DNA from: Solitalea canadensis DSM 3403
GTDB taxonomy: Bacteria; Bacteroidota; Bacteroidia; Sphingobacteriales; Sphingobacteriaceae
DNA: 64,000 bases
Direction of reading: 5' to 3'
Assembly: GCF_000242635.2 (NCBI RefSeq)
Contig: NC_017770.1
Location: forward strand, 4,414,669-4,478,668
The translations under genes and the position numbers were made by a program. A model generated the notes under the pieces. It had not been told where the DNA came from, made no database searches, and was given only the letters and a program-made list of their open reading frames with translations. This document shows positions 1-64,000 of this stretch, one piece after another (positions within the stretch are counted from its first letter, which is position 1; each line of letters starts with the position of its first letter).

Positions 1-915
1 ATGATCTTTGCCTTGGGATTTTACTTAAAACGCAAAAAGCTTTCCTATGTAATTTATGGCGTAATGACCATCGGAATGCTTTGCCTGGTTGTGCCAACGG
101 TTGTTTCGGAGATAAACGGCAGTCCGGCTATTGAAAAATTGGGCATTGCTCAACCATCCGGAGCAATGGAAGGCAAAGAGGTGCGCTTCGGACCTGCTCT
201 GTCGGGCTACTGGAGCACTGTAACAACAATTATTTCGACAGGATCAGTTAACTCAATGCACGACAGCAGCATGCCTGCATCTGGTATGTTTCAATTATTG
301 GGCATGATGATCAACTCATTCTACGGAGGTTGCGGGGTTGGCATTCTCAACTATTTCATCTATATCATAATTGCAGTATTTATCTCAGGATTAATGGTTG
401 GACGAACACCTGAGTTTATGGGGCATAAAGTAGAAGCCCGTGAAGTTAAGATTGCTGCACTGATCACTTTATTGAGCCCATTCCTAATTTTGGCTGGCAC
501 AGCTTTATCCTCATTTATGGTCACGCATCATGCCGAAATTGGATGGGCGACAAAACCGGCCGCATGGCTAAACAACCCTGATTTTCATGGATTCTCAGAA
601 ATGCTGTACGAATACACTTCAGCAAATGCCAACAACGGGTCGGGTTTTGAAGGATTAGGTGATAATAATATATTCTGGAATGTTACCACCGGGTTTGTGT
701 TGATCCTTGGCCGTTTCCTTCCAATCATAGGCCCCGTTGCCATAGGTGGTTTATTAGCGGGTAAGAAATACATTCCTGAATCTGCAGGAACACTAAAAAC
801 CGACTCACTCACTTTTGGTGTGATGACCTTAACGGTGATTATCATTATCAATGCATTATCGTACTTCCCTGCATTGGCTCTGGGACCTATTGCTGAATAT
901 TTTACAATGAAGTAA
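1..915 (+). CDS. kdpA: Potassium-transporting ATPase subunit A, 3' part only
   Basis: This is the C-terminal half of KdpA, the membrane subunit that forms the K+ selectivity path of the high-affinity Kdp pump. The gene is cut by the window edge: 304 residues are visible and the family is usually about 560 long, so the ATG at base 1 is probably internal. Visible features are a filter-type segment with GGCGVG near residue 110, the conserved [13 protein letters not shown] loop near 130-142, and several hydrophobic membrane spans up to the C-terminus. kdpB follows after 13 bases in the same direction, which fits the usual kdpABC order. Identification is firm from the motifs and the neighbours. 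Confidence 0.96.
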
Positions 916-928
916 TCCGGAAACTAAA

Positions 929-2971
929 ATGAAAAAATCTAGAAATATTCCATTGTTTGAAGCAACGCTTGTAAAAGAAGGCATTAAACAAGCGTTCGTC
1001 AAACTAAACCCCAAAACAATGTTCCGTAATCCGGTGATGTTTACCGTTGAACTTGGAACAGTTGTTATGCTTTTTGTGACTGTTTACTCCTTAAGCAATA
1101 CTTCTCAAGGTTCGTTTTTATACAACCTTTCAATTTTTATCATTTTGTTCTTAACCGTGCTGTTCGCAAATTTTGCAGAAGCATTAGCAGAAGCACGTGG
1201 AAAAGCACAGGCAGATACATTAAGAAAAACCCGTGAAGAAACACCAGCGCGTCTGATTAAAAAATCCACCGATTCTTTAATTCAGGCAGAGCAAATAGTT
1301 TCCTCATCACAACTCAAAAAAGGGGATGTTTTTATTTGCGAAGCTGGCGACGTCATTCCTACAGATGGTGAAATTATGGAAGGTTTGGCTACCATTGATG
1401 AATCGGCAATAACTGGTGAATCTGCACCGGTAATTCGCGAAGCCGGGGGAGATAAATCTTCGGTAACAGGAGGAACAAAGGTATTATCAGATAAGATTAT
1501 TGTGAGAGTTACCACCGAACCAGGCGAAAGCTTCCTTGATAAGATGATCGCCTTGGTGGAAGGGGCGTCTCGTCAGAAAACACCGAATGAAATCGCATTG
1601 ACCATTCTGTTGGCCAGCTTCACATTGGTGTTCGTAATTGTATGTATTACGCTAAAACCATTTGCAGATTATGCAAACACGCCAATTACCATTGCAGCAT
1701 TAATTTCATTATTTGTTTGTCTGATTCCAACCACTATTGGAGGATTGCTTTCTGCCATTGGAATTGCAGGAATGGATCGAGCATTACGCGCCAATGTGAT
1801 CACGAAATCGGGAAAGGCTGTTGAAACTGCAGGCGATATTGACACGTTATTATTGGACAAGACCGGTACGATTACGATTGGTAATCGTAAGGCAACGAAT
1901 TTCTGGCCAATAAATGGAACTGATCGTAATTTATTAGTAGAAACGAGTGTTTTAAGCTCCTTAGCCGACGAAACACCCGAAGGTAAATCGATCATTGAAT
2001 TGGCAGGAATTAATATTGCTACTCTTAAACCTACTCATGCCGAATACATTGGCTTTACAGCAGAAACTCGTTGCAGCGGTGTAAATATTGGTGATGATCG
2101 GAGGATCCGCAAAGGCGCTTTTGATGCTATCAGAAACTTAGTTACAGCAGCGGGTAATAATATGCCAGTTGAAGCTGAAAATAGGGTAAAAGAGATTGCT
2201 TCCAAAGGGGGCACTCCGTTGGTTGTTTCGCAAAACGAGCATGTTATGGGGGTTGTTGAATTGCAGGACATTATTAAGCCAGGTATTTCAGAACGTTTTG
2301 AGCGTCTTCGCAAAATGGGTGTTAAAACCGTTATGGTTACAGGTGACAACCCATTAACCGCTAAGTTTATTGCAGAGAAAGCCGGCGTCGATGATTTCAT
2401 CGCAGAAGCTAAACCTGAAGATAAAATGAATTACATCAAAGCTGAGCAAAACCAAGGAAAACTGGTAGCAATGATGGGAGATGGAACCAATGACGCACCG
2501 GCTCTTGCCCAAGCAGATGTGGGAGTTGCAATGAACAGCGGAACCCAAGCCGCAAAAGAAGCCGGAAACATGGTAGACCTCGACAATGACCCCACCAAGC
2601 TAATCGAGATCGTTGAAATTGGTAAACAATTACTAATGACTCGTGGTACGCTTACTACCTTTTCCATTGCCAATGACGTGGCAAAATATTTTGCCATAGT
2701 ACCAGCCCTGTTTATGGCTTCAATTCCAGCATTGCAAGGATTAAATATCATGAAGCTAACCAGTCCTGAAACAGCCCTCTTATCAGCGGTTATTTTCAAC
2801 GCAATCATTATCCCGTTGTTAATTCCATTGGCATTAAAAGGAGTTGCGTACAAACCAATTGGAGCAAGCAAATTACTACGACGCAATCTATTGATCTATG
2901 GTTTGGGTGGTATAATAGCCCCTTTTATCGGCATAAAATTGATCGATGTTTTGTTAACAATGTTTATGTAA
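929..2971 (+). CDS. kdpB: Potassium-transporting ATPase ATP-binding subunit B
   Basis: KdpB is the P-type ATPase subunit that hydrolyses ATP to drive K+ import through KdpA. The 680-residue product has the family's usual length. The actuator TGES motif lies near residue 161, the phosphorylated Asp is in DKTGT at about residue 310, and the hinge motif [10 protein letters not shown] starts near residue 516. Membrane helices flank these domains, with a hydrophobic C-terminal block after residue 580. The gene sits 13 bases after kdpA. A 121-base gap to kdpC contains a palindromic element, which is unusual inside this operon and could lower or stabilise expression of one side. Confidence 0.98.
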
Positions 2972-2988
2972 GTAAGGCCCTAAGATGC

Positions 2989-3062
2989 TGTCATCCTGAG
3001 GCACGAAGGATCTGTTACGAAAGAGCTACAATGCAACAGATCCTTCCTTCGTCAGGATGACA
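2989..3062. repeat. Palindromic intergenic element, family A copy 1
   Basis: A 74-base imperfect palindrome starts with TGTCATCCTGAG and ends with GTCAGGATGACA. The inner arms AGGATCTGTT and AACAGATCC also pair. Three more copies lie at 15734, 45943 and 47759. Here it fills most of the gap between kdpB and kdpC, so it is probably transcribed as a long hairpin in the operon mRNA. Confidence 0.85.
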
Positions 3063-3092
3063 ATAAAGGGGCAATCTAAAATCTAACTTAAA

Positions 3093-3653
3093 ATGAAAAA
3101 ATATCTTCTTCCCTCAATAATGATTACCGGAATACTATCAGTATTACTAGCCGGATTATATCCATTATTTCTTTCGGGAATTGCAAAGTTTGTTCCCGGC
3201 AATGGTGATGGTGAAAAAGTAATGGCAAAGGGCCGTGTTGTTGGTTATGCCAATGTTGGACAAAAATTTACCGACGACAAATACTTCCAAGGTCGCCCTT
3301 CTGCTGTTGATTATAACGCAGCTGGATCGGGAGGTTCAAACAAGGGACCATCTAATCCTGATTATTTAAAAACCGTTCAAGAGCGCATTGACACATTCAT
3401 GGTCCATAATCCTACTGTAAAAAAGGAAGATATACCTGCGGAATTAGTTACAGCTTCTGGAAGCGGCCTTGACCCCGACCTTTCACCTGCAGGCGCGAAT
3501 GCCCAAGCTCCACGCATAGCCAAAGTTAGGGGTGTCGCTGTTGAAAAGCTTTACAAGCTTATTGACCAACACACAGAAAATCAACTTTTTGGATTGGGCC
3601 CGCAGAAAGTGAATGTATTAAAACTAAATGTCGCATTAGATGAATTGAAGTAG
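3093..3653 (+). CDS. kdpC: Potassium-transporting ATPase subunit C
   Basis: KdpC is the small single-span subunit that assists assembly and ATP binding of the Kdp complex. The 186-residue product has one N-terminal membrane helix (about residues 7-28) followed by a soluble domain. The family signatures FQGRPSAVDYNAAGSGGSN near residue 69 and the SGSGLDPDLSPAGA stretch near residue 122 are both present. It follows kdpB in the same direction but is separated by a palindromic repeat, so it may be translated from a separately stabilised part of the message. Confidence 0.97.
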   Translation: MKKYLLPSIMITGILSVLLAGLYPLFLSGIAKFVPGNGDGEKVMAKGRVVGYANVGQKFTDDKYFQGRPSAVDYNAAGSGGSNKGPSNPDYLKTVQERIDTFMVHNPTVKKEDIPAELVTASGSGLDPDLSPAGANAQAPRIAKVRGVAVEKLYKLIDQHTENQLFGLGPQKVNVLKLNVALDELK

Positions 3654-3772
3654 TCTTTCCAGGTGTAAGGCTTTGATTCGGGATATAAGAAACTGTTGAA
3701 TACGCTAAGTAGTTAAACACAACTAATTATCTCAAATTCAAAGTCTCACATCTCATATTTTATAAAATAACA

Positions 3773-4846
3773 ATGAAAAAACTTTTAACTATATCAACCC
3801 TTTTTGTTGCCGGCAATGCCTTTGCACAAACTAATGAACCTTCTAAGTTTTCTGTAAGTGGCTATGCGGAGATTTATTATAACTACGATTTTAACAAGCC
3901 TGAAAATCACACCATTCCGGGATTTTTATATAATCATAACCGTTCAAACGAGGTGAATATTAACCTTGCTTTTATTAAGGGCGCTTATAATGGTGAAAAT
4001 ATACGCGGCAACCTGGCGTTAATGGCCGGAACTTATGCACAAGCAAATCTTTCAACAGAACAACCAGTTATGCAGCATATTTATGAGGCAAACGCTGGGG
4101 TAAAACTGTCAAAAACTGCTAATTTATGGATTGATGCAGGAATCTTCTCGTCACATCTTGGGTTTGAAAGCGCAATAAGTCGAGATTGCTGGACGCTAAC
4201 CAGAAGTATACTCGCAGAAAACTCGCCTTATTATGAAGCAGGTGCTAAAATATCTTACACTTCGCCAAACGAAAAATGGTTACTTTCTGCATTGTATCTT
4301 AACGGATGGCAACGCATTAAACGGGTAGACGGGAATAATACACCAGCATTTGGTGCTCAAATTACCTTTAAGCCTTCTTCAAAAGTAACCCTGAACTACA
4401 GTAACTTTATTGGAAATGACAAACCCGATTCTGTAAAACAAATGCGTTACTTCAACAATTTCTACGGAATTTTTCAAGTAACCGACAAACTAGGCCTGAT
4501 TACTGGTTTTGATTATGGATTAGAACAAAAAACAAAGGGCTCTTCCGATTACAATACCTGGTTTAGTCCGGTTTTAATAGCAAAATACGCAGTTTCGGAT
4601 AAGTTTACCATTGCAGCCCGAGGTGAATATTATCAAGATGAAAACGGCGTCGTTATTTCAACCGGAACACCAAATGGCTTTAAAACCTTTGGCTATTCCT
4701 TGGGTGTTGACTATGCCCCGCTCAAAAACATTTTGTTTCGCATAGAAGGCAAAAACTTCAGTAGCAAAGACGATGTTTTTAGCAGAAACAACGAACCTGT
4801 TAGCAATAACGGTTTTGTAACTGCGTCAATGGCGTTGGGATTTTAA
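3773..4846 (+). CDS. Outer-membrane beta-barrel porin of the kdp locus
   Basis: The 357-residue product begins with a clear signal peptide (MKKLLTISTLFVAGNAFAQ). The rest is built of alternating hydrophobic and polar residues with aromatic girdles, and it ends in a terminal Phe (ALGF), as expected of an outer-membrane barrel. It resembles the porin family often annotated as beta-barrel porin-2 or OmpL-like. Its place between kdpC and the KdpD sensor module suggests it helps K+ cross the outer membrane when K+ is scarce. That role is inferred from context and is not shown by the sequence. Confidence 0.8.
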   Translation: MKKLLTISTLFVAGNAFAQTNEPSKFSVSGYAEIYYNYDFNKPENHTIPGFLYNHNRSNEVNINLAFIKGAYNGENIRGNLALMAGTYAQANLSTEQPVMQHIYEANAGVKLSKTANLWIDAGIFSSHLGFESAISRDCWTLTRSILAENSPYYEAGAKISYTSPNEKWLLSALYLNGWQRIKRVDGNNTPAFGAQITFKPSSKVTLNYSNFIGNDKPDSVKQMRYFNNFYGIFQVTDKLGLITGFDYGLEQKTKGSSDYNTWFSPVLIAKYAVSDKFTIAARGEYYQDENGVVISTGTPNGFKTFGYSLGVDYAPLKNILFRIEGKNFSSKDDVFSRNNEPVSNNGFVTASMALGF

Positions 4847-4849
4847 AAA

Positions 4850-4938
4850 GACCATGGACCATAGTCCATAGTCAATAGATAAATGTGATTATTAAACCGA
4901 ATCCAAGATCATGGTCTATGGACTCTGGACCATGGTCT
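4850..4938. repeat. Inverted repeat of ACCATGGACCATAG type, family B copy 1
   Basis: Arms containing ACCATGGACCATAGTCCATAG (from 4851) and ATGGTCTATGGACT...GGACCATGGTCT (4911-4938) face each other across a short AT-rich centre. The element ends 9 bases before the kdpD-like start. A second copy lies at 49841. Each arm is itself nearly palindromic, so several alternative hairpins are possible. Confidence 0.75.
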
Positions 4939-4947
4939 CAATAAAAT

Positions 4948-6054
4948 ATGAATTACAACTTTCTAGATCTCATTCAGCGCTCGAAACGAGGTAAATTTAA
5001 AATTTACATTGGGATGAGTGCGGGTGTGGGAAAAACATATCGCATGTTACAAGAGGCACATTCGCTGCTCAAAAACGGCATTGATGTAAAGATTGGGTAT
5101 ATTGAAACTCATAACCGTAAGGAAACCCATGCTTTATTGGATGGCTTGCCTACAATCCCGCGTCGTTCGTTATTTTATAAAGGAAAAGAGCTGAATGAAA
5201 TGGACTTAAACGCTATATTAACTATTCATCCGGAGGTGGTTATTGTTGATGAACTTGCCCATACCAATATAGAAGGCAGCAAGAACGAAAAACGATGGCA
5301 AGATGTGGTGGATATATTAAATGCAGGAATCAATGTAATTAGCGCCGTAAACATTCAGCACATTGAAAGTATAAACGAAGAAGCCCAAAAAATCAGTGGA
5401 GCCGAAATTAAAGAACGTGTTCCGGATAGCGTTTTGCTTATGGCTGACGAAGTGGTGAATATCGACCTGACAGCTGATGAGCTTATAAGCCGATTAAAAG
5501 AAGGAAAGATTTATGATGCCAACAAAGTTCCAACGGCGCTAAGCAATTTCTTCCAAAGCGATAAAATACTCCAGCTCCGGGAACTTGCATTAAAAGAAGT
5601 AGCAAGGCAAGTGGTGCGGAAAATTGATACAGAAATCCCTAAAACTATTCGACAACGACAAGAAGTGTTTTTGGCTTGCATCAGTACCCGGGATACTTCT
5701 GCAAAAATGATCATCCGTAAAACAGCTAGGTTAGCAGCTTACTATAACTCCAAATGGATTTTGTTATATGTACAAACTCCGAACGAAAGCATGGAGAAAA
5801 TAAAGCTTGATTTGCAACGCCATTTAATTAATAACTTTAAGTTAGCAACCGAATTGGGAGCCGAGGTCATTAAATTAAAGCATGATGACGTCGCAGAAGC
5901 AATGTTAGAAACAATTGAAAAATACAACATCACTACCCTGTGTTTGGGTAAACCCGAATTCAGTTGGTGGAAGCTTTTCATGGGAAAGGCACTTTTTGAG
6001 AATCTTCTCCAAAAAATCGAGAATAAAGATGTTGATATCGTGATACTAAGTTAA
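4948..6054 (+). CDS. kdpD: KdpD N-terminal sensor module without kinase domain
   Basis: The 368-residue protein matches only the cytoplasmic N-terminal part of KdpD, the osmosensitive K+ sensor. It has a P-loop at about residues 22-31 (GMSAGVGKT), a Walker B-like stretch VVIVDELAHTN near residue 95 and a universal-stress-protein-like domain from about 230 to the end. The DHp and ATPase domains and the four membrane helices of the long KdpD are missing. They appear to be supplied by the separate kinase at 6750, a split arrangement known in Bacteroidota. It probably senses K+ or c-di-nucleotide state and acts on that kinase. The partnership is inferred from gene order. Confidence 0.88.
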   Translation: MNYNFLDLIQRSKRGKFKIYIGMSAGVGKTYRMLQEAHSLLKNGIDVKIGYIETHNRKETHALLDGLPTIPRRSLFYKGKELNEMDLNAILTIHPEVVIVDELAHTNIEGSKNEKRWQDVVDILNAGINVISAVNIQHIESINEEAQKISGAEIKERVPDSVLLMADEVVNIDLTADELISRLKEGKIYDANKVPTALSNFFQSDKILQLRELALKEVARQVVRKIDTEIPKTIRQRQEVFLACISTRDTSAKMIIRKTARLAAYYNSKWILLYVQTPNESMEKIKLDLQRHLINNFKLATELGAEVIKLKHDDVAEAMLETIEKYNITTLCLGKPEFSWWKLFMGKALFENLLQKIENKDVDIVILS

Positions 6055-6056
6055 TT

Positions 6057-6107
6057 AACCGCAAAGACGCGATGACACAAAGATTAAATCCTTAGCGACT
6101 TGCGGTT
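6057..6107. repeat. Inverted repeat after the KdpD module
   Basis: AACCGCAAAGACGC (6057-6070) pairs with GCGACTTGCGGTT (6095-6107), giving a hairpin 2 bases after the upstream stop codon. It has no T tract, so it looks more like a dispersed palindrome or mRNA-stabilising hairpin than an intrinsic terminator. Confidence 0.6.
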
Positions 6108-6123
6108 TATCTCAATAAAAAAG

Positions 6124-6648
6124 ATGAAAACAAAAACGAAATTTAAACTAGGACTGTGGTTCTTGTTTATAATCATCTTAACGATGGGTTTAGGTGGAAC
6201 CCGCTATGTTTACAACATGGGGCAAGAATCTAAAGCAATTCTGAATGACAATTACCGGTCAATTGGTTTTGCCAAATCGATGATGCAACAATTGGATGCA
6301 ATGCACGGCACCGATTCGGTTCAGGCCCAAAATGCGATAGTTTCATTTAAAAAAACCCTTCAACAAGAAGCAAATAATATCACTGAAATTGGTGAAAAAG
6401 AAGTAGTAGATCAACTTCGTGCTGATTTTGAACTTTACCAAAAGGGCAATCCAACTCCGGAACTTGCAGATTCTATGCGTGCAAAAATTTATCGTATCAG
6501 CGAAATGAATATGCAGGCATTGGAAAAGAAGAACATGGAAGCCCAAAAATGGTCGGATTCGGCTATTATCTATGTTTCATTGCTATTCGCTTTTGGTATA
6601 TTGATTTCCTTTAGCCTGATCTTTAATCTTTCTAGTATAACTGAATAA
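6124..6648 (+). CDS. Truncated sensor paralogue: two membrane helices and a periplasmic domain only
   Basis: From the ATG at 6124 this encodes 174 residues that align along their whole length with the N-terminus of the next gene. Both share MKTKTK, the first membrane helix, a helical extracytoplasmic domain with NNITEIGEKE or KNITEIGEKE, SEMNMQAL, and the second membrane helix. It stops just after the second helix, before HAMP, PAS and kinase domains. The TTG at 6100 is less likely because it lies in the hairpin. It is either a remnant of a tandem kinase duplication or a stand-alone sensor that dimerises with the kinase. The reading frame is undamaged, which favours function. Confidence 0.75.
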   Translation: MKTKTKFKLGLWFLFIIILTMGLGGTRYVYNMGQESKAILNDNYRSIGFAKSMMQQLDAMHGTDSVQAQNAIVSFKKTLQQEANNITEIGEKEVVDQLRADFELYQKGNPTPELADSMRAKIYRISEMNMQALEKKNMEAQKWSDSAIIYVSLLFAFGILISFSLIFNLSSITE

Positions 6649-6749
6649 GGAAGAAACAAGCCATTATCATACATTCGCAGCAACATTTAATTAGTACTGT
6701 GGGCAATGTCTGCAATTGGCAAATATTCCCCTGGTAGATCTCTCTGAAA

Positions 6750-8459
6750 ATGAAAACAAAAACAAAGCTTACGCTTGGCATCTGGTTCTTATTCATTGTC
6801 ATCTTAGTAATGGGCCTAACCGGTACTCATTATATTTACAAGATGGGGGAAGACGCTAAATCAATTCTAAAAGACAATTATGAGTCGATTGAATATGCTA
6901 AGGCTATGATGGAACAATTAGATGAACTGCATACAGCGGATGCTGCAAAAACGCAAACAGCACTTGCATTGTTTGAAAAGTACTTAGTCCTCGAAAAGAA
7001 AAACATTACCGAAATAGGAGAAAAAGAATTGGCCGAAGAACTAAGCCTGAGTGCCGAACAATTGAAAAAGAACCCTGCCTCCACAGAGCTAATGTTAAGC
7101 ATCCGGGAGAAATTATTTAAACTGAGTGAAATGAATATGCAGGCATTGGTGCGAAAAAATAATGTTGCTCAAAAAAACGCCCAACAAGCCGTTATTTATA
7201 TTTCATTGCTATTGGCCGTTTGTGTGATGATTTGTTTTAGTTTCATTGTCAACTTTCCGGGTTACATAGCCAATCCAATCCGCCAACTTACCGAAGGAAT
7301 AAAACAAATTGCTAACAAACGTTATGATCAACGATTGCATTTTCAGGCGGGCGACGAATTCGGTGAACTTGCCGAAGCGTTTAACAGCATGGCCAAACAA
7401 TTAGATACCTATGAAAATAGTAATCTGGCTAAAATCCTTTTTGAGAAGAAGAGAATTGAGACGATTATTAACAATATGCAGGATCCTATTGTTGTTTTAG
7501 ATGAAGCCAATAGCATCTTGTTTGTAAATCCGCAGGCCTTAGCCGTTTTAGGAACAAAAGACGAAGAAGTAATTGGTAAACACGCTTCAGATGTTGCTTT
7601 GAGTAATGATCTAATGCGTACCTTATTAAGTGGACAGTTCATTAGCAAAGAGCTGAAAATTTACGCAAACGGTAAAGAGAGTTATTTTGTACAGGAAGTT
7701 TTTGATGTTTCCAATGAAAATAAGAAACTGGGAAAAGTGATCGTATTGAAAAACATTACCAAATTTCATGAGTTGGATGAAGCCAAAACTAATTTTATTG
7801 CCACTATTTCTCATGAACTAAAAACACCAATTTCTTCAATTAAAATGAGCGTTAAGCTTCTTGAAGATGATCGAATAGGCCTTGTTAACCAAGAACAAAA
7901 ACAACTAATTAGTAATATAGCTGATGACACCCAACGACTGTTAAAAATAACCGCCGAACTTCTTGATCTTGCGCAGGCCGAAACTGGGAATATCCAGTTA
8001 AGCTTTCGTAAAACAGCTCCAAAAGCCATTGTTGATTATTCCATTGACGCAGTTAAAGTAATGGCCGAGCAAAAACATATCAAACTGGAAGTGAATTATC
8101 AGCCTAATCTCCCCGAGATTAATTCCGACATGGAAAAAACAGCATGGGTGTTGGTGAATTTTCTTTCAAACGCGATCCGGTACAGCCCCGAAAATGAGAC
8201 TGTTACTATAACTATCTCTTCCGAAAAGCATAATGTTGTTTTTTCTGTAAAAGATCAGGGGAAAGGAATTGAGGAAAAATACCGAACAAAAATCTTTGAG
8301 CGATATTTTAAAGTTCCAGGGTTAGATAAAAACCAAAGTGGCACAGGCTTGGGGCTGGCTATCTCCAAGGATTTTATTGAAGCTCAAAACGGGACCATTT
8401 GGGTTAACAGCGAATTAGGTGAGGGCTCTATGTTTGCATTTAAGTTACCCATCGCCTAA
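6750..8459 (+). CDS. Membrane sensor histidine kinase of the kdp locus
   Basis: The 569-residue kinase has two membrane helices (about 10-30 and 150-172) bracketing a periplasmic four-helix-type domain. HAMP follows at about 173-225, then a PAS domain (about 235-340) and the kinase core. The phosphoacceptor His is near residue 355 in SHELKTP, the N box near 470 (NFLSNAIR), and the G boxes in DQGKGI and GTGLGLAISK. It lies directly after the KdpD sensor module, so it probably supplies the kinase activity for Kdp control. A response regulator such as KdpE is absent downstream in this window and may lie upstream of kdpA. Confidence 0.9.
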   Translation: MKTKTKLTLGIWFLFIVILVMGLTGTHYIYKMGEDAKSILKDNYESIEYAKAMMEQLDELHTADAAKTQTALALFEKYLVLEKKNITEIGEKELAEELSLSAEQLKKNPASTELMLSIREKLFKLSEMNMQALVRKNNVAQKNAQQAVIYISLLLAVCVMICFSFIVNFPGYIANPIRQLTEGIKQIANKRYDQRLHFQAGDEFGELAEAFNSMAKQLDTYENSNLAKILFEKKRIETIINNMQDPIVVLDEANSILFVNPQALAVLGTKDEEVIGKHASDVALSNDLMRTLLSGQFISKELKIYANGKESYFVQEVFDVSNENKKLGKVIVLKNITKFHELDEAKTNFIATISHELKTPISSIKMSVKLLEDDRIGLVNQEQKQLISNIADDTQRLLKITAELLDLAQAETGNIQLSFRKTAPKAIVDYSIDAVKVMAEQKHIKLEVNYQPNLPEINSDMEKTAWVLVNFLSNAIRYSPENETVTITISSEKHNVVFSVKDQGKGIEEKYRTKIFERYFKVPGLDKNQSGTGLGLAISKDFIEAQNGTIWVNSELGEGSMFAFKLPIA

Positions 8460-8483
8460 TTTTAATGAATATATCAATCTGCA

Positions 8484-8723
8484 ATGAACTTCTTTAAAAT
8501 TAAAACCAGCTGGTCGAATGCTGAATTCATCCCATTTAAACTGTGTATTGGAAGTGCCTATTTAATCATAGGAGCCTATTTTCACAATTTTTTTCAAAGC
8601 TATTATGTTCTAATTCTGGTTCTGTTTGGCATAACAGTCATTTGGACCATGGCGGCGTGGATCAAAAAGATGAAAGATCATTATCGAGTTAACCCTGTAA
8701 CAAAAGAAAATGACAGCCGTTAA
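8484..8723 (+). CDS. Small two-helix membrane protein, unknown function
   Basis: This 79-residue product has two hydrophobic stretches (about 17-34 and 40-58) and a charged C-terminal tail (KKMKDHYR, then ENDSR). It starts 24 bases after the kinase stop and runs in the same direction, so it is likely the last membrane gene of the kdp transcription unit. I do not recognise the family. A role in the sensing complex is possible but rests only on position. Confidence 0.65.
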   Translation: MNFFKIKTSWSNAEFIPFKLCIGSAYLIIGAYFHNFFQSYYVLILVLFGITVIWTMAAWIKKMKDHYRVNPVTKENDSR

Positions 8724-8750
8724 ATTCAGTAACTACTAGCAGAAAAACAA

Positions 8751-9164
8751 TTGGAACTTATAACTATCAAAACATTTGACAGTGCGATAGATGCCCACAT
8801 TCTTAAATCAAAACTAGAAAGTGAGGGAATAGGATGCATTATCCTAAATGAAAATTCGGCAACCTTACACTCACTTTATAACATAGCATACGGCGGAATA
8901 AAATTACAAGTAAGAAAAGAAGATGCAGAAAGTGCTTTTGCAATAATGGCTGAAATAGATAACAGGCCACTAACTAACGAAAAGAACGAGGTGATTTATT
9001 GTCCTGAATGCGGCTCTGATGAACTATACCCAGGTTTTAAGTCTGTAAACAGTGTACAGGGAATATTGGCAACTATTACTTCATTTCTGCTTTTTTTAAT
9101 GCCATTTTATTACAAAACCGTTTACAAATGCAAAAAGTGTGGAGCGGAATTCAAGGCAAAATAG
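8751..9164 (+). CDS. DUF2007-type protein with zinc ribbon
   Basis: The N-terminal 70 residues (ITIKTFDSAIDAHILKSKLE...) match the DUF2007 putative signal-transducing fold. The C-terminal half carries two Cys pairs, CPECGS near residue 84 and CKKCGAEF near the end, around a hydrophobic stretch, which looks like a zinc ribbon interrupted by a membrane-prone segment. The start is TTG at 8751: the next in-frame codon upstream that matters is a stop at 8730, and no ATG lies between. It is 27 bases downstream of the small membrane protein. Its function is unknown. Confidence 0.75.
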   Translation: MELITIKTFDSAIDAHILKSKLESEGIGCIILNENSATLHSLYNIAYGGIKLQVRKEDAESAFAIMAEIDNRPLTNEKNEVIYCPECGSDELYPGFKSVNSVQGILATITSFLLFLMPFYYKTVYKCKKCGAEFKAK

Positions 9165-9165
9165 G

Positions 9166-9828
9166 CTATCCCCTTGCTAAAGCAAGGATATCCTTTACCT
9201 CAATAATGTTTTTGTTGTACCCTTTAGCAGCCGCGTTGATCATTGCTAATCCTAATTCCTTTAATGAAGAACCTCCATTCGGGAACAGTAATTTAATAAT
9301 GGGATAAAGCCATCCAAAGTATTTATAATAAGGAAGTGTGTTTTTCAGACCAACAGTAGGCTTAAGAATTCCCGGACGAAATGCATACACACTTTTGAAA
9401 GGCATTTTCATCAGATCGCTTTCTGTTTTTCCTTTTACTCTTGCCCAACCCATTCTTCCCTTTTCGGAACTGTCTGTGCCGGCTCCTGAGATATAGCAGA
9501 AGGTCATCTCCGGGTTGTTGTCCCATAGGATTTTCGCAAACTTCATCGTTAACACATAGGTGAGTTGATAGTATTCTTCAGCGCTGATTCCTACAGACGA
9601 AACACCCAGACAAAAGAAACAAGTGTTATATCCTCTTAATTGATCTTCAATAACCGATAAGTCATAAAAATCCTGATGAATAATCTCCTTTAGCTTAGGA
9701 TGAGTAACTCCAGAGGGCTTACGATTGATAATAAGCACTTGCTCGACCGACTCATGTTGAAGACATTCATGAAGAACACCCTCTCCTACCATTCCGGTTG
9801 CTCCTGTTAGAATTGCACTGATTTTCAT
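9166..9828 (-). CDS. NAD(P)-binding atypical short-chain dehydrogenase
   Basis: The 220-residue protein opens with a Rossmann nucleotide-binding motif, TGATGMVGEG (about residues 8-17), and has the fold order of atypical SDR or HTATIP2-like proteins. The YISGAGTDSSEKGR stretch is typical, but at the usual YxxxK position it reads GWARVKGKTE, with Trp in place of the catalytic Tyr, so it may bind NAD(P) without normal dehydrogenase chemistry. It converges on the DUF2007 gene with 1 base between stops. The substrate is unknown. Confidence 0.75.
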   Translation of the reverse strand: MKISAILTGATGMVGEGVLHECLQHESVEQVLIINRKPSGVTHPKLKEIIHQDFYDLSVIEDQLRGYNTCFFCLGVSSVGISAEEYYQLTYVLTMKFAKILWDNNPEMTFCYISGAGTDSSEKGRMGWARVKGKTESDLMKMPFKSVYAFRPGILKPTVGLKNTLPYYKYFGWLYPIIKLLFPNGGSSLKELGLAMINAAAKGYNKNIIEVKDILALARG

Positions 9829-9915
9829 GGCCCAATTTTTCTGTAGTCAGTAATAATCCTTATTAATATTACGAGTGTCATGAAGTACTTCATAACACCC
9901 GTAACATAGTTCAAA

Positions 9916-11733
9916 TTACAAATTAAGTGTTTGATCTTTTGGATACTTAACGCTGTAACTCATGGTAAACTCACGTGTTTCTCCTGGCTTAAGATCAAAC
10001 TCCCAAGTTAAGGTTCCAACCTCGGCATTTACATGCGCTTTAGCTGACTCCAATAATTCAACTTCTATTTCTTTTTGAGTTGATAATGGATACTGATCTT
10101 TAAGAATCATTTTCACAGCAGAATTCTTGGTATTTTTTACTGTCAATTTGTAGGTGAAAACTTGTTTCTTTTCACTTCCGATTAACTTCGTACTGCTGTA
10201 GTCTTGCATTTTTTCGCGCTTAACAATCACCCGTTTATCATTACCCAACGTTAGGTTTAATGTTTTTTGTGTTGAGAACGGATCAATGTAAGATTTACCT
10301 ACATAAGTTCCTTCAAATGTTATATTAGCTTCTCCCGGTAAAAGGTTCAGTTTTTCCCAATCGTTTACAGTTGCGAGCAAATAGGTGGTTTTATCCATTT
10401 TTGGAGCACTGTAAAACTTGTACTCAGCAGGAAGATCGTAGTTCTTCAATGTCACAATTTGCTCATTTCCTGAACCCAAAACCTCATAAGGCAAATCAAT
10501 GTTGTACGTAACATCAATTGGATTTTCATTTTCAGATACAAAATCCGTTGCCTCCTTAAGCGTTATTACCACAACACCATTTGAAGCGCGACTTCCATAC
10601 ACTGACGTAGCTGATGCATCCTTTAAAATGTTAATATCCTTAATTGAATTAGGATCTATAGATGTGGCGTCATCCCCGCTCATCTCCTGTCCATTTACAA
10701 TGTACAGTGGGGTTAAATTCTGTTTCTTTACAGTACCATAACCTGTAACCACTACTTCACTGAGCTGTTTAGATTCTTGCATTACAGGAGCAGGAGCATA
10801 AGACAAAGAGTTCTGTGTGGCTACTCCAGGAACCTTTCCTTTTAGTGCTTTATCAAAACCTCGATTATAAACATATTCTAAAAACCATGATTGAAATATC
10901 GGAGCCATTTTTCCGTTTCCAGGAGTTGAAGTAGAAAGAGTTAGTTTTACCTTTTTCCAATCTAATCCTGTGGTTTGAACAAACTTAGCTTTGTACGTTA
11001 GTTTGATCGGTTTATCTGCCGATGATGCTTGCAAGTCATAATAAGGCACCCAATAAGCGGCATTAGTATAATAAGAAACTGTAAAGTCATAAATTCCGGC
11101 TAATGGGCTGCTTAATTGGAGCTTTAACCGACCAAAAGCCTTGTCGTTTTTGCGTGATTCCTCTTCTATTTGCAAATTCAAACGGCCGATCGATTCATTG
11201 ATCTTTTCAAGCTTGGTATTATAAACACTCTTTTCATTTTCCAACTCAGTTGACTTAGCCTTATAATAATCCATCATCTTCATTAACTCTGCTACGCTCA
11301 AACCATTTTGAGTTCCACCAATGTTTTTGTTAGCTTTTAAGAGGCTTAAGAGTTCATCGTTCGTTTTTAACGCTACCTGAATTCTGATCTGCTCTTTTCC
11401 ATAGAAATCAACGGAATCTTGCAACTTTTTAACAGCAGGAGTTGGGGTTCCAGGCGTTAAATAATCGGTAGAGAAAGCAGAGGACATAACCGTTACTCCA
11501 CCAGAACATTTGATCTGTAAACTGTTTACATCTATACTTGAACTAAGGCCTTCGATCCATAATTCGTTATTGCCTTTGGTTAATGTAGCCTTTGCGGTAT
11601 GTGTTACTTCAGCCCCAACACGTAAAATCATGGCCGATTCTAGCTTAGCATTAACTGTATTTTTTCCGTCGTTGGCAAGGGATTGTGTACACCACAGAGC
11701 AGTACACGCTATTAACAGGGGTTTAATTTTCAT
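9916..11733 (-). CDS. DUF4139 (MuiA-like) protein with inserted SusC-type plug segment
   Basis: This is a secreted 605-residue protein: signal peptide at 1-20, a DUF4140-like N-terminal domain (about 30-130), a coiled coil (about 150-205), then the DUF4139 beta-rich region ending in the GETREFTMSYSVKYP tail. Inside DUF4139, residues about 293-394 carry pieces typical of SusC plug domains: KGKVPGV, VVVTGYGTVKKQ, PLYIVNGQ, and LKDASATSVYGSRASNGVVVIT. The order is not that of SusC, where the GKVAGV-type motif follows the GYG motif. No barrel follows, so it is not a transporter. The plug part may mediate envelope protein contacts. Confidence 0.85.
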   Translation of the reverse strand: MKIKPLLIACTALWCTQSLANDGKNTVNAKLESAMILRVGAEVTHTAKATLTKGNNELWIEGLSSSIDVNSLQIKCSGGVTVMSSAFSTDYLTPGTPTPAVKKLQDSVDFYGKEQIRIQVALKTNDELLSLLKANKNIGGTQNGLSVAELMKMMDYYKAKSTELENEKSVYNTKLEKINESIGRLNLQIEEESRKNDKAFGRLKLQLSSPLAGIYDFTVSYYTNAAYWVPYYDLQASSADKPIKLTYKAKFVQTTGLDWKKVKLTLSTSTPGNGKMAPIFQSWFLEYVYNRGFDKALKGKVPGVATQNSLSYAPAPVMQESKQLSEVVVTGYGTVKKQNLTPLYIVNGQEMSGDDATSIDPNSIKDINILKDASATSVYGSRASNGVVVITLKEATDFVSENENPIDVTYNIDLPYEVLGSGNEQIVTLKNYDLPAEYKFYSAPKMDKTTYLLATVNDWEKLNLLPGEANITFEGTYVGKSYIDPFSTQKTLNLTLGNDKRVIVKREKMQDYSSTKLIGSEKKQVFTYKLTVKNTKNSAVKMILKDQYPLSTQKEIEVELLESAKAHVNAEVGTLTWEFDLKPGETREFTMSYSVKYPKDQTLNL

Positions 11734-11850
11734 CGTGAATTTTCATTGTTTATGTATTGATGCAGATGTTAGCAATATTCCATAATCCATCATAACGAAT
11801 AAAATATGCTCACATTGCAAATATTATAAACAAAAAGCGACGAAACCTAA

Positions 11851-12303
11851 CTATAGATCAAACCTATTAACTTTTTTACCATTCTCCAGTACTTCAACTG
11901 AAGCTACATTCTTTTTATTAACTGCAATCAGAATGGCTGGTTTCATGCTATAGCTTAAGTTTTTTCCAGTTGATTGTATTTTATAGAAAACTTTGGCTGT
12001 TTTATTTTCGTACTCAACCGCATCAATAACTATTTGTCGTTCTTCAGTTCCGGCTGGCAATGCTATCCCAACAGCAAATTCTTTTGAAAAATCAGGCGAT
12101 TTTAATTTTGTTCCCATTGTTGCTGCCGGATGGAACGCTGTTGCCATCGATGCAGAATCGATAAAAAATAGTTGTACGGCTGTATTTTCCTTTACCATAT
12201 CATTTCCAGGAAAAAACCCCTTGATTTCCCTGTACTTCATTTGAGAAACGGTGGAACATGCTGCTACTCCCAGTGTAAAAGTAAGTAGGTGTAAGTTTTT
12301 CAT
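11851..12303 (-). CDS. Putative lipoprotein, unknown function
   Basis: The 150-residue product starts with a lipoprotein signal peptide whose lipobox is GVAAC at about residues 12-16. The rest is a small mixed fold with no catalytic motif that I recognise. It lies between the DUF4139 gene (same strand, 117 bases downstream) and the divergent SNF2 helicase. It may share a transcript with the DUF4139 gene, but the gap is long enough for a separate promoter. Confidence 0.65.
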   Translation of the reverse strand: MKNLHLLTFTLGVAACSTVSQMKYREIKGFFPGNDMVKENTAVQLFFIDSASMATAFHPAATMGTKLKSPDFSKEFAVGIALPAGTEERQIVIDAVEYENKTAKVFYKIQSTGKNLSYSMKPAILIAVNKKNVASVEVLENGKKVNRFDL

Positions 12304-12427
12304 CAGATTATTTTTTTGTTAAAATAGTGCATTTTTTAACTCATCTCTATCTCTTTTTAGATTTAATTGTTACTTTTAAAATTTTGTCGATGAGCACACG
12401 CTGCACTATTTTGAAAAAGGGAACACT

Positions 12428-15301
12428 ATGTTAAGAGTTGACAGCAACAAGCCTTCCAAAATCGTTTATTCGCTACTTCAGCACGAATTTCTTGGTTTTT
12501 TGTTCGAGCCGCACGCCGTTCAAATGAACCGGGAATACACCTATTCGCTTGTTCACAAACGCTTATTCTCGCATACTGCTTCTGAGTTTTCGCGATACCT
12601 TGATGAAACTGACATAAAACTCATTGCCCTTTTGGAGCAAATCGAGCAGGAAAATATCATCAAACGGTTTCACAAACAACCGATCCGTCCACGTGAGTTT
12701 TTTACCAAATTTTGGAATGATGCGCTAAAGGCAAAGGTGCAGCCTTTTATCGATAGTGTTATTGGTGAGGCTATCGAACTGATGCGCGATAAGGCTGTTT
12801 TTGAAATGGGTAAAGAAGGTAATCCGACTTGGTTACCCGTAATTATTGCTGACCAAAAAGCTTCTGTACTTTTCCATTTCAGAAGAAACGAAGAGTCAAC
12901 ACGGTATTTTCCAACGATAAAATACGGCGACAAGCGTATCGAATTTATGTTCAAGGATGCGCAGATCATTTGTAATCAACCCGCTTGGTTACTATTGAAT
13001 GAAACGCTTTACAATTTCGAGGGCGACCTGGAAGGGAAAAAGCTAATTCCCTTCTTAAATAAACGATACATTGAGATCCCAAAAACTTCGGAGAAAACCT
13101 ATTTCGAAAAGTTTGTTGCCCCACTAATAGAAAAACATAATGTTTACGCAGAAGGCTTTGATATCATTACTGAAAAATACGAAGCCTCACCGGTGCTAAA
13201 GATCAACCAGAAAAAAGAACGTCCTTGTCTTGATCTTCAGTTCAGGTACGGAAAATATAAGTTTGCATATAATGAACATTCGACAGTTTCGGTTACTGTT
13301 GAAAAGAAAGATGACAATTACATTTTTCACCGGGTAAAACGCTCAGCAAGCTGGGAACAGAAAAAGGCAAATGAGATTCTGAGTTTAGGTTTAATACTCG
13401 AAACACCTAATCATTTCTTGTTGCCAAAACACGCTGATGAGGAGGACGAGTTCTCTCTGCACGACTGGCTTAACGATCATTTTGATGTATTGGAAGAAAA
13501 GAACTTCGCAATTGATCAGTCACATGGCGAAAAGAAATACGTTTTCGGGAAATCATCCATCAACCTTACATTCAAAGAAAACAACGACTGGTTTGATATT
13601 CATGCCATTGTTAGGTTTGGAGCGTATGAAATTCCATTTATCGACCTTAAAGGCCATATTCTTGCCCGTAAAAGAGAATTTCAGTTACCTAATGGCGAAA
13701 TTGCTGTAATTCCTGAAAGTTGGTTTAATACGTACGGCAATCTATTTGCTTTTGCAGAAGGAGCTAAACACCTGAAGCTTAAAAAGCATCATGTGGGTTT
13801 AATTCAGGAGTATGCCAATTCAGAATTAGCCGAGGTTACCATGGACCGCAAACTTCAGCGACTGGAGCATTTTGAAGAAATTGCCGATACCCCAACGCCT
13901 GTTCACTTTAAAGGAGAACTTCGGCCTTACCAAAAGGCCGGTTTTAACTGGTTTAACTTTTTAAGCAGTTATAATTTAGGTGGATGTTTAGCCGATGATA
14001 TGGGTTTAGGTAAAACCGTGCAAACGCTTGCATTACTTCAGAAGATAAAAGAACAAAGCGAAACTCAACTTACCTCCTTATTAGTTGTCCCTACTTCGCT
14101 AATTGACAATTGGATTGCTGAGTCCAAGAAATTTACACCAAAACTTAAAATACACGTTTTTACAGGTGCGGCCCGTGAAAAGGACCCTGAACTATTTATA
14201 AAATACGATCTGATCATTACCACCTATGGTATTGTCAGGATAGATCATGAATTGCTTCAGAAATTCTACTTCAATTATATTATTCTGGATGAAAGCCAGA
14301 ATATAAAAAACCCGCATAGCAAGAGCGCCAAAGCAGTTAAAGCGTTAAAATCAAAATACAAACTAATTCTTACCGGAACCCCGATTGAAAACACCGTTGC
14401 CGACTTGTGGACACAACTTTCATTTGTAAATCCGGGATTATTGGGAACCCATACTTATTTTCAGAATGAGTTTATCATTCCAATAGAGAAGAAGCAGGAT
14501 GAAGATAAGCTTCGCCGTCTTCAGGCATTGATAAAACCATTTATACTTCGACGAACCAAAGACCAGGTTGCTAAAGAACTACCGCCAAAAACGGAGCAGA
14601 TTTTCTATTGCAACATGAGCGAAGAGCAGGAGAAAGTGTATGAAGAAACCAAATCGTTTTACCGGAACGAGTTACTGCGTTTAATTTCCGAGAGTGGGGT
14701 TGCTAAGTCGCAAATACCCGTTTTACAAGGATTAACTCGTTTACGCCAAATCGCGAACCACCCTAAAATGGTGGATGAATCCTATAAATTTGATTCATGG
14801 AAATTTTCTTTGGTGGTGGAATTACTGCAAAACACCTTGGTAAAGGGCCATAAAGTGCTGGTTTTCTCTCAGTTTGTAAAACATTTGCAATTACTAAGAA
14901 ACGAGCTCGACCACCTGAATATCCGTTATGCTTACTTAGATGGCGCCACACAAAACCGAAGTGCCAATATTAAGGAGTTTAAGGAGAATGATGATGTTCA
15001 GCTTTTCCTTATCTCCATTAAAGCAGGAGGAACAGGTCTTAACTTAACAGAAGCGGATTATGTTTTCTTGTTAGATCCGTGGTGGAATCCGGCAGTTGAG
15101 CAGCAGGCAGTAGACCGTGCACATCGTATCGGACAGAAGAAAAACGTGTTCATTTATAAATTTATCACCAAGAACTCAGTAGAGGAGAAAATCCTTAACC
15201 TGCAAAAGCGTAAACGTTCGCTTTCAAACTCGCTGATCACAGTTGAAGATTCCTTTGAAAAGTCTCTTACAGCTGAAGATATTAAAGCTTTACTTGAATA
15301 A
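12428..15301 (+). CDS. SNF2-family DEAD/DEAH-box helicase
   Basis: The 957-residue protein is a Swi2/Snf2-type ATPase that moves along double-stranded DNA or remodels protein-DNA complexes. The N-terminal about 480 residues are a long family-specific region. The ATPase core has Walker A in DDMGLGKT near residue 525, the DESQ form of the DEAH box near 620, and LTGTPIEN as motif III. The second RecA lobe contains VFSQFVKHL and ends with the motif VI stretch QAVDRAHRIGQ near residue 892. It is followed after 27 bases by a small YccF gene. Its cellular role in Bacteroidota is not settled, possibly recombination or transcription restart. Confidence 0.93.
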   Translation: MLRVDSNKPSKIVYSLLQHEFLGFLFEPHAVQMNREYTYSLVHKRLFSHTASEFSRYLDETDIKLIALLEQIEQENIIKRFHKQPIRPREFFTKFWNDALKAKVQPFIDSVIGEAIELMRDKAVFEMGKEGNPTWLPVIIADQKASVLFHFRRNEESTRYFPTIKYGDKRIEFMFKDAQIICNQPAWLLLNETLYNFEGDLEGKKLIPFLNKRYIEIPKTSEKTYFEKFVAPLIEKHNVYAEGFDIITEKYEASPVLKINQKKERPCLDLQFRYGKYKFAYNEHSTVSVTVEKKDDNYIFHRVKRSASWEQKKANEILSLGLILETPNHFLLPKHADEEDEFSLHDWLNDHFDVLEEKNFAIDQSHGEKKYVFGKSSINLTFKENNDWFDIHAIVRFGAYEIPFIDLKGHILARKREFQLPNGEIAVIPESWFNTYGNLFAFAEGAKHLKLKKHHVGLIQEYANSELAEVTMDRKLQRLEHFEEIADTPTPVHFKGELRPYQKAGFNWFNFLSSYNLGGCLADDMGLGKTVQTLALLQKIKEQSETQLTSLLVVPTSLIDNWIAESKKFTPKLKIHVFTGAAREKDPELFIKYDLIITTYGIVRIDHELLQKFYFNYIILDESQNIKNPHSKSAKAVKALKSKYKLILTGTPIENTVADLWTQLSFVNPGLLGTHTYFQNEFIIPIEKKQDEDKLRRLQALIKPFILRRTKDQVAKELPPKTEQIFYCNMSEEQEKVYEETKSFYRNELLRLISESGVAKSQIPVLQGLTRLRQIANHPKMVDESYKFDSWKFSLVVELLQNTLVKGHKVLVFSQFVKHLQLLRNELDHLNIRYAYLDGATQNRSANIKEFKENDDVQLFLISIKAGGTGLNLTEADYVFLLDPWWNPAVEQQAVDRAHRIGQKKNVFIYKFITKNSVEEKILNLQKRKRSLSNSLITVEDSFEKSLTAEDIKALLE

Positions 15302-15328
15302 GAGTTAACTATCAAGCTAAAACAGCTA

Positions 15329-15697
15329 ATGAATTTTATAGGAAACATCATTTGGTTAATTTTCGGTGGCATTGCCATCTTTATTGAATACCTGGTATCA
15401 GGTTTTGTTATGTGCTGTACCATTATCGGTATTCCCTGGGGATTACAGTGTTTTAAACTGGCGTTCCTTGCTTTACTTCCTTTTGGCAAACAGATTAATG
15501 TTACGGCTGGCAATCCCGGTTGTTTGTCTACCCTTATGAATATCATCTGGTTTTTCATCGGAGGAATTTGGATTGCGTTAACACACTTGCTTTTCGGGAT
15601 ACTATTAGCCATAACGATCATTGGGTTGCCTTTTGCAAAACAGCATTTCAAACTGATGAGTTTGGCATTAACTCCATTCGGGCGAGAGGTTGTATGA
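15329..15697 (+). CDS. yccF: YccF-domain inner membrane protein
   Basis: The 122-residue protein has the internal duplication of the YccF family: two copies of a hydrophobic stretch followed by a TIIGIPWGLQCFKLA or TIIGLPFAKQHFKLM segment and a PFG turn. This gives about four membrane spans. Function is not known in the family. It lies 27 bases downstream of the SNF2 gene and ends in TGA, one of the genes here that shows TGA is used as a stop. Confidence 0.85.
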   Translation: MNFIGNIIWLIFGGIAIFIEYLVSGFVMCCTIIGIPWGLQCFKLAFLALLPFGKQINVTAGNPGCLSTLMNIIWFFIGGIWIALTHLLFGILLAITIIGLPFAKQHFKLMSLALTPFGREVV

Positions 15698-15733
15698 GGA
15701 TTTTAGAACTCACCTCCAATTCTTTCATACGTG

Positions 15734-15806
15734 TGTCATGCTGAGGCACGAAGTCTGTTTCTTTTAAGCACTATAACTACCAGATCCTTCCTGCGTCAGG
15801 ATGACA
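15734..15806. repeat. Palindromic intergenic element, family A copy 2
   Basis: The copy begins TGTCATGCTGAGGCACGAAG and ends CGTCAGGATGACA, matching the arms of the element at 2989 with several changes in the left arm. It lies 36 bases after the yccF stop and could act as a hairpin at the end of that transcript. Confidence 0.8.
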
Positions 15807-15912
15807 AGTTTATGTTAGTTCTTCAATCTTTTTAAGCCCAAAGGCAAGAACCTAAATCATTTCTTTTCTCAATTCCTTTTTATAACTTACCTGAAATCAA
15901 AAATATACACTT

Positions 15913-16251
15913 ATGAATTTAATTATCCGCCTTATTATTACGGCTGCTGTTGCATTCGGTCTATCTTACATTTTACCCGGAATTCATATTGATACATTTG
16001 GCACTGCATTAATTGTTGCTGTTGTTTTGGGACTTCTTAACATTATTATTAAGCCCATTTTGGTAATTCTTACATTGCCGGTAACAATCATCACTCTTGG
16101 ATTATTCCTTTTTGTGATTAATGCATTGATAATAATATGGGGAGCAAAACTGATTGATGGATTTAGTGTAGATGGATTTTGGTGGGCATTGATATTCAGT
16201 TTCTTGTTATCGCTGGTTACTTCAATCATTAGCGGCGGCGAAAAATCATAA
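15913..16251 (+). CDS. YvlD / phage-holin-family-4 type membrane protein
   Basis: The 112-residue, very hydrophobic product has four predicted spans and the family pattern of LPGIHIDTFGTALIVAVVLGLLN followed by IIKPILVILTLPVTIITLG and a C-terminal WWALIFSFLLS segment. These proteins are annotated as phage holin family IV or YvlD, but they are common chromosomal genes and nothing phage-like surrounds this one. The role is unknown, possibly envelope stress tolerance. Confidence 0.8.
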   Translation: MNLIIRLIITAAVAFGLSYILPGIHIDTFGTALIVAVVLGLLNIIIKPILVILTLPVTIITLGLFLFVINALIIIWGAKLIDGFSVDGFWWALIFSFLLSLVTSIISGGEKS

Positions 16252-16423
16252 CTTATTAAACTAATCAACTCAAATTGCTAGTTCAATAAGTTGTCCGGAA
16301 TGACGCAGCTACTAGGTTAAGTCCTTAGAAAGAATTCATTGCCTTACTAAATGATATTACTACCCGCTCTTTTGCTCGATAGAGTACTCGCTGGCTAACC
16401 AGGTTAATTATAATAATATAAGA

Positions 16424-16447
16424 AAAGGAGGTCGATTGACCTCCTTT
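16424..16447. terminator. Bidirectional intrinsic terminator
   Basis: A perfect 10-bp stem, AAAGGAGGTC / GACCTCCTTT, encloses a 4-base loop between converging genes. T-rich sequence follows on the minus strand (TTTTCTTA), so it probably ends the protease transcript and possibly also the plus-strand one. Confidence 0.85.
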
Positions 16448-16468
16448 CTCATTTATGTTTGATCGCTA

Positions 16469-19400
16469 TTATTTTTGGGCTTTTAACGTTCCTTTTAAAA
16501 GTTCCTCAACAGCCTTTTCCAACTGCTGATCTTTTCCGGTATCTAAAACCGACGGATCATTTGCTACTTTAACATCCGGTTCAAGTTGATTGTTTTCCAA
16601 ATATTTGCCATTCATATCCAGCATACCTACCTGAGGAATCCCGAATACTAACGTTGGATCAATCTGAGTTTCCCACCAAACGGCAGTACCAGTTCCCGGA
16701 ACAGGCATCCCTATCAGCTTTCCAATACCGTTTGCACGATAAGAATAAGGGAACATGTGAGCATCCGAGTAGTTACCCTCTCCCATTAATACCACCGAAG
16801 GTTTTGTCCATTTGCGGAAAGGCTCTTGTCCACGGTGTTTTTCGCGAGGATAAATATCAATGTACTTCTTGCCGCTCAATAAAGTAACTAGATCGTCGTG
16901 CAGCCAGCCTCCACCATTAAAACGTGTATCCACGATCAATGATTCTTTCTGGCTATTTTTACCTAATACATCTTCGTAAACCGTCCGGAAACTCTCATCG
17001 TTCATTCCGCGAACGTGTACGTAACCCACTTTTCCACCGGAAAGCTTTTCTACTTCTTTGCGACGATTTTCCACCCAACGGGTGTATAACAATTCATTCT
17101 GTTCTCCCAATGAAAGTGGTTTAATACTTTCTTCCCAACGAGCTCCGTTTGATGGATCATAGAAGGAAATCAGCGTTAATTTACCCGCTTTTCGATTCAA
17201 CAATTTGTTATAATCATCATTAGCTGTTATGGCTTCTCCATCGATCTTCTCAATAATTGCTCCGGCTTTAACTTTTGATTTAGCTGTATTAAAAGGTCCT
17301 TTCAATAACACTTCAGAAACTTTTAAGCCGTTCCCTGTAAAGGATTCATCATACAATAAACCCAATACAGCAGTTTTATCTCCACCATCAGCTTGAGGAA
17401 AATAACGACAACCAGTATGTGAGGCGTTCAACTCTCCCAACATTTCACTCATCATTTCTGAGAAGTCGTAGTTATTGTTGATGTAAGGAAGGAAACGACC
17501 ATATTCTTTACCATAATAATCCCAATCAACATTATGTAAGTTGGTTACATAGAACTTCTCTTTTACCTGGCGCCATGCATGGTTGAAAATATATGAACGT
17601 TCTTCATAAGCATTCAACATCATTTCTCCGTTAATTCCAACAGGAGTTGTTTTACCACTTTCGGCATCTACTTTAGTAATACGGCCATTAGAAACTACAA
17701 ATAATGATTTCCCATCATTGGTAATTTCAATTCCGGCTGGACCACCATCTAATTTGGCCAATACTTTAGTGTCTTTTGTACGTGGTTCTGTAACCCATAG
17801 ATCATATCCTTTTTCAAAACGCGATAAGTAATACAATTTTTCGCCGTCAGGAGACATAACTGCATCCGAAAGATTAGATGAATTAATTGTTAAACGTAAA
17901 CGACGATCTTCAATACCATCCAGCTCAATTTTTATCGATTTGTCTTCTGGCTTAACCGATTTATCATCTGTCTTTTTATCCTTCGAAGTAGCATCCTCTT
18001 TTTTTGCATCTTTCTTCTCTTTGTCTTCCTGCTCCTTAACTAAAGTAAAATCGCTCTTATTCAACTTAAAGCGATCAAATGCTTCTTGTGTAAAGAATAG
18101 ACCGTAAATATCAGACTGAGCGCCCCAGCTTGCATGATTTTTCATTCCGTCTCTATCAGCAAAATAAATCATCATTTTCCCGCCCATCATCCATCTTGGC
18201 GATCCTTCATTATAGCCGCTTGGTGTCAGGTTCACAATCTTCTGTTTTCCGTCTGCAGAAATCAACGCCACATCACTATTAAAATATTGATTGGGTTGAT
18301 TGTAACTTGCCAATATCCATTTACTGTCTGGAGACCATGTATAATACTGGTCGCCATCTGAGTAAGAATAGTTGCTGTCGTCTGTTAATAAGGTTCTGAT
18401 TGATTTAGAAGCAAGATTCATTACACGAAGAACGGTGCGATCTTCAAGAAAAGCGACTTCTTTCCCATCTGGTGAAAATGCGGGTTGAAACTCGTCTTTC
18501 TCTTTGGTCGCAACAACAGGTTCTTCATTTAACAAGGTTGAAGAATAAAAATAAGCTTCATCTTTACGTTGAATAGACGTTTTATAAACATCCCATGAGC
18601 CATTTCTCTCGGCTGCAAACAATAGGGTTCTTCCATCCGGACTAAAACTTACTGACCGCTCCTGGGTTGGAGTATTTGTAATACGTTTGGTAACGCCTCC
18701 TTCAACAGAACTTACAAAAATTTCGCCACGAAAAACAAAAGCAATCTCTTTTCCATTTGGAGAAAGGGCCATTTCTGTTGCACCCGACGCTACTGGCAGC
18801 ACTTTTTCGGTATTGTTACGACCATCTGTCATGATGCGAACCAATAATTTCTGAGGCTGCCCTCCAGATTTCTGCGTATAAATCTCGCCATTGTAGGTAT
18901 AACACAGCTGATTATCGTTTGAAATCGTTAAGAAACGTACTGGATTCTTTTCAAAAGAAGTGATCATTGTGCTATTTCCTCCGGTTACCGGCATCTGATG
19001 CACATTTATCGTTCCGCTTTCTTCACTTAAATAAAAAACCTCGTCATTAGGGCCAAAAACCGGGTTGCGGTCTTCTCCAATAAATGAGGTTAGTTTATTA
19101 TACGATTTGGCTTCCGTATTATATACCCAAATGTCTTTTGTTACTGCAGAGGTATGGTGTTTTCTCCACTGATCTTCATAACCTTTATAATCCTGGTAAA
19201 CAATCTTTTTTCCGTCTTTACTGTAGCGAGCCAACTCCATCGAATTAGAGCTAACCATTGAAGTCTTCCCTCCTACTGCAGGAACCGCGTAAAGTTCAGG
19301 CATTCGACCATAAGGGAATTGAGCAGAAGTAAACATATCCTGTCGCACCGAACTGAAAAGAACGGTTTTATCATCAGCAGAGAAATCTGACGGTAGGTCA

Positions 19401-19726
19401 TTTGATGAATGATACGTTAAACGTTTTGCTTCACCACCTTCAGCCGGCATGATAAACACATCAAAGTTGCCATACCTGTCGGACGCAAATGCAATAGATT
19501 TTCCATCATGCGACCAAACCGGCATAAAATCATGTGCTTCGTGTAAAGTCAACGGAATTGCTTGTCCACCACCGGAAGACATGCGGTAAAGATCTCCTTT
19601 GAAACTAAATACGATTGTTTTTCCATCTGGCGAAATTGCCGGATAACGAAGCCATAGCGGATTATCTTGTGCTTGCGCACCTTCAAATAATCCAAGGAGA
19701 CATAATGCTCCAATAATTTTCTTCAT
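16469..19726 (-). CDS. Tricorn-like S41 family peptidase with beta-propeller
   Basis: This 1085-residue secreted protease has a signal peptide (1-19), then PD40/WD40-like propeller repeats (SPDGKTIVF, SHDGKSIAF, SPDGRTLLF and others). A Lys/Glu-rich linker near 570-600 follows, then a second propeller, a PDZ-like stretch (about 815-865) and a C-terminal S41 core. Tricorn catalytic residues are recognisable: Ser-His at about 769-770 (NASHTG), the nucleophile Ser near 987 in NYSDAH with the following Asp, and a Glu near 1049 (NQLEPD). It likely degrades peptides in the periplasm. It is monocistronic, with a terminator just downstream. Confidence 0.93.
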   Translation of the reverse strand: MKKIIGALCLLGLFEGAQAQDNPLWLRYPAISPDGKTIVFSFKGDLYRMSSGGGQAIPLTLHEAHDFMPVWSHDGKSIAFASDRYGNFDVFIMPAEGGEAKRLTYHSSNDLPSDFSADDKTVLFSSVRQDMFTSAQFPYGRMPELYAVPAVGGKTSMVSSNSMELARYSKDGKKIVYQDYKGYEDQWRKHHTSAVTKDIWVYNTEAKSYNKLTSFIGEDRNPVFGPNDEVFYLSEESGTINVHQMPVTGGNSTMITSFEKNPVRFLTISNDNQLCYTYNGEIYTQKSGGQPQKLLVRIMTDGRNNTEKVLPVASGATEMALSPNGKEIAFVFRGEIFVSSVEGGVTKRITNTPTQERSVSFSPDGRTLLFAAERNGSWDVYKTSIQRKDEAYFYSSTLLNEEPVVATKEKDEFQPAFSPDGKEVAFLEDRTVLRVMNLASKSIRTLLTDDSNYSYSDGDQYYTWSPDSKWILASYNQPNQYFNSDVALISADGKQKIVNLTPSGYNEGSPRWMMGGKMMIYFADRDGMKNHASWGAQSDIYGLFFTQEAFDRFKLNKSDFTLVKEQEDKEKKDAKKEDATSKDKKTDDKSVKPEDKSIKIELDGIEDRRLRLTINSSNLSDAVMSPDGEKLYYLSRFEKGYDLWVTEPRTKDTKVLAKLDGGPAGIEITNDGKSLFVVSNGRITKVDAESGKTTPVGINGEMMLNAYEERSYIFNHAWRQVKEKFYVTNLHNVDWDYYGKEYGRFLPYINNNYDFSEMMSEMLGELNASHTGCRYFPQADGGDKTAVLGLLYDESFTGNGLKVSEVLLKGPFNTAKSKVKAGAIIEKIDGEAITANDDYNKLLNRKAGKLTLISFYDPSNGARWEESIKPLSLGEQNELLYTRWVENRRKEVEKLSGGKVGYVHVRGMNDESFRTVYEDVLGKNSQKESLIVDTRFNGGGWLHDDLVTLLSGKKYIDIYPREKHRGQEPFRKWTKPSVVLMGEGNYSDAHMFPYSYRANGIGKLIGMPVPGTGTAVWWETQIDPTLVFGIPQVGMLDMNGKYLENNQLEPDVKVANDPSVLDTGKDQQLEKAVEELLKGTLKAQK

Positions 19727-19880
19727 AATCTAGGTTTTATGGTAGTTCAAATTAAATCTATAAAATTTTTAAGGGGCAACAAAAATGTAATAAGCATATT
19801 ACTCGTATGTGTGACAACCAACTTTACAAAATGTTGCATTAAACAATACCAATCACCTACTGTTGATTATATATTTGAAT

Positions 19881-20858
19881 ATGGAGACACAACCGGAAAA
19901 ATATGATGTAATTATAATTGGCGGAGGGCCGATTGGCATTGCCTGTGGCCTGGCAGCAAAAAAGTCTGGTTTAAACTACCTGATTTTAGAAAAAGGGTGT
20001 TTAACCAATTCGTTGTATAATTATCCGCTAAACATGACCTTCTTCTCAACTTCTGAGAAACTGGAGATCGGAGGCATTCCATTTGTTTCCAACAGCGCAA
20101 AACCCAATCGTGCAGAGGCCTTGGAATATTACCGGAGAGTCGTCTTTTCAAACGAATTGCCCATACATTTATTTGAAGAGGCAAAAAAAGTGGCTTCTTT
20201 TGATGAAGGCTATAAAGTAACAACTAATAAAAAAAGCTACCTTTCTACTCATTTAATCATTGCAACCGGCTTTTATGACATTCCAGTAATGATGGATGTT
20301 GTCGGAGAGGAACTCCCAAAAGTGACTCACTACTATAAAGACCCTCATTTTTATGCGGGACAAAAAGTGTTGGTGATTGGTGCTAATAATTCTGCTGCTG
20401 ATGCTGCGCTAGAAACATGGAGAAAAGGAGCTGAAGTAACCTTGGTTATTCGTGGACCTGAACTGGGCCGTATAAAATATTGGACCAAACCCGATCTTGA
20501 AAATCGCATCAATGAAGGCTCGATTAAAGCGCTCTTCAACTCAACGGTTAAAGAGATTAGGGAAAAAGAAGTAGCTATTTTAACTCCGGAAGGGGCTAAA
20601 ATAATCGAAAACGATTTCGTAATTGCAATGACCGGTTATCAGCCTAATTTCCCTTTCCTAAAAAGTATTGGAATCAACCTTTCTGATGACGAAAAACTTT
20701 ATCCTGCCTATGACAAAGAAACCATGGAAACCAATTTAAAAAATGTTTACCTCGCCGGAGTAGTTTGCGGGGGTATGGATACACACATTTGGTTTATTGA
20801 AAACTCAAGGGAACATGCCGACAGAATTATCGAAAAGATAAAGGGAGTACCTGTATAA
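19881..20858 (+). CDS. ypdA: YpdA-type putative bacillithiol disulfide reductase
   Basis: This FAD/NADPH flavoprotein (325 residues from the ATG at 19881) has an N-terminal FAD motif VIIIGGGPIGIACG and a central NADPH motif IGANNSAADAALE. As in YpdA/Bdr proteins, and unlike thioredoxin reductase, there is no redox CxxC. The YNYPLNMTFFSTSEKLEIGG segment is characteristic of the family. It is thought to reduce bacillithiol disulfide to maintain thiol balance. The TTG at 19863 would add six residues with no family support. It is divergent from the protease gene. Confidence 0.88.
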   Translation: METQPEKYDVIIIGGGPIGIACGLAAKKSGLNYLILEKGCLTNSLYNYPLNMTFFSTSEKLEIGGIPFVSNSAKPNRAEALEYYRRVVFSNELPIHLFEEAKKVASFDEGYKVTTNKKSYLSTHLIIATGFYDIPVMMDVVGEELPKVTHYYKDPHFYAGQKVLVIGANNSAADAALETWRKGAEVTLVIRGPELGRIKYWTKPDLENRINEGSIKALFNSTVKEIREKEVAILTPEGAKIIENDFVIAMTGYQPNFPFLKSIGINLSDDEKLYPAYDKETMETNLKNVYLAGVVCGGMDTHIWFIENSREHADRIIEKIKGVPV

Positions 20859-20920
20859 ATGCACAAATTTACTCATCACATGCAAATGTGAGTTTCTACC
20901 TTTCGTTGAGGGTCGGCCCT

Positions 20921-21169
20921 TTAGTGATGTAATCTGTGTTTACGTTGCTCTTCAACAATTTCCCAGATAAATGCCATAACTGCTGCACCTGCAATAAAAC
21001 TTAATCCCATAACGATGAGCAATAATGTTGAGTTGAGGATGTTTCTTGTGTTCATTCTCATCTCATCATAAGAATTACCTTCTGGTAGTAATGTCTGGAT
21101 AGCAAAAGCCTGATAAACAAAAGTCACCAACAGAATCATCACAACGGCTGTGATAATTATTCTTTTCAT
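20921..21169 (-). CDS. Small two-helix membrane protein, unknown function
   Basis: The 82-residue product has a hydrophobic N-terminus (residues 4-24, signal anchor or cleavable) and a second span (about 47-72), ending in a charged, His-rich tail (EEQRKHRLHH). A loop with polar residues lies between. I do not recognise the family. It is read convergently with ypdA and stands alone. Confidence 0.6.
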   Translation of the reverse strand: MKRIIITAVVMILLVTFVYQAFAIQTLLPEGNSYDEMRMNTRNILNSTLLLIVMGLSFIAGAAVMAFIWEIVEEQRKHRLHH

Positions 21170-21331
21170 CTCCTTTTTAATTAAGTCGATATATTAAATT
21201 TACTCAAAATCAAGCAATTATACGAGAATTATATTCTGACCGATAACTTACCCAGTGCCCAAAAGAAAGAATGATTACTCGTTGGTTAAACTTATGCGCT
21301 TAAGCAATGTCAAACCCGACAAAGCTTGCTT

Positions 21332-22726
21332 ATGGAGAAACTATCTGCAAAACAAATTCAGCACTTATACACACGGGCGGGGTTCGGTATCAGTTATACA
21401 AAACTTAGTGCTCTTTCAGGAAAATCAATTTCCAAGGTCATTAAAGATCTTTTTGAAACGTCTAACAATTATCAATCACTTGATCTAGACTTGGATTTAA
21501 CAGTAGTTAAAGGAAAAGAAATGATGAGTGAGGAAAACCGGAAAGAGCTTCGAAAGATCTTTAAGCAAAGCACTGAAAACCTGAATACACACTGGTTGCA
21601 GCAAATGTGCATTACAGATGCCCAATTAAGGGAAAAGATGACGTTGTTTTGGCACGGACATTTCGCTTGCAGAAGTTTTAACCCCATTCATAATCAGCAA
21701 CTGAACAATATTATGCGTGATTATGGTCTTGGCAACTTTAGAGATTTACTTACAAAAGTTGCTAAGTCTCCCGCAATGCTGGCCTTCCTTAACAACCAGC
21801 AAAATCGTAAAAGTAGTCCAAATGAAAATTTCGCACGCGAACTGATGGAACTGTTTACCATTGGACGGGGCGACTATACAGAAACCGACATTAAAGAAGC
21901 TGCACGCGCTTTTACCGGATGAAGCTTTAAACCTTTAACTTCTGAATTCTTATTCCGCATCAATCAACATGATTTTGGGTCAAAAACATTTATGGGCCAA
22001 ACCGGAAACTGGACTGGAGACGATATTATTGATATCATTCTTAAGAGAAAAGAAACGGCTCTATTTATCTGCTCAAAACTTTACAAATTCTTTGTTAATG
22101 AAAACTTGGATCAGGAGCGTATTCATCAGCTGGCTGACCATTTTTATTCAAGCAATTATAACATTGGAAGTACTATGGTGTTGCTTTTTTCGTCGGCCTG
22201 GTTTTATGATCCTAAAAACATCGGAGTCAATATTAAATCACCCATTGAATTTATTGTTGGATTAACCCGCCAGTTTAATGTGAGTTATGGCGATACTTCC
22301 ATGTTGTTGTTTTTACAACGAGCTCTTGGACAAATGTTGTTTTACCCGCCAAACGTTAGTGGTTGGGCTGGAGGCAAAAACTGGATTGATAGCTCCACGT
22401 TGATGTATCGGCTTAAAATTCCTTCTGTAGTGATAAACGAAGGGATTATTGATCTGGCAGGTAAGGCTGACCCGGAAGAGGAAGCTCAAATCGCCATGAT
22501 GGAAAAGTACAGCACACAAATTCAACGGCGCGTGCAGGCTACTGCCGACTGGAATTTGTTTTTAAAGGATCTTCCCGAAAAGATAAGTAAAGAACAATTG
22601 ATTGATTATTTGCTAGCTCCCGACTTGGAAACGCGAAAGCAAAGGTTATTGTCGGACTTGTCTGATAAAACTATTAAAGAAATGGTTGTACAGTTGGTTT
22701 CTATGCCGGAGTATCAGTTGTGTTAA
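21332..22726 (+). pseudogene. DUF1800 protein gene interrupted by an in-frame TGA
   Basis: The reading frame is a DUF1800 protein, the usual partner of DUF1501 proteins. From ATG 21332 it runs with the family marks HLYTRAGFG, WHGHFA, NFARELMELFTIG and EAARAFTG, then meets TGA at 21920-21922. The family has Trp at this point (AxxFTGW), so one G-to-A change explains the stop. The same frame continues without a gap: SFKPLTSEFLFRINQHDFG, GNWTGDDIIDIIL, and PNVSGWAGGKNWID near the end. Without readthrough the product is 196 residues and truncated. Sequencing error is the main alternative. Confidence 0.85.
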
Positions 22727-22727
22727 A

Positions 22728-23021
22728 CCTCATCCCCGGCCCTTCTCCTAAAGGAGAAGGGAGCGCTCGGAATGTTGAAGAGGCTATGAACACTTAAGCT
22801 TTTTTAAAGAATCTGCTTCTTTAAGAAAATTTAACAGAAAGCACAAAACCGGTCCACTTCTCCTTCAGGAGAAGGGCTAGGGATGAGGTAATATGGGAGC
22901 GCTCGGAATGTTGAAGAGGGCTATAAGCAGTAGCTTTTGAAGGATCTGCTTCTTTAAGAAAAACTAACAGAAAGCACAAAACCGTCCCCTTCTCCTTGAG
23001 AAGAAGGGCTAGGGATGAGGT
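22728..23021. repeat. Tandemly duplicated palindromic repeat, family C
   Basis: This fills the 303-base gap between the DUF1800 and DUF1501 genes. CCTCATCCCCGGCCCTTCTCC (near 22728) is inverted relative to GGAGAAGGGCTAGGGATGAGG, which appears twice (ending near 22888 and 23020). Between them a roughly 135-base unit starting GAGCGCTCGGAATGTTGAAGA is repeated in tandem (22761 and 22897) with small differences. There is no coding capacity. The two halves probably form large hairpins in a shared transcript. Confidence 0.85.
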
Positions 23022-23029
23022 AAAAAATT

Positions 23030-24235
23030 ATGAACCGTAGAGATTTTCTTAAAAATACAGCCCTGGCATCAGGAGCTTTGTTAATTCCATCCTTCTTAAA
23101 ACCGCTGGAATTGTTAGCGGCCGACAAAATTGGGTTTAAACGGTTGGTGATTATTCAACTTTCGGGTGGAAATGACGGATTAAACACTATTGTTCCCTTT
23201 GGTGATGACCTGTATTATCAAAAAAGACCTTCGTTGGGAATTGACCAACAAACGGTCATAAAACTTAATGAATTGCAAGGGTTCAATCCTGCAATGCAAT
23301 CATTACAAGAAATTTATGATCAAGGCTGGATGACTATTTTGAATAGTGTGGGCTACCCGAATCCGGATCGTTCGCATTTTCGCTCTATGGATATCTGGCA
23401 TACAGCCAGTCGAGCGGATGAATATTTGTCAACTGGATGGATCGGCAGGTATCTCGACTCCAATTGTGCCACTTGCAATTCTCCTCATACAGCAATTGAA
23501 GTAGATGATTCATTATCTTTAGCACTCAAGGGGCAGTCGCATAAAGGAATTGCCGTTAGAAACAGTGAGCAATTGTACAGGACTACACGTGAACCCTTTT
23601 TCAAAGATGTAGTCGACGATGCCAAACAATCTATGCTTTCAGAAGATAATTTGGGTTATTTATATAAAACAATGATCGAAACCTACTCGTCGGCAAAATA
23701 TATCAATGACACTTCGAAGCTTTATAAAAACACTACCCTTTATCCTGTGTCAGCATTTGCCAATGAATTAAAAACCGTAGCAACATTTATTAACTCTGGA
23801 TTGAACACTAAGGTTTTCTATGTTTCTTTAAGCGGTTTCGATACGCACGTTGCCCAACGCGGACAGCAATCCCGTTTATTAAAAACATATGCGGATGGAG
23901 TAGCTACCTTCATTAAAGACCTAAATGCTAGCCATAACCTCGATGACACTTTAGTTTTGACGTTTTCAGAATTCGGCCGACGTGTTTCACAAAATGCAAG
24001 CGGAGGAACCGATCACGGAACGGCCAACAATTTATTTCTATTCGGAGGAAAACTAAAGAAAGCCGGCTTTTTTAACCCAGGCCCGAATCTTAAAGACTTG
24101 GATAACGGCGATCTGAATTATGAAATCAACTTTAGAGATGTTTATTCGTCTATTTTGCAAAATTGGCTTAAAGCCAGTGATCCTTCTATTATAAAAAGCA
24201 CTCGTGTTAAGACGTTAGATCTGCTGAAAATTTAA
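23030..24235 (+). CDS. DUF1501 family secreted protein with Tat-type signal
   Basis: The 401-residue protein starts with a twin-arginine signal (NRRDFLKNTALASGALL), which suggests export in folded form. DUF1501 proteins resemble sulfatase or alkaline phosphatase superfamily folds. Here the family motifs LSGGNDGLNTIVP near residue 44, HFRSMDIWHTAS near 123, and the C-terminal SEFGRR...GGTDHGTAN near 306 are present. It pairs with the upstream DUF1800 gene, which is broken by a stop codon, so its partner may be missing. Its function is not established. Confidence 0.9.
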   Translation: MNRRDFLKNTALASGALLIPSFLKPLELLAADKIGFKRLVIIQLSGGNDGLNTIVPFGDDLYYQKRPSLGIDQQTVIKLNELQGFNPAMQSLQEIYDQGWMTILNSVGYPNPDRSHFRSMDIWHTASRADEYLSTGWIGRYLDSNCATCNSPHTAIEVDDSLSLALKGQSHKGIAVRNSEQLYRTTREPFFKDVVDDAKQSMLSEDNLGYLYKTMIETYSSAKYINDTSKLYKNTTLYPVSAFANELKTVATFINSGLNTKVFYVSLSGFDTHVAQRGQQSRLLKTYADGVATFIKDLNASHNLDDTLVLTFSEFGRRVSQNASGGTDHGTANNLFLFGGKLKKAGFFNPGPNLKDLDNGDLNYEINFRDVYSSILQNWLKASDPSIIKSTRVKTLDLLKI

Positions 24236-24238
24236 TTA

Positions 24239-24850
24239 TCAACCATTACTCTTTACCAGTCCGAATGAATACGAGATATGTAATCCTCCATAGGAAATGT
24301 CTCCTGCTCGTTCAACCTTAAAGGAAATACCCAAATTGTTTTTCTTTTGAATTGGTGTGACTAATCCTATTGATGGGGAATACAAAAGGGTGGTTTTTGC
24401 GTCACCATTAACAACAAGGCCTGCACCTGCATTAAAACCAGCAAAGAAATTAGGGCTAATAAAAAACTTGGCACCTATCGAAAGAGGAATTAATGCAACC
24501 CGATCGCCCAAATTAACCCCTGATAGTTCTTTTTGCTTAAACCCTATGTAACCGATTGATAATCCAGCTAAGATTTCCTTAGAAACCGGTTTTTCCAATG
24601 TTAGATTTCCTCCGAAACCTGTAGTATATCCATCTGCAAAATCAGAAAAGGGAATGCCTGCAAGTATATCTATGCCAAGCTGAGGTTTCAACTTCTTATC
24701 AACCACTTCAATATCCGGCCTGTATTTTTGTATGCGCTGGTTATCACGATCAGGATAAGGATAGTTGCCGGAAAGCTGAGCTTTTGAAGATGACACGAAA
24801 GACAATAGAATAATAACTGCTAATACTGTTTTAAAAAAATTATTTTTCAT
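24239..24850 (-). CDS. Outer-membrane beta-barrel protein (about 203 residues)
   Basis: From ATG 24850 the product starts with a signal peptide (MKNNFFKTVLAVIILLSFV...SKAQ) and continues as amphipathic beta strands rich in Gly and aromatic residues, typical of a small porin-family barrel. An upstream in-frame ATG at 24955 would add 35 charged residues before the signal peptide, so it is rejected. The gene converges on the DUF1501 gene with 3 bases between stops. A hairpin with alternative pairings lies in its leader. Confidence 0.75.
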   Translation of the reverse strand: MKNNFFKTVLAVIILLSFVSSSKAQLSGNYPYPDRDNQRIQKYRPDIEVVDKKLKPQLGIDILAGIPFSDFADGYTTGFGGNLTLEKPVSKEILAGLSIGYIGFKQKELSGVNLGDRVALIPLSIGAKFFISPNFFAGFNAGAGLVVNGDAKTTLLYSPSIGLVTPIQKKNNLGISFKVERAGDISYGGLHISYSFGLVKSNG

Positions 24851-24885
24851 TAGGTTTTTTTTATTAACCGAAAGTATAAAATGTT

Positions 24886-24919
24886 GGCCAATAAAAAAGG
24901 GCCTTTTCTCATTGGCCCC
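24886..24919 (-). promoter_or_regulatory. Leader hairpin resembling an attenuator
   Basis: On the minus strand GGGCC (24914-24918) pairs with GGCCC (24899-24903), directly followed by six Ts, as in an intrinsic terminator. The overlapping GGCCAAT (24911-24917) can instead pair with ATTGGCC (24886-24892) downstream of the T run. The two folds exclude each other. It sits 36 bases before the outer-membrane protein start, so it could attenuate that gene, or it may simply end an upstream transcript. Confidence 0.45.
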
Positions 24920-25128
24920 ACCGCTTGCGCGTATCTGGATTTGTCTCGATGGCAATTATTCACTGCTTTTACAAATGTACTGTAAATCATTGAAATAATT
25001 GATGTTTTCCCAAAGTAAATTTGCTGTTAAAGTTCTGGTTCTAGTCGCAAGTCATGAGTCCAGAATTCTGAATCGTTAGTTATCTGTTTAACTTGCCACT
25101 ATGGACCAGGGTTCTAAGAACTAAATAC

Positions 25129-25368
25129 CTACTTTAATCTCAGATCGTCAAAATTGTCAAAAAGATCGTCCCATCGTTCATGAAGCTTATCGCTAAAACG
25201 AATAGAACTGCTTCTATCCGAATCCTCATTAGTTTGGTTTAGGAAACGGTTCTCTCCGATATGAAAGAATAATTTCGACCCGGCGTCAGCCACAGATACC
25301 CTTCTTGGGTTTAATGATTTGTTGTTTTTCTTTACTAAATGTTTCATGAGCGTATTCATTTTCTGCAA
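25129..25368 (-). CDS. Short hypothetical protein
   Basis: The 79-residue product is basic at the N-terminus (KHLVKKNNKSLNPRR) and acidic at the C-terminus (DDLFDNFDDLRLK), with no membrane segment and no motif that I recognise. Several ATGs lie close together; MKHLVKK could also be the start. It stands alone, with AT-rich flanks on both sides. It may be a small lineage-specific gene, and the call rests on composition only. Confidence 0.45.
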   Translation of the reverse strand: MQKMNTLMKHLVKKNNKSLNPRRVSVADAGSKLFFHIGENRFLNQTNEDSDRSSSIRFSDKLHERWDDLFDNFDDLRLK

Positions 25369-25560
25369 AATATAATGCTTACTTAAACTCGCTAATAAAT
25401 TTCTATTAACAATCTATTAAGTTTAGCCAAGCAATTATATTTTGCATGATGATAAAATTTACAAACTTTCTATCAAAAAGATTTGTCTTTTTAAACTTTT
25501 GATAACAATTTACAAGCGAAATTAGTACCATCATTTTGGTGCGAACAGATTTGACCTCCA

Positions 25561-28443
25561 ATGAATAGTAAAAAAGTTTATGTTGCCGCTCTCTTTAGTT
25601 TGTTTTGTTTGAAAGTTGCCGCTATTAATCCAGATAGTACGGCTGCTGCTAAACAGGCATTAGATAAAGAGCGGTCTTCATTGTTAGCCAATAAAGAAAT
25701 AAAGTCTGAGCCAAAAATTGAGCGCATGCTTCAATTAGGTTTATGGAATGAAGCTATTCCATTGCTTACTGCTGATAAAAACCCAGGGGTCGACATGAGA
25801 TTATTGAATGCAGAATACTTTTTGCTTATCAATGACTTTAAAAAAGCCGATTCTCTTGTTACTTCTGTTCTTTCTCGAAGAAAAGACCATCAAAAAGCGC
25901 TACTACTTAAAGCTCAACTAGATGTTTGGGCCTGGAAACTAAATGACGCTGCCCAAACCTGCGAACGGATAGCGGCTGATAAAGACAAAACTCTTTATGA
26001 AAAAGCAATGCTTCAGCTTGGCCGTGTTCGTTTATTGCAAAAGAAATACGATGAAGCACTGAAGATTGCTAAAGATATTCAAACCCAATACCCGAAAAAT
26101 GCAGAGGCGTGGCTTTTAGAATCGGATGTACATTTCTGGAATCAAAAACCGGAATTGGCAGAGGCTCCGTTAAAAAAATCTCTTGAACTTGATCCGTTCA
26201 ATGCAGATGCCCGTTTTAATTACGGCTATGCAATATGGCGCCGCATTGATGCAACACAACTGAATAAGATGACAGCTCAATGGCAGTTGGCCACAGATAT
26301 AAATCCTCTTCATTTTCAAACACATTGGCATTGGGGTAACGGACATACTACTCAAACGTATAATAACTACGCTGAAACAAATGACAATGAAGTAAGAAAA
26401 GAATTAGCCACAGCTGAAAACCTTATTCGTTCTCATAAACTTACTGAGGCGATTGATTATACGAGAGTTGTTCAAAGGAAATATCCGTCATCAGTATTGC
26501 CGGCCATGATGCGTGGTTCTATTTATTACATGGCATTCGATATAAATCGAATAACCCGTCTGGATTCAGCACAAGCAATTTTCTTGCAGATTTTAGCTAA
26601 AAAGAAAAACTATGGGCCTGCCCATAATGGCCTGTCGGCAGTCATTAAGTCGAAACGAATTCCATACCTGGCAAGCTATGACTCCATAGAAACAGCACTT
26701 AAATCACAGAAAGTTGCCGACGAGAAAAGCTTCAATAATGTTTTCCCAGAGATCAATTATTATTCGGGCGAAACTGTTAAAAACTGGGTTATAAATCAGA
26801 TGTATACCTCTGCTGCTTATTTTCCCTTGTTAGCTAAGCAAGAATTAAGCTTTTCCATTCCGCCTTTGCATACAGATTTGGCAACTGCCATGAGAAGTAA
26901 TTATTTCCGAATGGCGACAACTTTTGACAACCGCCAATGGATGGATATCAGAGGTGTTGGAAGTGGAGCTGCAGGAATAGAGTATGTAGAACGTGGTGCC
27001 TATCAGGAGCGAAATGTTTTGCTACATGAATTTGTTCATCTTTTCCATCTTAAGGCATTAACTGATGCAGAGATAAGAGCCATCCGTTCTCTTTATTTAA
27101 AAGCAATGGCCGAAAACAGAACACTCGATTATTATTCGGCAAATAATGAGCATGAATATTACGCACAGGCCTACCCTGCTTACTTTGAGGCAGAAAAAGT
27201 TCATCCCCTCGATTTTAAATCGATGAATACAACTGCAGATCTTAAATTGAAAGATCCAGCGCTTTATCAGTTCATTGATAAAATGGTTGCTAAAGAGAAA
27301 ACTACCTTAGGCGGTAATGCTTCGGCCATGAAGAGCAATTGGGCGCAGGTTTATCTCAATATCTTTAATGAAGGAAAAAGTGAGATCAAAAACGTTGCCT
27401 ATCTTGATACCGCTTTAGCTTATGATAAGGATTATCAACCCGCATTATTAACCTACGCTACTTATAAAGCAATAGCCGGCGACTTTTCAACAGCTCAATC
27501 ATTTGTAGACCGTGCAGAAGCTGTTAACGCCAATTATGCCCCTTTGTATATTGCTAAGGCACGCTTACTTGAAGCTCGTGCTTTGAAACAGGGAAATAAT
27601 GCCTCTTCATTAGCTGCAGAAGGTGATTTGTACAAAAAGGCGTTGAGTCTTGAAACCGACCCAATGATAAAAGCAGATATGATTGGTGACATAGAAAGTT
27701 TTTATACACGCAATGGGTTAATTGCGGACGCTGTTTCTGTAGCCGAAGAGTACTCGAAATCGGCATCTACTGTTTCTACTTACTTACGAGATGCAAAGGA
27801 TGAGCAAATTGCTTATGCTGCGTTATTAAGAGCACAATTAGGTTATAATGATGCCCTTGAAGTTTTAAAGAAACAAGTGGAGCAGAAACCTCAGAATTAT
27901 GAATTAAAAGGCCAATATGCAGATGCGCTTGCTGCCAATAAAAAATATGACGATGCCATTGCTGTTTTGCAATCTTCACAAAAGATCTTAAATGCCGCCG
28001 GCACTCCCCGCCCCGATTACACGCTGCGTATTGCCGAATACTATTATCAAAGCGGGGATGCTGATTCGGCTGCTTTCCTGATTGAGCCATTGTTGAAAAA
28101 CAACCGGGCAATTTCAGGTTATCAGACACGATTCATCCGCTTGGTGGCTAACCTAAACAGAACCAGCACTGCTGAACAGTTATTCCAGGCATTACCACAA
28201 AGCACCGATAATTTCTCTAAGGCTGATTATTATTATACTAAAGCAAAAGTTCGCGAGAGTAAAGGTGAAATGATTGAAGCTGCCGATGATTACAAACAGG
28301 CAGTAACATTAAACCCTTACCATTTTGCTGCAATTTTTGATTTGATGAAATATTATCGGGCGATGGGCTATTCGAAAGAAACAAATGCTTTGTACGAAAA
28401 GATGATGAACCTGAAAATAAAGCCGGGACCTGCGTTCCGATAA
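25561..28443 (+). CDS. TPR-repeat protein with embedded HExxH metallopeptidase domain
   Basis: The 960-residue secreted protein has a signal peptide (1-22), TPR repeats from about 70 to 400, a central segment, and further TPR repeats from about 600 to the end. The central part contains LLHEFVHLF, with His near 489, Glu 490 and His 493. About 37 residues later is NEHEYYAQAY, whose Glu residues (about 530-532) could be the third zinc ligand of a gluzincin-type peptidase. It is therefore probably a periplasmic zinc protease held between helical scaffolds. The peptidase family is not one I can name. A strong terminator follows immediately. Confidence 0.82.
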   Translation: MNSKKVYVAALFSLFCLKVAAINPDSTAAAKQALDKERSSLLANKEIKSEPKIERMLQLGLWNEAIPLLTADKNPGVDMRLLNAEYFLLINDFKKADSLVTSVLSRRKDHQKALLLKAQLDVWAWKLNDAAQTCERIAADKDKTLYEKAMLQLGRVRLLQKKYDEALKIAKDIQTQYPKNAEAWLLESDVHFWNQKPELAEAPLKKSLELDPFNADARFNYGYAIWRRIDATQLNKMTAQWQLATDINPLHFQTHWHWGNGHTTQTYNNYAETNDNEVRKELATAENLIRSHKLTEAIDYTRVVQRKYPSSVLPAMMRGSIYYMAFDINRITRLDSAQAIFLQILAKKKNYGPAHNGLSAVIKSKRIPYLASYDSIETALKSQKVADEKSFNNVFPEINYYSGETVKNWVINQMYTSAAYFPLLAKQELSFSIPPLHTDLATAMRSNYFRMATTFDNRQWMDIRGVGSGAAGIEYVERGAYQERNVLLHEFVHLFHLKALTDAEIRAIRSLYLKAMAENRTLDYYSANNEHEYYAQAYPAYFEAEKVHPLDFKSMNTTADLKLKDPALYQFIDKMVAKEKTTLGGNASAMKSNWAQVYLNIFNEGKSEIKNVAYLDTALAYDKDYQPALLTYATYKAIAGDFSTAQSFVDRAEAVNANYAPLYIAKARLLEARALKQGNNASSLAAEGDLYKKALSLETDPMIKADMIGDIESFYTRNGLIADAVSVAEEYSKSASTVSTYLRDAKDEQIAYAALLRAQLGYNDALEVLKKQVEQKPQNYELKGQYADALAANKKYDDAIAVLQSSQKILNAAGTPRPDYTLRIAEYYYQSGDADSAAFLIEPLLKNNRAISGYQTRFIRLVANLNRTSTAEQLFQALPQSTDNFSKADYYYTKAKVRESKGEMIEAADDYKQAVTLNPYHFAAIFDLMKYYRAMGYSKETNALYEKMMNLKIKPGPAFR

Positions 28444-28444
28444 A

Positions 28445-28479
28445 AAAAAGACCTTGGTGAATAACCAAGGTCTTTTTTT
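28445..28479. terminator. Bidirectional intrinsic terminator
   Basis: A long stem AAAAAGACCTTGGT / ACCAAGGTCTTTTT encloses a 5-base loop (GAATA), with A-runs and T-runs on both sides. It serves both the TPR protease gene and the convergent rbfA gene, whose stop codon lies in its right arm. Confidence 0.92.
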
Positions 28480-28852
28480 ATTCTTCAGAAGAGCTCGATT
28501 TGGGTTGCTTTTCAATCTCTTCAAATAGCTTATTCATTTTAGACACATACTCTTGAGTATCGTCTATAAAAAACTCAAGTTCCGGAATTACCCTTACTTG
28601 ATCTTTGATACGCTTTCCTAATTTATAACGGATCTCTCCTTGTTGCGCTTTTACTGAATTTATAGATTGTTGTGCTGTTGTTGTATTCAGGAAACTTAAA
28701 TAAATACGAGCCAATCCTAAATCAGGGGTCACGCGAACTTTAGTAACTGTTACAAAATTATTAGGAAAGAAACTGCTGCCCTCCTGTTGAAAAAGGTCTG
28801 CCAGGTCTTTTTGTATCTGTCGTGCGAATTTCAATTGTCTTTTCGATTCCAT
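28478..28852 (-). CDS. rbfA: Ribosome-binding factor A
   Basis: RbfA binds the 30S subunit during 16S rRNA 5'-end maturation. The 124-residue product has the KH-like fold pattern of the family: RQIQKDLADLFQQE near the N-terminus, VTKVRVTPDLGLARIYLSF in the middle, and VIPELEFFIDDTQEYVSKMNKLFEEI near the C-terminus. The length is normal. It is transcribed alone from the minus strand. Confidence 0.93.
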   Translation of the reverse strand: MESKRQLKFARQIQKDLADLFQQEGSSFFPNNFVTVTKVRVTPDLGLARIYLSFLNTTTAQQSINSVKAQQGEIRYKLGKRIKDQVRVIPELEFFIDDTQEYVSKMNKLFEEIEKQPKSSSSEE

Positions 28853-28999
28853 CTCTTCAATTTCTTTAAATTAAACACAAATTCCAAATCTGAGTTTGCA
28901 GATCAAAGGTAATGTTAAAAAAATAATTCACGTAAAATCAACAAAGGTTCATGGGGACTTATAAATCACATCTGCCTATCATGGATTTACAATAAAAAC

Positions 29000-29007
29000 T
29001 ATCTTTG
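29000..29007 (+). promoter_or_regulatory. Candidate Bacteroidota -7 promoter element
   Basis: TATCTTTG matches the Bacteroidota -7 consensus TAnnTTTG exactly and lies 17 bases before the S4-protein ATG, allowing a very short leader. No good -33 TTTG was seen at the usual distance. Confidence 0.45.
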
Positions 29008-29024
29008 CGTTTAAATTACTCCAG

Positions 29025-29231
29025 ATGAACACATTTAAACTTAATACCGAATTCATTGAACTTATAAAACTCCTGAAAGCCGTTGGTATTGCCGAAAACG
29101 GTGGACATGCACAAGCGCTTGTTGAAGCTAATGAAGTTAAAGTAAATGGTACGGTTGAAACACGTAAACGTGCTAAATTAAGATCAGGTGATAAGGTTGA
29201 AACACCTTATGGGTCCGTTTTGATTGAATAA
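29025..29231 (+). CDS. Small RNA-binding S4-domain protein (YbcJ-like)
   Basis: At 68 residues this is a minimal S4 domain: FIELIKLLKAVGIAENGGHA, then LVEANEVKVNGTVETRKRAKL and RSGDKVETPYG. Such stand-alone proteins (YbcJ or YaaA-like) bind structured RNA and are linked to ribosome assembly or stalled-ribosome handling. It is divergent from rbfA and convergent with the DUF1365 gene, with 10 bases between stops. Confidence 0.88.
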   Translation: MNTFKLNTEFIELIKLLKAVGIAENGGHAQALVEANEVKVNGTVETRKRAKLRSGDKVETPYGSVLIE

Positions 29232-29241
29232 TCATTAATTT

Positions 29242-30039
29242 TTATGGCCTGTAGGGCTTATATGCTTCACGCAAGAGTTCAGGATACTCTGTTTTTTTTT
29301 GATAAGGCATGCCAAGTAACCATAGTTTTAAACCCTGCAGGTGAATAAGAATTACCACCTTAAGTGTAACAAACGGATGCTTAATGCTTAACCAGGCTAA
29401 ATTGAATCCACTAAGCTTTCTTTTGTTACCAATCAATGTGGTCACAAAAAACTTCTTGCCTTCCTTATTCTGATCATCAATTTTAATGGAAAACTTTTTA
29501 GAAGGAACCTCAAGGTTAAAATGAAAGTTTACATTATGATCTATAAAAGGTAAAACATCAAAGTATTTAGGTGTATCCAGGTAAAAACGATGTCCGCGTA
29601 AGTTTTCCTTCCCGATAAAGTAGGGTTTTTGTTCTTCAATTGCATTTCCCACTTGCACCAATGCACAAACGGGATCATTATACTCATCAATAAGAAAATA
29701 AAAAGAAACAGGGTTAAACTGATAGCCCATTGTACAAACGCTGGTGAGTAACATGATCCGTTGATCACCTGTTTCAATTCCGTTTTCAGCAAAGTAAGAC
29801 ACTATATTCTCTTTAACAGGCCTGCCCTTTTTTATTGCAGGAGAAGTAAAGTCAAGGTGATCACTATCTCTGAAATTAAACACGTTGAACCTATTCCGGC
29901 TAAATAAAATTCGTTTTTGGGCTATAAAATCAATCTCGTCAAGATCAAGGTAGAACATAAAAATCCTGTAATAGAACCTGTTTCTGCGGGGTTCTAACCT
30001 ATTATGCATTACTAAACATTCATACAAACAGGAATTCAT
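29242..30039 (-). CDS. DUF1365 family protein
   Basis: The 265-residue protein carries the DUF1365 pattern: NRFYYRIFMFYLDLDEID near the start, GYQFNPVSFYFLID in the middle, and FHLNLEVP-like and LAWLSIKHPFVTLKVVILIH segments toward the end. DUF1365 genes usually sit beside an FAD amine-oxidase-like gene and a cyclopropane fatty acid synthase, and are linked to modified or unusual fatty acids. The FAD gene is present here about 350 bases upstream on the same strand. The methyltransferase is not seen in this window. Its biochemical role is unknown. Confidence 0.88.
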   Translation of the reverse strand: MNSCLYECLVMHNRLEPRRNRFYYRIFMFYLDLDEIDFIAQKRILFSRNRFNVFNFRDSDHLDFTSPAIKKGRPVKENIVSYFAENGIETGDQRIMLLTSVCTMGYQFNPVSFYFLIDEYNDPVCALVQVGNAIEEQKPYFIGKENLRGHRFYLDTPKYFDVLPFIDHNVNFHFNLEVPSKKFSIKIDDQNKEGKKFFVTTLIGNKRKLSGFNLAWLSIKHPFVTLKVVILIHLQGLKLWLLGMPYQKKTEYPELLREAYKPYRP

Positions 30040-30111
30040 AGGAAATTTATTCTAATTTAACTTATTTTTGCCGGGGCTTTTTTATTTTTGCCCCTAAATA
30101 CTTAGAAAATT

Positions 30112-30273
30112 ATGTTGTCAATTTTAGCTGCTTATATCGCGCCTGCTCAGTACGTAATTCCATCGTTGATCTGCACGGGTTTAATTTTGCCAATTTGCGT
30201 AATCTTGATTTTCGAGAAACAACGCAAACATGAGTTAGAAAACCCTTCACACAACGAAGAAGATCATCATTAA
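30112..30273 (+). CDS. Small membrane protein of 53 residues
   Basis: ATG at 30112 opens a 53-codon frame: a hydrophobic stretch (about residues 15-33, PSLICTGLILPICVILIF) followed by a charged, His-rich tail (EKQRKHELENPSHNEEDHH) and TAA. A strong terminator begins 6 bases later. It lies in the gap between two minus-strand genes that normally neighbour each other. The hairpin and coherent composition support a real gene, but there is no family assignment. Confidence 0.6.
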   Translation: MLSILAAYIAPAQYVIPSLICTGLILPICVILIFEKQRKHELENPSHNEEDHH

Positions 30274-30278
30274 TATTT

Positions 30279-30319
30279 AAAGGGTTGGGTATTTTATCTT
30301 ATACAATATCCAACCTTTT
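30279..30319 (+). terminator. Intrinsic terminator
   Basis: AAAGGGTTGGGTAT (30279-30292) pairs with ATATCCAACCTTTT (30306-30319) across a short loop, with one G-T mismatch class and a T-run in the right arm. It follows the small membrane protein gene and could also stop transcripts arriving from the opposite strand. Confidence 0.8.
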
Positions 30320-30385
30320 AAGTTTAATTGGCGGCTACTTTTTTCTGTAAGCCGTTATGTCTTTGTATAAGAACAATCAATGTGT

Positions 30386-31693
30386 CTATAATTTAGCGAT
30401 TTTAGCCGTGTTTGCGCATACTTTAATTGCATTTGCACAATTGAGTCCTGCTGTGTAAGCATCTTCATGAAAACCATACTTAAAATAACTCCCGCAATAA
30501 AAAGTGGTTTTCTCCTCTCCGTCTATTTCCGACAACTGATTTAACTTATATAACTGCTCTTGAGCGGCTATCGCTTTAAGGTCGAACAATGGATGTTCGT
30601 ATTCAATTAAATTAATTATTTTCTTTTCGTTAATCAAGCCCGGATCGTTTAAAGAGACAAAATAATTTACATCACTTGATACATCTTGTAGCTTATTCAT
30701 CCAATAAATGGTACTGGTTTTACCTAGCGACTCAACTCTGCAATTCCAGGAAGACCATACTTTCTTATTAGTAGGCATAACCGCCTCGTCGGTATGAACA
30801 GTAGCAATATTCTTTTCATACCTGAAGTTCCGTAGCAAGCTGTATTCCAAATTGGTGGCCTCATCTTCCAAAATGCGCAAAGCCTGATCAGAATGACAAG
30901 CAAATACCACTTTATCAAATTTTTGAACAGAACCGTCTTCAAAAAACAAGACAACTTCAGGGCGTTCGTATATCTTCTGTCTTTTTATCCCTACAACCCG
31001 TTTGTTAATTACGATGTTTTCTTTAAAAGATTTGATGAGTAAATCACGATAAGAATGACTTCCATTTTGTAAGGTATACCATTGATGCTGTGTATTTAGT
31101 CCTAAAAAACCATGGTTTTTAAAAAACCGGATCAATGTTACGGCCGGGAAGTCGAGCATTCTGTTGGCAGACGTTGACCAGACCGCTGAACTCATTGGAA
31201 TCAAGTACTTATAAAGCATTTCATGTCCGTAACCCTTTTCTTTCACATATTGACGAAGCGTATAACCTGCAAATTGTTTATTCTCCAGGTCCTCAATACT
31301 TTCTTTATTGAAACGATCAATCTGCATCAACATTTTAATATACTCTACATTGAAGATATTCTTACGTTGAGCAAATAAACCATTAAATCCCGTGCTGCAG
31401 TACTCCAGACCCGATTCACAATGTTGCACACTAAACGAAACATTAGACTCAATAACCGGAGCTTTAATCTCGTCAAACAAGCGGCAAAGATTTGGGTAAG
31501 TAACTTTATTAAATACGGTAAAACCTGTGTCAAAACGAACAATCTTGTCATCTTCGGCAAGCGTAAGCGTATTGGTATGCCCTCCTACATAATTATTTTG
31601 TTCGAAGAGTGTGATACTAAAATGATCTTTAAGATGATAAGCGGCTCCCATACCAGCAATACCGGTTCCTATAATTGCTATTCTCTGCTTCAT
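30386..31693 (-). CDS. NAD(P)/FAD-dependent amine-oxidase-like oxidoreductase
   Basis: The 435-residue flavoprotein opens with an FAD-binding GxGxxG motif, IAIIGTGIAGMGAAYHL, followed by an LFEQNNYVGGHTNTL box typical of the amine oxidase/phytoene desaturase superfamily. It ends with CGSYFKYGFHEDAYTAGLNCA, the usual C-terminal FAD contact. It is the partner of the DUF1365 gene downstream. In other bacteria this pair belongs to a set for fatty acid modification under light or oxidative stress. The substrate is not known. A short inverted repeat lies in the upstream region. Confidence 0.87.
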   Translation of the reverse strand: MKQRIAIIGTGIAGMGAAYHLKDHFSITLFEQNNYVGGHTNTLTLAEDDKIVRFDTGFTVFNKVTYPNLCRLFDEIKAPVIESNVSFSVQHCESGLEYCSTGFNGLFAQRKNIFNVEYIKMLMQIDRFNKESIEDLENKQFAGYTLRQYVKEKGYGHEMLYKYLIPMSSAVWSTSANRMLDFPAVTLIRFFKNHGFLGLNTQHQWYTLQNGSHSYRDLLIKSFKENIVINKRVVGIKRQKIYERPEVVLFFEDGSVQKFDKVVFACHSDQALRILEDEATNLEYSLLRNFRYEKNIATVHTDEAVMPTNKKVWSSWNCRVESLGKTSTIYWMNKLQDVSSDVNYFVSLNDPGLINEKKIINLIEYEHPLFDLKAIAAQEQLYKLNQLSEIDGEEKTTFYCGSYFKYGFHEDAYTAGLNCANAIKVCANTAKIAKL

Positions 31694-31779
31694 TTATGAT
31701 CTGTTTTTGCTAACTACCGAATGGTTGTATGACTAAAATACCTTATATGGAGCATCTTTGTTTCTACTTTTTTGATTTC

Positions 31780-31793
31780 ACGTATAAGTACGT
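31780..31793. promoter_or_regulatory. Candidate operator, inverted repeat
   Basis: ACGTA-TAAG-TACGT is a perfect 5-bp inverted repeat with a 4-base spacer, 87 bases upstream of the FAD oxidoreductase start in a non-coding gap. It could be a regulator site. No regulator gene adjoins it, so the call is weak. Confidence 0.3.
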
Positions 31794-31975
31794 TTTTTGT
31801 TACATAACCAAAAAGTGGATTGTATTAAAATGATTAAGAAGGGAAAATGATAGAATTAATAATCGATAGTTTTAATAGGATTTGGACATATAAGAGCATG
31901 TCGTAAGGCATGTTCGCCTTCGATAAGAAATCCTGAACCCAAAAAGTAATCCCGGACAATAATTAACAATAAGGA

Positions 31976-32365
31976 TTATACAGTAGTTATAATCGCTGTT
32001 GCTTCGATTTCAACTAACAAGAACTCATCAATTAGTGCTTTAATTTCAACCATAGATGTAGCTGGTTTAATCTCTTTAAAGAACTCAGCATGAGCACGGC
32101 CGATTTCTTCCCAATGGCTGATATCGGTAACAAACATCCTGGTTCTTACTACATCTTTCATAGAAGCACCCGACTTAATTAATGTTTCTTCAATTTTTTG
32201 CAGAATACACTTAGTCTGTTCATAAAAATTATTAACGCCGACAATATTTCCATCCACAATGGCCGTTGTACCTGATATTTCAATTGTATTTCCAACTTTA
32301 ACAGCACGGCTATAACCAACAATGTCTTCCCATTTGGCACCTGAACTTATGTTTTGTCTTTTCAT
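31976..32365 (-). CDS. RidA-family protein lacking the catalytic Arg
   Basis: The 129-residue protein has the RidA (YjgF/UK114) fold, with VGNTIEISGTTA near the N-terminus and ASMKDVVRTRMFVTDI in the middle. Deaminating RidA proteins have an Arg in the ARxxVEV motif; here the same place reads ATSMVEI, so the imine-hydrolysing Arg is replaced. It probably belongs to one of the non-deaminase Rid subgroups. Compare the gene at 50442, which keeps the Arg. Its role is unknown. Confidence 0.82.
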   Translation of the reverse strand: MKRQNISSGAKWEDIVGYSRAVKVGNTIEISGTTAIVDGNIVGVNNFYEQTKCILQKIEETLIKSGASMKDVVRTRMFVTDISHWEEIGRAHAEFFKEIKPATSMVEIKALIDEFLLVEIEATAIITTV

Positions 32366-32463
32366 GCTTAAAAATAACTATTAGTCGTAAGGGATGAAAA
32401 CTTATAAAAAAACGACCCGTCTTTTCAGATCGGATCGTTAAGTTAAAAGGAATTGTAAAAGTG

Positions 32464-33330
32464 TTAAATCCTGAAGCCAAGCACCCAATAATTTTCGAGG
32501 AATTTAATGTGTTGGCTTGCACCATCAATTTTGTTGCGCCCAGTGGTATGGATGTTATTCATATCTAAATAACCGGCCTTAATATCTGACTGAAAATAAA
32601 GCCATTTTAAAATATTGAACTTAATACCGGCGCTTGCGCTGATACCCCATCCGGCAACATTAAAATGATTGTTCTCGCCTGTCTCAAATAAACGCACATC
32701 ACTTCTAGGCAAAACGATTCCTGCACCAAGTCCGGTTACCACTGTTAAGCCTAACTTCGGATGCCTTTTTGATTGCCAAAGTTGGTCATATCGTTCACCT
32801 GCAACACTGATATAATTTAGGCCATCTGTATGTTCAAATGTTAAGAAATCCGGAAAAATATTAATTGGATCATTATTATAATCTCCTGCATAATTACCTG
32901 AAGGTTTATTGGTTGGAATCCCGGGACTAGAAATTTCCTCACCAATATGTCCGGATATTTTAACTGTTTGCGGAACCTGCATTACGTATTTCATATGATC
33001 CCATCCTACCGAAATGCTGTATTTATCGGAAATAAAGTACCCTAAGCGATAATTGTATTGCGGAACAGAGAATTCGGTAATATTCAAATACTGCCACGAT
33101 AAAGATGACGGTCGGTCTTTTGCTACTACATCATGCAGTGTGAAATTATAATTAGGACCAGAAAAGTTAATGTCACTTTTGGCAAACCAGGCACGGTTAT
33201 ACCCCCAATAAAAATAAAATTGTCCTTTTTTTTGAAGTTTGAAATCTGTACTTAATGAAGACGGCATGGTTTGAGCGTTTGCTGTGAATGCTGCAAACAA
33301 TAGGGAAAGACTAATAATAAATGATCTCAT
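32464..33330 (-). CDS. Outer-membrane beta-barrel protein
   Basis: The 288-residue protein has a signal peptide (MRSFIISLSLLFAAFTANAQ) and beta-rich sequence with YYFYWGYNRAWF-like aromatic repeats, ending in WVLGFRI. That ending, with hydrophobic or aromatic terminal residues, is typical of barrels exported to the outer membrane. The strand pattern suggests about 10-12 strands. No ligand or enzyme motif is seen. It stands between the RidA-like gene and the desaturase, each with its own leader. Confidence 0.75.
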   Translation of the reverse strand: MRSFIISLSLLFAAFTANAQTMPSSLSTDFKLQKKGQFYFYWGYNRAWFAKSDINFSGPNYNFTLHDVVAKDRPSSLSWQYLNITEFSVPQYNYRLGYFISDKYSISVGWDHMKYVMQVPQTVKISGHIGEEISSPGIPTNKPSGNYAGDYNNDPINIFPDFLTFEHTDGLNYISVAGERYDQLWQSKRHPKLGLTVVTGLGAGIVLPRSDVRLFETGENNHFNVAGWGISASAGIKFNILKWLYFQSDIKAGYLDMNNIHTTGRNKIDGASQHIKFLENYWVLGFRI

Positions 33331-33592
33331 TACAATTGTTTAAATACTTGGAAATAGAGATAATAGGTTGGTTTTTTTCGGAGTGGAGGCGAAAGTAGAT
33401 ATAAAAACCAATGGTATTAGCCGTCAAAAAGGGATGTATCAGGATTGATTGAGAAGAACTAAGTGTAAAGATGACACTACTATGATATTAACAAAAAAGC
33501 CCCCCAGTCGCTCTTCTGAGAAGTTTTTGATTTACAGGAAACTATGTGTTTAAACATTTGTTTCCATTGATTCGATAACTTTAGGAAATAAA

Positions 33593-33616
33593 AAAGCCCC
33601 GAAATTTCGGAGCTTT
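33593..33616 (-). terminator. Intrinsic terminator of the desaturase gene
   Basis: An AAAGC...GCTTT stem with inner CCGAAATTTCGG lies 7 bases past the desaturase stop. On the minus strand it is followed by a T-run, as expected for an intrinsic terminator. Confidence 0.85.
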
Positions 33617-33623
33617 GGCGTAT

Positions 33624-34370
33624 CTAAGTTGTTACTTTTCGTAATTGAATAATTCTTACCCAATGCATCACTTTCATCACAGGATAGACAGGATCAAACT
33701 CCCACCATTTTTTTGCAAAGTTGGGGCTATTTGGGTATTTATGGTGGTTATTTTGGAACAACTCACCTAGCATCAAAAATTCAACAGGAGTTGTATTTTT
33801 TGATTTATCACCATTATCATAGTTTGCATATCCGTATTTATGGCCACACCAGTTTACTACTGCACCGTGAATAGGTCCCATTAACCAGTGAATAGGTAAT
33901 AACAAATAGAAGAAAGGTGAATAACCTAATCCAAAAATGAACCATGTATAAATAGCGACATAAATTAAGCCGATGCTAACTCGGGTAATCATTGAATCAC
34001 CAAATTTATCTAACCAAGGCCATTCAGGATAGTTTCCTTTAAACTCATTTTCCGGTTCTTTCAATCGCATAACATAACTGTTGTAAATGCGGCGGGTTTC
34101 CAACATCATTGACCAAACATCATCAAAAAAGTGAGGCGAATGCGGATCCTTTTCCGTATCAGAATAGGCATGATGCATTCGGTGCATAATTGCATAAGCT
34201 CTTGGATTCAGAAATGAAGACCCCTGAAAGAAGAAGGTCATGAAGTAAAATGTTTTCTCCCAAAACTTATTGGTTGTAAACATTTTGTGTGATGCGTATC
34301 GGTGCAGGAAAAATGTTTGGAAAAACAATGAAAGAAACCAATGACACAAGAAGAAAATTAAAATCGGCAC
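33624..34370 (-). CDS. Membrane fatty acid (acyl-CoA/acyl-lipid) desaturase
   Basis: The 248-residue integral membrane protein has the three histidine boxes of the di-iron desaturases: HRYASH near residue 23, HRMHH near 64 and NNHHKYPN near 208, placed between hydrophobic spans. It introduces double bonds into acyl chains, probably delta-9, and helps adjust membrane fluidity. The exact regioselectivity cannot be read from sequence. It is monocistronic, with a terminator directly downstream and a long hairpin in the upstream region. Confidence 0.9.
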   Translation of the reverse strand: MPILIFFLCHWFLSLFFQTFFLHRYASHKMFTTNKFWEKTFYFMTFFFQGSSFLNPRAYAIMHRMHHAYSDTEKDPHSPHFFDDVWSMMLETRRIYNSYVMRLKEPENEFKGNYPEWPWLDKFGDSMITRVSIGLIYVAIYTWFIFGLGYSPFFYLLLPIHWLMGPIHGAVVNWCGHKYGYANYDNGDKSKNTTPVEFLMLGELFQNNHHKYPNSPNFAKKWWEFDPVYPVMKVMHWVRIIQLRKVTT

Positions 34371-34445
34371 AATAGTAAAGTTTATTGGTAATTAAAAGCG
34401 TTTTTGATAAAATTATTATGCAAGCATAATATATCTTAAAATGGC

Positions 34446-34487
34446 AACGGTCTTTACAGTGAGAAAACCCCATCAGCAAAGACCGTT
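34446..34487. promoter_or_regulatory. Long-loop hairpin upstream of the desaturase
   Basis: AACGGTCTTT (34446-34455) and AAAGACCGTT (34478-34487) form a perfect 10-bp stem around a 22-base loop, 76 bases before the desaturase start. No T tract follows on either strand, so it is not an obvious terminator. It might be a leader structure or a regulator site in the 317-base gap 34371-34687, where little else is seen apart from the terminator at 34641. Confidence 0.4.
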
Positions 34488-34640
34488 ATCTATATGTATA
34501 AAATCGTATTTACAAGAACTTACCCCTTTTTTAATCTACTGACAATGACCGTTCAAAATCATTATATAGATTAATTAAAGATTGCGGCAAAAATACTGAA
34601 AACTTCCGATTATAAAAGGCTATCAGACAGAAACAAAAAA

Positions 34641-34662
34641 GCAGGCCCAAAAATAGGCCTGC
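34641..34662 (-). terminator. Intrinsic terminator of the amidohydrolase operon
   Basis: GCAGGCC (34641-34647) pairs with GGCCTGC (34656-34662) over an 8-base AT-rich loop, and on the minus strand the stem is followed by TTTTTT. It lies 26 bases past the amidohydrolase stop. Confidence 0.88.
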
Positions 34663-34687
34663 CCGATCCTAACACCATTTACTAAAC

Positions 34688-36109
34688 TTATTTAGTCTTA
34701 GATGTCAGTACCTGAACCTCTCCAAGCAGTTGATCCAATTTCTTTCTGTTAAACAATTTGCCTTTGGTTATTACGGCATAAATTCTTTGTGTATTTGAAA
34801 TGTTTTCTAACGGATTTTCATCTAAGAGTAAAACATCTGCAATTTTTCCTTTTGCAATTGCCCCGTAATTATCTTTATTAAGAAAAGCCGGCGAGTTAAC
34901 CACAGAAGCTTGTAATGCTTCAAGCGGAGTTAGACCATACTTTACTAACAGCTCCAGTTCCTGATGCAAACCTAAGCCGGGATAATCATAAGAGTTCAGG
35001 AAACCTGCATCGGTTCCAGCCAAAATTTTCACGCCTGCTTTCTGTAGCAAGGGCAAAATCGAAGCGGTTTTTTCAAAAACCTCATGCCTGAACTCAATTG
35101 CTTCTGCATTATCTTGCGCAGCTCTCTTTGCGCGCCAGTCGTAGGTTCGCTGTAATCCTTTGCCGATGTATTTTAAATAATCGTCACTCTTATGATCGTT
35201 TTTATCTAAGTATGCTACTGTATAACTAATGTTTAACGTAGGTGTAACGGCTGTTCCCTTTTCAGCCATTTTCTTATAAATGGCAAGTGCAGATGCTTCA
35301 TCAAAGTTTTTAAGTATCTCTTTTGAAATTGCTCTTCCTTTTAGCTCTCCTTTAGCAATTTTCACCGAAATCTCTTTTTCGTTTTTTGTTCCGGCTTTCC
35401 ATACATAGCTTAAATGTTCAACAGAGCTCAAGCCCGCATCAACCACTTCTTCCATCGTTAAGGAATAAGGAACATGACCTGATATTTTAAAGCCTCTGTC
35501 TCTTGCCGCTTTAATTGCCTCAAGATAAAGCTCCGGCTTAATTGCGTTATCGGTGATTTTAACAAAATCGACTTTTAACTTTTGAAGAGAGTCCAATGCT
35601 TTACTCAACTCTTCGCTTGTTGTTATCTCAAGGTCCCCTGGCCATATTGATTTATAGCCTTCCAGCTTAGGTCCGGAAGTAAAAATGGTTGGGCCAAGTA
35701 ATTTACCATTATTGATAGCTGTTCGCCATTGAAGAACGCTTGGGGTGATATCAGCTGCAGCATCTCTTACAGTTGTTATTCCATAAGCGATAAATAAGGG
35801 AAGAAGATTTTTGTTCTCGGTAATTAATGTGTCTCCTCCACCAAAATGCATATGCATGTCCCATAAACCAGGAAGCACATACTTACCATTCGTGTTTACA
35901 ACCTCTTTTGCTTGATATTTAGAAATCTTTTTGCTATCAACCACATCGACAATGACTCCATTGTTAATAACAATTGATTTACCTGTTTCTATCTTTCCTG
36001 TTTTTACGTTGATGATTTTTCCTGACTTAATAATCAGGTCAACTTTGGTTTTTTGAGCAAAAGCCGAAAAGCCTACCAAAACCAATAAAACTGTAATTAT
36101 TCTCTTCAT
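34688..36109 (-). CDS. Secreted amidohydrolase family protein
   Basis: From ATG 36109 the product is 473 residues with a signal peptide (MKRIITVLLVLVGFSAFAQ). Metal-binding features of the amidohydrolase barrel are visible: DMHMHFGG after LPGLW, a Lys in VDFVKITDN, His in SGHVPYS and SVEHLSYVW, and Asp in AGTDAGF. It ends with the family's GKIADVLLLDENPLENI segment. It resembles imidazolonepropionase or prolidase-like hydrolases, but the substrate is not clear. The upstream in-frame ATG at 36187 lies inside the ankyrin gene and precedes the signal peptide, so it was not used. It is probably co-transcribed with that gene (10-base gap). Confidence 0.88.
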   Translation of the reverse strand: MKRIITVLLVLVGFSAFAQKTKVDLIIKSGKIINVKTGKIETGKSIVINNGVIVDVVDSKKISKYQAKEVVNTNGKYVLPGLWDMHMHFGGGDTLITENKNLLPLFIAYGITTVRDAAADITPSVLQWRTAINNGKLLGPTIFTSGPKLEGYKSIWPGDLEITTSEELSKALDSLQKLKVDFVKITDNAIKPELYLEAIKAARDRGFKISGHVPYSLTMEEVVDAGLSSVEHLSYVWKAGTKNEKEISVKIAKGELKGRAISKEILKNFDEASALAIYKKMAEKGTAVTPTLNISYTVAYLDKNDHKSDDYLKYIGKGLQRTYDWRAKRAAQDNAEAIEFRHEVFEKTASILPLLQKAGVKILAGTDAGFLNSYDYPGLGLHQELELLVKYGLTPLEALQASVVNSPAFLNKDNYGAIAKGKIADVLLLDENPLENISNTQRIYAVITKGKLFNRKKLDQLLGEVQVLTSKTK

Positions 36110-36119
36110 CCAATGTAAA

Positions 36120-36797
36120 TTATCTGGCTCCTGCCTTTTCAAGAATGACAACAATTTCTTTAAAACCTCTCTGTTTTGCATGTGCAAGTGGTGTTATTCC
36201 GTCATTATCGGGAATGTTTACATCACAACCGACATCCACCAATAATTGAACAATTTGAACATGAACCGGACCTCCGTTGCTTAATACAATTGCCTCCATC
36301 AAGCCCGTCCAACCAAGACGGTTAACGTAATCTTTAGGAAACGATTTGTCTTTCAATAATTCCTTCACTATTTCTATATGACCTCTTTCACAAGCCGGAA
36401 TTAATGCGGTTCCTCCATATCGATTATAAACTTTATAGTCGGGGTTAGCTGTAAGGCACATTTTGAGGATTTCTACGTACCCACTTGCTCCGGCGTACAA
36501 AAAAGGACTGTTCAACATCTTGTCCTGCGCATTCACATTGGAGCCTTGCGCTATAAGCAATTTTGCCGCTTCAGTATTGTTTTCGTATGTGGCAATCATA
36601 AGTAACGTTTCACCCTTATCATTTTGTTCTTCCAGATTTCCACCAGCATCAATCCACCTTTTTAAACCGGAAATATCATTCTTCTTAATCATTTGAAAAA
36701 CCTTATCTGATGTAATCATTGTTTCTTTTTTGTGTTGCGAACAAGCATTAAAACTGATTGCAGTTATCAACATAAAAATGGCAAGCCCATATTTCAT
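36120..36797 (-). CDS. Ankyrin-repeat lipoprotein
   Basis: From ATG 36797 the 225-residue product has a lipoprotein signal with lipobox SFNAC, then about five ankyrin repeats: DKGETLLMIATYENN, MLNSPFLYAGASGYVE, YGGTALIPACERGHIE, GWTGLMEAIVLSN and DGITPLAHAKQRGFKE. Ankyrin repeats make protein-protein contacts; here they would face the periplasm from a membrane anchor. It sits 10 bases upstream of the amidohydrolase and may regulate or partner it. Confidence 0.85.
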   Translation of the reverse strand: MKYGLAIFMLITAISFNACSQHKKETMITSDKVFQMIKKNDISGLKRWIDAGGNLEEQNDKGETLLMIATYENNTEAAKLLIAQGSNVNAQDKMLNSPFLYAGASGYVEILKMCLTANPDYKVYNRYGGTALIPACERGHIEIVKELLKDKSFPKDYVNRLGWTGLMEAIVLSNGGPVHVQIVQLLVDVGCDVNIPDNDGITPLAHAKQRGFKEIVVILEKAGAR

Positions 36798-36853
36798 ACA
36801 AAATGAATTAATGAACAAAATTAAACGTGAATAAGGTGATATTATGGGACAGA

Positions 36854-37717
36854 TTAGAGCAACCCGGGTGTTTTTCCCTTCTTATCTCTGAATTCTAATG
36901 GAGAAAGTGAAGTGTGTTTTTTGAAAAATCTTGAGAAATAAGAGCTGTCGCTAAAGCTTAGTGAAAAAGCGATTTCTTTAATATCCAGATTGGTAAGGAT
37001 AAGCATCCGTTTAGCCTCAAGCATAATCCGGTTACGGATAAACTCCCCTGCTGTGTAAAACGACTCCCGTTTACAAACCGCATTAAGATAATTGGCTGAA
37101 ACATTTAACTGACTGGCGTAAAAAGCCACTTCATTATGTTGATGATAGTATTTCTCTACCAGGTGCTCAAATTGGTTTATCATACGGACATCAGAACCCG
37201 ATGAATGGAAAGGAAACTGCTCAACATACCATCTTTTCAATAGTAACAATATAATCTGAAGCCGATGCTGGAGAATTTGAGTTGAAGTATGTTCTTTTCT
37301 TTCAAATTCCTTTATCATCAACCTGAACTCTTGCTGAAGCTCATCGTTTTGTTCAGCATTTAATAATAATACAGGTGTTGACGATGCATTAAAAAAAGGC
37401 AATGAAATTGTTTTAGACAGGAAAGCATCGGAAAAGAGCACCTGAAATCCAGATGTGTTTTTTGAAAGATTCCATTGATGCGCCTGTCCGGGAGCTAGAA
37501 AAAACAAGATGCGCTCTTTTACCTCGTACTCGTTAAAATCAATGGTATGAGTTCCTGAGCCGGAATTAACCAACAATAACATAAAAAAGTCATGCTTATG
37601 CGCATCATCAATTAATGGCATATTTATGGGAGCATGCTCAACGATTTTGAACTCATTCGCCAACGGCATCTTTACGATCTGATCAATTCCAATGGTTTTT
37701 AACATTTTCTTATGCAC
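36854..37717 (-). CDS. AraC-family transcriptional regulator
   Basis: The 287-residue regulator has a cupin-like sensor domain (about 20-150, with EHAPINMPLIDDAHKHDFF and LFFLAPGQAHQW) and a C-terminal double helix-turn-helix (about 185-285) whose second helix reads IAFSLSFSDSSYFSRFFKKHT, the AraC signature. It may control the ankyrin-amidohydrolase pair downstream on the same strand or an outside gene. The ligand is unknown. Several Met codons start it; MLKTIGI is an alternative start. Confidence 0.88.
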   Translation of the reverse strand: MHKKMLKTIGIDQIVKMPLANEFKIVEHAPINMPLIDDAHKHDFFMLLLVNSGSGTHTIDFNEYEVKERILFFLAPGQAHQWNLSKNTSGFQVLFSDAFLSKTISLPFFNASSTPVLLLNAEQNDELQQEFRLMIKEFERKEHTSTQILQHRLQIILLLLKRWYVEQFPFHSSGSDVRMINQFEHLVEKYYHQHNEVAFYASQLNVSANYLNAVCKRESFYTAGEFIRNRIMLEAKRMLILTNLDIKEIAFSLSFSDSSYFSRFFKKHTSLSPLEFRDKKGKTPGLL

Positions 37718-37807
37718 TGCGATAAAAGTACTTTTAGCTGACTGTCGTTGACAAAAGCTTTCTGATAAGCTAAAATTAGTTTATTTTCCGCTTTCAATTT
37801 TACTTGC

Positions 37808-38830
37808 TTGTACGAATTTTCCTTTTACCTGTTTGTTGGATGCTGGGGAGCTATCCGTTACTATTATTTTTTTAAAAAGAATCATGATGCTCAATACGTC
37901 GAAGAATCATTCAACGTAACCAGCCATCAAAACAAATTACTACTCCAATATTTTCCCTACTACCGCCAGCTTTCTGAGAAAGGAAAGAAACGCTTTGTAT
38001 TGCGGACACAACAAACGATAAAATCAATCATAATTCAAGGCAAGGAAGGATTTGTTGTAACAAACGATGTAAAGCTTTTGGTCGGAGCCTCCATTGCTCA
38101 GTTAACTTTTGGTTTCTCCAAGCCTCGCCTTAATGAATTAAAAGCTGTTCTGATTTTTCCGGATGCCTTTTATAGTCGTTTGCTGCGCAGGTGGGCCAAG
38201 GGTTTGGCGTTTGAGAATGGCAGTGTTTGCTTAAGCTGGAACCATTTTTTAAACGGCTACGAAGACTCTTCGGATGCCATTAATCTCGGTTTACATGAAT
38301 TTGCACATATTCTTCGCTTTGAAGTATTTGAAGAAACTAATGAAGGTTTGTTCTCCAATCCATTTGTCGATAATTTTAAAGAGTGGGAAGATGCCGGAAT
38401 GCCTGTTTTCATGAATGTAAGAAAGGGCAAGGAAGATTTTTTCAGGTCATACGGCGGAGCTAATACCATAGAGTTTTTTGCTGTTTGTATTGAGAACTTT
38501 TTTGAGAAACCTGAAGTGTTTAAAAAAGAACTCCCCTATTTATACGACAAACTATGCTTACTTATGCAGCAGGATCCATTAAACACTAGCAAGGATTACT
38601 CTTTTGATGAAATCGATGAGTTTTCTTTAAGCCCATCAAGCGAACAAGGATATGAACTGTGGTGTTCATCGATAGAACAATCGATATGGAATTCTGTCAA
38701 GTCATTAGCTTATGCCACTACATTCCTTATCATTTTTGCACTAACCAATCATTTTATAGCAAATCCAACTATTGCTGAGCAAGGAGGGTTTGTTTACCTG
38801 CGTTTGTTTTCAGCGTCTGTCTTATTTTAG
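37808..38830 (+). CDS. Zinc-dependent peptidase, MtfA/M90-like, possibly frameshifted at the C-terminus
   Basis: The 340-residue protein resembles MtfA. One N-terminal membrane helix (FYLFVGCWGAIRYYYFF) is followed by a cytoplasmic domain with LGLHEFAHILRFE (HExxH near residue 163), and FAVCIENFFEKPE, where a Glu could be the third zinc ligand. The start is TTG; a stop lies upstream at 37766 with no ATG between. The frame ends at 38830 just after a membrane-like segment. The next frame continues from 38803 to 38979 as a second hydrophobic, charged tail (SIRWSYYDKEYASIKNREF then VVPLLLVVITVYFIVFF), as if the true C-terminus were shifted by one base. Confidence 0.75.
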   Translation: MYEFSFYLFVGCWGAIRYYYFFKKNHDAQYVEESFNVTSHQNKLLLQYFPYYRQLSEKGKKRFVLRTQQTIKSIIIQGKEGFVVTNDVKLLVGASIAQLTFGFSKPRLNELKAVLIFPDAFYSRLLRRWAKGLAFENGSVCLSWNHFLNGYEDSSDAINLGLHEFAHILRFEVFEETNEGLFSNPFVDNFKEWEDAGMPVFMNVRKGKEDFFRSYGGANTIEFFAVCIENFFEKPEVFKKELPYLYDKLCLLMQQDPLNTSKDYSFDEIDEFSLSPSSEQGYELWCSSIEQSIWNSVKSLAYATTFLIIFALTNHFIANPTIAEQGGFVYLRLFSASVLF

Positions 38831-38984
38831 TTTCAATACGTTGGAGCTACTATGATAAAGAATATGCTTCCATTAAAAACCGTGAATTCCTAAATCATCT
38901 TTTCAGAACCGTTGTTCCTTTGCTACTTGTGGTTATCACAGTGTATTTTATTGTTTTCTTTAGGGAATTGACAGCATAAACTGC

Positions 38985-39818
38985 TTATAAGATTTCATAC
39001 TTAATTAGTTTTTGAGGATTAAAAAAGTGATTCAAGGGACCATTTCCCTCTCCGGTTCTCACATCCTTTCCTGCTTCAATAACTTCTTTGATATAATCCC
39101 GGGCCAAGCTTATGGCTACATTTAACCGTTCGCCTCTGGCCAGGTAAGCGCCAATGGCTGAAGATAACGTACAACCGGTTCCATGTACATTATTACTTTG
39201 AATAAATTCCCCTTCAAACACTAGTTCATTTCCGTTTGCATCAACAAAAACATCGTATAAAACTTTGCTCTTTAGATGGCCTCCTTTCACTAAAACAGAT
39301 CTACATCCGGTTTCCAATAACTTAATGGCTGCTTTTTGCATGTCATCTACATTATCCAACTTCACACCTGTTAATACAGCCGCTTCATCCAAATTTGGTG
39401 TAATGACTGTTGCCAATGGAAAAAGATGACTTGTTAAAACATCAACCGTTTCATCTTCGATCAGTTTATGTCCGCTTGTCGAGATCATAACCGGATCAAG
39501 CACTACAGGAATAGAGGGCTCTTTTAGCAATATTTCAGCGATTCCCTTTGCCAATTCAGCAGAATGTACCATCCCGATTTTTATGGCCTGTGGCTTAAGA
39601 TCGTCAATAACTGCTTTAATCTGTCCTTTCACAATATCTACTGGGATGCTGTGAATAGCTGTTACTCCAAGGGTATTCTGAACAGTTATTGCTGTTATCG
39701 CAGAAGTGCCAAAACAACCCAATGCTGAAAAGGTCTTTAAATCGGCCTGTATTCCAGCTCCTCCTCCACTGTCGGATCCGGCGATTGTTAGCACAACAGG
39801 ATATTTATATTGTTTCAT
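38985..39818 (-). CDS. thiD: Hydroxymethylpyrimidine/phosphomethylpyrimidine kinase
   Basis: ThiD phosphorylates HMP and HMP-P to HMP-PP for thiamine synthesis or salvage. The 277-residue ribokinase-fold protein has [20 protein letters not shown] at the N-terminus, KIGMVHS, and the anion-hole motif [19 protein letters not shown] near residue 212. It is the third gene of a thiM-thiE-thiD operon, 15 bases after thiE, under a TPP riboswitch. Together these three enzymes make thiamine monophosphate from salvaged HMP and thiazole. Confidence 0.94.
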
Positions 39819-39833
39819 GTTGGTTGACGATAA

Positions 39834-40466
39834 TTATAAACTCTGTTCGATTAACGCTCTTATCTCAGCCGCAGCCCTATAAGGTTCATTTGCCGAGCAA
39901 ATTGCGGAAACCACTGAAATGCAATCGGCTCCTGATTTAATTACCGCCGAAATATTACCTTTATTCATATTTCCAATAGCCACAATCGGCTTTTCAGTTA
40001 AACCTCTTACTTTTTGCACTCCCTCCAAACCCCATTCAGTAATGGTATTTGTCTTAGTTGTTGTAGAAAAGACCGGGCTCAATGCAATATAATCCGAAGC
40101 TGCAACTTCATTGCTTTTCAGTTGTTCAATCCACTCCAATGAATAGCCAAGAATTTCACAAGTATCCCACTGTTCTTTAATTGTTAATGGCGACAGATCG
40201 TTAACCCCCACATGAATCCCTGCTGCACGACATTTCATGGCAATTGCCAATCGGTCATTTACAATCAACGGAACCTTATAGTGATCCAGCATTTCTTTCA
40301 GCTGTATGGCTTTCCCAAGAAACTCTTTGTCCGAAATTTCCTTTTCACGAATCTGAACCACATCCACGCCGCCCTTAACTGCTTCTTCTGTTACCCATAA
40401 CAGATCTCGTCCAAGACAAGCCTTCATATCTGTAACCAGGTATAATCGGTAAGGAAACTTATTCAT
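39834..40466 (-). CDS. thiE: Thiamine phosphate synthase
   Basis: ThiE joins HMP-PP and thiazole phosphate to give thiamine monophosphate. The 210-residue TIM-barrel protein has [15 protein letters not shown] near the N-terminus, [20 protein letters not shown] and [11 protein letters not shown], all family positions for substrate and pyrophosphate binding. Its start overlaps the end of thiM by 8 bases, so the two are probably translationally coupled. Confidence 0.94.
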
Positions 40467-41268
40467 AATGTTCGGTTAATTTCATTTCTTCCAACATTAT
40501 TTCAGGTGAAAACTGATACAATGCGTCGATAAAGTTGACTTGTAAGCTGCCCGGACCATTTGAGATTTCGGCAGCAATTTCTCCGGCAATACCCATGGTA
40601 ACCATAGCCGCTGCTGTAGCTTCAAAAGGAATTTCTGGATTGGCGGCACAAAAAGCACCTACTAAGGCCGTAGCAGTACAACCCATGCCGGTAACTTTTG
40701 GCATTAATGAATGGCCATTCTCAATAGAAATCATTCTATTTCCTTTTATTACAAAGTCAACTTCTCCCGAAACACAAACTACTGACCCCGTCGACTTACT
40801 CAGTAATCGGGCCGCCTCTACTGCTTCATTACTTTGATGAATGCTGTCGACTCCCTTTGTTTTACTATGCATATTTGCTAATGCCATTATTTCAGAAGCG
40901 TTTCCACGAATTACGGTTGGTGCATGCAAATCGATCAACTTTTTTAGCATTGCGTTTCTAAAGCTGGTTGCTCCCGCACCTACAGGATCAAGAATCCATG
41001 GTTTATTTAGTTCTCTAGCTTTGCCAATGGCTAGTTCCATACTTTTAACCCAGTATTCATCCAACGTGCCGATGTTCACCACCAGTGCTCCGGAAATCGA
41101 GACCATTTCGTCTATTTCGCTATGCGAATGCGCCATTATGGGCGATGCTCCGATTGCCAATAATGCATTTGCAGTATTATTCATAACTACATAATTGGTA
41201 ATACTATGCACCAATGATCCCTGCTGTCTTAATGCAGACAAACATTTTACCAATTGATCTTTAATCAT
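40459..41268 (-). CDS. thiM: Hydroxyethylthiazole kinase
   Basis: ThiM phosphorylates the thiazole alcohol in thiamine salvage. From ATG 41268 it is 269 residues: SLVHSITNYVVMNNTANALLAIGASPIMAH at the N-terminus, KPWILDPVGAGAT, and VTGMGCTATALVGAF near residue 190, where the catalytic Cys region reads MGC. An in-frame ATG at 41373 would place the start inside the riboswitch, so it is rejected. It is the first gene of the operon. Confidence 0.93.
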   Translation of the reverse strand: MIKDQLVKCLSALRQQGSLVHSITNYVVMNNTANALLAIGASPIMAHSHSEIDEMVSISGALVVNIGTLDEYWVKSMELAIGKARELNKPWILDPVGAGATSFRNAMLKKLIDLHAPTVIRGNASEIMALANMHSKTKGVDSIHQSNEAVEAARLLSKSTGSVVCVSGEVDFVIKGNRMISIENGHSLMPKVTGMGCTATALVGAFCAANPEIPFEATAAAMVTMGIAGEIAAEISNGPGSLQVNFIDALYQFSPEIMLEEMKLTEHYE

Positions 41269-41337
41269 TGCAGTAAATAATAAATGAAGTAAATGGCTTA
41301 GCAGTCTCCGATTAGAGCATGTGAAGAATTTCTTCGC

Positions 41338-41412
41338 TTTTCCCTTCGTCGGTATTACCCGAATCAGGTTCAAAGGGTTTAATCTCAGTTCGCTCGGAAC
41401 ACCCCTAAAGCC
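41338..41412 (-). promoter_or_regulatory. TPP riboswitch (THI element)
   Basis: On the minus strand the conserved core CTGAGA is followed by ACCCTTTGAACCTGA and GGGTAATACCGACGAAGGGA, the classic THI-box order. The flanking GGCTTTAGGGGTG matches the P1/P2 side. It ends about 70 bases before the thiM start, so it controls the thiM-thiE-thiD operon by TPP binding. Confidence 0.93.
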
Positions 41413-41472
41413 AATAAATATGTTTAATAAACGCTAAAGATAGCGTTTATGTTTTTTAAATAGCGGGAACCT

Positions 41473-42129
41473 TTAGCCCATTAATTCTTTCATCAGCTTA
41501 TCAAAAGCCTCTTTCATATCAGCAAGTTCTGTTTCAACTTTAACTAAACGTTCTTCCAGTTCAGCTACCCTGCTAACCGGCATTTCTGGTTGAACATCTT
41601 CGTCATCTTCAACAGATGGAGTTCCTCCAAATAAATGCATGTAACGAGCTTCTTTTTGTCCGGCTTTTTTAGGAAGTTGAACAACAAAAGGCAATTCAGG
41701 CGAAGAAAGCTTATCCAGCATTTCTTGTATCTCCTCTAGCGATTCGTATTCATACATTCTCCCCGAGTTCGTATTCAACTCTCCCAACGTTTGTGGACCG
41801 CGAAGCATCAGTAAACAAATCAGTGTAACTTCTGCCGGAACGATTGGAAAAACAATCCCCAAATTATGCTTGTATTTAACGGCTCTACTAGATCCTCCGG
41901 TAGCAGTTGAGATTAGCCCTTTCTTTTTTAAGGTATCTAATGCGGCAACGATAGTACCTTCATCATAATTAACCACCGGTTTACGAGAAGACTTTTGATT
42001 GCAAGCAGCCGTTAAACTATTCAGCGTTAACGGATAATATTCAGGAGTGGTTTTACTTTTTTCGATTAATGAACCTAGAACACGTTGTTCTACGGCATCT
42101 AAAAGAGGTAAAGATTGAGTTGCTTCCAT
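41473..42129 (-). CDS. YceH-family protein (DUF480)
   Basis: The 218-residue protein has the two winged-helix domains of YceH: LPLLDAVEQRVLGSLIEKSKTTPEYYPLTLNSL at the start, NQKSSRKPV, then VPAEVTLICLLMLRGPQTLGEL in the second. A Lys/Glu-rich coiled coil forms the last 35 residues (VAELEERLVKVETELADMKEAF). The function is not known, possibly DNA binding. It is the last gene of a short minus-strand run with a small membrane protein upstream. Confidence 0.9.
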   Translation of the reverse strand: MEATQSLPLLDAVEQRVLGSLIEKSKTTPEYYPLTLNSLTAACNQKSSRKPVVNYDEGTIVAALDTLKKKGLISTATGGSSRAVKYKHNLGIVFPIVPAEVTLICLLMLRGPQTLGELNTNSGRMYEYESLEEIQEMLDKLSSPELPFVVQLPKKAGQKEARYMHLFGGTPSVEDDEDVQPEMPVSRVAELEERLVKVETELADMKEAFDKLMKELMG

Positions 42130-42170
42130 TTCGTAAATATAATTTATCTGAAGAAAATTTGATCAAAACA

Positions 42171-42512
42171 TTACTTCATTACTACAAGAGCAAAGATCAC
42201 GGAAAATAAAAGTATTATCAGAGATGCAATTACACTTGCTTTTGCAATCGAAGGTTTGATTTTAGCATTTGATCTGAAATCCCATAAAGTAATTACCCAA
42301 CCCCAGATCAGGGGTATAAGAAACAGAATAAATTTAATTACAGGTTTTTCTCCTAATTGAGCCGCGTAGTGTCCTTTGCCAAAAATTAGCCAGAACCCAT
42401 AAAACTCCGCCACCCACACAAAAAGGACAACCATTAAAGCAAGTAGTGTTCTTAATATTAACTGAAAATAGCTGGTGTTGCCAGTTAAAATGGTTTTTAA
42501 TGTGTTCAGCAT
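42171..42512 (-). CDS. Membrane protein with about three spans, unknown function
   Basis: From ATG 42512 the product is about 113 residues with hydrophobic stretches near 19-41, 54-75 and 90-113. A TTG at 42524 overlaps the TGA stop of the upstream TPR gene and would add four residues; both starts are possible, and the overlap would suggest coupling. No family motif is recognised. It is in the same direction and probably the same transcript as the TPR gene. Confidence 0.6.
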   Translation of the reverse strand: MLNTLKTILTGNTSYFQLILRTLLALMVVLFVWVAEFYGFWLIFGKGHYAAQLGEKPVIKFILFLIPLIWGWVITLWDFRSNAKIKPSIAKASVIASLIILLFSVIFALVVMK

Positions 42513-42520
42513 TATACTAT

Positions 42521-43438
42521 TCAATTACTTTTCTTTAGTTCAACTAGCTTTTCGTTTGCAAAGTTCATAGCTCCTTCATCTCCATATTTTAGAACCAATT
42601 CATAATACTTAATTGCATTTAGCTTATCCTTTTTCTGATAATAACACCAGGCAATATTGCTTAATACAATGTAATCTTTAGGAGAAAGTTTTTCTGCTTT
42701 CAATAATGGGATTAAAGCATTATCATATTCTTTTTTAACTAAATAAGTGATGGAAAGATTTGATAAACTCTCAACATGATCCGGATATAATTTAAGCACC
42801 GATTCTGCAATTGAACCTATGTAAGGTATGATATTATCATCTTTTACTTCATAAAGTTGAAAAACATAATCTTGAACAGAACCAAGCATAAAATTCTTAG
42901 CATCATTCAACGGTTTGCTTTCTGACCATTTCCATTGGTTATTTATCTGGCCAGAATATTCAACGGTCTTAATAATTTCCTCCGTAAACGCCCTATAGTT
43001 TTCAGTTAAACCAAGAACGTAAGTCTTACCGAAACGCATATCCAGCCGGTCAGGAAATTTTGAGATGCCTTTGTTGATATAATAAAACCCTGAATCAAGA
43101 TCATTCGATTCATAGATAACTTTTCCTGTCAAGTAACCGACTGCCTCATTAGCCTGATTCTTCATTTCTATTGAGCTCCCGGCTTCCTGTTCTTTCTTCA
43201 GACTCAACACCTCTTTTCGACTCCTTTGAACATAAAAATTAATCGCAGCTACGTATAATTCCGGGTCATCCGGATTAGCCACTTCCCATTTCTTCAGTAA
43301 CTTATATTGTCCAATTGTATCTTTTTTCAATACTAACTCTTTAAATTGACTATAGTAAGCCTGACCAAATAAGTGTAGGTTAGAAACAAGAACTAAAGAG
43401 AGAAGTGAAATTTTTCTGAGTATCGTAGTTTTTCTCAT
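42521..43438 (-). CDS. Secreted TPR-repeat protein
   Basis: The 305-residue protein has a hydrophobic N-terminal signal (about residues 8-27) and C-terminal TPR units such as VESLSNLSITYLVKKEYDNALIPLL and DYIVLSNIAWCYYQKKDKLNAIKYYE. It ends in TGA. The N-terminal half is a less regular alpha-helical region. TPR proteins scaffold complexes; no partner is evident except the small membrane protein that overlaps or follows it closely. Confidence 0.72.
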   Translation of the reverse strand: MRKTTILRKISLLSLVLVSNLHLFGQAYYSQFKELVLKKDTIGQYKLLKKWEVANPDDPELYVAAINFYVQRSRKEVLSLKKEQEAGSSIEMKNQANEAVGYLTGKVIYESNDLDSGFYYINKGISKFPDRLDMRFGKTYVLGLTENYRAFTEEIIKTVEYSGQINNQWKWSESKPLNDAKNFMLGSVQDYVFQLYEVKDDNIIPYIGSIAESVLKLYPDHVESLSNLSITYLVKKEYDNALIPLLKAEKLSPKDYIVLSNIAWCYYQKKDKLNAIKYYELVLKYGDEGAMNFANEKLVELKKSN

Positions 43439-43461
43439 TCTTAATTCGATGACTTATTGGT

Positions 43462-43905
43462 TTACAAATAAACATTCGGATTGAACTTCTCCATATAGCG
43501 CTCAGGTTTTTCAACCGCATTAAAACCATATTGCTCATACAGTTTATGTGCATCCAATGTTAATAAAATCCATCTGCGCAAACCCTGCAGATTTGGATGG
43601 CTCATGATTGTTTCCATCAACCATTTCGACAAACCCTGTCCTCTGAACTCTTCATCAATAAACACATCTCCTAAATAGGCAATAGTTGTATAATCAGTAA
43701 TTACACGGGCATATCCAACTTGGTGATCTTGATATAAAACAGCAAATGTTAAGCTGTTTTCAGCCGATGACTTAACTTTTTCAAAAGGAATCCCTTTTGC
43801 CCAATACGACTGATTAGCTAAATATTCATGAACAAACGCTAAATCAAGCTTTGATTTATCTGTTGTTATACTAAAGTCATTTTGGGTGACGGTAATGTGT
43901 TGCAT
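43462..43905 (-). CDS. GNAT family N-acetyltransferase
   Basis: The 147-residue product has the GNAT core: the acetyl-CoA loop FRGQGLSKWLMETIM (Q/RxxGxG/A type) follows the strand YLGDVFIDEE, and the later strand ends in HKLYEQYGFNAVEKPERYM. The substrate is unknown. It is divergent from the cyclase gene, with a palindrome in the shared upstream region. Confidence 0.85.
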   Translation of the reverse strand: MQHITVTQNDFSITTDKSKLDLAFVHEYLANQSYWAKGIPFEKVKSSAENSLTFAVLYQDHQVGYARVITDYTTIAYLGDVFIDEEFRGQGLSKWLMETIMSHPNLQGLRRWILLTLDAHKLYEQYGFNAVEKPERYMEKFNPNVYL

Positions 43906-43925
43906 AGACTGATAGCTTTTTGAAA

Positions 43926-43939
43926 CTGTAATATTACAG
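43926..43939. promoter_or_regulatory. Perfect palindrome between divergent genes
   Basis: CTGTAATATTACAG is a perfect 14-bp palindrome in the 97-base gap between the GNAT gene and the cyclase-TPR gene. It could be an operator for either, or simply a chance palindrome in AT-rich DNA. Confidence 0.35.
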
Positions 43940-44002
43940 ATTTTGCCTGTTTTAGCATAAGATGCGACTATACTGTTTTATGATTTTTTGTTAACTTTCT
44001 GT

Positions 44003-45928
44003 ATGCGTCAGCTTGCAGCCATATTATTTGCCGACATGGCAGGCTATACCAGCCTGATGCAGGAGAACGAATTGCTAGCACGAACGAAACGAAAACGCTT
44101 AAAAGAAGTGCTCGACTCTTCTGTTTCACGCTTTAATGGGAAAGTTCTTCAATACTACGGAGACGGTTCTCTAAGTATTTTTTCCAGCGCTAACGACAGT
44201 GTTGATTGTGCCATCGCCATTCAGCAGCAATTACAGGAAGACCCTAAAGTTGACCTTCGGATTGGCATACATACAGGCGATGTAACCATTGAAGATGAAG
44301 CAATTTATGGCGATGGTGTTAACATGGCTTCCCGTATAGAATCATTGGCAGTTCCTGGGGCAATTTTTATTTCTGAAAAGGTTTATGATGAGATAAAAAA
44401 CCAGGATGCAATTTCAACTGTTGAGATGGGTTTCTTTGAACTCAAAAATGTTAAACAACCTATTCATGTTTTCGCTATTGCCAATAATGGCATTGCCGTC
44501 CCTTCAAGAAATGAAATAAAAGGAAAAACAAAGCAACCCGGAAACCGGCTTGCCGTTCTGCCTTTTGTAAATATGAGTTCAGATGTTGACAATGAATATT
44601 TCAGTGACGGCATTACAGAAGAACTGCTTAATGCCCTGACTAAAGTGGATGGCTTACAGGTAACTTCACGGACTTCTTCATTTGCTTTCAAAGGGAAGAA
44701 TCATGATATCAGGGATATTGCCATGCAGCTGAATGTCGACAAGGTTTTAGAGGGAAGTGTACGTAAAGCTGGAAACAAGGTAAGAATAACCACTCAATTG
44801 ATTAATGCTGTGGATGGCTATCATATCTGGAGTGAAACATATGATCGCGATTTAAATGACATTTTTGAAGTTCAGGATGAAATAAGCGGCATTATTGCCA
44901 ATAAACTAAGAGAAAACCTGAATAGTAATCCAAAAGAAGAATCGCTGGTACATCCAACTACCAACAACTATACGGCTTATATTCATTATTTAAAGGGGCT
45001 TCATTTTTGGAACAAACTCACTCCCGCCGATACCTACAAGGCTATTGAGTATTTTGAAAAGGCCATTTCAATTGAGCCTGATTATGCCCAGGCTTATGCC
45101 AAGACGGCCATGGCTTATGGTTATTTAGGCGCAAAGGGGCAGATTTTGCCTAAACAGGCTTTTGAAATTGTCCATCAGTATGCCGATAAAGCCATGCGAA
45201 TTGATCCAACTGTTGCGGAAAGCTACAGTGCTAAAGCAGGAGCTTATATTTTTTATGATTGGAAATGGAAGGAAGCTTATGAAGCACTGCAAATGGCATT
45301 GAAGCTAAATCCGGCAACTATGTCGACTTATGAGATGCTGGGTTTTTACCATATCGTAATGGGACAAAAGGAAGAGGCTGTTAAAATTCTTGAAAAAGCT
45401 GCCCAGATAGATCCTTTGTCACCGCTCATTATTCAATCGTTAGGAAACGCCTATATTATTGCAGAACGTTACGAAGAAGCAATTCGAGAGGCAGAAAAGT
45501 TACTCGAAATGAACCCCGAAATGCGCAGTGCCATGGAAATGAAGGCTTGGGGAATTGGTATGGGCGGCGACTGGCAATCATCATTAAAATGGTTTGAAGA
45601 AGTTCACAGGCTTACCAACCATCCGTTAAAAGGCTTGATGGGATTAGGGTTTGCCTATGCAAAATTAGGTGAACGGGAAAAGGCACTGGATTGCATCAAA
45701 AGAATGGAGCAGCGAAGCAAAGAAGAACCGAATTCAGTAATCGACGCTGATATGGCGGCCGTTTGGTTTGCCTTAGGTGAAAAAGATAAAACCTTTGAGC
45801 ATTTATTCATCTGCATCGAAAAACACATGGGACCAGTTTGTTATTACCTTGAATACCCGCCTTATAAAGGAATAAAAGATGACCCGAGGTACATGGAGAT
45901 TAGGAAAAAGGAGTTTTCGATCGGTTAA
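44003..45928 (+). CDS. Class III nucleotidyl cyclase with TolB-like and TPR domains
   Basis: From ATG 44003 (TTG at 43988 is rejected) the 641-residue protein has a cyclase catalytic domain: FADMAGYTSLMQENE with metal Asp near residue 11, YYGDGSLSIF near 50, and IGIHTGDVTIEDEAIYGDGVNMASRIE near 85. A TolB-N-like domain (about 180-300, AVLPFVNMSS...YFSDGITEEL) and at least six TPR units follow to the C-terminus. It may make cAMP or cGMP, and the TPR part may bind a regulator. The nucleotide specificity cannot be called. Confidence 0.88.
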   Translation: MRQLAAILFADMAGYTSLMQENELLARTKRKRLKEVLDSSVSRFNGKVLQYYGDGSLSIFSSANDSVDCAIAIQQQLQEDPKVDLRIGIHTGDVTIEDEAIYGDGVNMASRIESLAVPGAIFISEKVYDEIKNQDAISTVEMGFFELKNVKQPIHVFAIANNGIAVPSRNEIKGKTKQPGNRLAVLPFVNMSSDVDNEYFSDGITEELLNALTKVDGLQVTSRTSSFAFKGKNHDIRDIAMQLNVDKVLEGSVRKAGNKVRITTQLINAVDGYHIWSETYDRDLNDIFEVQDEISGIIANKLRENLNSNPKEESLVHPTTNNYTAYIHYLKGLHFWNKLTPADTYKAIEYFEKAISIEPDYAQAYAKTAMAYGYLGAKGQILPKQAFEIVHQYADKAMRIDPTVAESYSAKAGAYIFYDWKWKEAYEALQMALKLNPATMSTYEMLGFYHIVMGQKEEAVKILEKAAQIDPLSPLIIQSLGNAYIIAERYEEAIREAEKLLEMNPEMRSAMEMKAWGIGMGGDWQSSLKWFEEVHRLTNHPLKGLMGLGFAYAKLGEREKALDCIKRMEQRSKEEPNSVIDADMAAVWFALGEKDKTFEHLFICIEKHMGPVCYYLEYPPYKGIKDDPRYMEIRKKEFSIG

Positions 45929-45942
45929 AGAATTTAAAACAA

Positions 45943-46021
45943 TGTGTCACCCTGAGGCACGAAGGGTCTGTATCCGACAGTGCTACTATGTTTCAGATTC
46001 TTCGTTCCTCAGAATGACACA
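45943..46021. repeat. Palindromic intergenic element, family A copy 3
   Basis: Arms TGTGTCACCCTGAGGCACGAAGG and CTCAGAATGACACA match the element at 2989 in layout, though with more differences. It lies 14 bases after the cyclase stop and extends the hairpins of the repeat block that follows. Confidence 0.75.
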
Positions 46022-46053
46022 ATTTTGTTGTTTCCTGAGATTGCCTTCTAAAA

Positions 46054-46600
46054 ACACACCCCTAACCCCTCTCAAGAGGGGAATTTCTCTGCATGACGCA
46101 TCAACATAGTTGATAAGATCCCCATCTTGAGAGTAAAGGCTTAGCTTATTGACAGGAGTGTCAAAAATGTCTCATTTTAGTATCCCATTTGTGCTTTATT
46201 CCACTTAGTCGCTTTCCGCGAGACTTACTTTTTTCATGCAGTGTTTCATTTTAAAGGTATTCAAGAATGCTGCGCATGTTTCCTGCAGCGAAAAAAAGTA
46301 AGCAAACCCCGCTCTCGGCTTAGCCGAGACTACGTACAGTTCTCCCGCAGTTTCTGCGAGAATTTACTTCAACTCTTCCGAACTGTACAAGGCGGAAATT
46401 GAACATATGTCAGGGTTAACTGCTCTAATTAATATAAAGAGTCGTTTTTTTAAAGCGATAAGGATTCCCCTTTAGGGGTTAGGGGTATTCTCGATGCATT
46501 GTCTATTTCCAAACCTTCATTCTCAAGAGGGGAATTTCTCTGCATGACGCATTAGCGAGTTGATAAAATTCCCCTCTTGAGAGGGGTTAGGGGTGTGTTA
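46054..46600. repeat. Nested inverted-repeat block, family D and others
   Basis: A 0.55 kb non-coding block is built from palindromes. ACACACCCCTAACCCCTCTC at 46054 continues into a GAATTTCTCTGCATGACGCAT segment that recurs near 46535 (TCTCAAGAGG then GAATTTCTC). At the right end CCCCTCTTGAGAGGGGTTAG closes the set. In the centre, CTTACTTTTTTCATGCAG (46224) faces CTGCAGCGAAAAAAAGTAAG (46283-46302). Next come TCTCGGC/GCCGAGA (46313-46329) and GTACAGTTC/GAACTGTAC (46334 and 46380). No gene is visible between 45929 and 46613. A non-autonomous transposon or a structured RNA is possible. Confidence 0.75.
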
Positions 46601-46613
46601 TATATCCTTATAA

Positions 46614-47048
46614 TTATTCCGGCTGCAAGTCAGTGCTGATACCAATCCGGTTCCAAGCGTTAATTGTGTTAATTGCCATAATGATTTGCGCCAGGTATTG
46701 CTCATCGAACAATTTAGCTGCACGTTCATAGGTTTCATCCGAAACATGATTAGCAATCAGCGTTACTTCTTCTGTTAATGCTAAAATGGCTTGTTCTTCT
46801 TCTGTGAAAAAAGGCGTTTCTCTCCACACACTTAAAACACCTAAACGACGTGGTGATTCTCCCGCCTCCAAAGCTTCTTGAATGTGCATATCAACACAAT
46901 ATGCACAGCCATTGATTTGCGACGCGCGTACCTTGATGAGCTCTTTTTGAATTGGGGTTAAACGAGATTGACTTAAATACTTCTCTAAAGCCATCATGGC
47001 TTTATATGCTTCAGGATCAGCAATGTTGATTTTGATTCTATTTTTCAT
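46614..47048 (-). CDS. Carboxymuconolactone decarboxylase / AhpD-like protein
   Basis: The 144-residue protein has the AhpD-type active site: GCAYCVDMHIQEALEAGES, with the CxxC pair and the following His, near residue 51. Such proteins act as thiol peroxidase partners or hydroxyacid decarboxylase relatives; the exact substrate is unclear. It is followed on the same strand by a Crp/Fnr-type regulator gene upstream in transcription, which is a frequent pairing. It carries no signal peptide. Confidence 0.88.
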   Translation of the reverse strand: MKNRIKINIADPEAYKAMMALEKYLSQSRLTPIQKELIKVRASQINGCAYCVDMHIQEALEAGESPRRLGVLSVWRETPFFTEEEQAILALTEEVTLIANHVSDETYERAAKLFDEQYLAQIIMAINTINAWNRIGISTDLQPE

Positions 47049-47131
47049 GTTGATTTATTTTTCTTTCTAAATCAAAGGTCAACATTCACTAAACCAAAAA
47101 TCTTAATCTAGTTCAAGAAATGAAACGCACT

Positions 47132-47710
47132 TTATTTTGCCCTGATCTTACTTAAGAACTCCGGCGTAAAACCGAGATAAGAGGCAAGCATGTATTGTGG
47201 TACTCGTTGTATAAATCCGGGAAAGCTGGTGGCAAAGTGATGGTAACGTTCTTCTCCTGTTTGGGTAAAGATAAACTTGATTCTCATTTGTGATGCCGAA
47301 TAAGCTCGTTCTAAAACCAGTCGGAAATAACGCTCAAGTTTAGGAATCTTCTCAAACAACTCTTCCTGCACATGATAATCAATTGCAATTACTTCTGAAT
47401 TTTCAAGTGCCTGAATAAAGAATCCGGAAGGAGTTTGTGTTACCATGCTGTTATAATCGGTTATCCACCAATTTTCGATGGCAAACTGAGTTATTTGCTT
47501 CACCCCTTTGTCATTAATAAGGTAATTACGAAGACATCCTTTAGCCACAAAATAATTGGCTTTACAAATTTGTCCTTCTGTAAGGAGGTATGCTTTCTTT
47601 TTTAGGGATTGATGTTTTAATAAGGATAATAAAAGATTTTCTTCTTTTTCGGAGAGTTTTACATATCGGTTGATGTGATTAAGAAGAGTTGATGAGGCGA
47701 GGTTTGTCAT
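47132..47710 (-). CDS. Crp/Fnr-family cyclic-nucleotide-binding-fold regulator
   Basis: The 192-residue protein has a cNMP-binding-type beta roll (about 15-110, with AYLLTEGQICKANYFVAKGCLRNYL) and a short C-terminal DNA-binding region ending VPQYMLASYLGFTPEFLSKIR, which looks like a winged helix recognition segment. The cNMP pocket Arg-Ser motif is not clear, so it may respond to something else. It lies 84 bases upstream of the carboxymuconolactone decarboxylase gene and probably regulates it. Confidence 0.85.
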   Translation of the reverse strand: MTNLASSTLLNHINRYVKLSEKEENLLLSLLKHQSLKKKAYLLTEGQICKANYFVAKGCLRNYLINDKGVKQITQFAIENWWITDYNSMVTQTPSGFFIQALENSEVIAIDYHVQEELFEKIPKLERYFRLVLERAYSASQMRIKFIFTQTGEERYHHFATSFPGFIQRVPQYMLASYLGFTPEFLSKIRAK

Positions 47711-47758
47711 AAAGTGAAGTTAAGGTAAAAGTTGCTTGCTAAGGAATTAGATTTACTG

Positions 47759-47831
47759 TGTCATCCTGAGAACGAAGGATCTGTCCGTTTCAAGCATTGT
47801 TGTAGCAGATGCTTCCTTCATCAGCATGACA
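47759..47831. repeat. Palindromic intergenic element, family A copy 4
   Basis: TGTCATCCTGAGAACGAAGG with AGGATCTGT on the left faces TTCATCAGCATGACA on the right. It lies between the Crp-like gene and the pseudouridine synthase gene and is 16 bases from the latter's stop codon. Confidence 0.8.
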
Positions 47832-47846
47832 ATTACTAACTTAGTT

Positions 47847-49562
47847 TTAAAACTCCGCCTCCACCTGTATCGTCATTATTTCCTTACTGGTTGGGTGTTT
47901 AAACTCAATCCACTCGGCATGGAGATGTAATCGTTCTCCTTTGTTTCCGTAAAGGTCGTCGCCAACGATGGGAGAATTTAATCCCATTGGATGCGCAGCA
48001 TGAACCCGAAGCTGGTGTGTTCGTCCCGTGATGGGATAAAAATGAATTTTTGTCTTATTATTCTTTCGCTCAACCACTTCCCATTTTGTACAGGCGGGTT
48101 TTCCGTATTCATAACAAACCAATTGATGCGGACGGTTATCCAAATCAACACGTAAAGGAAGATCTATAAACCCTTCTTCTGATTCAACAACTCCGTCCAA
48201 CAATGCTATGTAACGCTTTTTAATGGTGCGCTTTATAAATTGTTCTTGCAATACTTTATGTGATTCCTTGGTTTTGGCAACAAGCATAATTCCCGAGGTC
48301 GACATATCTAGTCTGTGTACAATCAACGGACCAGTTGCATTTGGATATTTTAATCTCATGCGTTCATAAACAGAATCCTGTACATTCTTGCCCGGAACCG
48401 ATAAAAACTCAGCAGGTTTATTTACCACAACCAATGCTTCATCTTCATACACTATCTCCACATCTCTTCCCTCAGCAGGGTTCGTTAGCATTGGATTTTC
48501 ATCCATTTCAACACCTTCCAACATGTGCGCCAAAATGGGTTCGCACTTTCCACGACATGCCGGGTAAAACTGGCCATGAATTCTGATTTCAGATTTAGGT
48601 GATTGTCCCCACCAAAACTCAGCCATCGCAACCGGCCTTAGTTTATGCAAAAATGCGTATTGCAGTAGTTTAGGAGCGGCGCACTCCCCCGCCCCAGCCG
48701 GAGGCCTTGCTTCTGCCGTGTGTTCAAATATTTCACAAAGGTTTTTTTCGTTCCCATATTGATTCAAAAAGCTGTATTGATCAAACAGTTTTTGCTGCAA
48801 GGAAGCCGACATATATTTTCTTTCTTCCTTTAGTAGAATTATTGCAGATTGATGTTCATCTATTTCCAACTGAATTTCTGCAAGGCGGTTTTTCCAATAT
48901 CTTGAAAGTTCTTTCAACTGATACTGTTCCCGAACACTTTCCTTGCGTAAGCTCTCCAATAAATCAGTCAGCTGTTCTTCCGAGCTATCAGCAGGTTGCT
49001 CCCGCTGAATTTTTCGAGCCAATTTACCCTCTTTAATTTTTCGTTTATGCTCTTCTAACTGATTAACCGACTGCTCTAATTCAGATTGAAACAACTCGTT
49101 AAGAACAAAGAATTTAGGGTCGTTTTCTAACGTTCCAATTTTCGCATTGATGTGGTTAATAACTTCTTCCTCTTTTCTAAAAAAACCATCTTCGGTTAAG
49201 ATGTCAAAAACAGGAGGAACAAATTTAGCATGATGATTTTGTCCGGCGAGTTTACCCGAAAAAGCAGCCAGGTAGCCCAACTGACCGTTTTCATGCTGAA
49301 CCACCAATACGCCAAACATTTTCCCAATGATCAGTCCTGTTTTTCCTTCTTCTATACCAAAGTTATGCTCCCAATCCGTTTGGGTTTCGAGGTGTTGCTG
49401 AAGCTCCTTTGCCGCTAATAAACAAAGAGGATGAGGCTCGTAATAAAAAGGAAACGTGAACCGCTGAGGTAATGAGTAATTATGAATAGAACCCTTGAAA
49501 AGTGTAAAACAATTTTCGTTTAACTGTATATCCTTATTTATCACCAATTCCTCTGTATTCAA
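47847..49562 (-). CDS. RluA-family pseudouridine synthase with long N-terminal extension
   Basis: The 571-residue protein ends with a RluA-type catalytic domain (about 360-570): VVVNKPAEFLSVPGKN, then the catalytic motif HRLDMSTSGIMLVAKT with Asp near residue 417, and GRTHQLRVHAAHPMG. The first about 330 residues are unlike RluA: a beta-rich domain (1-150), then a long Lys/Glu-rich coiled coil (about 165-270). It probably modifies uridine in rRNA or tRNA, with the extension giving substrate recognition. The extended form is known in Bacteroidota but is more than twice the usual catalytic length. Confidence 0.87.
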   Translation of the reverse strand: MNTEELVINKDIQLNENCFTLFKGSIHNYSLPQRFTFPFYYEPHPLCLLAAKELQQHLETQTDWEHNFGIEEGKTGLIIGKMFGVLVVQHENGQLGYLAAFSGKLAGQNHHAKFVPPVFDILTEDGFFRKEEEVINHINAKIGTLENDPKFFVLNELFQSELEQSVNQLEEHKRKIKEGKLARKIQREQPADSSEEQLTDLLESLRKESVREQYQLKELSRYWKNRLAEIQLEIDEHQSAIILLKEERKYMSASLQQKLFDQYSFLNQYGNEKNLCEIFEHTAEARPPAGAGECAAPKLLQYAFLHKLRPVAMAEFWWGQSPKSEIRIHGQFYPACRGKCEPILAHMLEGVEMDENPMLTNPAEGRDVEIVYEDEALVVVNKPAEFLSVPGKNVQDSVYERMRLKYPNATGPLIVHRLDMSTSGIMLVAKTKESHKVLQEQFIKRTIKKRYIALLDGVVESEEGFIDLPLRVDLDNRPHQLVCYEYGKPACTKWEVVERKNNKTKIHFYPITGRTHQLRVHAAHPMGLNSPIVGDDLYGNKGERLHLHAEWIEFKHPTSKEIMTIQVEAEF

Positions 49563-49747
49563 TATGTTTCAATTAGTTAAAAAATGAAAGGCGCAAAAAT
49601 ACAAAGGATTGTGAGAATGCGAAAACTGATTATTTTATCCCAATAAATTTTGCGGGAAGAGTTGGAAGGCGTGTTACTCCAGAAGTAAAACCTAAACATC
49701 CTGATCTAAAACCGCACAAACATAAACCTTGCGACTCGAAATAAATC
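49563..49747. other. Non-coding stretch with a decayed-looking reading frame
   Basis: This is the first part of a 307-base gap. On the plus strand, about 49613-49739 reads as a stop-free frame ending in TAA (VGRRVTPEVKPKHPDLKPH) with no start codon. It may be a scrap of a lost gene or chance. Nothing else is seen before the terminator at 49748. Confidence 0.3.
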
Positions 49748-49780
49748 AAAAGAGGCTGTCTCAAAAGGGACAGTCTTTTT
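49748..49780. terminator. Intrinsic terminator-like hairpin
   Basis: AAAAGAGGCTGTC pairs with GACAGTCTTTT around a short loop, followed on the plus strand by a T-run. No gene ends just upstream on the plus strand except the scrap at 49613, so its purpose there is unclear. Confidence 0.6.
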
Positions 49781-49840
49781 AGTAGCTGAGAATTGGCTTA
49801 ATAACTAACCTCTTTAGTTCATTTATTTCCCGTTGCTAAA

Positions 49841-49872
49841 ACTATGGTCTATGGACTATCGACCATGGTCTA
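49841..49872. repeat. Family B inverted repeat, copy 2
   Basis: ACTATGGTCTATGGACTATCGACCATGGTC has the same paired motifs (TGGTCTATGG, GACCATGG) as the element at 4850. It overlaps the last bases of the Lrp-type gene on the minus strand. Confidence 0.7.
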
Positions 49873-50331
49873 ACCCGAACTATATAACCCAACCTTCACC
49901 TTATCCATCACTACATGCGTGTAAAAATGTTTCACATTCGGATTATCCATTAGCCATTTTTTCGAAAACGACTCGTAATGTTGCATATCCCTGGCACTTA
50001 CAATTAAAACAAAATCATAAGTTCCGGTAACGAAATAACATTGCATAACTTCTGTACATTCACGCATTGAGGTTTTAAATTTTTCCAATGCCTTTGAGTT
50101 TCCGTCTTCTAAAATTACATCCACAACACAAGTAATGGTATAACCTAATGCTCGATGCGAAACAATAGAAACATCTGCTTCAATGATCTTTTCATCCCGC
50201 AACCTTTTCAATCTCCGTTGTACAGCACTTGCACTTAAACTCACCAATTCACCCAGTTCTTCTGCAGTTGTTTTATTATTTTGCTGAAGCAGTCGTAGTA
50301 GCTTTTTGTCGTACTCGTCTAAGTCTTGCAT
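49870..50331 (-). CDS. Lrp/AsnC-family transcriptional regulator
   Basis: The 153-residue regulator has an N-terminal helix-turn-helix (LDEYDKKLLRLLQQNNKTTAEELGELV, then SASAVQRRLKRL) and a C-terminal RAM/ligand domain (about 65-145, IISHRALGYTITCVVDVI and HFYTHVVMDKVKVG). These proteins sense amino acids. It faces the RidA-aminotransferase-GNAT set and probably controls it. The expected effector would be an amino acid, which the sequence cannot identify. Confidence 0.9.
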   Translation of the reverse strand: MQDLDEYDKKLLRLLQQNNKTTAEELGELVSLSASAVQRRLKRLRDEKIIEADVSIVSHRALGYTITCVVDVILEDGNSKALEKFKTSMRECTEVMQCYFVTGTYDFVLIVSARDMQHYESFSKKWLMDNPNVKHFYTHVVMDKVKVGLYSSG

Positions 50332-50441
50332 TTTTTACCCGTTTTGAGTTCTAAAAATAGTTTAAAAGTGCGTCTATACAATCTATTTGCAGAAATTATG
50401 CAGCAGATCAACTCTAATTTTATAGCATAAATACTAAAGAA

Positions 50442-50825
50442 ATGAAGATCATTTATTCAAACAATGCTCCCGAAGCCATTGGCCCCTACTCACAAGCGAT
50501 CAGAACAGGCAACCTGTTGTATTGCTCCGGACAAACACCGATCGATCCCACAACTATGAAAATTGTAAGTACTGATGTAAAGGAACAAACAATCAGAGCA
50601 ATCCTGAACTTAAAAGTTGTGCTTGAAGAAGCTGGACTTAACCTGAGTAACATTATCAAAATGAATGTTTACCTAACCAATATGGAAAACTTCCCCCAAA
50701 TGAACGAAGCCTATGCGATCTGTTTAGGCTCACATCGTCCGGCTCGCACAACAGTTGCCGTTTTGGGACTACCATATAATGCTTTAGTCGAAATTGAGTG
50801 TATTGCGGAGTTTAATGAGAATTGA
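50442..50825 (+). CDS. RidA-family deaminase with catalytic Arg
   Basis: The 127-residue RidA/YjgF protein removes reactive enamine or imine intermediates left by PLP enzymes. It has YSNNAPEAIGPYSQAIRTG near the start, and keeps the catalytic Arg in PARTTVAVLGLPYNALVEIE, unlike the relative at 31976. It lies 38 bases upstream of an aminotransferase in the same direction, which fits a role in cleaning up that enzyme's byproducts. Confidence 0.92.
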   Translation: MKIIYSNNAPEAIGPYSQAIRTGNLLYCSGQTPIDPTTMKIVSTDVKEQTIRAILNLKVVLEEAGLNLSNIIKMNVYLTNMENFPQMNEAYAICLGSHRPARTTVAVLGLPYNALVEIECIAEFNEN

Positions 50826-50863
50826 AAATTCATTATCTATAAATTAAGACAACAAACCTATTC

Positions 50864-52078
50864 ATGAACAACCTATTTTCTACTGAAGAAATCAACAGTT
50901 TCAGAAATGACACTGCCGGATGTAAAAACGTCATTCACCTTAACAATGCCGGGGCCGGGCTTATGCCTGATGTGGTTACACAGTCTATTTTGGACCACAT
51001 CAAACTAGAATCGCAAATTGGGGGTTATGAAGCTTCGGCTTTACGTGCAGAAGAAATTCAACAGTTTTACGTACAGGCTGGAAAACTGCTAAACTGTAAG
51101 GCTTCCAACATTGCCTTTACAGCAAGCGCCACTGATTCGTATACACGCGCATTGTCGGCCATCCCTTTTCAGCCAGGCGATATTATTCTTACGGATAACG
51201 ACGATTTTATTTCTAACCAAATTCAGTTTTTATCTTGCCAAAAAAGGTTTGCAATAAAAATTGTGCGAATAAAGAATGCCCTTGAAGGCGGTGTTGACCT
51301 GGAGGATTTGGCATTACAGCTGCATAAACTTCAACCCCGATTATTGGCGATCACTCATATTCCGACTAATTCCGGATTGATACAACCCGTTAAGCGGATC
51401 GCTGAAATTTATAGTGATTATTTAACGAAACATCCTGACAAAACTTGGTATATTTTAGATGCTTGCCAGTCAGTTGGTCAAATGAAGCTGGATGTTCAGG
51501 AGCTTAAATGTGACTTTTTAAGTGTAACAGGACGAAAATTCTTACGAGGTCCGCGGGGGACTGGCTTTCTGTATATTTCGGATAAAGCAATAGCTCATGG
51601 GCTCGAACCGCTATTCATTGACATGCGGGGTGCGGAATGGGTAGAAAAAGACCTGTATCAACCACGACCAGATGCAATGCGCTTTGAAGACTGGGAATTT
51701 GCCTATGCACTTGTATTGGGAACCAAAAATGCTATTGAGTATTGCCTGAATATAAGTGAAGACCGGATTTGGCAACAAGTAAAAACGTCGTCCGATTATT
51801 TGCGTAGTGAATTATCGGCCATTAATAAAGTGCGGGTTTTAGATCGGGGGCCGGAAGTTGGCGGATTGGTAACTTTTCATGTGGAAGGCTCTCAACCTAA
51901 AATTATTGTCGATGAGCTGCTGAAACGAAAGATTAACGTGGTGCCAAGTTACCGGAATTTTGCAGTGATCGACTTCGACGAAAAACAGGTGAAATGGGCT
52001 GTTCGTGCTTCACCGCATTACTATAATACGAAAGAAGAATTGGATACTTTTTTGGATGCAATGAAGCAAATTATTTAA
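50864..52078 (+). CDS. Class V (NifS/isopenicillin-N-epimerase-like) PLP-dependent aminotransferase
   Basis: The 404-residue class V fold enzyme has VIHLNNAGAGLMPDVV at the start, ITHIPTNSGLIQPV in the middle, and the PLP Lys near residue 225 in SVTGRKFLRGPRGTGF. The C-terminal domain has NVVPSYRNFAVIDF. It resembles aminotransferase V proteins sometimes called isopenicillin N epimerase-like; the substrate is unknown. It sits between RidA and GNAT genes, a set that probably processes an amino acid or amine under an Lrp regulator. Confidence 0.87.
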   Translation: MNNLFSTEEINSFRNDTAGCKNVIHLNNAGAGLMPDVVTQSILDHIKLESQIGGYEASALRAEEIQQFYVQAGKLLNCKASNIAFTASATDSYTRALSAIPFQPGDIILTDNDDFISNQIQFLSCQKRFAIKIVRIKNALEGGVDLEDLALQLHKLQPRLLAITHIPTNSGLIQPVKRIAEIYSDYLTKHPDKTWYILDACQSVGQMKLDVQELKCDFLSVTGRKFLRGPRGTGFLYISDKAIAHGLEPLFIDMRGAEWVEKDLYQPRPDAMRFEDWEFAYALVLGTKNAIEYCLNISEDRIWQQVKTSSDYLRSELSAINKVRVLDRGPEVGGLVTFHVEGSQPKIIVDELLKRKINVVPSYRNFAVIDFDEKQVKWAVRASPHYYNTKEELDTFLDAMKQII

Positions 52079-52091
52079 AACATTTATAACT

Positions 52092-52490
52092 ATGAACTTA
52101 TCATACCGATCAGACCTAATTCCCGACCCAAAACAAATAATTGAATTGTATAACAACGCTGGCTTACCCAGGCCGACAACAGATATCGACCGGATTGCAA
52201 AAATGTACGAAAATTCCGATTTGGTGATCTCTGCTTGGGACCAAAACATATTGGTTGGAATCTCTCGTTCTATAACCGATTGGGTTTGGTGTTGTTATCT
52301 TGCCGATTTAGCAGTTAGGGATAATTACCAAGGCAAAGGCATAGGTAAAAAACTGATTGAAATTACCAAAGAGAAAGTTGGCAATCTATCTACTGTTATG
52401 TTGTTATCCGTGCCCACCGCTATGGATTACTATCCAAAGGTTGGAATGGAGGCAATCGATAATGGATTTATTATAAAACGAAAAGAATAA
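52092..52490 (+). CDS. GNAT family N-acetyltransferase
   Basis: The 132-residue GNAT protein has the acetyl-CoA loop DNYQGKGIGKKLIEI after the strand CCYLADLAV, and LLSVPTAMDYYPKVGMEAI near the end. It starts 13 bases after the aminotransferase and probably acetylates a product of that set. It is followed by a terminator. Confidence 0.88.
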   Translation: MNLSYRSDLIPDPKQIIELYNNAGLPRPTTDIDRIAKMYENSDLVISAWDQNILVGISRSITDWVWCCYLADLAVRDNYQGKGIGKKLIEITKEKVGNLSTVMLLSVPTAMDYYPKVGMEAIDNGFIIKRKE

Positions 52491-52511
52491 AGCTTATTTG
52501 ACATTTCATAA

Positions 52512-52542
52512 AAACGGGCAAATCTTACAAGCTTGCCCGTTT
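52512..52542 (+). terminator. Intrinsic terminator
   Basis: AAACGGGCAA pairs perfectly with TTGCCCGTTT around an 11-base loop, 21 bases after the GNAT stop. It closes the RidA-aminotransferase-GNAT transcript. Confidence 0.85.
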
Positions 52543-52573
52543 ACTATATTAAATAGCTTCCTCGTTAAATTAA

Positions 52574-53023
52574 CTAAGCACTCAAGAGATCGGCTAATGT
52601 CCCGTTATTTTTAGCTTCGATTAGCTTTTTAAGCTCCTTTGTTTGCTTCACCTTGTTCTCTTTATGCTCACAATAGTTAAGCAATATTTTATAGCCGTTT
52701 AATTTTACCACTTTTGCATCCTGTGCATTTGACGGGTTTTCTAAGACATACTCAGTTAGTGCAGTCATATAAAGCGCCAATATCAAATTTATAATCTGGT
52801 GTTCCCGACATCCACTTAATGATAACTTGCGTAGCAATTAGCCGGTTCATATTCTCTTCGTTTGGAGTAGATAACAAATAGCTAGCACACTCCAATGCTT
52901 TCGGTTCAAATGGTTTGTAGTCTTCTTTGCTTTAAGTTCTACACTTTTCAGCGAATTAAAATCTTGTGCTGATAATGCAACAGAAGATCCAACTGTGTGA
53001 CTAATAATAAAAATGCTTCTTAT
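52574..53023 (-). pseudogene. Broken secreted-protein gene, unknown family
   Basis: Pieces of a single protein are recognisable in changing frames. A signal-peptide-like start (RSIFIIS... AQDFNSLKSVELKAK, from 53023 with ATA where ATG is expected) is followed by a one-base shift near 52930. YKPFEPKALECASYLLSTP then QVIIKWMSGTPDYKFDIG follows, and another frame change near 52795 gives ALYMTALTEYVLENPSNAQDA and the C-terminus. Its residues resemble a secreted Bacteroidota family whose function is unknown to me. At least three lesions show the gene is dead. Confidence 0.7.
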
Positions 53024-53039
53024 TGGTTAATGATTTGTT

Positions 53040-53147
53040 TTATGAATGGCAATTCTTCTTCCCTGCTTCAAAGCTATACCAACCGTTTTTACTGATAATG
53101 ATGTGATCAAGTATATTAATTTCGAGGAGATTTTCCGGCTTGTTGAA
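53040..53147 (-). pseudogene. RadC C-terminal remnant
   Basis: A 35-codon frame NKPENLLEINILDHIIISKN then GWYSFEAGKKNCHS ends in TAA. It matches the end of RadC-type JAB proteins (...DHxIIxxxGYYSFADEG). It has no JAB core and is bounded upstream by a stop. The intact RadC-like gene lies 450 bases away with a different gene between. This suggests an insertion or partial duplication within the island. Confidence 0.65.
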
Positions 53148-53615
53148 CTATTCAGGTTTAAGTACAATTGTAAATTCTTTCTTTGTAAATAAAAGCCGGT
53201 TTCCCTCTCTACTTTTTAAAATCCAGTCAACTTTATCAACATAATTAACACCAGTTATATCAAATTTTGTGGTATCGATCGGATTCATCTGATAACTATA
53301 TATAGTATCCTTATCCAACCATTTAATAATTCCAGCTGTTTCATCAAGAGAGAAATTTCCCCAGTCTTTTACTACATTTCCGTTAATGTCTAAATCCGTT
53401 TTAACAAGAAGATAGTTTTTGTTTGAGGAGAACTGTAAAGAAGCTGTCTTGAATTCACGTACACCATCAGGATAATAAATATCCAAAATTAGAGCCCACT
53501 TTCTACTGGTTAATTCATTTAGTGTAAGTTTAGTAGCAGGAATTGGTTCATTATTTTCTTTTGAACAACTACACCAAAGCAGTGCTATAAATGCTAAATA
53601 GTTAATTGATTTCAT
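53148..53615 (-). CDS. Putative lipoprotein, lipocalin-like
   Basis: The 155-residue product has a lipoprotein signal with lipobox LWCSC, then a beta-rich domain with KWALILDIYYPDGV, LQFSSNKNYLLV, and a WGNFSLDETAGIIKW pattern that resembles lipocalin-like proteins of Bacteroidota. Its start overlaps the end of the RadC-like gene by 14 bases, so it may be read from the same transcript. The TAG stop is shared with the boundary of the RadC scrap. Confidence 0.65.
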   Translation of the reverse strand: MKSINYLAFIALLWCSCSKENNEPIPATKLTLNELTSRKWALILDIYYPDGVREFKTASLQFSSNKNYLLVKTDLDINGNVVKDWGNFSLDETAGIIKWLDKDTIYSYQMNPIDTTKFDITGVNYVDKVDWILKSREGNRLLFTKKEFTIVLKPE

Positions 53616-54060
53616 AGGTGTTGTTTAAATATTTCAAACTACAGTTATGCAATATATACAAATCGTTAACTAATCTTCGCTTCTTCAAAGCTTGCTTTAG
53701 TTTTTGGGTGAGGTGTTTATCGCTGACGCTTGGAGAAACATTGCAGGAAGGATGGTTGTGGCAGAGTATAATGCCGGAGGCTCCTGCTTTTAAAGCGGCA
53801 GCAAAAATTAGTTCTGGATCAACTAAGGCGCTGGAAATTCCGCCGCTGGTTACTTTATAAAACCCCAACACTTTATTGGCTCGGTTTAGGAGCAGAATTT
53901 TAAATTCTTCAATAAACTCGATCAGTTCCATGTCCCACACTTGCATAAAGAACTCATAAACGTCTTTTGAGCTGCTGATGCGTAAGGCTTCGCTTAACTC
54001 AAGTGCAGGTTTATATTTTAAAAATACTTCGGCTATTTGTTCAGGAACTTTGTTTTTCAT
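53602..54060 (-). CDS. RadC-family JAB-domain protein, short form
   Basis: From ATG 54060 the 152-residue product has the RadC JAB/MPN domain: EEFKILLLNRANKVLGFYKVTSGG, the zinc motif LCHNHPSCNVSPSVSD near residue 97, and a KKRRLVNDLYILHNCSLKYLNN end. Like many mobile-element RadC proteins it lacks the N-terminal UPF0758 half. Its exact role is unknown; such genes cluster with defence and mobile DNA. An in-frame ATG at 54111 would extend it through the palindromic element and was not used. Confidence 0.85.
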   Translation of the reverse strand: MKNKVPEQIAEVFLKYKPALELSEALRISSSKDVYEFFMQVWDMELIEFIEEFKILLLNRANKVLGFYKVTSGGISSALVDPELIFAAALKAGASGIILCHNHPSCNVSPSVSDKHLTQKLKQALKKRRLVNDLYILHNCSLKYLNNTYEIN

Positions 54061-54209
54061 AGCTAACGCATAACTCCCCTGGCGTTCCACACAGGGGTTT
54101 TTAAAAACCAAAAGCGTGGAACTGTAACCATATCTGCTGCAGGAAGGCTCTGGTAAGCCGGTACAAACAAACAGGCACAGCCCACGCTTTTGGGCATGAG
54201 CTGTTAGTC
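54061..54209. other. Structured palindromic element beside RadC
   Basis: The gap upstream of the RadC-like gene holds nested inverted repeats: GTTCCAC/GTGGAAC (54084 and 54116), the 14-bp palindrome GGTTTTTAAAAACC (54096-54109), and AAAAGCGTGG/CCACGCTTTT (54110 and 54182). Its ends show AGCTAACGC and CTGTTAG, and AGCTAACGC recurs at 54238. In layout it looks like an integron attC-type site, but the core sequences deviate and no integrase is present. It may be a cassette boundary or another folded recombination site. Confidence 0.5.
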
Positions 54210-54326
54210 CTATTTATTCTTCCTTGCTCTATAATTTAGCTAACGCTTCGTAATCTTTTATTTAGTTAAACTGTTTTTCTGTGTTGTTTGTTAGTTTTTG
54301 TGTTGTGAATGGCAAAAGTCAGAAAC

Positions 54327-54914
54327 TTACTTTGTTGGTTTAATTGAATCTTTAAATCGATTATAAAGTTTTCTATTAAATGTGCCAACGGCAACATCGT
54401 TAAGTCCAAAAAAATCACTATCATGTGTAATTATAGTAGCATTGTGTTCTTTTGCTACTAAATAAATATAATGATCATTATAATCTGATTTCCTTGCATC
54501 AAATTTTGTTAGGCTATCAAAGTCATTTATTGCAATGTCTTTTATCTCTACATTTGATAGATAACCTTCAATATCATCTATGATTATATCATATTGTTTT
54601 TTGAAATTATCGCTTTTTCTATATTCCTCTTTATAATAATTCTTAAACTCAGGAACACTACCGGTTTTAGATTTATACTTTTTGCTATATTCTTTATGTG
54701 CATGAAAACGCAGTAAGCGATTAAGAATTTCGCTTAATTGAAGCGGACACAATAAAATTCGGGATTGCTTTGTTTTTAAAATTTTGTCGAAGAATTCTTT
54801 GTAATGGACGCTTGCTTGTTCATCCAAACCAAAAATTGGCAACCAAACATTGGTATCTAAAATATAATAGCAGTCTTTCGGACTGCTATCACTATGTAAA
54901 ATAAATATCTTCAA
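54327..54914 (-). CDS. PIN-domain nuclease
   Basis: The 195-residue protein has the acidic PIN residues: YYILDTNVWL with Asp near residue 20, a Glu in LQLSEILNRLLRF near 62, then DYNDHYIYLVAKEHNATIITHDSDFFGL with Asp residues near 144 and 163-166. PIN domains cleave RNA. It is longer than typical VapC toxins and no small antitoxin precedes it. It starts 5 bases after the STAS-like gene and so ends the operon Mrr - IIG - HATPase - STAS - PIN. It may be the effector of that set. Confidence 0.85.
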   Translation of the reverse strand: MKIFILHSDSSPKDCYYILDTNVWLPIFGLDEQASVHYKEFFDKILKTKQSRILLCPLQLSEILNRLLRFHAHKEYSKKYKSKTGSVPEFKNYYKEEYRKSDNFKKQYDIIIDDIEGYLSNVEIKDIAINDFDSLTKFDARKSDYNDHYIYLVAKEHNATIITHDSDFFGLNDVAVGTFNRKLYNRFKDSIKPTK

Positions 54915-54919
54915 AATGG

Positions 54920-55255
54920 TTAAGCAAAAGCTTCCTCTCTATAGGCTTGATAGTTGTCGCGGTTAATTACATTATCCCACATGTCATTATATTTATCCAT
55001 AAAGGTTAAAATTTGATTATAACCAATTGGATGAATATATTTTCTAACTGTTTCTTCTCCGTACTCTGCTAACAATTTACCGAATGAAGCATTTAAGAAT
55101 AATGTTGAACAACGTTTAATGGCTGAAAAATCAATTTCAATATCATTGGGTTCAGCAGATTTAAATTGTTTTTTAACCTCTTCATAAATCATCAAGCCAT
55201 CATCATGCAATGATGCGTTAGGACTTTTTAAAATATCTATGACGTTAATTTTCAT
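54920..55255 (-). CDS. STAS-like (DUF4325) protein
   Basis: From ATG 55255 the 111-residue product matches the DUF4325 STAS-like pattern: NVIDILKSPNASLHDDGLMIYEEVKKQF, then DIEIDFSAIKRCSTLFLNASFGKLL and YIHPIGYN. STAS-type proteins act as switches that bind ATPase partners, as in anti-sigma systems, but this family is not shown to do so. It sits between the HATPase gene (87 bases upstream) and the PIN gene (5 bases downstream). A longer in-frame start at 55315 is less likely because it would precede the conserved domain by 20 residues. Confidence 0.82.
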   Translation of the reverse strand: MKINVIDILKSPNASLHDDGLMIYEEVKKQFKSAEPNDIEIDFSAIKRCSTLFLNASFGKLLAEYGEETVRKYIHPIGYNQILTFMDKYNDMWDNVINRDNYQAYREEAFA

Positions 55256-55342
55256 TTCAAAATCATTGTTAATCAACATAATAACTAAGGTAGAGTGTAA
55301 TTTAATAGAGTGCAAAAATATAATAAAATTTTATATTGCTAT

Positions 55343-56197
55343 TTAAGTTAGCTTTTTTTTGTTGAATTGCAAATTAATAGCTGCACCAATATAATTGCTA
55401 TCCAAGGTTTTTAACCCATCAGGATATAATACAGTTCCCTTGGTTTTACTACACCATCCGGCATCGCCAGTATAAATTTGTAGTCCACCGTTAGTTAAGT
55501 CAAAATATGTTCGTAAATTTTTTAAACCAAGTCCGCCTGAAGCATCCGGTTTTGTGGTATTTCCCTCAACGGCCCACAAAATAGCCTCGCCGCAAGTTGT
55601 CACCTTATGTGGTACACATTGATTTATTTTTTTGAAAAAGCCAACGCCTATATCACTTATTGTAAAGTTTATAACTTCTCCTTTCGGGAAATACTGTCCG
55701 CATACAAAAAATGGGTCTGTTGTTTCTGCATGTTTATCAATATTGCCATAAACTTCAATAAGATCATCCATTAATTTCTCTTTTGTTTCATAGCTGAACT
55801 TTGGCATTGAACCGTGTGTTAAAAGCTCATCCTCTATATAAGCAATAAATTCATCTTTTTGTTTAGGCATAAATCCTTTAAACGGAATGCACGATTGCTT
55901 TTTATATAATGCATAATTTTGTTCAACTGGCAAAAAATCATTATGAAACAAAATATTACATTTCCTTATTACTTGTTCGGTATCAATGGTAAAGCTTAGT
56001 GAATTATCTTTTTTTAAGCGATACAGCAATGCTCCTAAAAAAGCGCACAGGTTGCCGTCTAACCAATTTAAATTAGCCAGGTTAATTTTAATACTGCAAT
56101 TGTTATACCTTTTGCATTCATCATAAAAGTTCAACAATTGCTTAAAGCCAGAAAAGTTAGTGTAAATGTTATCGCTTCCTAAAAGCACCTCCTTCAT
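55343..56197 (-). CDS. STAS-like plus HATPase (anti-sigma-like) protein
   Basis: The 284-residue protein appears to fuse two modules. Residues about 1-90 resemble a STAS or MlaB fold (SIKINLANLNWLDGNLCAFLG). The rest is a HATPase domain: DDLIEVYGNIDKH near 145 (N box, Asn near 152), FTISDIGVGFF near 182 (Asp in G1 box) and SGGLGLKNLRTYFDL near 221 (G2 box). It lacks a phosphoacceptor His, so it is an anti-sigma- or GHKL-type ATPase, not a kinase. Its ATG overlaps the stop of the type IIG gene by 1 base (TAATG), a sign of translational coupling. Confidence 0.85.
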   Translation of the reverse strand: MKEVLLGSDNIYTNFSGFKQLLNFYDECKRYNNCSIKINLANLNWLDGNLCAFLGALLYRLKKDNSLSFTIDTEQVIRKCNILFHNDFLPVEQNYALYKKQSCIPFKGFMPKQKDEFIAYIEDELLTHGSMPKFSYETKEKLMDDLIEVYGNIDKHAETTDPFFVCGQYFPKGEVINFTISDIGVGFFKKINQCVPHKVTTCGEAILWAVEGNTTKPDASGGLGLKNLRTYFDLTNGGLQIYTGDAGWCSKTKGTVLYPDGLKTLDSNYIGAAINLQFNKKKLT

Positions 56198-59100
56198 TAC
56201 ACTTCTCCCTCCACAATTTTAATTTCTTCTTCGGTTAAACCGTAAAGTTGATAAACGAGTTGGTCGATTTGATCTTCGAAAATAGTTGTATCGGATTTTG
56301 AGTCTTGTTTTTTGATAAAAATGATTTGATCTATTAAATCAATAAATGGTTGTTGCTCATTTATTTTTCTAACTTTTATAGGGAATTTCCTTAGATCATT
56401 TAGGATAATTTTAGGAAACATTTTTCTCACAGATTTTGCTGTGTTTTTAATAAAAAAGTATGATAATAGTTTACTTGAAATTAAAGCAAGGATGTATCTT
56501 AAATCAATTTCCAGAAGCTTAGGCAAAATGGCAATATTACTCATATTAAACAAATAATCCTCTTCTGTATAAGAAGCTATCAAAGATTTAGGATATTTAC
56601 TGGTAATTTCTCTAAGAATAATTTTTTTACCCCTAAACATTCTAGGTTCAGCTAAATGCTCACCGAATTTCAAATAGCTTCCTTGCCAATTAATAGAAAA
56701 ACGATTAATATTTTTACCGTCCAAATATTGAAAAGTGCTTTCATCAAATTTATAATTATAATCAAATGGTCGATTTTTTACATCTTCCTCAGTTTGTTTT
56801 GGCTTCCCTTTTCCCTTTTGATACGCTTTTAGTCCAGCTTTTATGTAAACAATATTATCCAACAGCACCGAATCCATTATTAACTTTTTAGTCAAATCAT
56901 CGCTTTCTTTTTTAGAAAATACATTTAATGAATAATCACTATTCGATTTGAAAAAACTTTGTTTCTTTAAATGAGAATTATTAATCTGGCTATTCGTTCC
57001 AATTGAAATCTGTATGTCATTTGATTTCAAAGTGTTTTTAGTACCTGCAATTGTTATTGTTTCAACGTTTACCCCATCAAATGATTCCCCCATAAAATTC
57101 ACAACTTCAGTAAGCTGAGATGTTTTCATTAAACATTCTCTGCTCTTTGTTGTCGATGATACCATTAAGAAAGAGTTTGGAACAATTAAACTATAGTCTC
57201 CCTTATGATTTAAAACATTTAAACTTCTTTCAATAAATAAAACATATAGGTTTACTTGATAGTCAATCGTTTTATAATTATCATAGAAATATTTCTTCGT
57301 TGAGTCATCAAAATTCTCTCTTGCAAAAACATACGGCGGATTTCCAATCACAACATCAAAACCAACAAAATCTCCATCATTGTTTAATACCTCAGGAAAC
57401 TCGAAGCGCCATTCAAAAGCATTTTCATAAATTTTGTTACTTTTTATTTCTTCAACTTCAGTTTCAAGTTTATTTACTTCAGTTGTTTGCAAACTTATTT
57501 TTTTGTTCCATTCTGTTTTTTCTTTTTTTCCCATTTCAAACAAGCCTGTTTGTTGAGTAAGGTTAAAAAGTTCGCCTTTAAGTTTGTAAAGCCTAACTAG
57601 TTTGGGGTCGTTTTTATTAATCTCACTCCTAAAATCTCTTTTAATAGTTTCGATTAACTGTTCCATTTTTCGCTTTTGCTCCTTACTTTCTGCATTTCGG
57701 TAAGTGTCAACTGCTGAACGATACATTTCAACATCCCATTTGCTTTTTTTAAGGGCCTGTTTTAAATCAGCATCTAAGGCAAAACGGCTAATTAATGAGT
57801 TTCCGCATTTTATATTAATATCAATGTTGGGAAGTGTTTCAAGAACATTTTCAGATTTATAATAGGCGTTTTTCAGCAATTCAATCCATAAGCGCAAGCG
57901 GCAAATTTTTACTGAATTTGGATTTATATCAACACCAAAAAGACAGTTCTCAACTGTTTGCTTTTCATGAAAAAGCATTTCTTGTATGCGCTGGCTTTCC
58001 TTGTTTGTTGGATTATATTTGAAAAGTTCGCCATTTTCATCGGTAATTGCCAGTTCATCATTTTGAACCTCAACATGATATTCTTTTAATCGTTTCCCTT
58101 GGCGATCTAGTAATATTTTGAGGTCATTTTTTATAGCAATGATTTCATTTAAAGCCGACACCAAAAAGTGGCCAGAACCAACTGCGGGATCACAGATTTT
58201 TAAACTATTGATGATTTTGTTGGCTTCTTCACGGTTTTCAATTTTATCGTATAAGTCATCAATCGTTTCGCACTTCCAGTCTTTTGCTTCATTAAATTTT
58301 TGAACCACCGCCCTCCTAATGGTATCACGACACATGTACATGGTAATAAAACCTGGCGTAAAAAATGACCCATCTTTATAACCGTTAATCTTTTCAAAAA
58401 TTAAACCAAGAACCGAAGCATTAATTAAGGTTTTATTGTCTTCCTGAATTTCCTCTGAACCTTCACTAGCAAAATCGTATGAGTCAAGAAAATCAAACAA
58501 GTATTCAAGCGTGCTTGTTTCACCTGTTTTCTTTTTTCCGGTTGCGTCTTTTAAAACAGTATTTGAAACACATGGTAAAACGCCCCTATCATCCAAATTG
58601 CTAACAAACAAGGTTAAGTGCTCAAGTTCTGTTGGCTCAAATAAGGAGCTATTTAAATAAGGAACATTGCCAAATCTTTTAATTACTTCTTCATCACGTT
58701 CTTCAACTTTTCTGGCTAAAACCTGAAAAAACAACCCATTTAAATCATCAAAATCACGAATCTTATTTCGATTTAAAAAAGCATACGACTTATCGCTCTT
58801 CTGGTAGCTAATTAATTGCGCTTCTAGTAACTTTAGAAAAAGTATTCGGTTAACCCAAGTAATTACCAGTTCTAAACCAACATTAAACAATCTGTCTTGG
58901 TGATTATCTCCGTATTGAGAAGGTTTATCTAACCTGGGAATTTTATCAAGTGAATCAAGTTGTTTAATCGTATTTTCCAATAAAGAACCTGCATTTCTCT
59001 CGCCCGCCTTTTTACGTTCAATTAGTTTTTTACTTCCTTCTTTAGTTTCAGTTAAACCAATAATATGTAGCAACTCAGTATAAAAGCGTTTATCTAAACT

Positions 59101-59529
59101 ATTGCTATCATTAGTAAAAGGAAGTTTTAACAAGTGCTCTGGCGATAGCAACTTGAATAATGCAATTAGCTTTGTATCATCCTTTTTGTCATTGTTTCGA
59201 AGTGGTTTGCTGTAATCCTGAAAATTGAAATAGGTGTATTCAATATTTTCAATTACAGCCTGAATGGCATGTTCGGCAATTTCCTTGTAAAAGAACTCTG
59301 TGTTTGTACCTGCTAATCTTTTTTCTTCAAAGTCCGTAAATTGATTTACTAAGGATTTATTTTGAGCAAATAGTTTTTCAAAATGATTGGCATCAAAAAT
59401 ATACCACTCATTAATATTTGTTACAACAAGATGCCTAATTTCAAGGTTTTTATGGACAACCCTTTCACGTAAGTAGTAAAGTAATAGCTCCTGAAATGCT
59501 TTGGTATTTACATTTTCAACCCTTAACAT
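56197..59529 (-). CDS. Type IIG-like restriction-modification protein, nuclease motif-less segment
   Basis: The 1110 residues read from ATG 59529 are the bulk of an Eco57I-class type IIG/IIL protein with an adenine-specific methyltransferase: motif I CDPAVGSGHFLVSALNE near residue 446, the NPPY motif in FDVVIGNPPYV near 730, and a C-terminal specificity region (PLDKxxKY-like FDYNYKF, then RMFRGKKIILREITS). Such enzymes carry cleavage and methylation in one chain. The first about 100 residues of the family, which include the PD-(D/E)xK site, lie upstream at 59530-59847 in the same frame but behind a stop codon. Initiation at this ATG would give a methyltransferase without the nuclease. Confidence 0.88.
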   Translation of the reverse strand: MLRVENVNTKAFQELLLYYLRERVVHKNLEIRHLVVTNINEWYIFDANHFEKLFAQNKSLVNQFTDFEEKRLAGTNTEFFYKEIAEHAIQAVIENIEYTYFNFQDYSKPLRNNDKKDDTKLIALFKLLSPEHLLKLPFTNDSNSLDKRFYTELLHIIGLTETKEGSKKLIERKKAGERNAGSLLENTIKQLDSLDKIPRLDKPSQYGDNHQDRLFNVGLELVITWVNRILFLKLLEAQLISYQKSDKSYAFLNRNKIRDFDDLNGLFFQVLARKVEERDEEVIKRFGNVPYLNSSLFEPTELEHLTLFVSNLDDRGVLPCVSNTVLKDATGKKKTGETSTLEYLFDFLDSYDFASEGSEEIQEDNKTLINASVLGLIFEKINGYKDGSFFTPGFITMYMCRDTIRRAVVQKFNEAKDWKCETIDDLYDKIENREEANKIINSLKICDPAVGSGHFLVSALNEIIAIKNDLKILLDRQGKRLKEYHVEVQNDELAITDENGELFKYNPTNKESQRIQEMLFHEKQTVENCLFGVDINPNSVKICRLRLWIELLKNAYYKSENVLETLPNIDINIKCGNSLISRFALDADLKQALKKSKWDVEMYRSAVDTYRNAESKEQKRKMEQLIETIKRDFRSEINKNDPKLVRLYKLKGELFNLTQQTGLFEMGKKEKTEWNKKISLQTTEVNKLETEVEEIKSNKIYENAFEWRFEFPEVLNNDGDFVGFDVVIGNPPYVFARENFDDSTKKYFYDNYKTIDYQVNLYVLFIERSLNVLNHKGDYSLIVPNSFLMVSSTTKSRECLMKTSQLTEVVNFMGESFDGVNVETITIAGTKNTLKSNDIQISIGTNSQINNSHLKKQSFFKSNSDYSLNVFSKKESDDLTKKLIMDSVLLDNIVYIKAGLKAYQKGKGKPKQTEEDVKNRPFDYNYKFDESTFQYLDGKNINRFSINWQGSYLKFGEHLAEPRMFRGKKIILREITSKYPKSLIASYTEEDYLFNMSNIAILPKLLEIDLRYILALISSKLLSYFFIKNTAKSVRKMFPKIILNDLRKFPIKVRKINEQQPFIDLIDQIIFIKKQDSKSDTTIFEDQIDQLVYQLYGLTEEEIKIVEGEV

Positions 59530-59847
59530 TTCTGTTCTATTAGTTGGCTTTTTTGCTTCTATAAGAACGCCGACCGTTGATTTGGCATCCTTACCGTTAT
59601 GAATAACCAGATCATTTCGCCCTTTTGTATTTACAAAGTGGTTTGGGCAGTAATACGTGTTTTTTTAAAAGTCAGCAACCAAATTTTTATGAAATTCTTC
59701 TGATTCCTTTTCATTGATTTGATCAATCAATTGAATAAGGTTCACTTTGAACTTCTCAATTTCAATACGATTAGGCTTAACTTTTAAAAAGGCTTTATTT
59801 AATGCTTTTCTAGGATTTGTTATTTTATTAGCGCTCACAATCCACAA
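59530..59847 (-). pseudogene. 5' part of the type IIG gene, split off by an in-frame TAA
   Basis: The frame starts at TTG 59847 (GTG a few codons later is also possible): KITNPRKALNKAFLKVKPNR to HKNLVADF, then TAA at 59665-59667. The same frame continues without a break: KNTYYCPNHFVNTKGRNDLV, then VLIEAKKPTNRTE, and into ATG 59529. IEAKK is the third part of a PD-(D/E)xK nuclease site. Family members have Leu at the stop (DFLK), so a single T-to-A change (TTA to TAA) is enough to explain it. The 318 bases therefore encode the missing N-terminus. Either the nuclease is lost, or the stop is read through. Confidence 0.8.
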
Positions 59848-59886
59848 GATTTAGTCTTCAATAAGTATTTAATACAATCTTACTAT

Positions 59887-60807
59887 TTATTCATTGCTCC
59901 CTAAAAAATAAATAGAATGCAGCGGGAGCATATTCTTATCCTCATCGGTAAGTTTACTATAAAACTGTTGCCATAATGATATAAAATTATCAATATCCAA
60001 CAGCTTAATATGTCTGTGGCTTTCACGTGCGGAACGTTCTGCTTCAGAAGTAAATGTACCAGATGTTACAAAAAGGCCAATATCACCATCCTTGTTTAAT
60101 AATCCGGTTAAGCTTCTGATGTCGTCAACTGGTATGCTTGAATCAGGACGGTGTTTAACCTGAACTTTTAATCGCGGGGAAGTTGCACCTAAAGGGTCAT
60201 TATAAGCAATTATATCCAAACCGCCGTCTTTTCCTTTTGGGGAAATAAAAGGTGTATGATAATTCATCGCACGCAACAAAGCCGCAACCATATCCTGAAA
60301 TTCATAAGGGTTTTTTGTTCTGATGAAATCCTTTATTCCCGATAAAGCTAGCTCCATTAAATAATCAAGATTCGCTTTCTGGGTTTGAGGTTTGTTTTCT
60401 TCTAATTCTTCGATCTCTGTCTTGCTCTTCTTAATCTTATTAACATTATTGTCTACTGCCCAGTTTCTATATAAATCGCCGGCTGTTTCCAGTAATTTAA
60501 CAGGTCCCAAAGAAATCGCCTTTTCACCTTCTTCAGTTAAGTACCAAATACCTTTATTCTTTCGCAAGAACCCTGCTTTAATACAATCTATTGTATAAAA
60601 ACTTAAAATGGATTCCCACCGTACGTACCCTGTTTTCTCATAAACCTCTTTTTCCCAATCAGTGAACTGAATGCTGTTTCTGATTTTTTCAAACACTTGC
60701 TTTCCAGGAAGCTGTCCACCGGATTCCTTAAGAATATTAAATGCTGCAAAAATAGTTTTAGCCGCTGAACGTTTTGATGGTGCTAGTTTTTCTAATTCTT
60801 TATCCAT
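59887..60807 (-). CDS. Mrr-family restriction endonuclease
   Basis: The 306-residue protein has an N-terminal winged-helix domain (about 10-110, AAFNILKESGGQLPGKQVFEKIR and GIWYLTEEGEKAI) and a C-terminal Mrr catalytic domain (about 165-300). Its site reads GKDGGLDIIAY near residue 194 and LKVQVKH near 215, a D...QxK form of the PD-(D/E)xK site. Mrr proteins cut modified DNA. It is 39 bases upstream of the type IIG gene and likely opens the operon. Mrr cleaving DNA methylated by a neighbouring enzyme would be self-toxic, so the specificity must differ or be controlled. Confidence 0.88.
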   Translation of the reverse strand: MDKELEKLAPSKRSAAKTIFAAFNILKESGGQLPGKQVFEKIRNSIQFTDWEKEVYEKTGYVRWESILSFYTIDCIKAGFLRKNKGIWYLTEEGEKAISLGPVKLLETAGDLYRNWAVDNNVNKIKKSKTEIEELEENKPQTQKANLDYLMELALSGIKDFIRTKNPYEFQDMVAALLRAMNYHTPFISPKGKDGGLDIIAYNDPLGATSPRLKVQVKHRPDSSIPVDDIRSLTGLLNKDGDIGLFVTSGTFTSEAERSARESHRHIKLLDIDNFISLWQQFYSKLTDEDKNMLPLHSIYFLGSNE

Positions 60808-60955
60808 GTTCTGGTTAGATGCTGATTGGTAATTAAGATGATTTGAGTTCTACTTAAAAAATTACAGCTAACTTTAATTGATTGATATTATTAAGCAAAC
60901 CCATTCTGCCAAAATTAACACGTTTTTACAGATTCAACAGAAATCATTTTGTTTT

Positions 60956-61110
60956 TACACATTTTCCCCCACTCCACTCAAAATCTCCACCACCCTTTCC
61001 TGCTCTTCAAAATTCAACGAAGCAAAACCAAAACGTGGTGCATTATAATTAAAATTCTTGCGTGTTTCTGGTATCATTAAGGGTCTGTTCTTTTCTAGTG
61101 GCTTTTTCAC
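60956..61110 (-). pseudogene. Possible C-terminal scrap of a PLP-dependent (MocR-like) protein
   Basis: A frame of about 50 codons ends NYNAPRFGFASLNFEEQERV then VEILSGVGENV and TAA. This resembles the final helix-strand of MocR-like PLP-dependent proteins (RLGFASLNEEE). No catalytic part precedes it. It lies in a 524-base gap (60808-61331) along with a second scrap. The match is by eye. Confidence 0.4.
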
Positions 61111-61186
61111 CCCCTTATTCTAGGTTGCGATTATTAAACATTGCCTATACAGCATTGTAGTGGTTTATTAGCTTTTTTTATACAAA

Positions 61187-61215
61187 AACCCCCGTAATCA
61201 ATAACTACGGGGGTT
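61187..61215. terminator. Intrinsic terminator
   Basis: AACCCCCGTA pairs perfectly with TACGGGGGTT around a 9-base loop. It lies between the two gene scraps in the 60808-61331 gap; A-rich flanks on one side would serve the minus strand. Confidence 0.75.
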
Positions 61216-61216
61216 C

Positions 61217-61325
61217 TATTCATTTTTGTTGTATCGGCTATTTGTATGAAATGTCCATTAATATCAATAAACGAGAATTCTTTCCGGTTATCGGTAATTG
61301 AACTAGCTATTATAAATTCCGAAAC
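61217..61325 (-). pseudogene. C-terminal scrap of a VOC/glyoxalase protein
   Basis: On the minus strand the frame VSEFIIASSITDNRKEFSFI then DINGHFIQIADTT matches the end of the VOC protein encoded at 62410 (KSYPYELKEFAFIDINGYYI RVAEGTDE). It has no N-terminal part. It seems to be what remains of a duplicate VOC gene, with the intact CvfB gene now between the two. Confidence 0.6.
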
Positions 61326-61331
61326 GGAACT

Positions 61332-62174
61332 CTAATCCCCATGCTCTGCATTAACCATCTTGATCTCATTGTCTGCAATATCTATCAATCTCTCTTTGTA
61401 AAGTGCGCCGATGGTTTTTTTAAACACCTTTTTGCTCACTTTTAATTGATCCATAATTTCATCGGGGGTGCTTTTGTCGCCCAAGGATAAAACGCCTTTG
61501 TTTTTTTTGAGTTCGGCCAACAACGTGTCTTTAAAGTCTAAAATTTGTTTGTAGCCAATTGCTTGTAAACTCAAATCAATTTTATCGTCGTCTCTAATTT
61601 GCTTAATAAAGCCTTTTCTTACATCGCCAGGTTGTAACGATTCAAAAACTTCATTGTAGTAAATAAGGCCCATATACTTTTTGTTGATAATTGCATTGTA
61701 ACCCAAATCGCTTCTATCAGCAATTATTAATTCAACTTCGTCACCTTGTTTAACATCATAGTCAGAAATTTCAATAAAGTTTACCAATTTGGTTGATCCT
61801 ATAATTCTACCATTTACTCTATCTAAAGAAATGTAAACCAAATATTGCTCGCCAATTTCCATAGGTGTTTTTTGCTCACGCAATGGAACAAACAAATCTT
61901 TTGAAATTCCCCAATCGAGGTATGAACCTCTGTCATTTTCACTTACAACAGTTAAGGTTGCAAACTCGTCAACACAAGCAAAAGGCTTTTGTGTGGTTGC
62001 CCGGGGTTTATCTTCATTATCCAGAAATACAAAAAGATTCAGAACATCATTTTCTTGTATTCCAGCAGGTACATCTATATAAGGTAACAAAGCTTCATCT
62101 TTTCCGTCACTGAAATAAAGTCCGTTGCCGGATTTTTTTATAAACTTAAGCTCATTATATTTTCCTATTTCCAT
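61332..62174 (-). CDS. cvfB: CvfB-type S1 RNA-binding protein
   Basis: The 280-residue protein has the CvfB architecture: three S1-like beta-barrel units (about 5-60, 70-140 and 150-215, e.g. VVSENDRGSYLDWGISKDLFVP and VELIIADRSDLGYNAIIN) and a C-terminal winged helix (DEIMDQLKVSKKVFKKTIGALYKERLI). It binds RNA and influences gene expression. The symbol follows the Staphylococcus homologue. It is on the minus strand with no close partner. Confidence 0.85.
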   Translation of the reverse strand: MEIGKYNELKFIKKSGNGLYFSDGKDEALLPYIDVPAGIQENDVLNLFVFLDNEDKPRATTQKPFACVDEFATLTVVSENDRGSYLDWGISKDLFVPLREQKTPMEIGEQYLVYISLDRVNGRIIGSTKLVNFIEISDYDVKQGDEVELIIADRSDLGYNAIINKKYMGLIYYNEVFESLQPGDVRKGFIKQIRDDDKIDLSLQAIGYKQILDFKDTLLAELKKNKGVLSLGDKSTPDEIMDQLKVSKKVFKKTIGALYKERLIDIADNEIKMVNAEHGD

Positions 62175-62409
62175 CTTATTAAAGGTTATTGAGCCAATAG
62201 GTTTTGGCCCATTTTACAAAGATAGTACTAAGTGTATAGCATTTTGCTTTACATGCATCATAAGGGAGTAGATTTGACACTCAAGAAGAAATATCTGTAA
62301 GGGCTTCATTATTGGAGGGCTCACCTTCAGAGAGCATAAAGCTTTAGAAGCATTTTGTAGGTAATAAGATTTAGCCTTTTCCCTAAACCGTAGGTAGTAA
62401 CCAGGGGTT

Positions 62410-62787
62410 TTATTCATCTGTTCCTTCGGCAACACGAATATAATAGCCATTAATGTCAATAAAAGCGAATTCCTTTAATTCATAAGGATAGGATTTTAAT
62501 TCACTAACGATTTCCAGTTTTCGGTTTTTAAACTCTTCAAAAATTTCTTCAATGTTATCTACAAACCATAATAGGTTAAATCGTTTTGTGCTATTATTGA
62601 TAAGAGTAACGTAATCAGGATCTTCTCCGAACAACAACCTCAACTCATTTCTTCTTATCCCACCATCGGAATTTCCCCAGGTCCATTCATCATAAAAACC
62701 TAAAACATCGCGATAGTATTCAATCGTTTGCTGTAGATTTTTAACTGGAAGATGGGCACCTGATCTGATGAATTTTGGTGTTTTCAT
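62410..62787 (-). CDS. VOC family (glyoxalase/bleomycin-resistance fold) protein
   Basis: The 125-residue protein has the VOC betaalphabetabetabeta pattern: RSGAHLPVKNLQQTIEYYRDVLGF, LLFGEDPDYVTLI, LLWFVDNIEEIFEEF and LKEFAFIDINGYYIRVAE. Metal ligand positions are not clear, so it may be a non-glyoxalase VOC member. A C-terminal scrap of a second copy lies at 61217. The function is unknown. Confidence 0.83.
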   Translation of the reverse strand: MKTPKFIRSGAHLPVKNLQQTIEYYRDVLGFYDEWTWGNSDGGIRRNELRLLFGEDPDYVTLINNSTKRFNLLWFVDNIEEIFEEFKNRKLEIVSELKSYPYELKEFAFIDINGYYIRVAEGTDE

Positions 62788-62850
62788 TGTTCATGAACCT
62801 AATAGATTAGTGGTGAGTTGCTAACTTATATCCGTCAAATTGTTTGTTTT

Positions 62851-63618
62851 CTATAGAAAAATAACCTCTCCCGTATTAAGGTCATAATAAGCCCCAATAA
62901 TTTTGATTTCACCTTTATCGGCCATTGCTTTTAGGATTGGACTTTTCCTTTTAATATTCTCTATAGTAGTAAGCACATTGTTTTTTGCGACATACTCAAC
63001 GTACTCTGCGTCCTTTGAAGTTTTGTCGCCTTTAAAATCCGTTGACCTATTAACAGCTGGCGTTATTTTAGTAAGCATTGCAGTTATGTTCCCCAATTTT
63101 ACCTGATCAATTGCAGCTTTAATTGCACCACATGATTCGTGTCCTAACACAAGAATAAGCTTGGCTCCTGATATTTTACAGCCAAATTCCATACTGCCCA
63201 AAATATCTTCATTTACAAAATTTCCGGCTACCCTTGCCACAAAAAGATCACCAATTCCTTTGTCAAATACATCCTCAACAGGTATTCTACTATCCAAGCA
63301 CGAAAGTATTACTGCTTTCGGATATTGCCCAACAACTGCTTCCCGTACCATTGCCGAATGATCTCTGGCAGTTAGGTCATTATTCATAAACCGTTTGTTT
63401 CCATCCGCAAGGATTTTTATCACCATATCTGGAGTCAACGCTTTTTGTTCTTCTGCTGTCAAAACCTTTTCTCTCAAAGGTTTTAGTACTGCTGACGTAT
63501 CAATTGATTCATTTTCATCAGAAGTACTCTTATCCTTGTTTTCAGTAGAATGGCGACAAGAATAAATTGCAGAAATAATTAATAATGACGTAATTAATGC
63601 TGCTGCTGAGTTTTTCAT
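62851..63618 (-). CDS. Lipoprotein beta-carbonic anhydrase
   Basis: The 255-residue enzyme catalyses CO2 hydration. It has a lipoprotein signal (lipobox IYSC, Cys near 21), then the beta-class zinc site: Cys107 in CLDSR with Asp109 and Arg111, His160 and Cys163 in HESC. The exported lipidated form is unusual, as most beta-CAs are cytoplasmic, so it would act in the periplasm. The gene is alone on the minus strand. Confidence 0.92.
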   Translation of the reverse strand: MKNSAAALITSLLIISAIYSCRHSTENKDKSTSDENESIDTSAVLKPLREKVLTAEEQKALTPDMVIKILADGNKRFMNNDLTARDHSAMVREAVVGQYPKAVILSCLDSRIPVEDVFDKGIGDLFVARVAGNFVNEDILGSMEFGCKISGAKLILVLGHESCGAIKAAIDQVKLGNITAMLTKITPAVNRSTDFKGDKTSKDAEYVEYVAKNNVLTTIENIKRKSPILKAMADKGEIKIIGAYYDLNTGEVIFL

Positions 63619-63889
63619 TGCTTTCGTATGATTTAGATAAAAAGACGAGAAAAATTAGTTGAATTAAATCGATGGGGATGTTACTGAACTTCGCTATCTA
63701 TTTATAAAAATTACGCAATAACTTCCATATTTCATAAAAGGATAATTCGCTTTTTAAAGTAGGATTGGTAGAAGGTAAAGTAGATAAAGTGTTATTTTTA
63801 AAAAAGAAATCTTATTACTATTTAAAAAATAGGGTACTTGGACTTAAAACTTACTCCGGCACCCCATTTTGATATCTTATAATGTTCTG

Positions 63890-64000
63890 CTATTTCGGCA
63901 AACTGTAAGTAACCTTTCCATGCTCATCTAAAAAGTTCAGTTTAGCTGTACCGTTAGAATCAACCAGCATCTGGAGCCGAGGCTTACCCATCCGGTCTGC
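63890..64000 (-). CDS. Partial protein, C-terminal end only
   Basis: A minus-strand frame entering from the right edge ends with RMGKPRLQMLVDSNGTAKL then NFLDEHGKVTYSLPK and TAG. Only 36 residues are visible. The pattern recalls C-terminal ends of Bacteroidota hypothetical proteins, but I cannot name the family. Confidence 0.6.
   Translation of the reverse strand, partial: ADRMGKPRLQMLVDSNGTAKLNFLDEHGKVTYSLPK

What the first reader, a model, noticed from the sequence alone, without database searches (positions are those of the whole stretch)
54327..60807. Mrr - type IIG - HATPase - STAS-like - PIN operon as a candidate new defence system
Five minus-strand genes lie in close order. Reading in transcription order: a winged-helix Mrr endonuclease, a type IIG-like restriction-modification protein, a STAS/HATPase protein starting on the 1-base stop/start overlap TAATG, a DUF4325 STAS-like protein, and a PIN nuclease 5 bases further. 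STAS and HATPase proteins form partner switches in anti-sigma systems, so this could couple DNA restriction with conditional release of an RNA nuclease, for example as a backup abortive response if restriction fails. That wiring is inference; the gene contents and spacing are seen.
Basis: partly seen in the sequence, partly recalled or inferred. Interest (0 to 1): 0.75.

Follow-up and report, generated by a model that had tools for sequence, protein, structure and literature searches.

The report
VapKSC toxin switch behind restriction gene
Behind a damaged restriction-enzyme gene this bacterium carries a recently described three-gene anti-phage switch (kinase, antitoxin, RNA-cutting toxin), and relatives of that switch are found joined to very different DNA-modifying defence systems, which suggests that the two lines of defence may work together.

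Summary
The five genes are there as described. The last three are a vapKSC operon, published June 2026 (PMC13373217): STAS-GHKL kinase (VapK), STAS antitoxin (VapS), PIN toxin (VapC). Profiles of the VapS and VapC families find the solved Escherichia proteins (9z7o) at E about 1e-29; published residues VapS S48 and VapC D28 align with T71 and D20 here. So the trio is not new. Mrr has no close homologue in 99 relatives. At this locus the restriction link is a singleton: the nearest trios lack restriction genes, 9 genomes with close IIG homologues lack the trio, and this IIG gene has an in-frame stop that cuts off its nuclease domain. In the wider family the link recurs: of 17 vapKSC clusters in an even sample of the phylum, 8 adjoin or sit inside DNA-modification defence operons (types I, IIG, III, Hma, PglX-like), 7 of the 8 with gaps of -4 to +7 bases. 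In clusters with genome counts it is 8 of 23 against 0.8 expected. None of 12 clusters found otherwise is so joined. The main text of the vapKSC paper does not report this. Best reading: VapKSC as second-line growth arrest plugged into modification-based defence; hitch-hiking is the main rival.

The parts
59887..60807 (-). Mrr-type endonuclease (winged helix + Mrr_cat), 306 aa; neighbour, probably not part of the switch
   Evidence: Pfam Mrr_N 9.7e-11, Mrr_cat 1.4e-21; PADLOC PDC-S02 1.2e-41; no close homologue in 99 relatives, 6 of which have matches of 24-28% identity
59665..59847 (-). N-terminal remnant of the type IIG gene, ending at an in-frame stop (59665-59667)
   Evidence: Frame read; aligns with the N-termini of 10 homologues that are open here
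59530..59664 (-). in-frame stretch with the D...EAK nuclease motif but no ATG/GTG/TTG start: not expected to be translated
56197..59529 (-). type IIG restriction-modification protein without its nuclease motif (methylase + specificity parts), 1110 aa
   Evidence: Pfam Eco57I 6e-36, TaqI_C 3e-18, DUF7149 from profile position 100 only; PADLOC REase_MTase_IIG 4.2e-225 from position 98; 81% identical open relative in same-genus genome G003
55343..56197 (-). vapK: STAS + GHKL protein kinase; start overlaps the IIG stop by one base
   Evidence: E148, N152, H156 in 30 of 30 aligned VapK; model like SpoIIAB, Z 10.3
54920..55315 (-). vapS: DUF4325 STAS-like antitoxin (likely start ATG 55255); presumed phospho-acceptor T71 of the long ORF
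   Evidence: DUF4325 3e-11; family profile finds Escherichia VapS 9z7o_A at 2.8e-29; S/T in 37 of 37 rows, one of them from the second pair of L124; T71 aligns with E. coli S48
54327..54914 (-). vapC: PIN RNase toxin, 195 aa, starts 5 bases after vapS
   Evidence: PF01850 1.9e-12; family profile finds Escherichia VapC 9z7o_C at 1.1e-29; D20, D144, D147, D165, D167 in 30 of 30 and E62 in 27 of 30

Best explanation
The last three genes are a vapKSC operon whose start overlaps the end of a type IIG restriction-modification gene. At rest VapS sits on the PIN toxin VapC and keeps it off. When single-stranded DNA appears (phage replication, or breaks made or left by restriction), VapK is activated and phosphorylates VapS on T71; VapS lets go, VapC cuts RNA and the infected cell stops growing before phage is released. 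Placed behind a restriction or modification gene, it is made together with the first line of defence and acts as a second line when DNA attack has begun but has not cleared the phage. Here the nuclease part of that first line has been lost by an in-frame stop, so at this locus the trio would answer to other sources of single-stranded DNA. Shown here by sequence: gene order, family membership, conserved switch and catalytic residues, the overlap, its recurrence. Shown by others for the Escherichia homologue: toxicity, antitoxin action, S48E release, phage protection; activation by ssDNA was shown in vitro for the relative CapK, and for VapK rests on a predicted complex and a mutant. Inferred: the wiring in this organism, joint expression, and that restriction supplies the signal.
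For: Family identity: 9z7o VapS/VapC at about 1e-29; T71 = S48 and D20 = D28 of an E. coli trio; N-box 30 of 30; RefSeq names of that trio: ATP-binding, STAS-like, PIN. Folds. Tight unit: 23 of 23 strong PIN hits (E 1.1e-27 or better) in 395 genomes of the phylum lie beside a DUF4325 hit. Recurrent joining; 8 of 17 clusters in the phylum sample, 8 of 29 overall; 7 of 8 with gaps from -4 to +7 bases; among clusters with genome counts 7 of 22 against 0.78 expected, window left out, P about 3e-6 (with the window 8 of 23 against 0.79); 0 of 24 HATPase-STAS pairs without PIN so joined (Fisher p 0.006); the joined label needs 8 changes on the tree, 7 forced by well-supported branches. Published mechanism: PMC13373217.
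Against: The nearest relatives of this trio (kinase identity 65% in G002, 64% in G022, 46% in a Mucilaginibacter MAG) have no restriction gene beside them, and 9 genomes with close IIG homologues lack it, so this juxtaposition is a singleton. None of the 12 clusters found outside the phylum sample is joined, and 18 of 29 have no restriction-type BLAST hit nearby. In 3 of the 8 joined clusters the modification gene is itself altered: the window's stop, an in-frame TGA in the L100 methylase, a transposase domain in the L111 methylase frame. On the tree the joined label is no more clustered than shuffled labels (8 changes, shuffled mean 7.2). The E. coli trio stands alone beside phage genes. Defence genes cluster anyway, which inflates adjacency against a uniform background. 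No expression or activity data for this organism.
Confidence: 0.6

Rival explanations
1. Hitch-hiking: vapKSC is a mobile addiction-like cassette that lands in defence islands and behind defence genes without working with them.
For: Stand-alone copies beside prophage genes, on a viral contig and on a plasmid; RadC beside the window locus; the joined state is scattered on the tree like a shuffled label; 3 of 8 partner modification genes are altered; other genes occupy the same 3' slot of some IIG relatives.
Against: Stop/start overlaps or gaps under 8 bases in 7 of 8 joined clusters, and the position inside an Hma operon, are more than co-location; 0 of 24 related HATPase-STAS pairs are so joined.
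Confidence: 0.28
2. PrrC-like direct latch: the modification or restriction complex itself binds the VapKSC complex and holds it silent; a phage anti-restriction protein releases it.
For: Architecture like prrC beside hsd genes, where EcoprrI silences PrrC until phage T4 Stp neutralises it (PMC2610378, passages; PMC3506569, passages); close joining to modification systems of five kinds.
Against: VapS is already a sufficient antitoxin in the published homologue, so no outside latch is needed; one protein surface would have to fit unrelated type I, IIG, III, Hma and PglX-like partners; many family members have no partner nearby.
Confidence: 0.09
3. One reading: an integrated five-gene system in which Mrr and IIG restriction are wired to conditional PIN release.
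For: Five genes in close order on one strand.
Against: No other genome searched holds the set; Mrr has no close homologue in 99 relatives; in those 99 the kinase and IIG co-occur only as a 32-residue IIG scrap with a stop in G022 and weak, distant matches of both in G089; the IIG nuclease is interrupted.
Confidence: 0.03

Closest known systems
VapKSC toxin-antitoxin system (Chambers et al., EMBO J 2026, PMC13373217)
   Same: Same three genes in the same order; sequence homology of VapS and VapC to the solved Escherichia proteins; same phospho-acceptor and catalytic positions.
   Different: Here the start overlaps a (broken) type IIG gene; the E. coli copy looked at stands alone. The paper's main text reports 103 of 289 (36%) within 10 kb of another immune gene; searched for Hma, type III and IIG it has none of these words.
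PrrC / EcoprrI (and RloC)
   Same: An RNA-cutting toxin encoded with a restriction-modification system as a second line.
   Different: PrrC is an ABC-ATPase/HEPN anticodon nuclease held by the restriction enzyme itself; here a PIN nuclease held by its own STAS antitoxin and freed by a kinase.
CapK + CapS (same paper)
   Same: STAS-GHKL kinase acting on a STAS protein; nearly 20% lie between a restriction-modification operon and an immune operon.
   Different: CapK carries an HTH, CapS a wHTH DNA-binding domain, and the pair controls transcription; here no HTH was found and a toxin gene follows.
SpoIIAB/SpoIIAA and RsbW/RsbV partner switches
   Same: Fold of kinase and STAS protein; a conserved Ser/Thr at the start of a STAS helix.
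   Different: Target is a nuclease, not a sigma factor; the kinase carries an extra N-terminal part, about 100 residues, that looks STAS-like.

Membership tests
VapKSC | three-gene operon: STAS-GHKL kinase, STAS protein with short C-terminal region, VapC-like PIN | tested here: met
   the STAS nature of the kinase's N-terminal part was not tested on its own
VapKSC | homology to Escherichia VapS and VapC | tested here: met
   profiles hit 9z7o_A 2.8e-29 and 9z7o_C 1.1e-29
VapKSC | absolutely conserved Ser/Thr in VapS (S48) | tested here: met
   T71 aligns with S48 of E. coli; S/T in 30 of 30 and 37 of 37
VapKSC | VapC catalytic acidic residues (D28) | tested here: met
   D20 = D28; five Asp in 30 of 30, Glu in 27 of 30
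VapKSC | aromatic ssDNA-contact residue in VapK (F54) | tested here: inconclusive
   W45 column is F/W in 27 of 30, but E. coli JNE25-001 has F49 and F57 nearby and the published numbering could not be mapped
VapKSC | toxicity, antitoxin action, phage protection | not testable with these tools
   bench work
Type IIG restriction enzyme | one chain with nuclease, methylase and specificity parts | tested here: not met
   methylase and TaqI_C specificity present; nuclease motif cut off by an in-frame stop: a decayed member
CapK + CapS | HTH on CapK and wHTH on CapS | tested here: not met
   VapS here is 131 aa at most, the kinase 284 aa; no HTH match in Pfam
PrrC/EcoprrI | HEPN/ABC-ATPase anticodon nuclease | tested here: not met
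   effector is PIN
Classical VapBC | VapB DNA-binding antitoxin beside VapC | tested here: not met
   partner is a STAS-like protein; NCBIfam VapC models far below cut-off

The most novel reading that the evidence does not exclude
VapKSC is a general second-stage plug-in for DNA-modification-based immunity: it has been recruited separately, up to eight times in this sample, into type I, type IIG, type III, Hma and PglX-like operons, is translated with them, and fires when the partner's own cutting, or its failure, leaves single-stranded phage DNA. The same kinase-STAS switch also drives a membrane effector in place of PIN in a sister group.
Probability: 0.3. Interest if true: 0.72.

Novelty: new variant of a known kind. 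Interest (0 to 1): 0.5.

Why it matters
That restriction and cell suicide are functionally joined has been proposed on the basis of PrrC, described as the one well-studied model (PMC3506569, passages). A small, published switch found overlapping or embedded in five unrelated kinds of modification system gives a portable, testable case of such joining: does cutting by the partner enzyme fire the toxin?

Tried and rejected
Rejected: the trio as a new system (vapKSC is in print; found). Rejected: Mrr as a component. Rejected: trio always alone, my first reading, overturned when more distant loci showed restriction genes directly upstream.

Led nowhere: DUF4325 as a text term gave 2 papers, neither about the system; searches did not find it; phages with the window VapS gave one unannotated contig; plasmids with L098 VapS and L108 VapC gave none; viral contigs with the window VapK gave none. 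MADS (recalled) was considered: PADLOC has mad models, and none matched the VapK, VapS and VapC proteins given to it (window, L102, and L111 without VapS); PADLOC's DrmA matched VapK weakly (0.022 window, 1.6e-7 L102, 1.1e-7 L111). The kinase alignment finds no solved structure by sequence.

Limits of the counts: of 76 DUF4325 places, 44 were fetched (40) and one is the window; all 23 strong PIN places were examined. Two more PIN fragments (E about 1e-14, 45 residues, G417 and G306) have no DUF4325 hit, and weaker PIN matches were ignored. The other 12 of the 29 clusters came (five; three), the class search (three) and a plasmid (one); none of them is joined. Clusters are PIN at 80% identity or more; the 24 pairs were not clustered. 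'Restriction-type hit nearby' is BLASTP against 17 reference proteins of these loci plus Pfam or PADLOC on chosen neighbours, so other kinds may be missed, and several stretches end at a contig edge. The chance estimate uses matches of two methylase families with one added per genome, a Poisson model and 5 kb each side; it is optimistic because defence genes cluster. Gaps use the longest ORF starts; the vapK of L102 has a long N-terminal extension, that of L111 is short, L107's is a fragment, L120 has none, and L083's is frame-broken. The vapK of G022 is split over two contigs (L015/L016), so L015 was left out of the tree, as were cluster mates; L149 and L150 were added. In one search the wrong one of two kinases was taken for L124; one search corrects this. 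In one search I named position 42 for the aromatic residue by miscount; one search gives W45. Dataset EV3 of the vapKSC paper was not seen, so the joining may be listed there. L011 (IIG 5.6 kb downstream), L122 (a methylase-like ORF 3.7 kb upstream) and L124 (type ISP gene beyond a second kinase-STAS pair) have restriction-type genes nearby but were counted as not joined. On re-checking, the odds of the best reading (from 0.72) and of the novel case (from 0.35) were lowered because of the 0 of 12 and the 3 of 8 altered partner genes, and the rivals' odds were trimmed so that all sum to one.
Full report
Observation. Pfam supports Mrr (Mrr_N, Mrr_cat), the IIG-like protein (DUF7149, DUF7814, Eco57I, TaqI_C), DUF4325 and PIN. 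The STAS/HATPase protein has no Pfam match; its AlphaFold model (mean pLDDT 89.8) has five SpoIIAB structures as its best matches (Z 10.0-10.3, 127-134 residues, 2.4-2.7 A; only residues 103-283 are well tested there). The DUF4325 model (mean pLDDT 77.6) resembles STAS proteins: transporter STAS domains come first (Z up to 8.4), then RsbV (6.9) and SpoIIAA (6.8), values at which the tool warns of common arrangements.

The IIG gene is broken. DUF7149 matches only from profile position 100. Read upstream, the same frame holds a normal N-terminus, one in-frame stop at 59665-59667, then the D...EAK stretch of the nuclease domain before the ATG at 59529. Ten homologues are open through this place; the closest is 81% identical, in a genome of the same genus. 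The genome is a single contig, but I cannot check reads. The product starting at 59529 would keep methylase and specificity parts and lack the nuclease motif.

What the trio is. A three-gene system of CapK-like STAS-GHKL kinase, STAS antitoxin and VapC-like PIN toxin was published in June 2026 as VapKSC (PMC13373217; abstract and sections 12, 13, 14 and 17 read, other passages by search). Membership was tested: the VapS-family profile finds Escherichia VapS (9z7o_A) at 2.8e-29 and the VapC-family profile Escherichia VapC (9z7o_C) at 1.1e-29. Against an E. coli trio annotated as ATP-binding, STAS-like and PIN proteins, window T71 aligns with VapS S48 and D20 with VapC D28; the N-box E, N and H of the kinase are kept in 30 of 30, the S/T in 30 of 30, five VapC Asp in 30 of 30, the Glu in 27 of 30. 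The aromatic ssDNA residue is likely but not settled (W45 column aromatic in 27 of 30).

Is it tied to restriction genes? Near this locus on the tree, no. Among 100 genomes (own included), close kinase homologues occur in G000, G002 and G022 and weak ones in 3 more; close IIG homologues in G000 and 9 others, none of which has the kinase. G022 has a 32-residue IIG scrap with a stop, and G089 weak IIG matches. Mrr has no close homologue. The nearest trios (L014, L015/L016, L008) have no restriction gene beside them; L016 has an AbiEi-type gene, L014 a relaxase two genes up.

Across the family, yes in part. PIN hits of E 1.1e-27 or better in 395 genomes drawn evenly from the phylum number 23, each beside a DUF4325 hit. 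Clustered at 80% PIN identity these are 17, and 8 of the 17 (7 of 16 without the window) are joined to DNA-modification defence genes: type IIG (window; L096), type III Mod+Res (L081), type I (L098 HsdR-HsdM-HsdS; L100; the L107/L108/L109/L110/L120 group), Hma (L102, between hmaA, 1528.2 bits, and hmaB, 1495.5 bits) and a PglX-like methylase followed by the trio, an AAA ATPase and an HmaA-like stretch (L111). Distances from the upstream stop to the vapK start are -1 (window), 3 (L081), -4 (L096), 2 (L098), 2 (L100), 7 (L102), -4 (L111) and about 150 (type I group). The other 12 clusters, found by kinase searches and on a plasmid, include no joined one, so it is 8 of 29 overall, 18 of 29 having no restriction-type BLAST hit nearby. 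With methylase densities of the same genomes, 0.78 of 22 clusters would have one within 5 kb by chance, against 7 (P about 3e-6, window left out). Of 24 kinase-STAS pairs without PIN none is joined and one (L080) has type I genes on the other strand nearby (Fisher p 0.006, or 0.03 counting L080). On a tree of 30 trios the joined label needs 8 changes, gains or losses, at least 7 forced by well-supported branches; shuffled labels need 7.2 on average, so it is scattered. That fits repeated recruitment, and also hitch-hiking. In 3 of the 8 the modification gene is altered: the window's stop, an in-frame TGA in L100, a transposase domain in the L111 frame. E. coli carries the trio alone beside phage genes, a viral contig has it, a Deinococcus plasmid has it beside an HTH gene.

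The IIG side. In 3 of the 10 IIG stretches fetched another gene's start overlaps the IIG stop: a 172-aa protein, followed by a PLD-like gene (L139, one base); KAP NTPase, with DUF4062 and UPRTase genes further on (L140, one base); a 603-aa protein (L141, 4 bases). L142 has a PDC-M60A defence candidate on the same strand 273 bases on. The slot behind this enzyme may be a place where second-line genes are swapped.

Mechanism. For the Escherichia homologue, VapC is toxic, VapS binds and relieves it, S48E abolishes binding, and the operon gives about 2-log protection against one phage, Bas42, needing VapC D28, VapS S48 and VapK F54. ssDNA activates the relative CapK in vitro; for VapK this is a prediction plus the F54A mutant. 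The authors themselves suggest that restriction-made damage could activate CapK. The joining found here is what one would expect if vapKSC is a second line behind such enzymes. The PrrC-like latch remains possible but is not needed.

Novelty. The trio is known. That it overlaps, or is inserted in, type I, IIG, III, Hma and PglX-like operons is not in the main text of that paper as far as a word search shows (no occurrence of Hma, type III or IIG). Searches found no paper on the trio, and 76 and 101 found only this one (of 101, 15 of 43 papers were listed). The paper's dataset was not seen, and the library holds open-licence papers only. I file it as a new variant of a known kind, of medium interest.

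Noticed in passing
L087:5378-5890, L095:6230-6793, L104:6179-6790 (L105:2232-2660 perhaps): In a sister group of kinase-STAS pairs without PIN, the third gene overlaps the STAS gene by 10-31 bp (a 65-bp gap in L105) and encodes a 143-204 aa protein with one or two hydrophobic N-terminal stretches; L087's matches PADLOC 'Effector 2TM' (3.7e-6), those of L095 and L104 do not but resemble it. Possibly the same switch driving a membrane effector.
   Followed up: partly
L124:5959-13071: A vapKSC operon stands back to back with a second kinase-STAS pair that is followed 170 bases on by a type ISP restriction-modification gene (Type_ISP_C 5e-80).
   Followed up: partly
L139-L142, 3' side of the IIG gene: Some relatives of the window's IIG gene carry other genes in the slot where the window has vapKSC, 3 of 10 stretches by overlapping starts.
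   Followed up: partly
L120:1624-4527: In this type I locus vapS and vapC follow hsdS with no vapK found between: a switch without its kinase, or a deletion.
   Followed up: no
L151:4001-5279: Streptococcus phage Javan172 carries a kinase of this kind and a 114-aa protein near its integrase, with no PIN gene annotated. A table of Francisella phage vB_FhiM_KIRK lists a 293-aa protein followed by a 112-aa DUF4325 protein (PMC7924643, passage).
   Followed up: no
window 53602-54111: RadC-like JAB-domain gene just downstream of vapC; another lies right after the L093 kinase-STAS pair and one just upstream of the L141 IIG gene.
   Followed up: no
L111:1349-4951: A 1200-aa frame in which a PglX-like methylase is read together with an IS200-like transposase domain: an insertion inside the methylase, or a fusion.
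   Followed up: no
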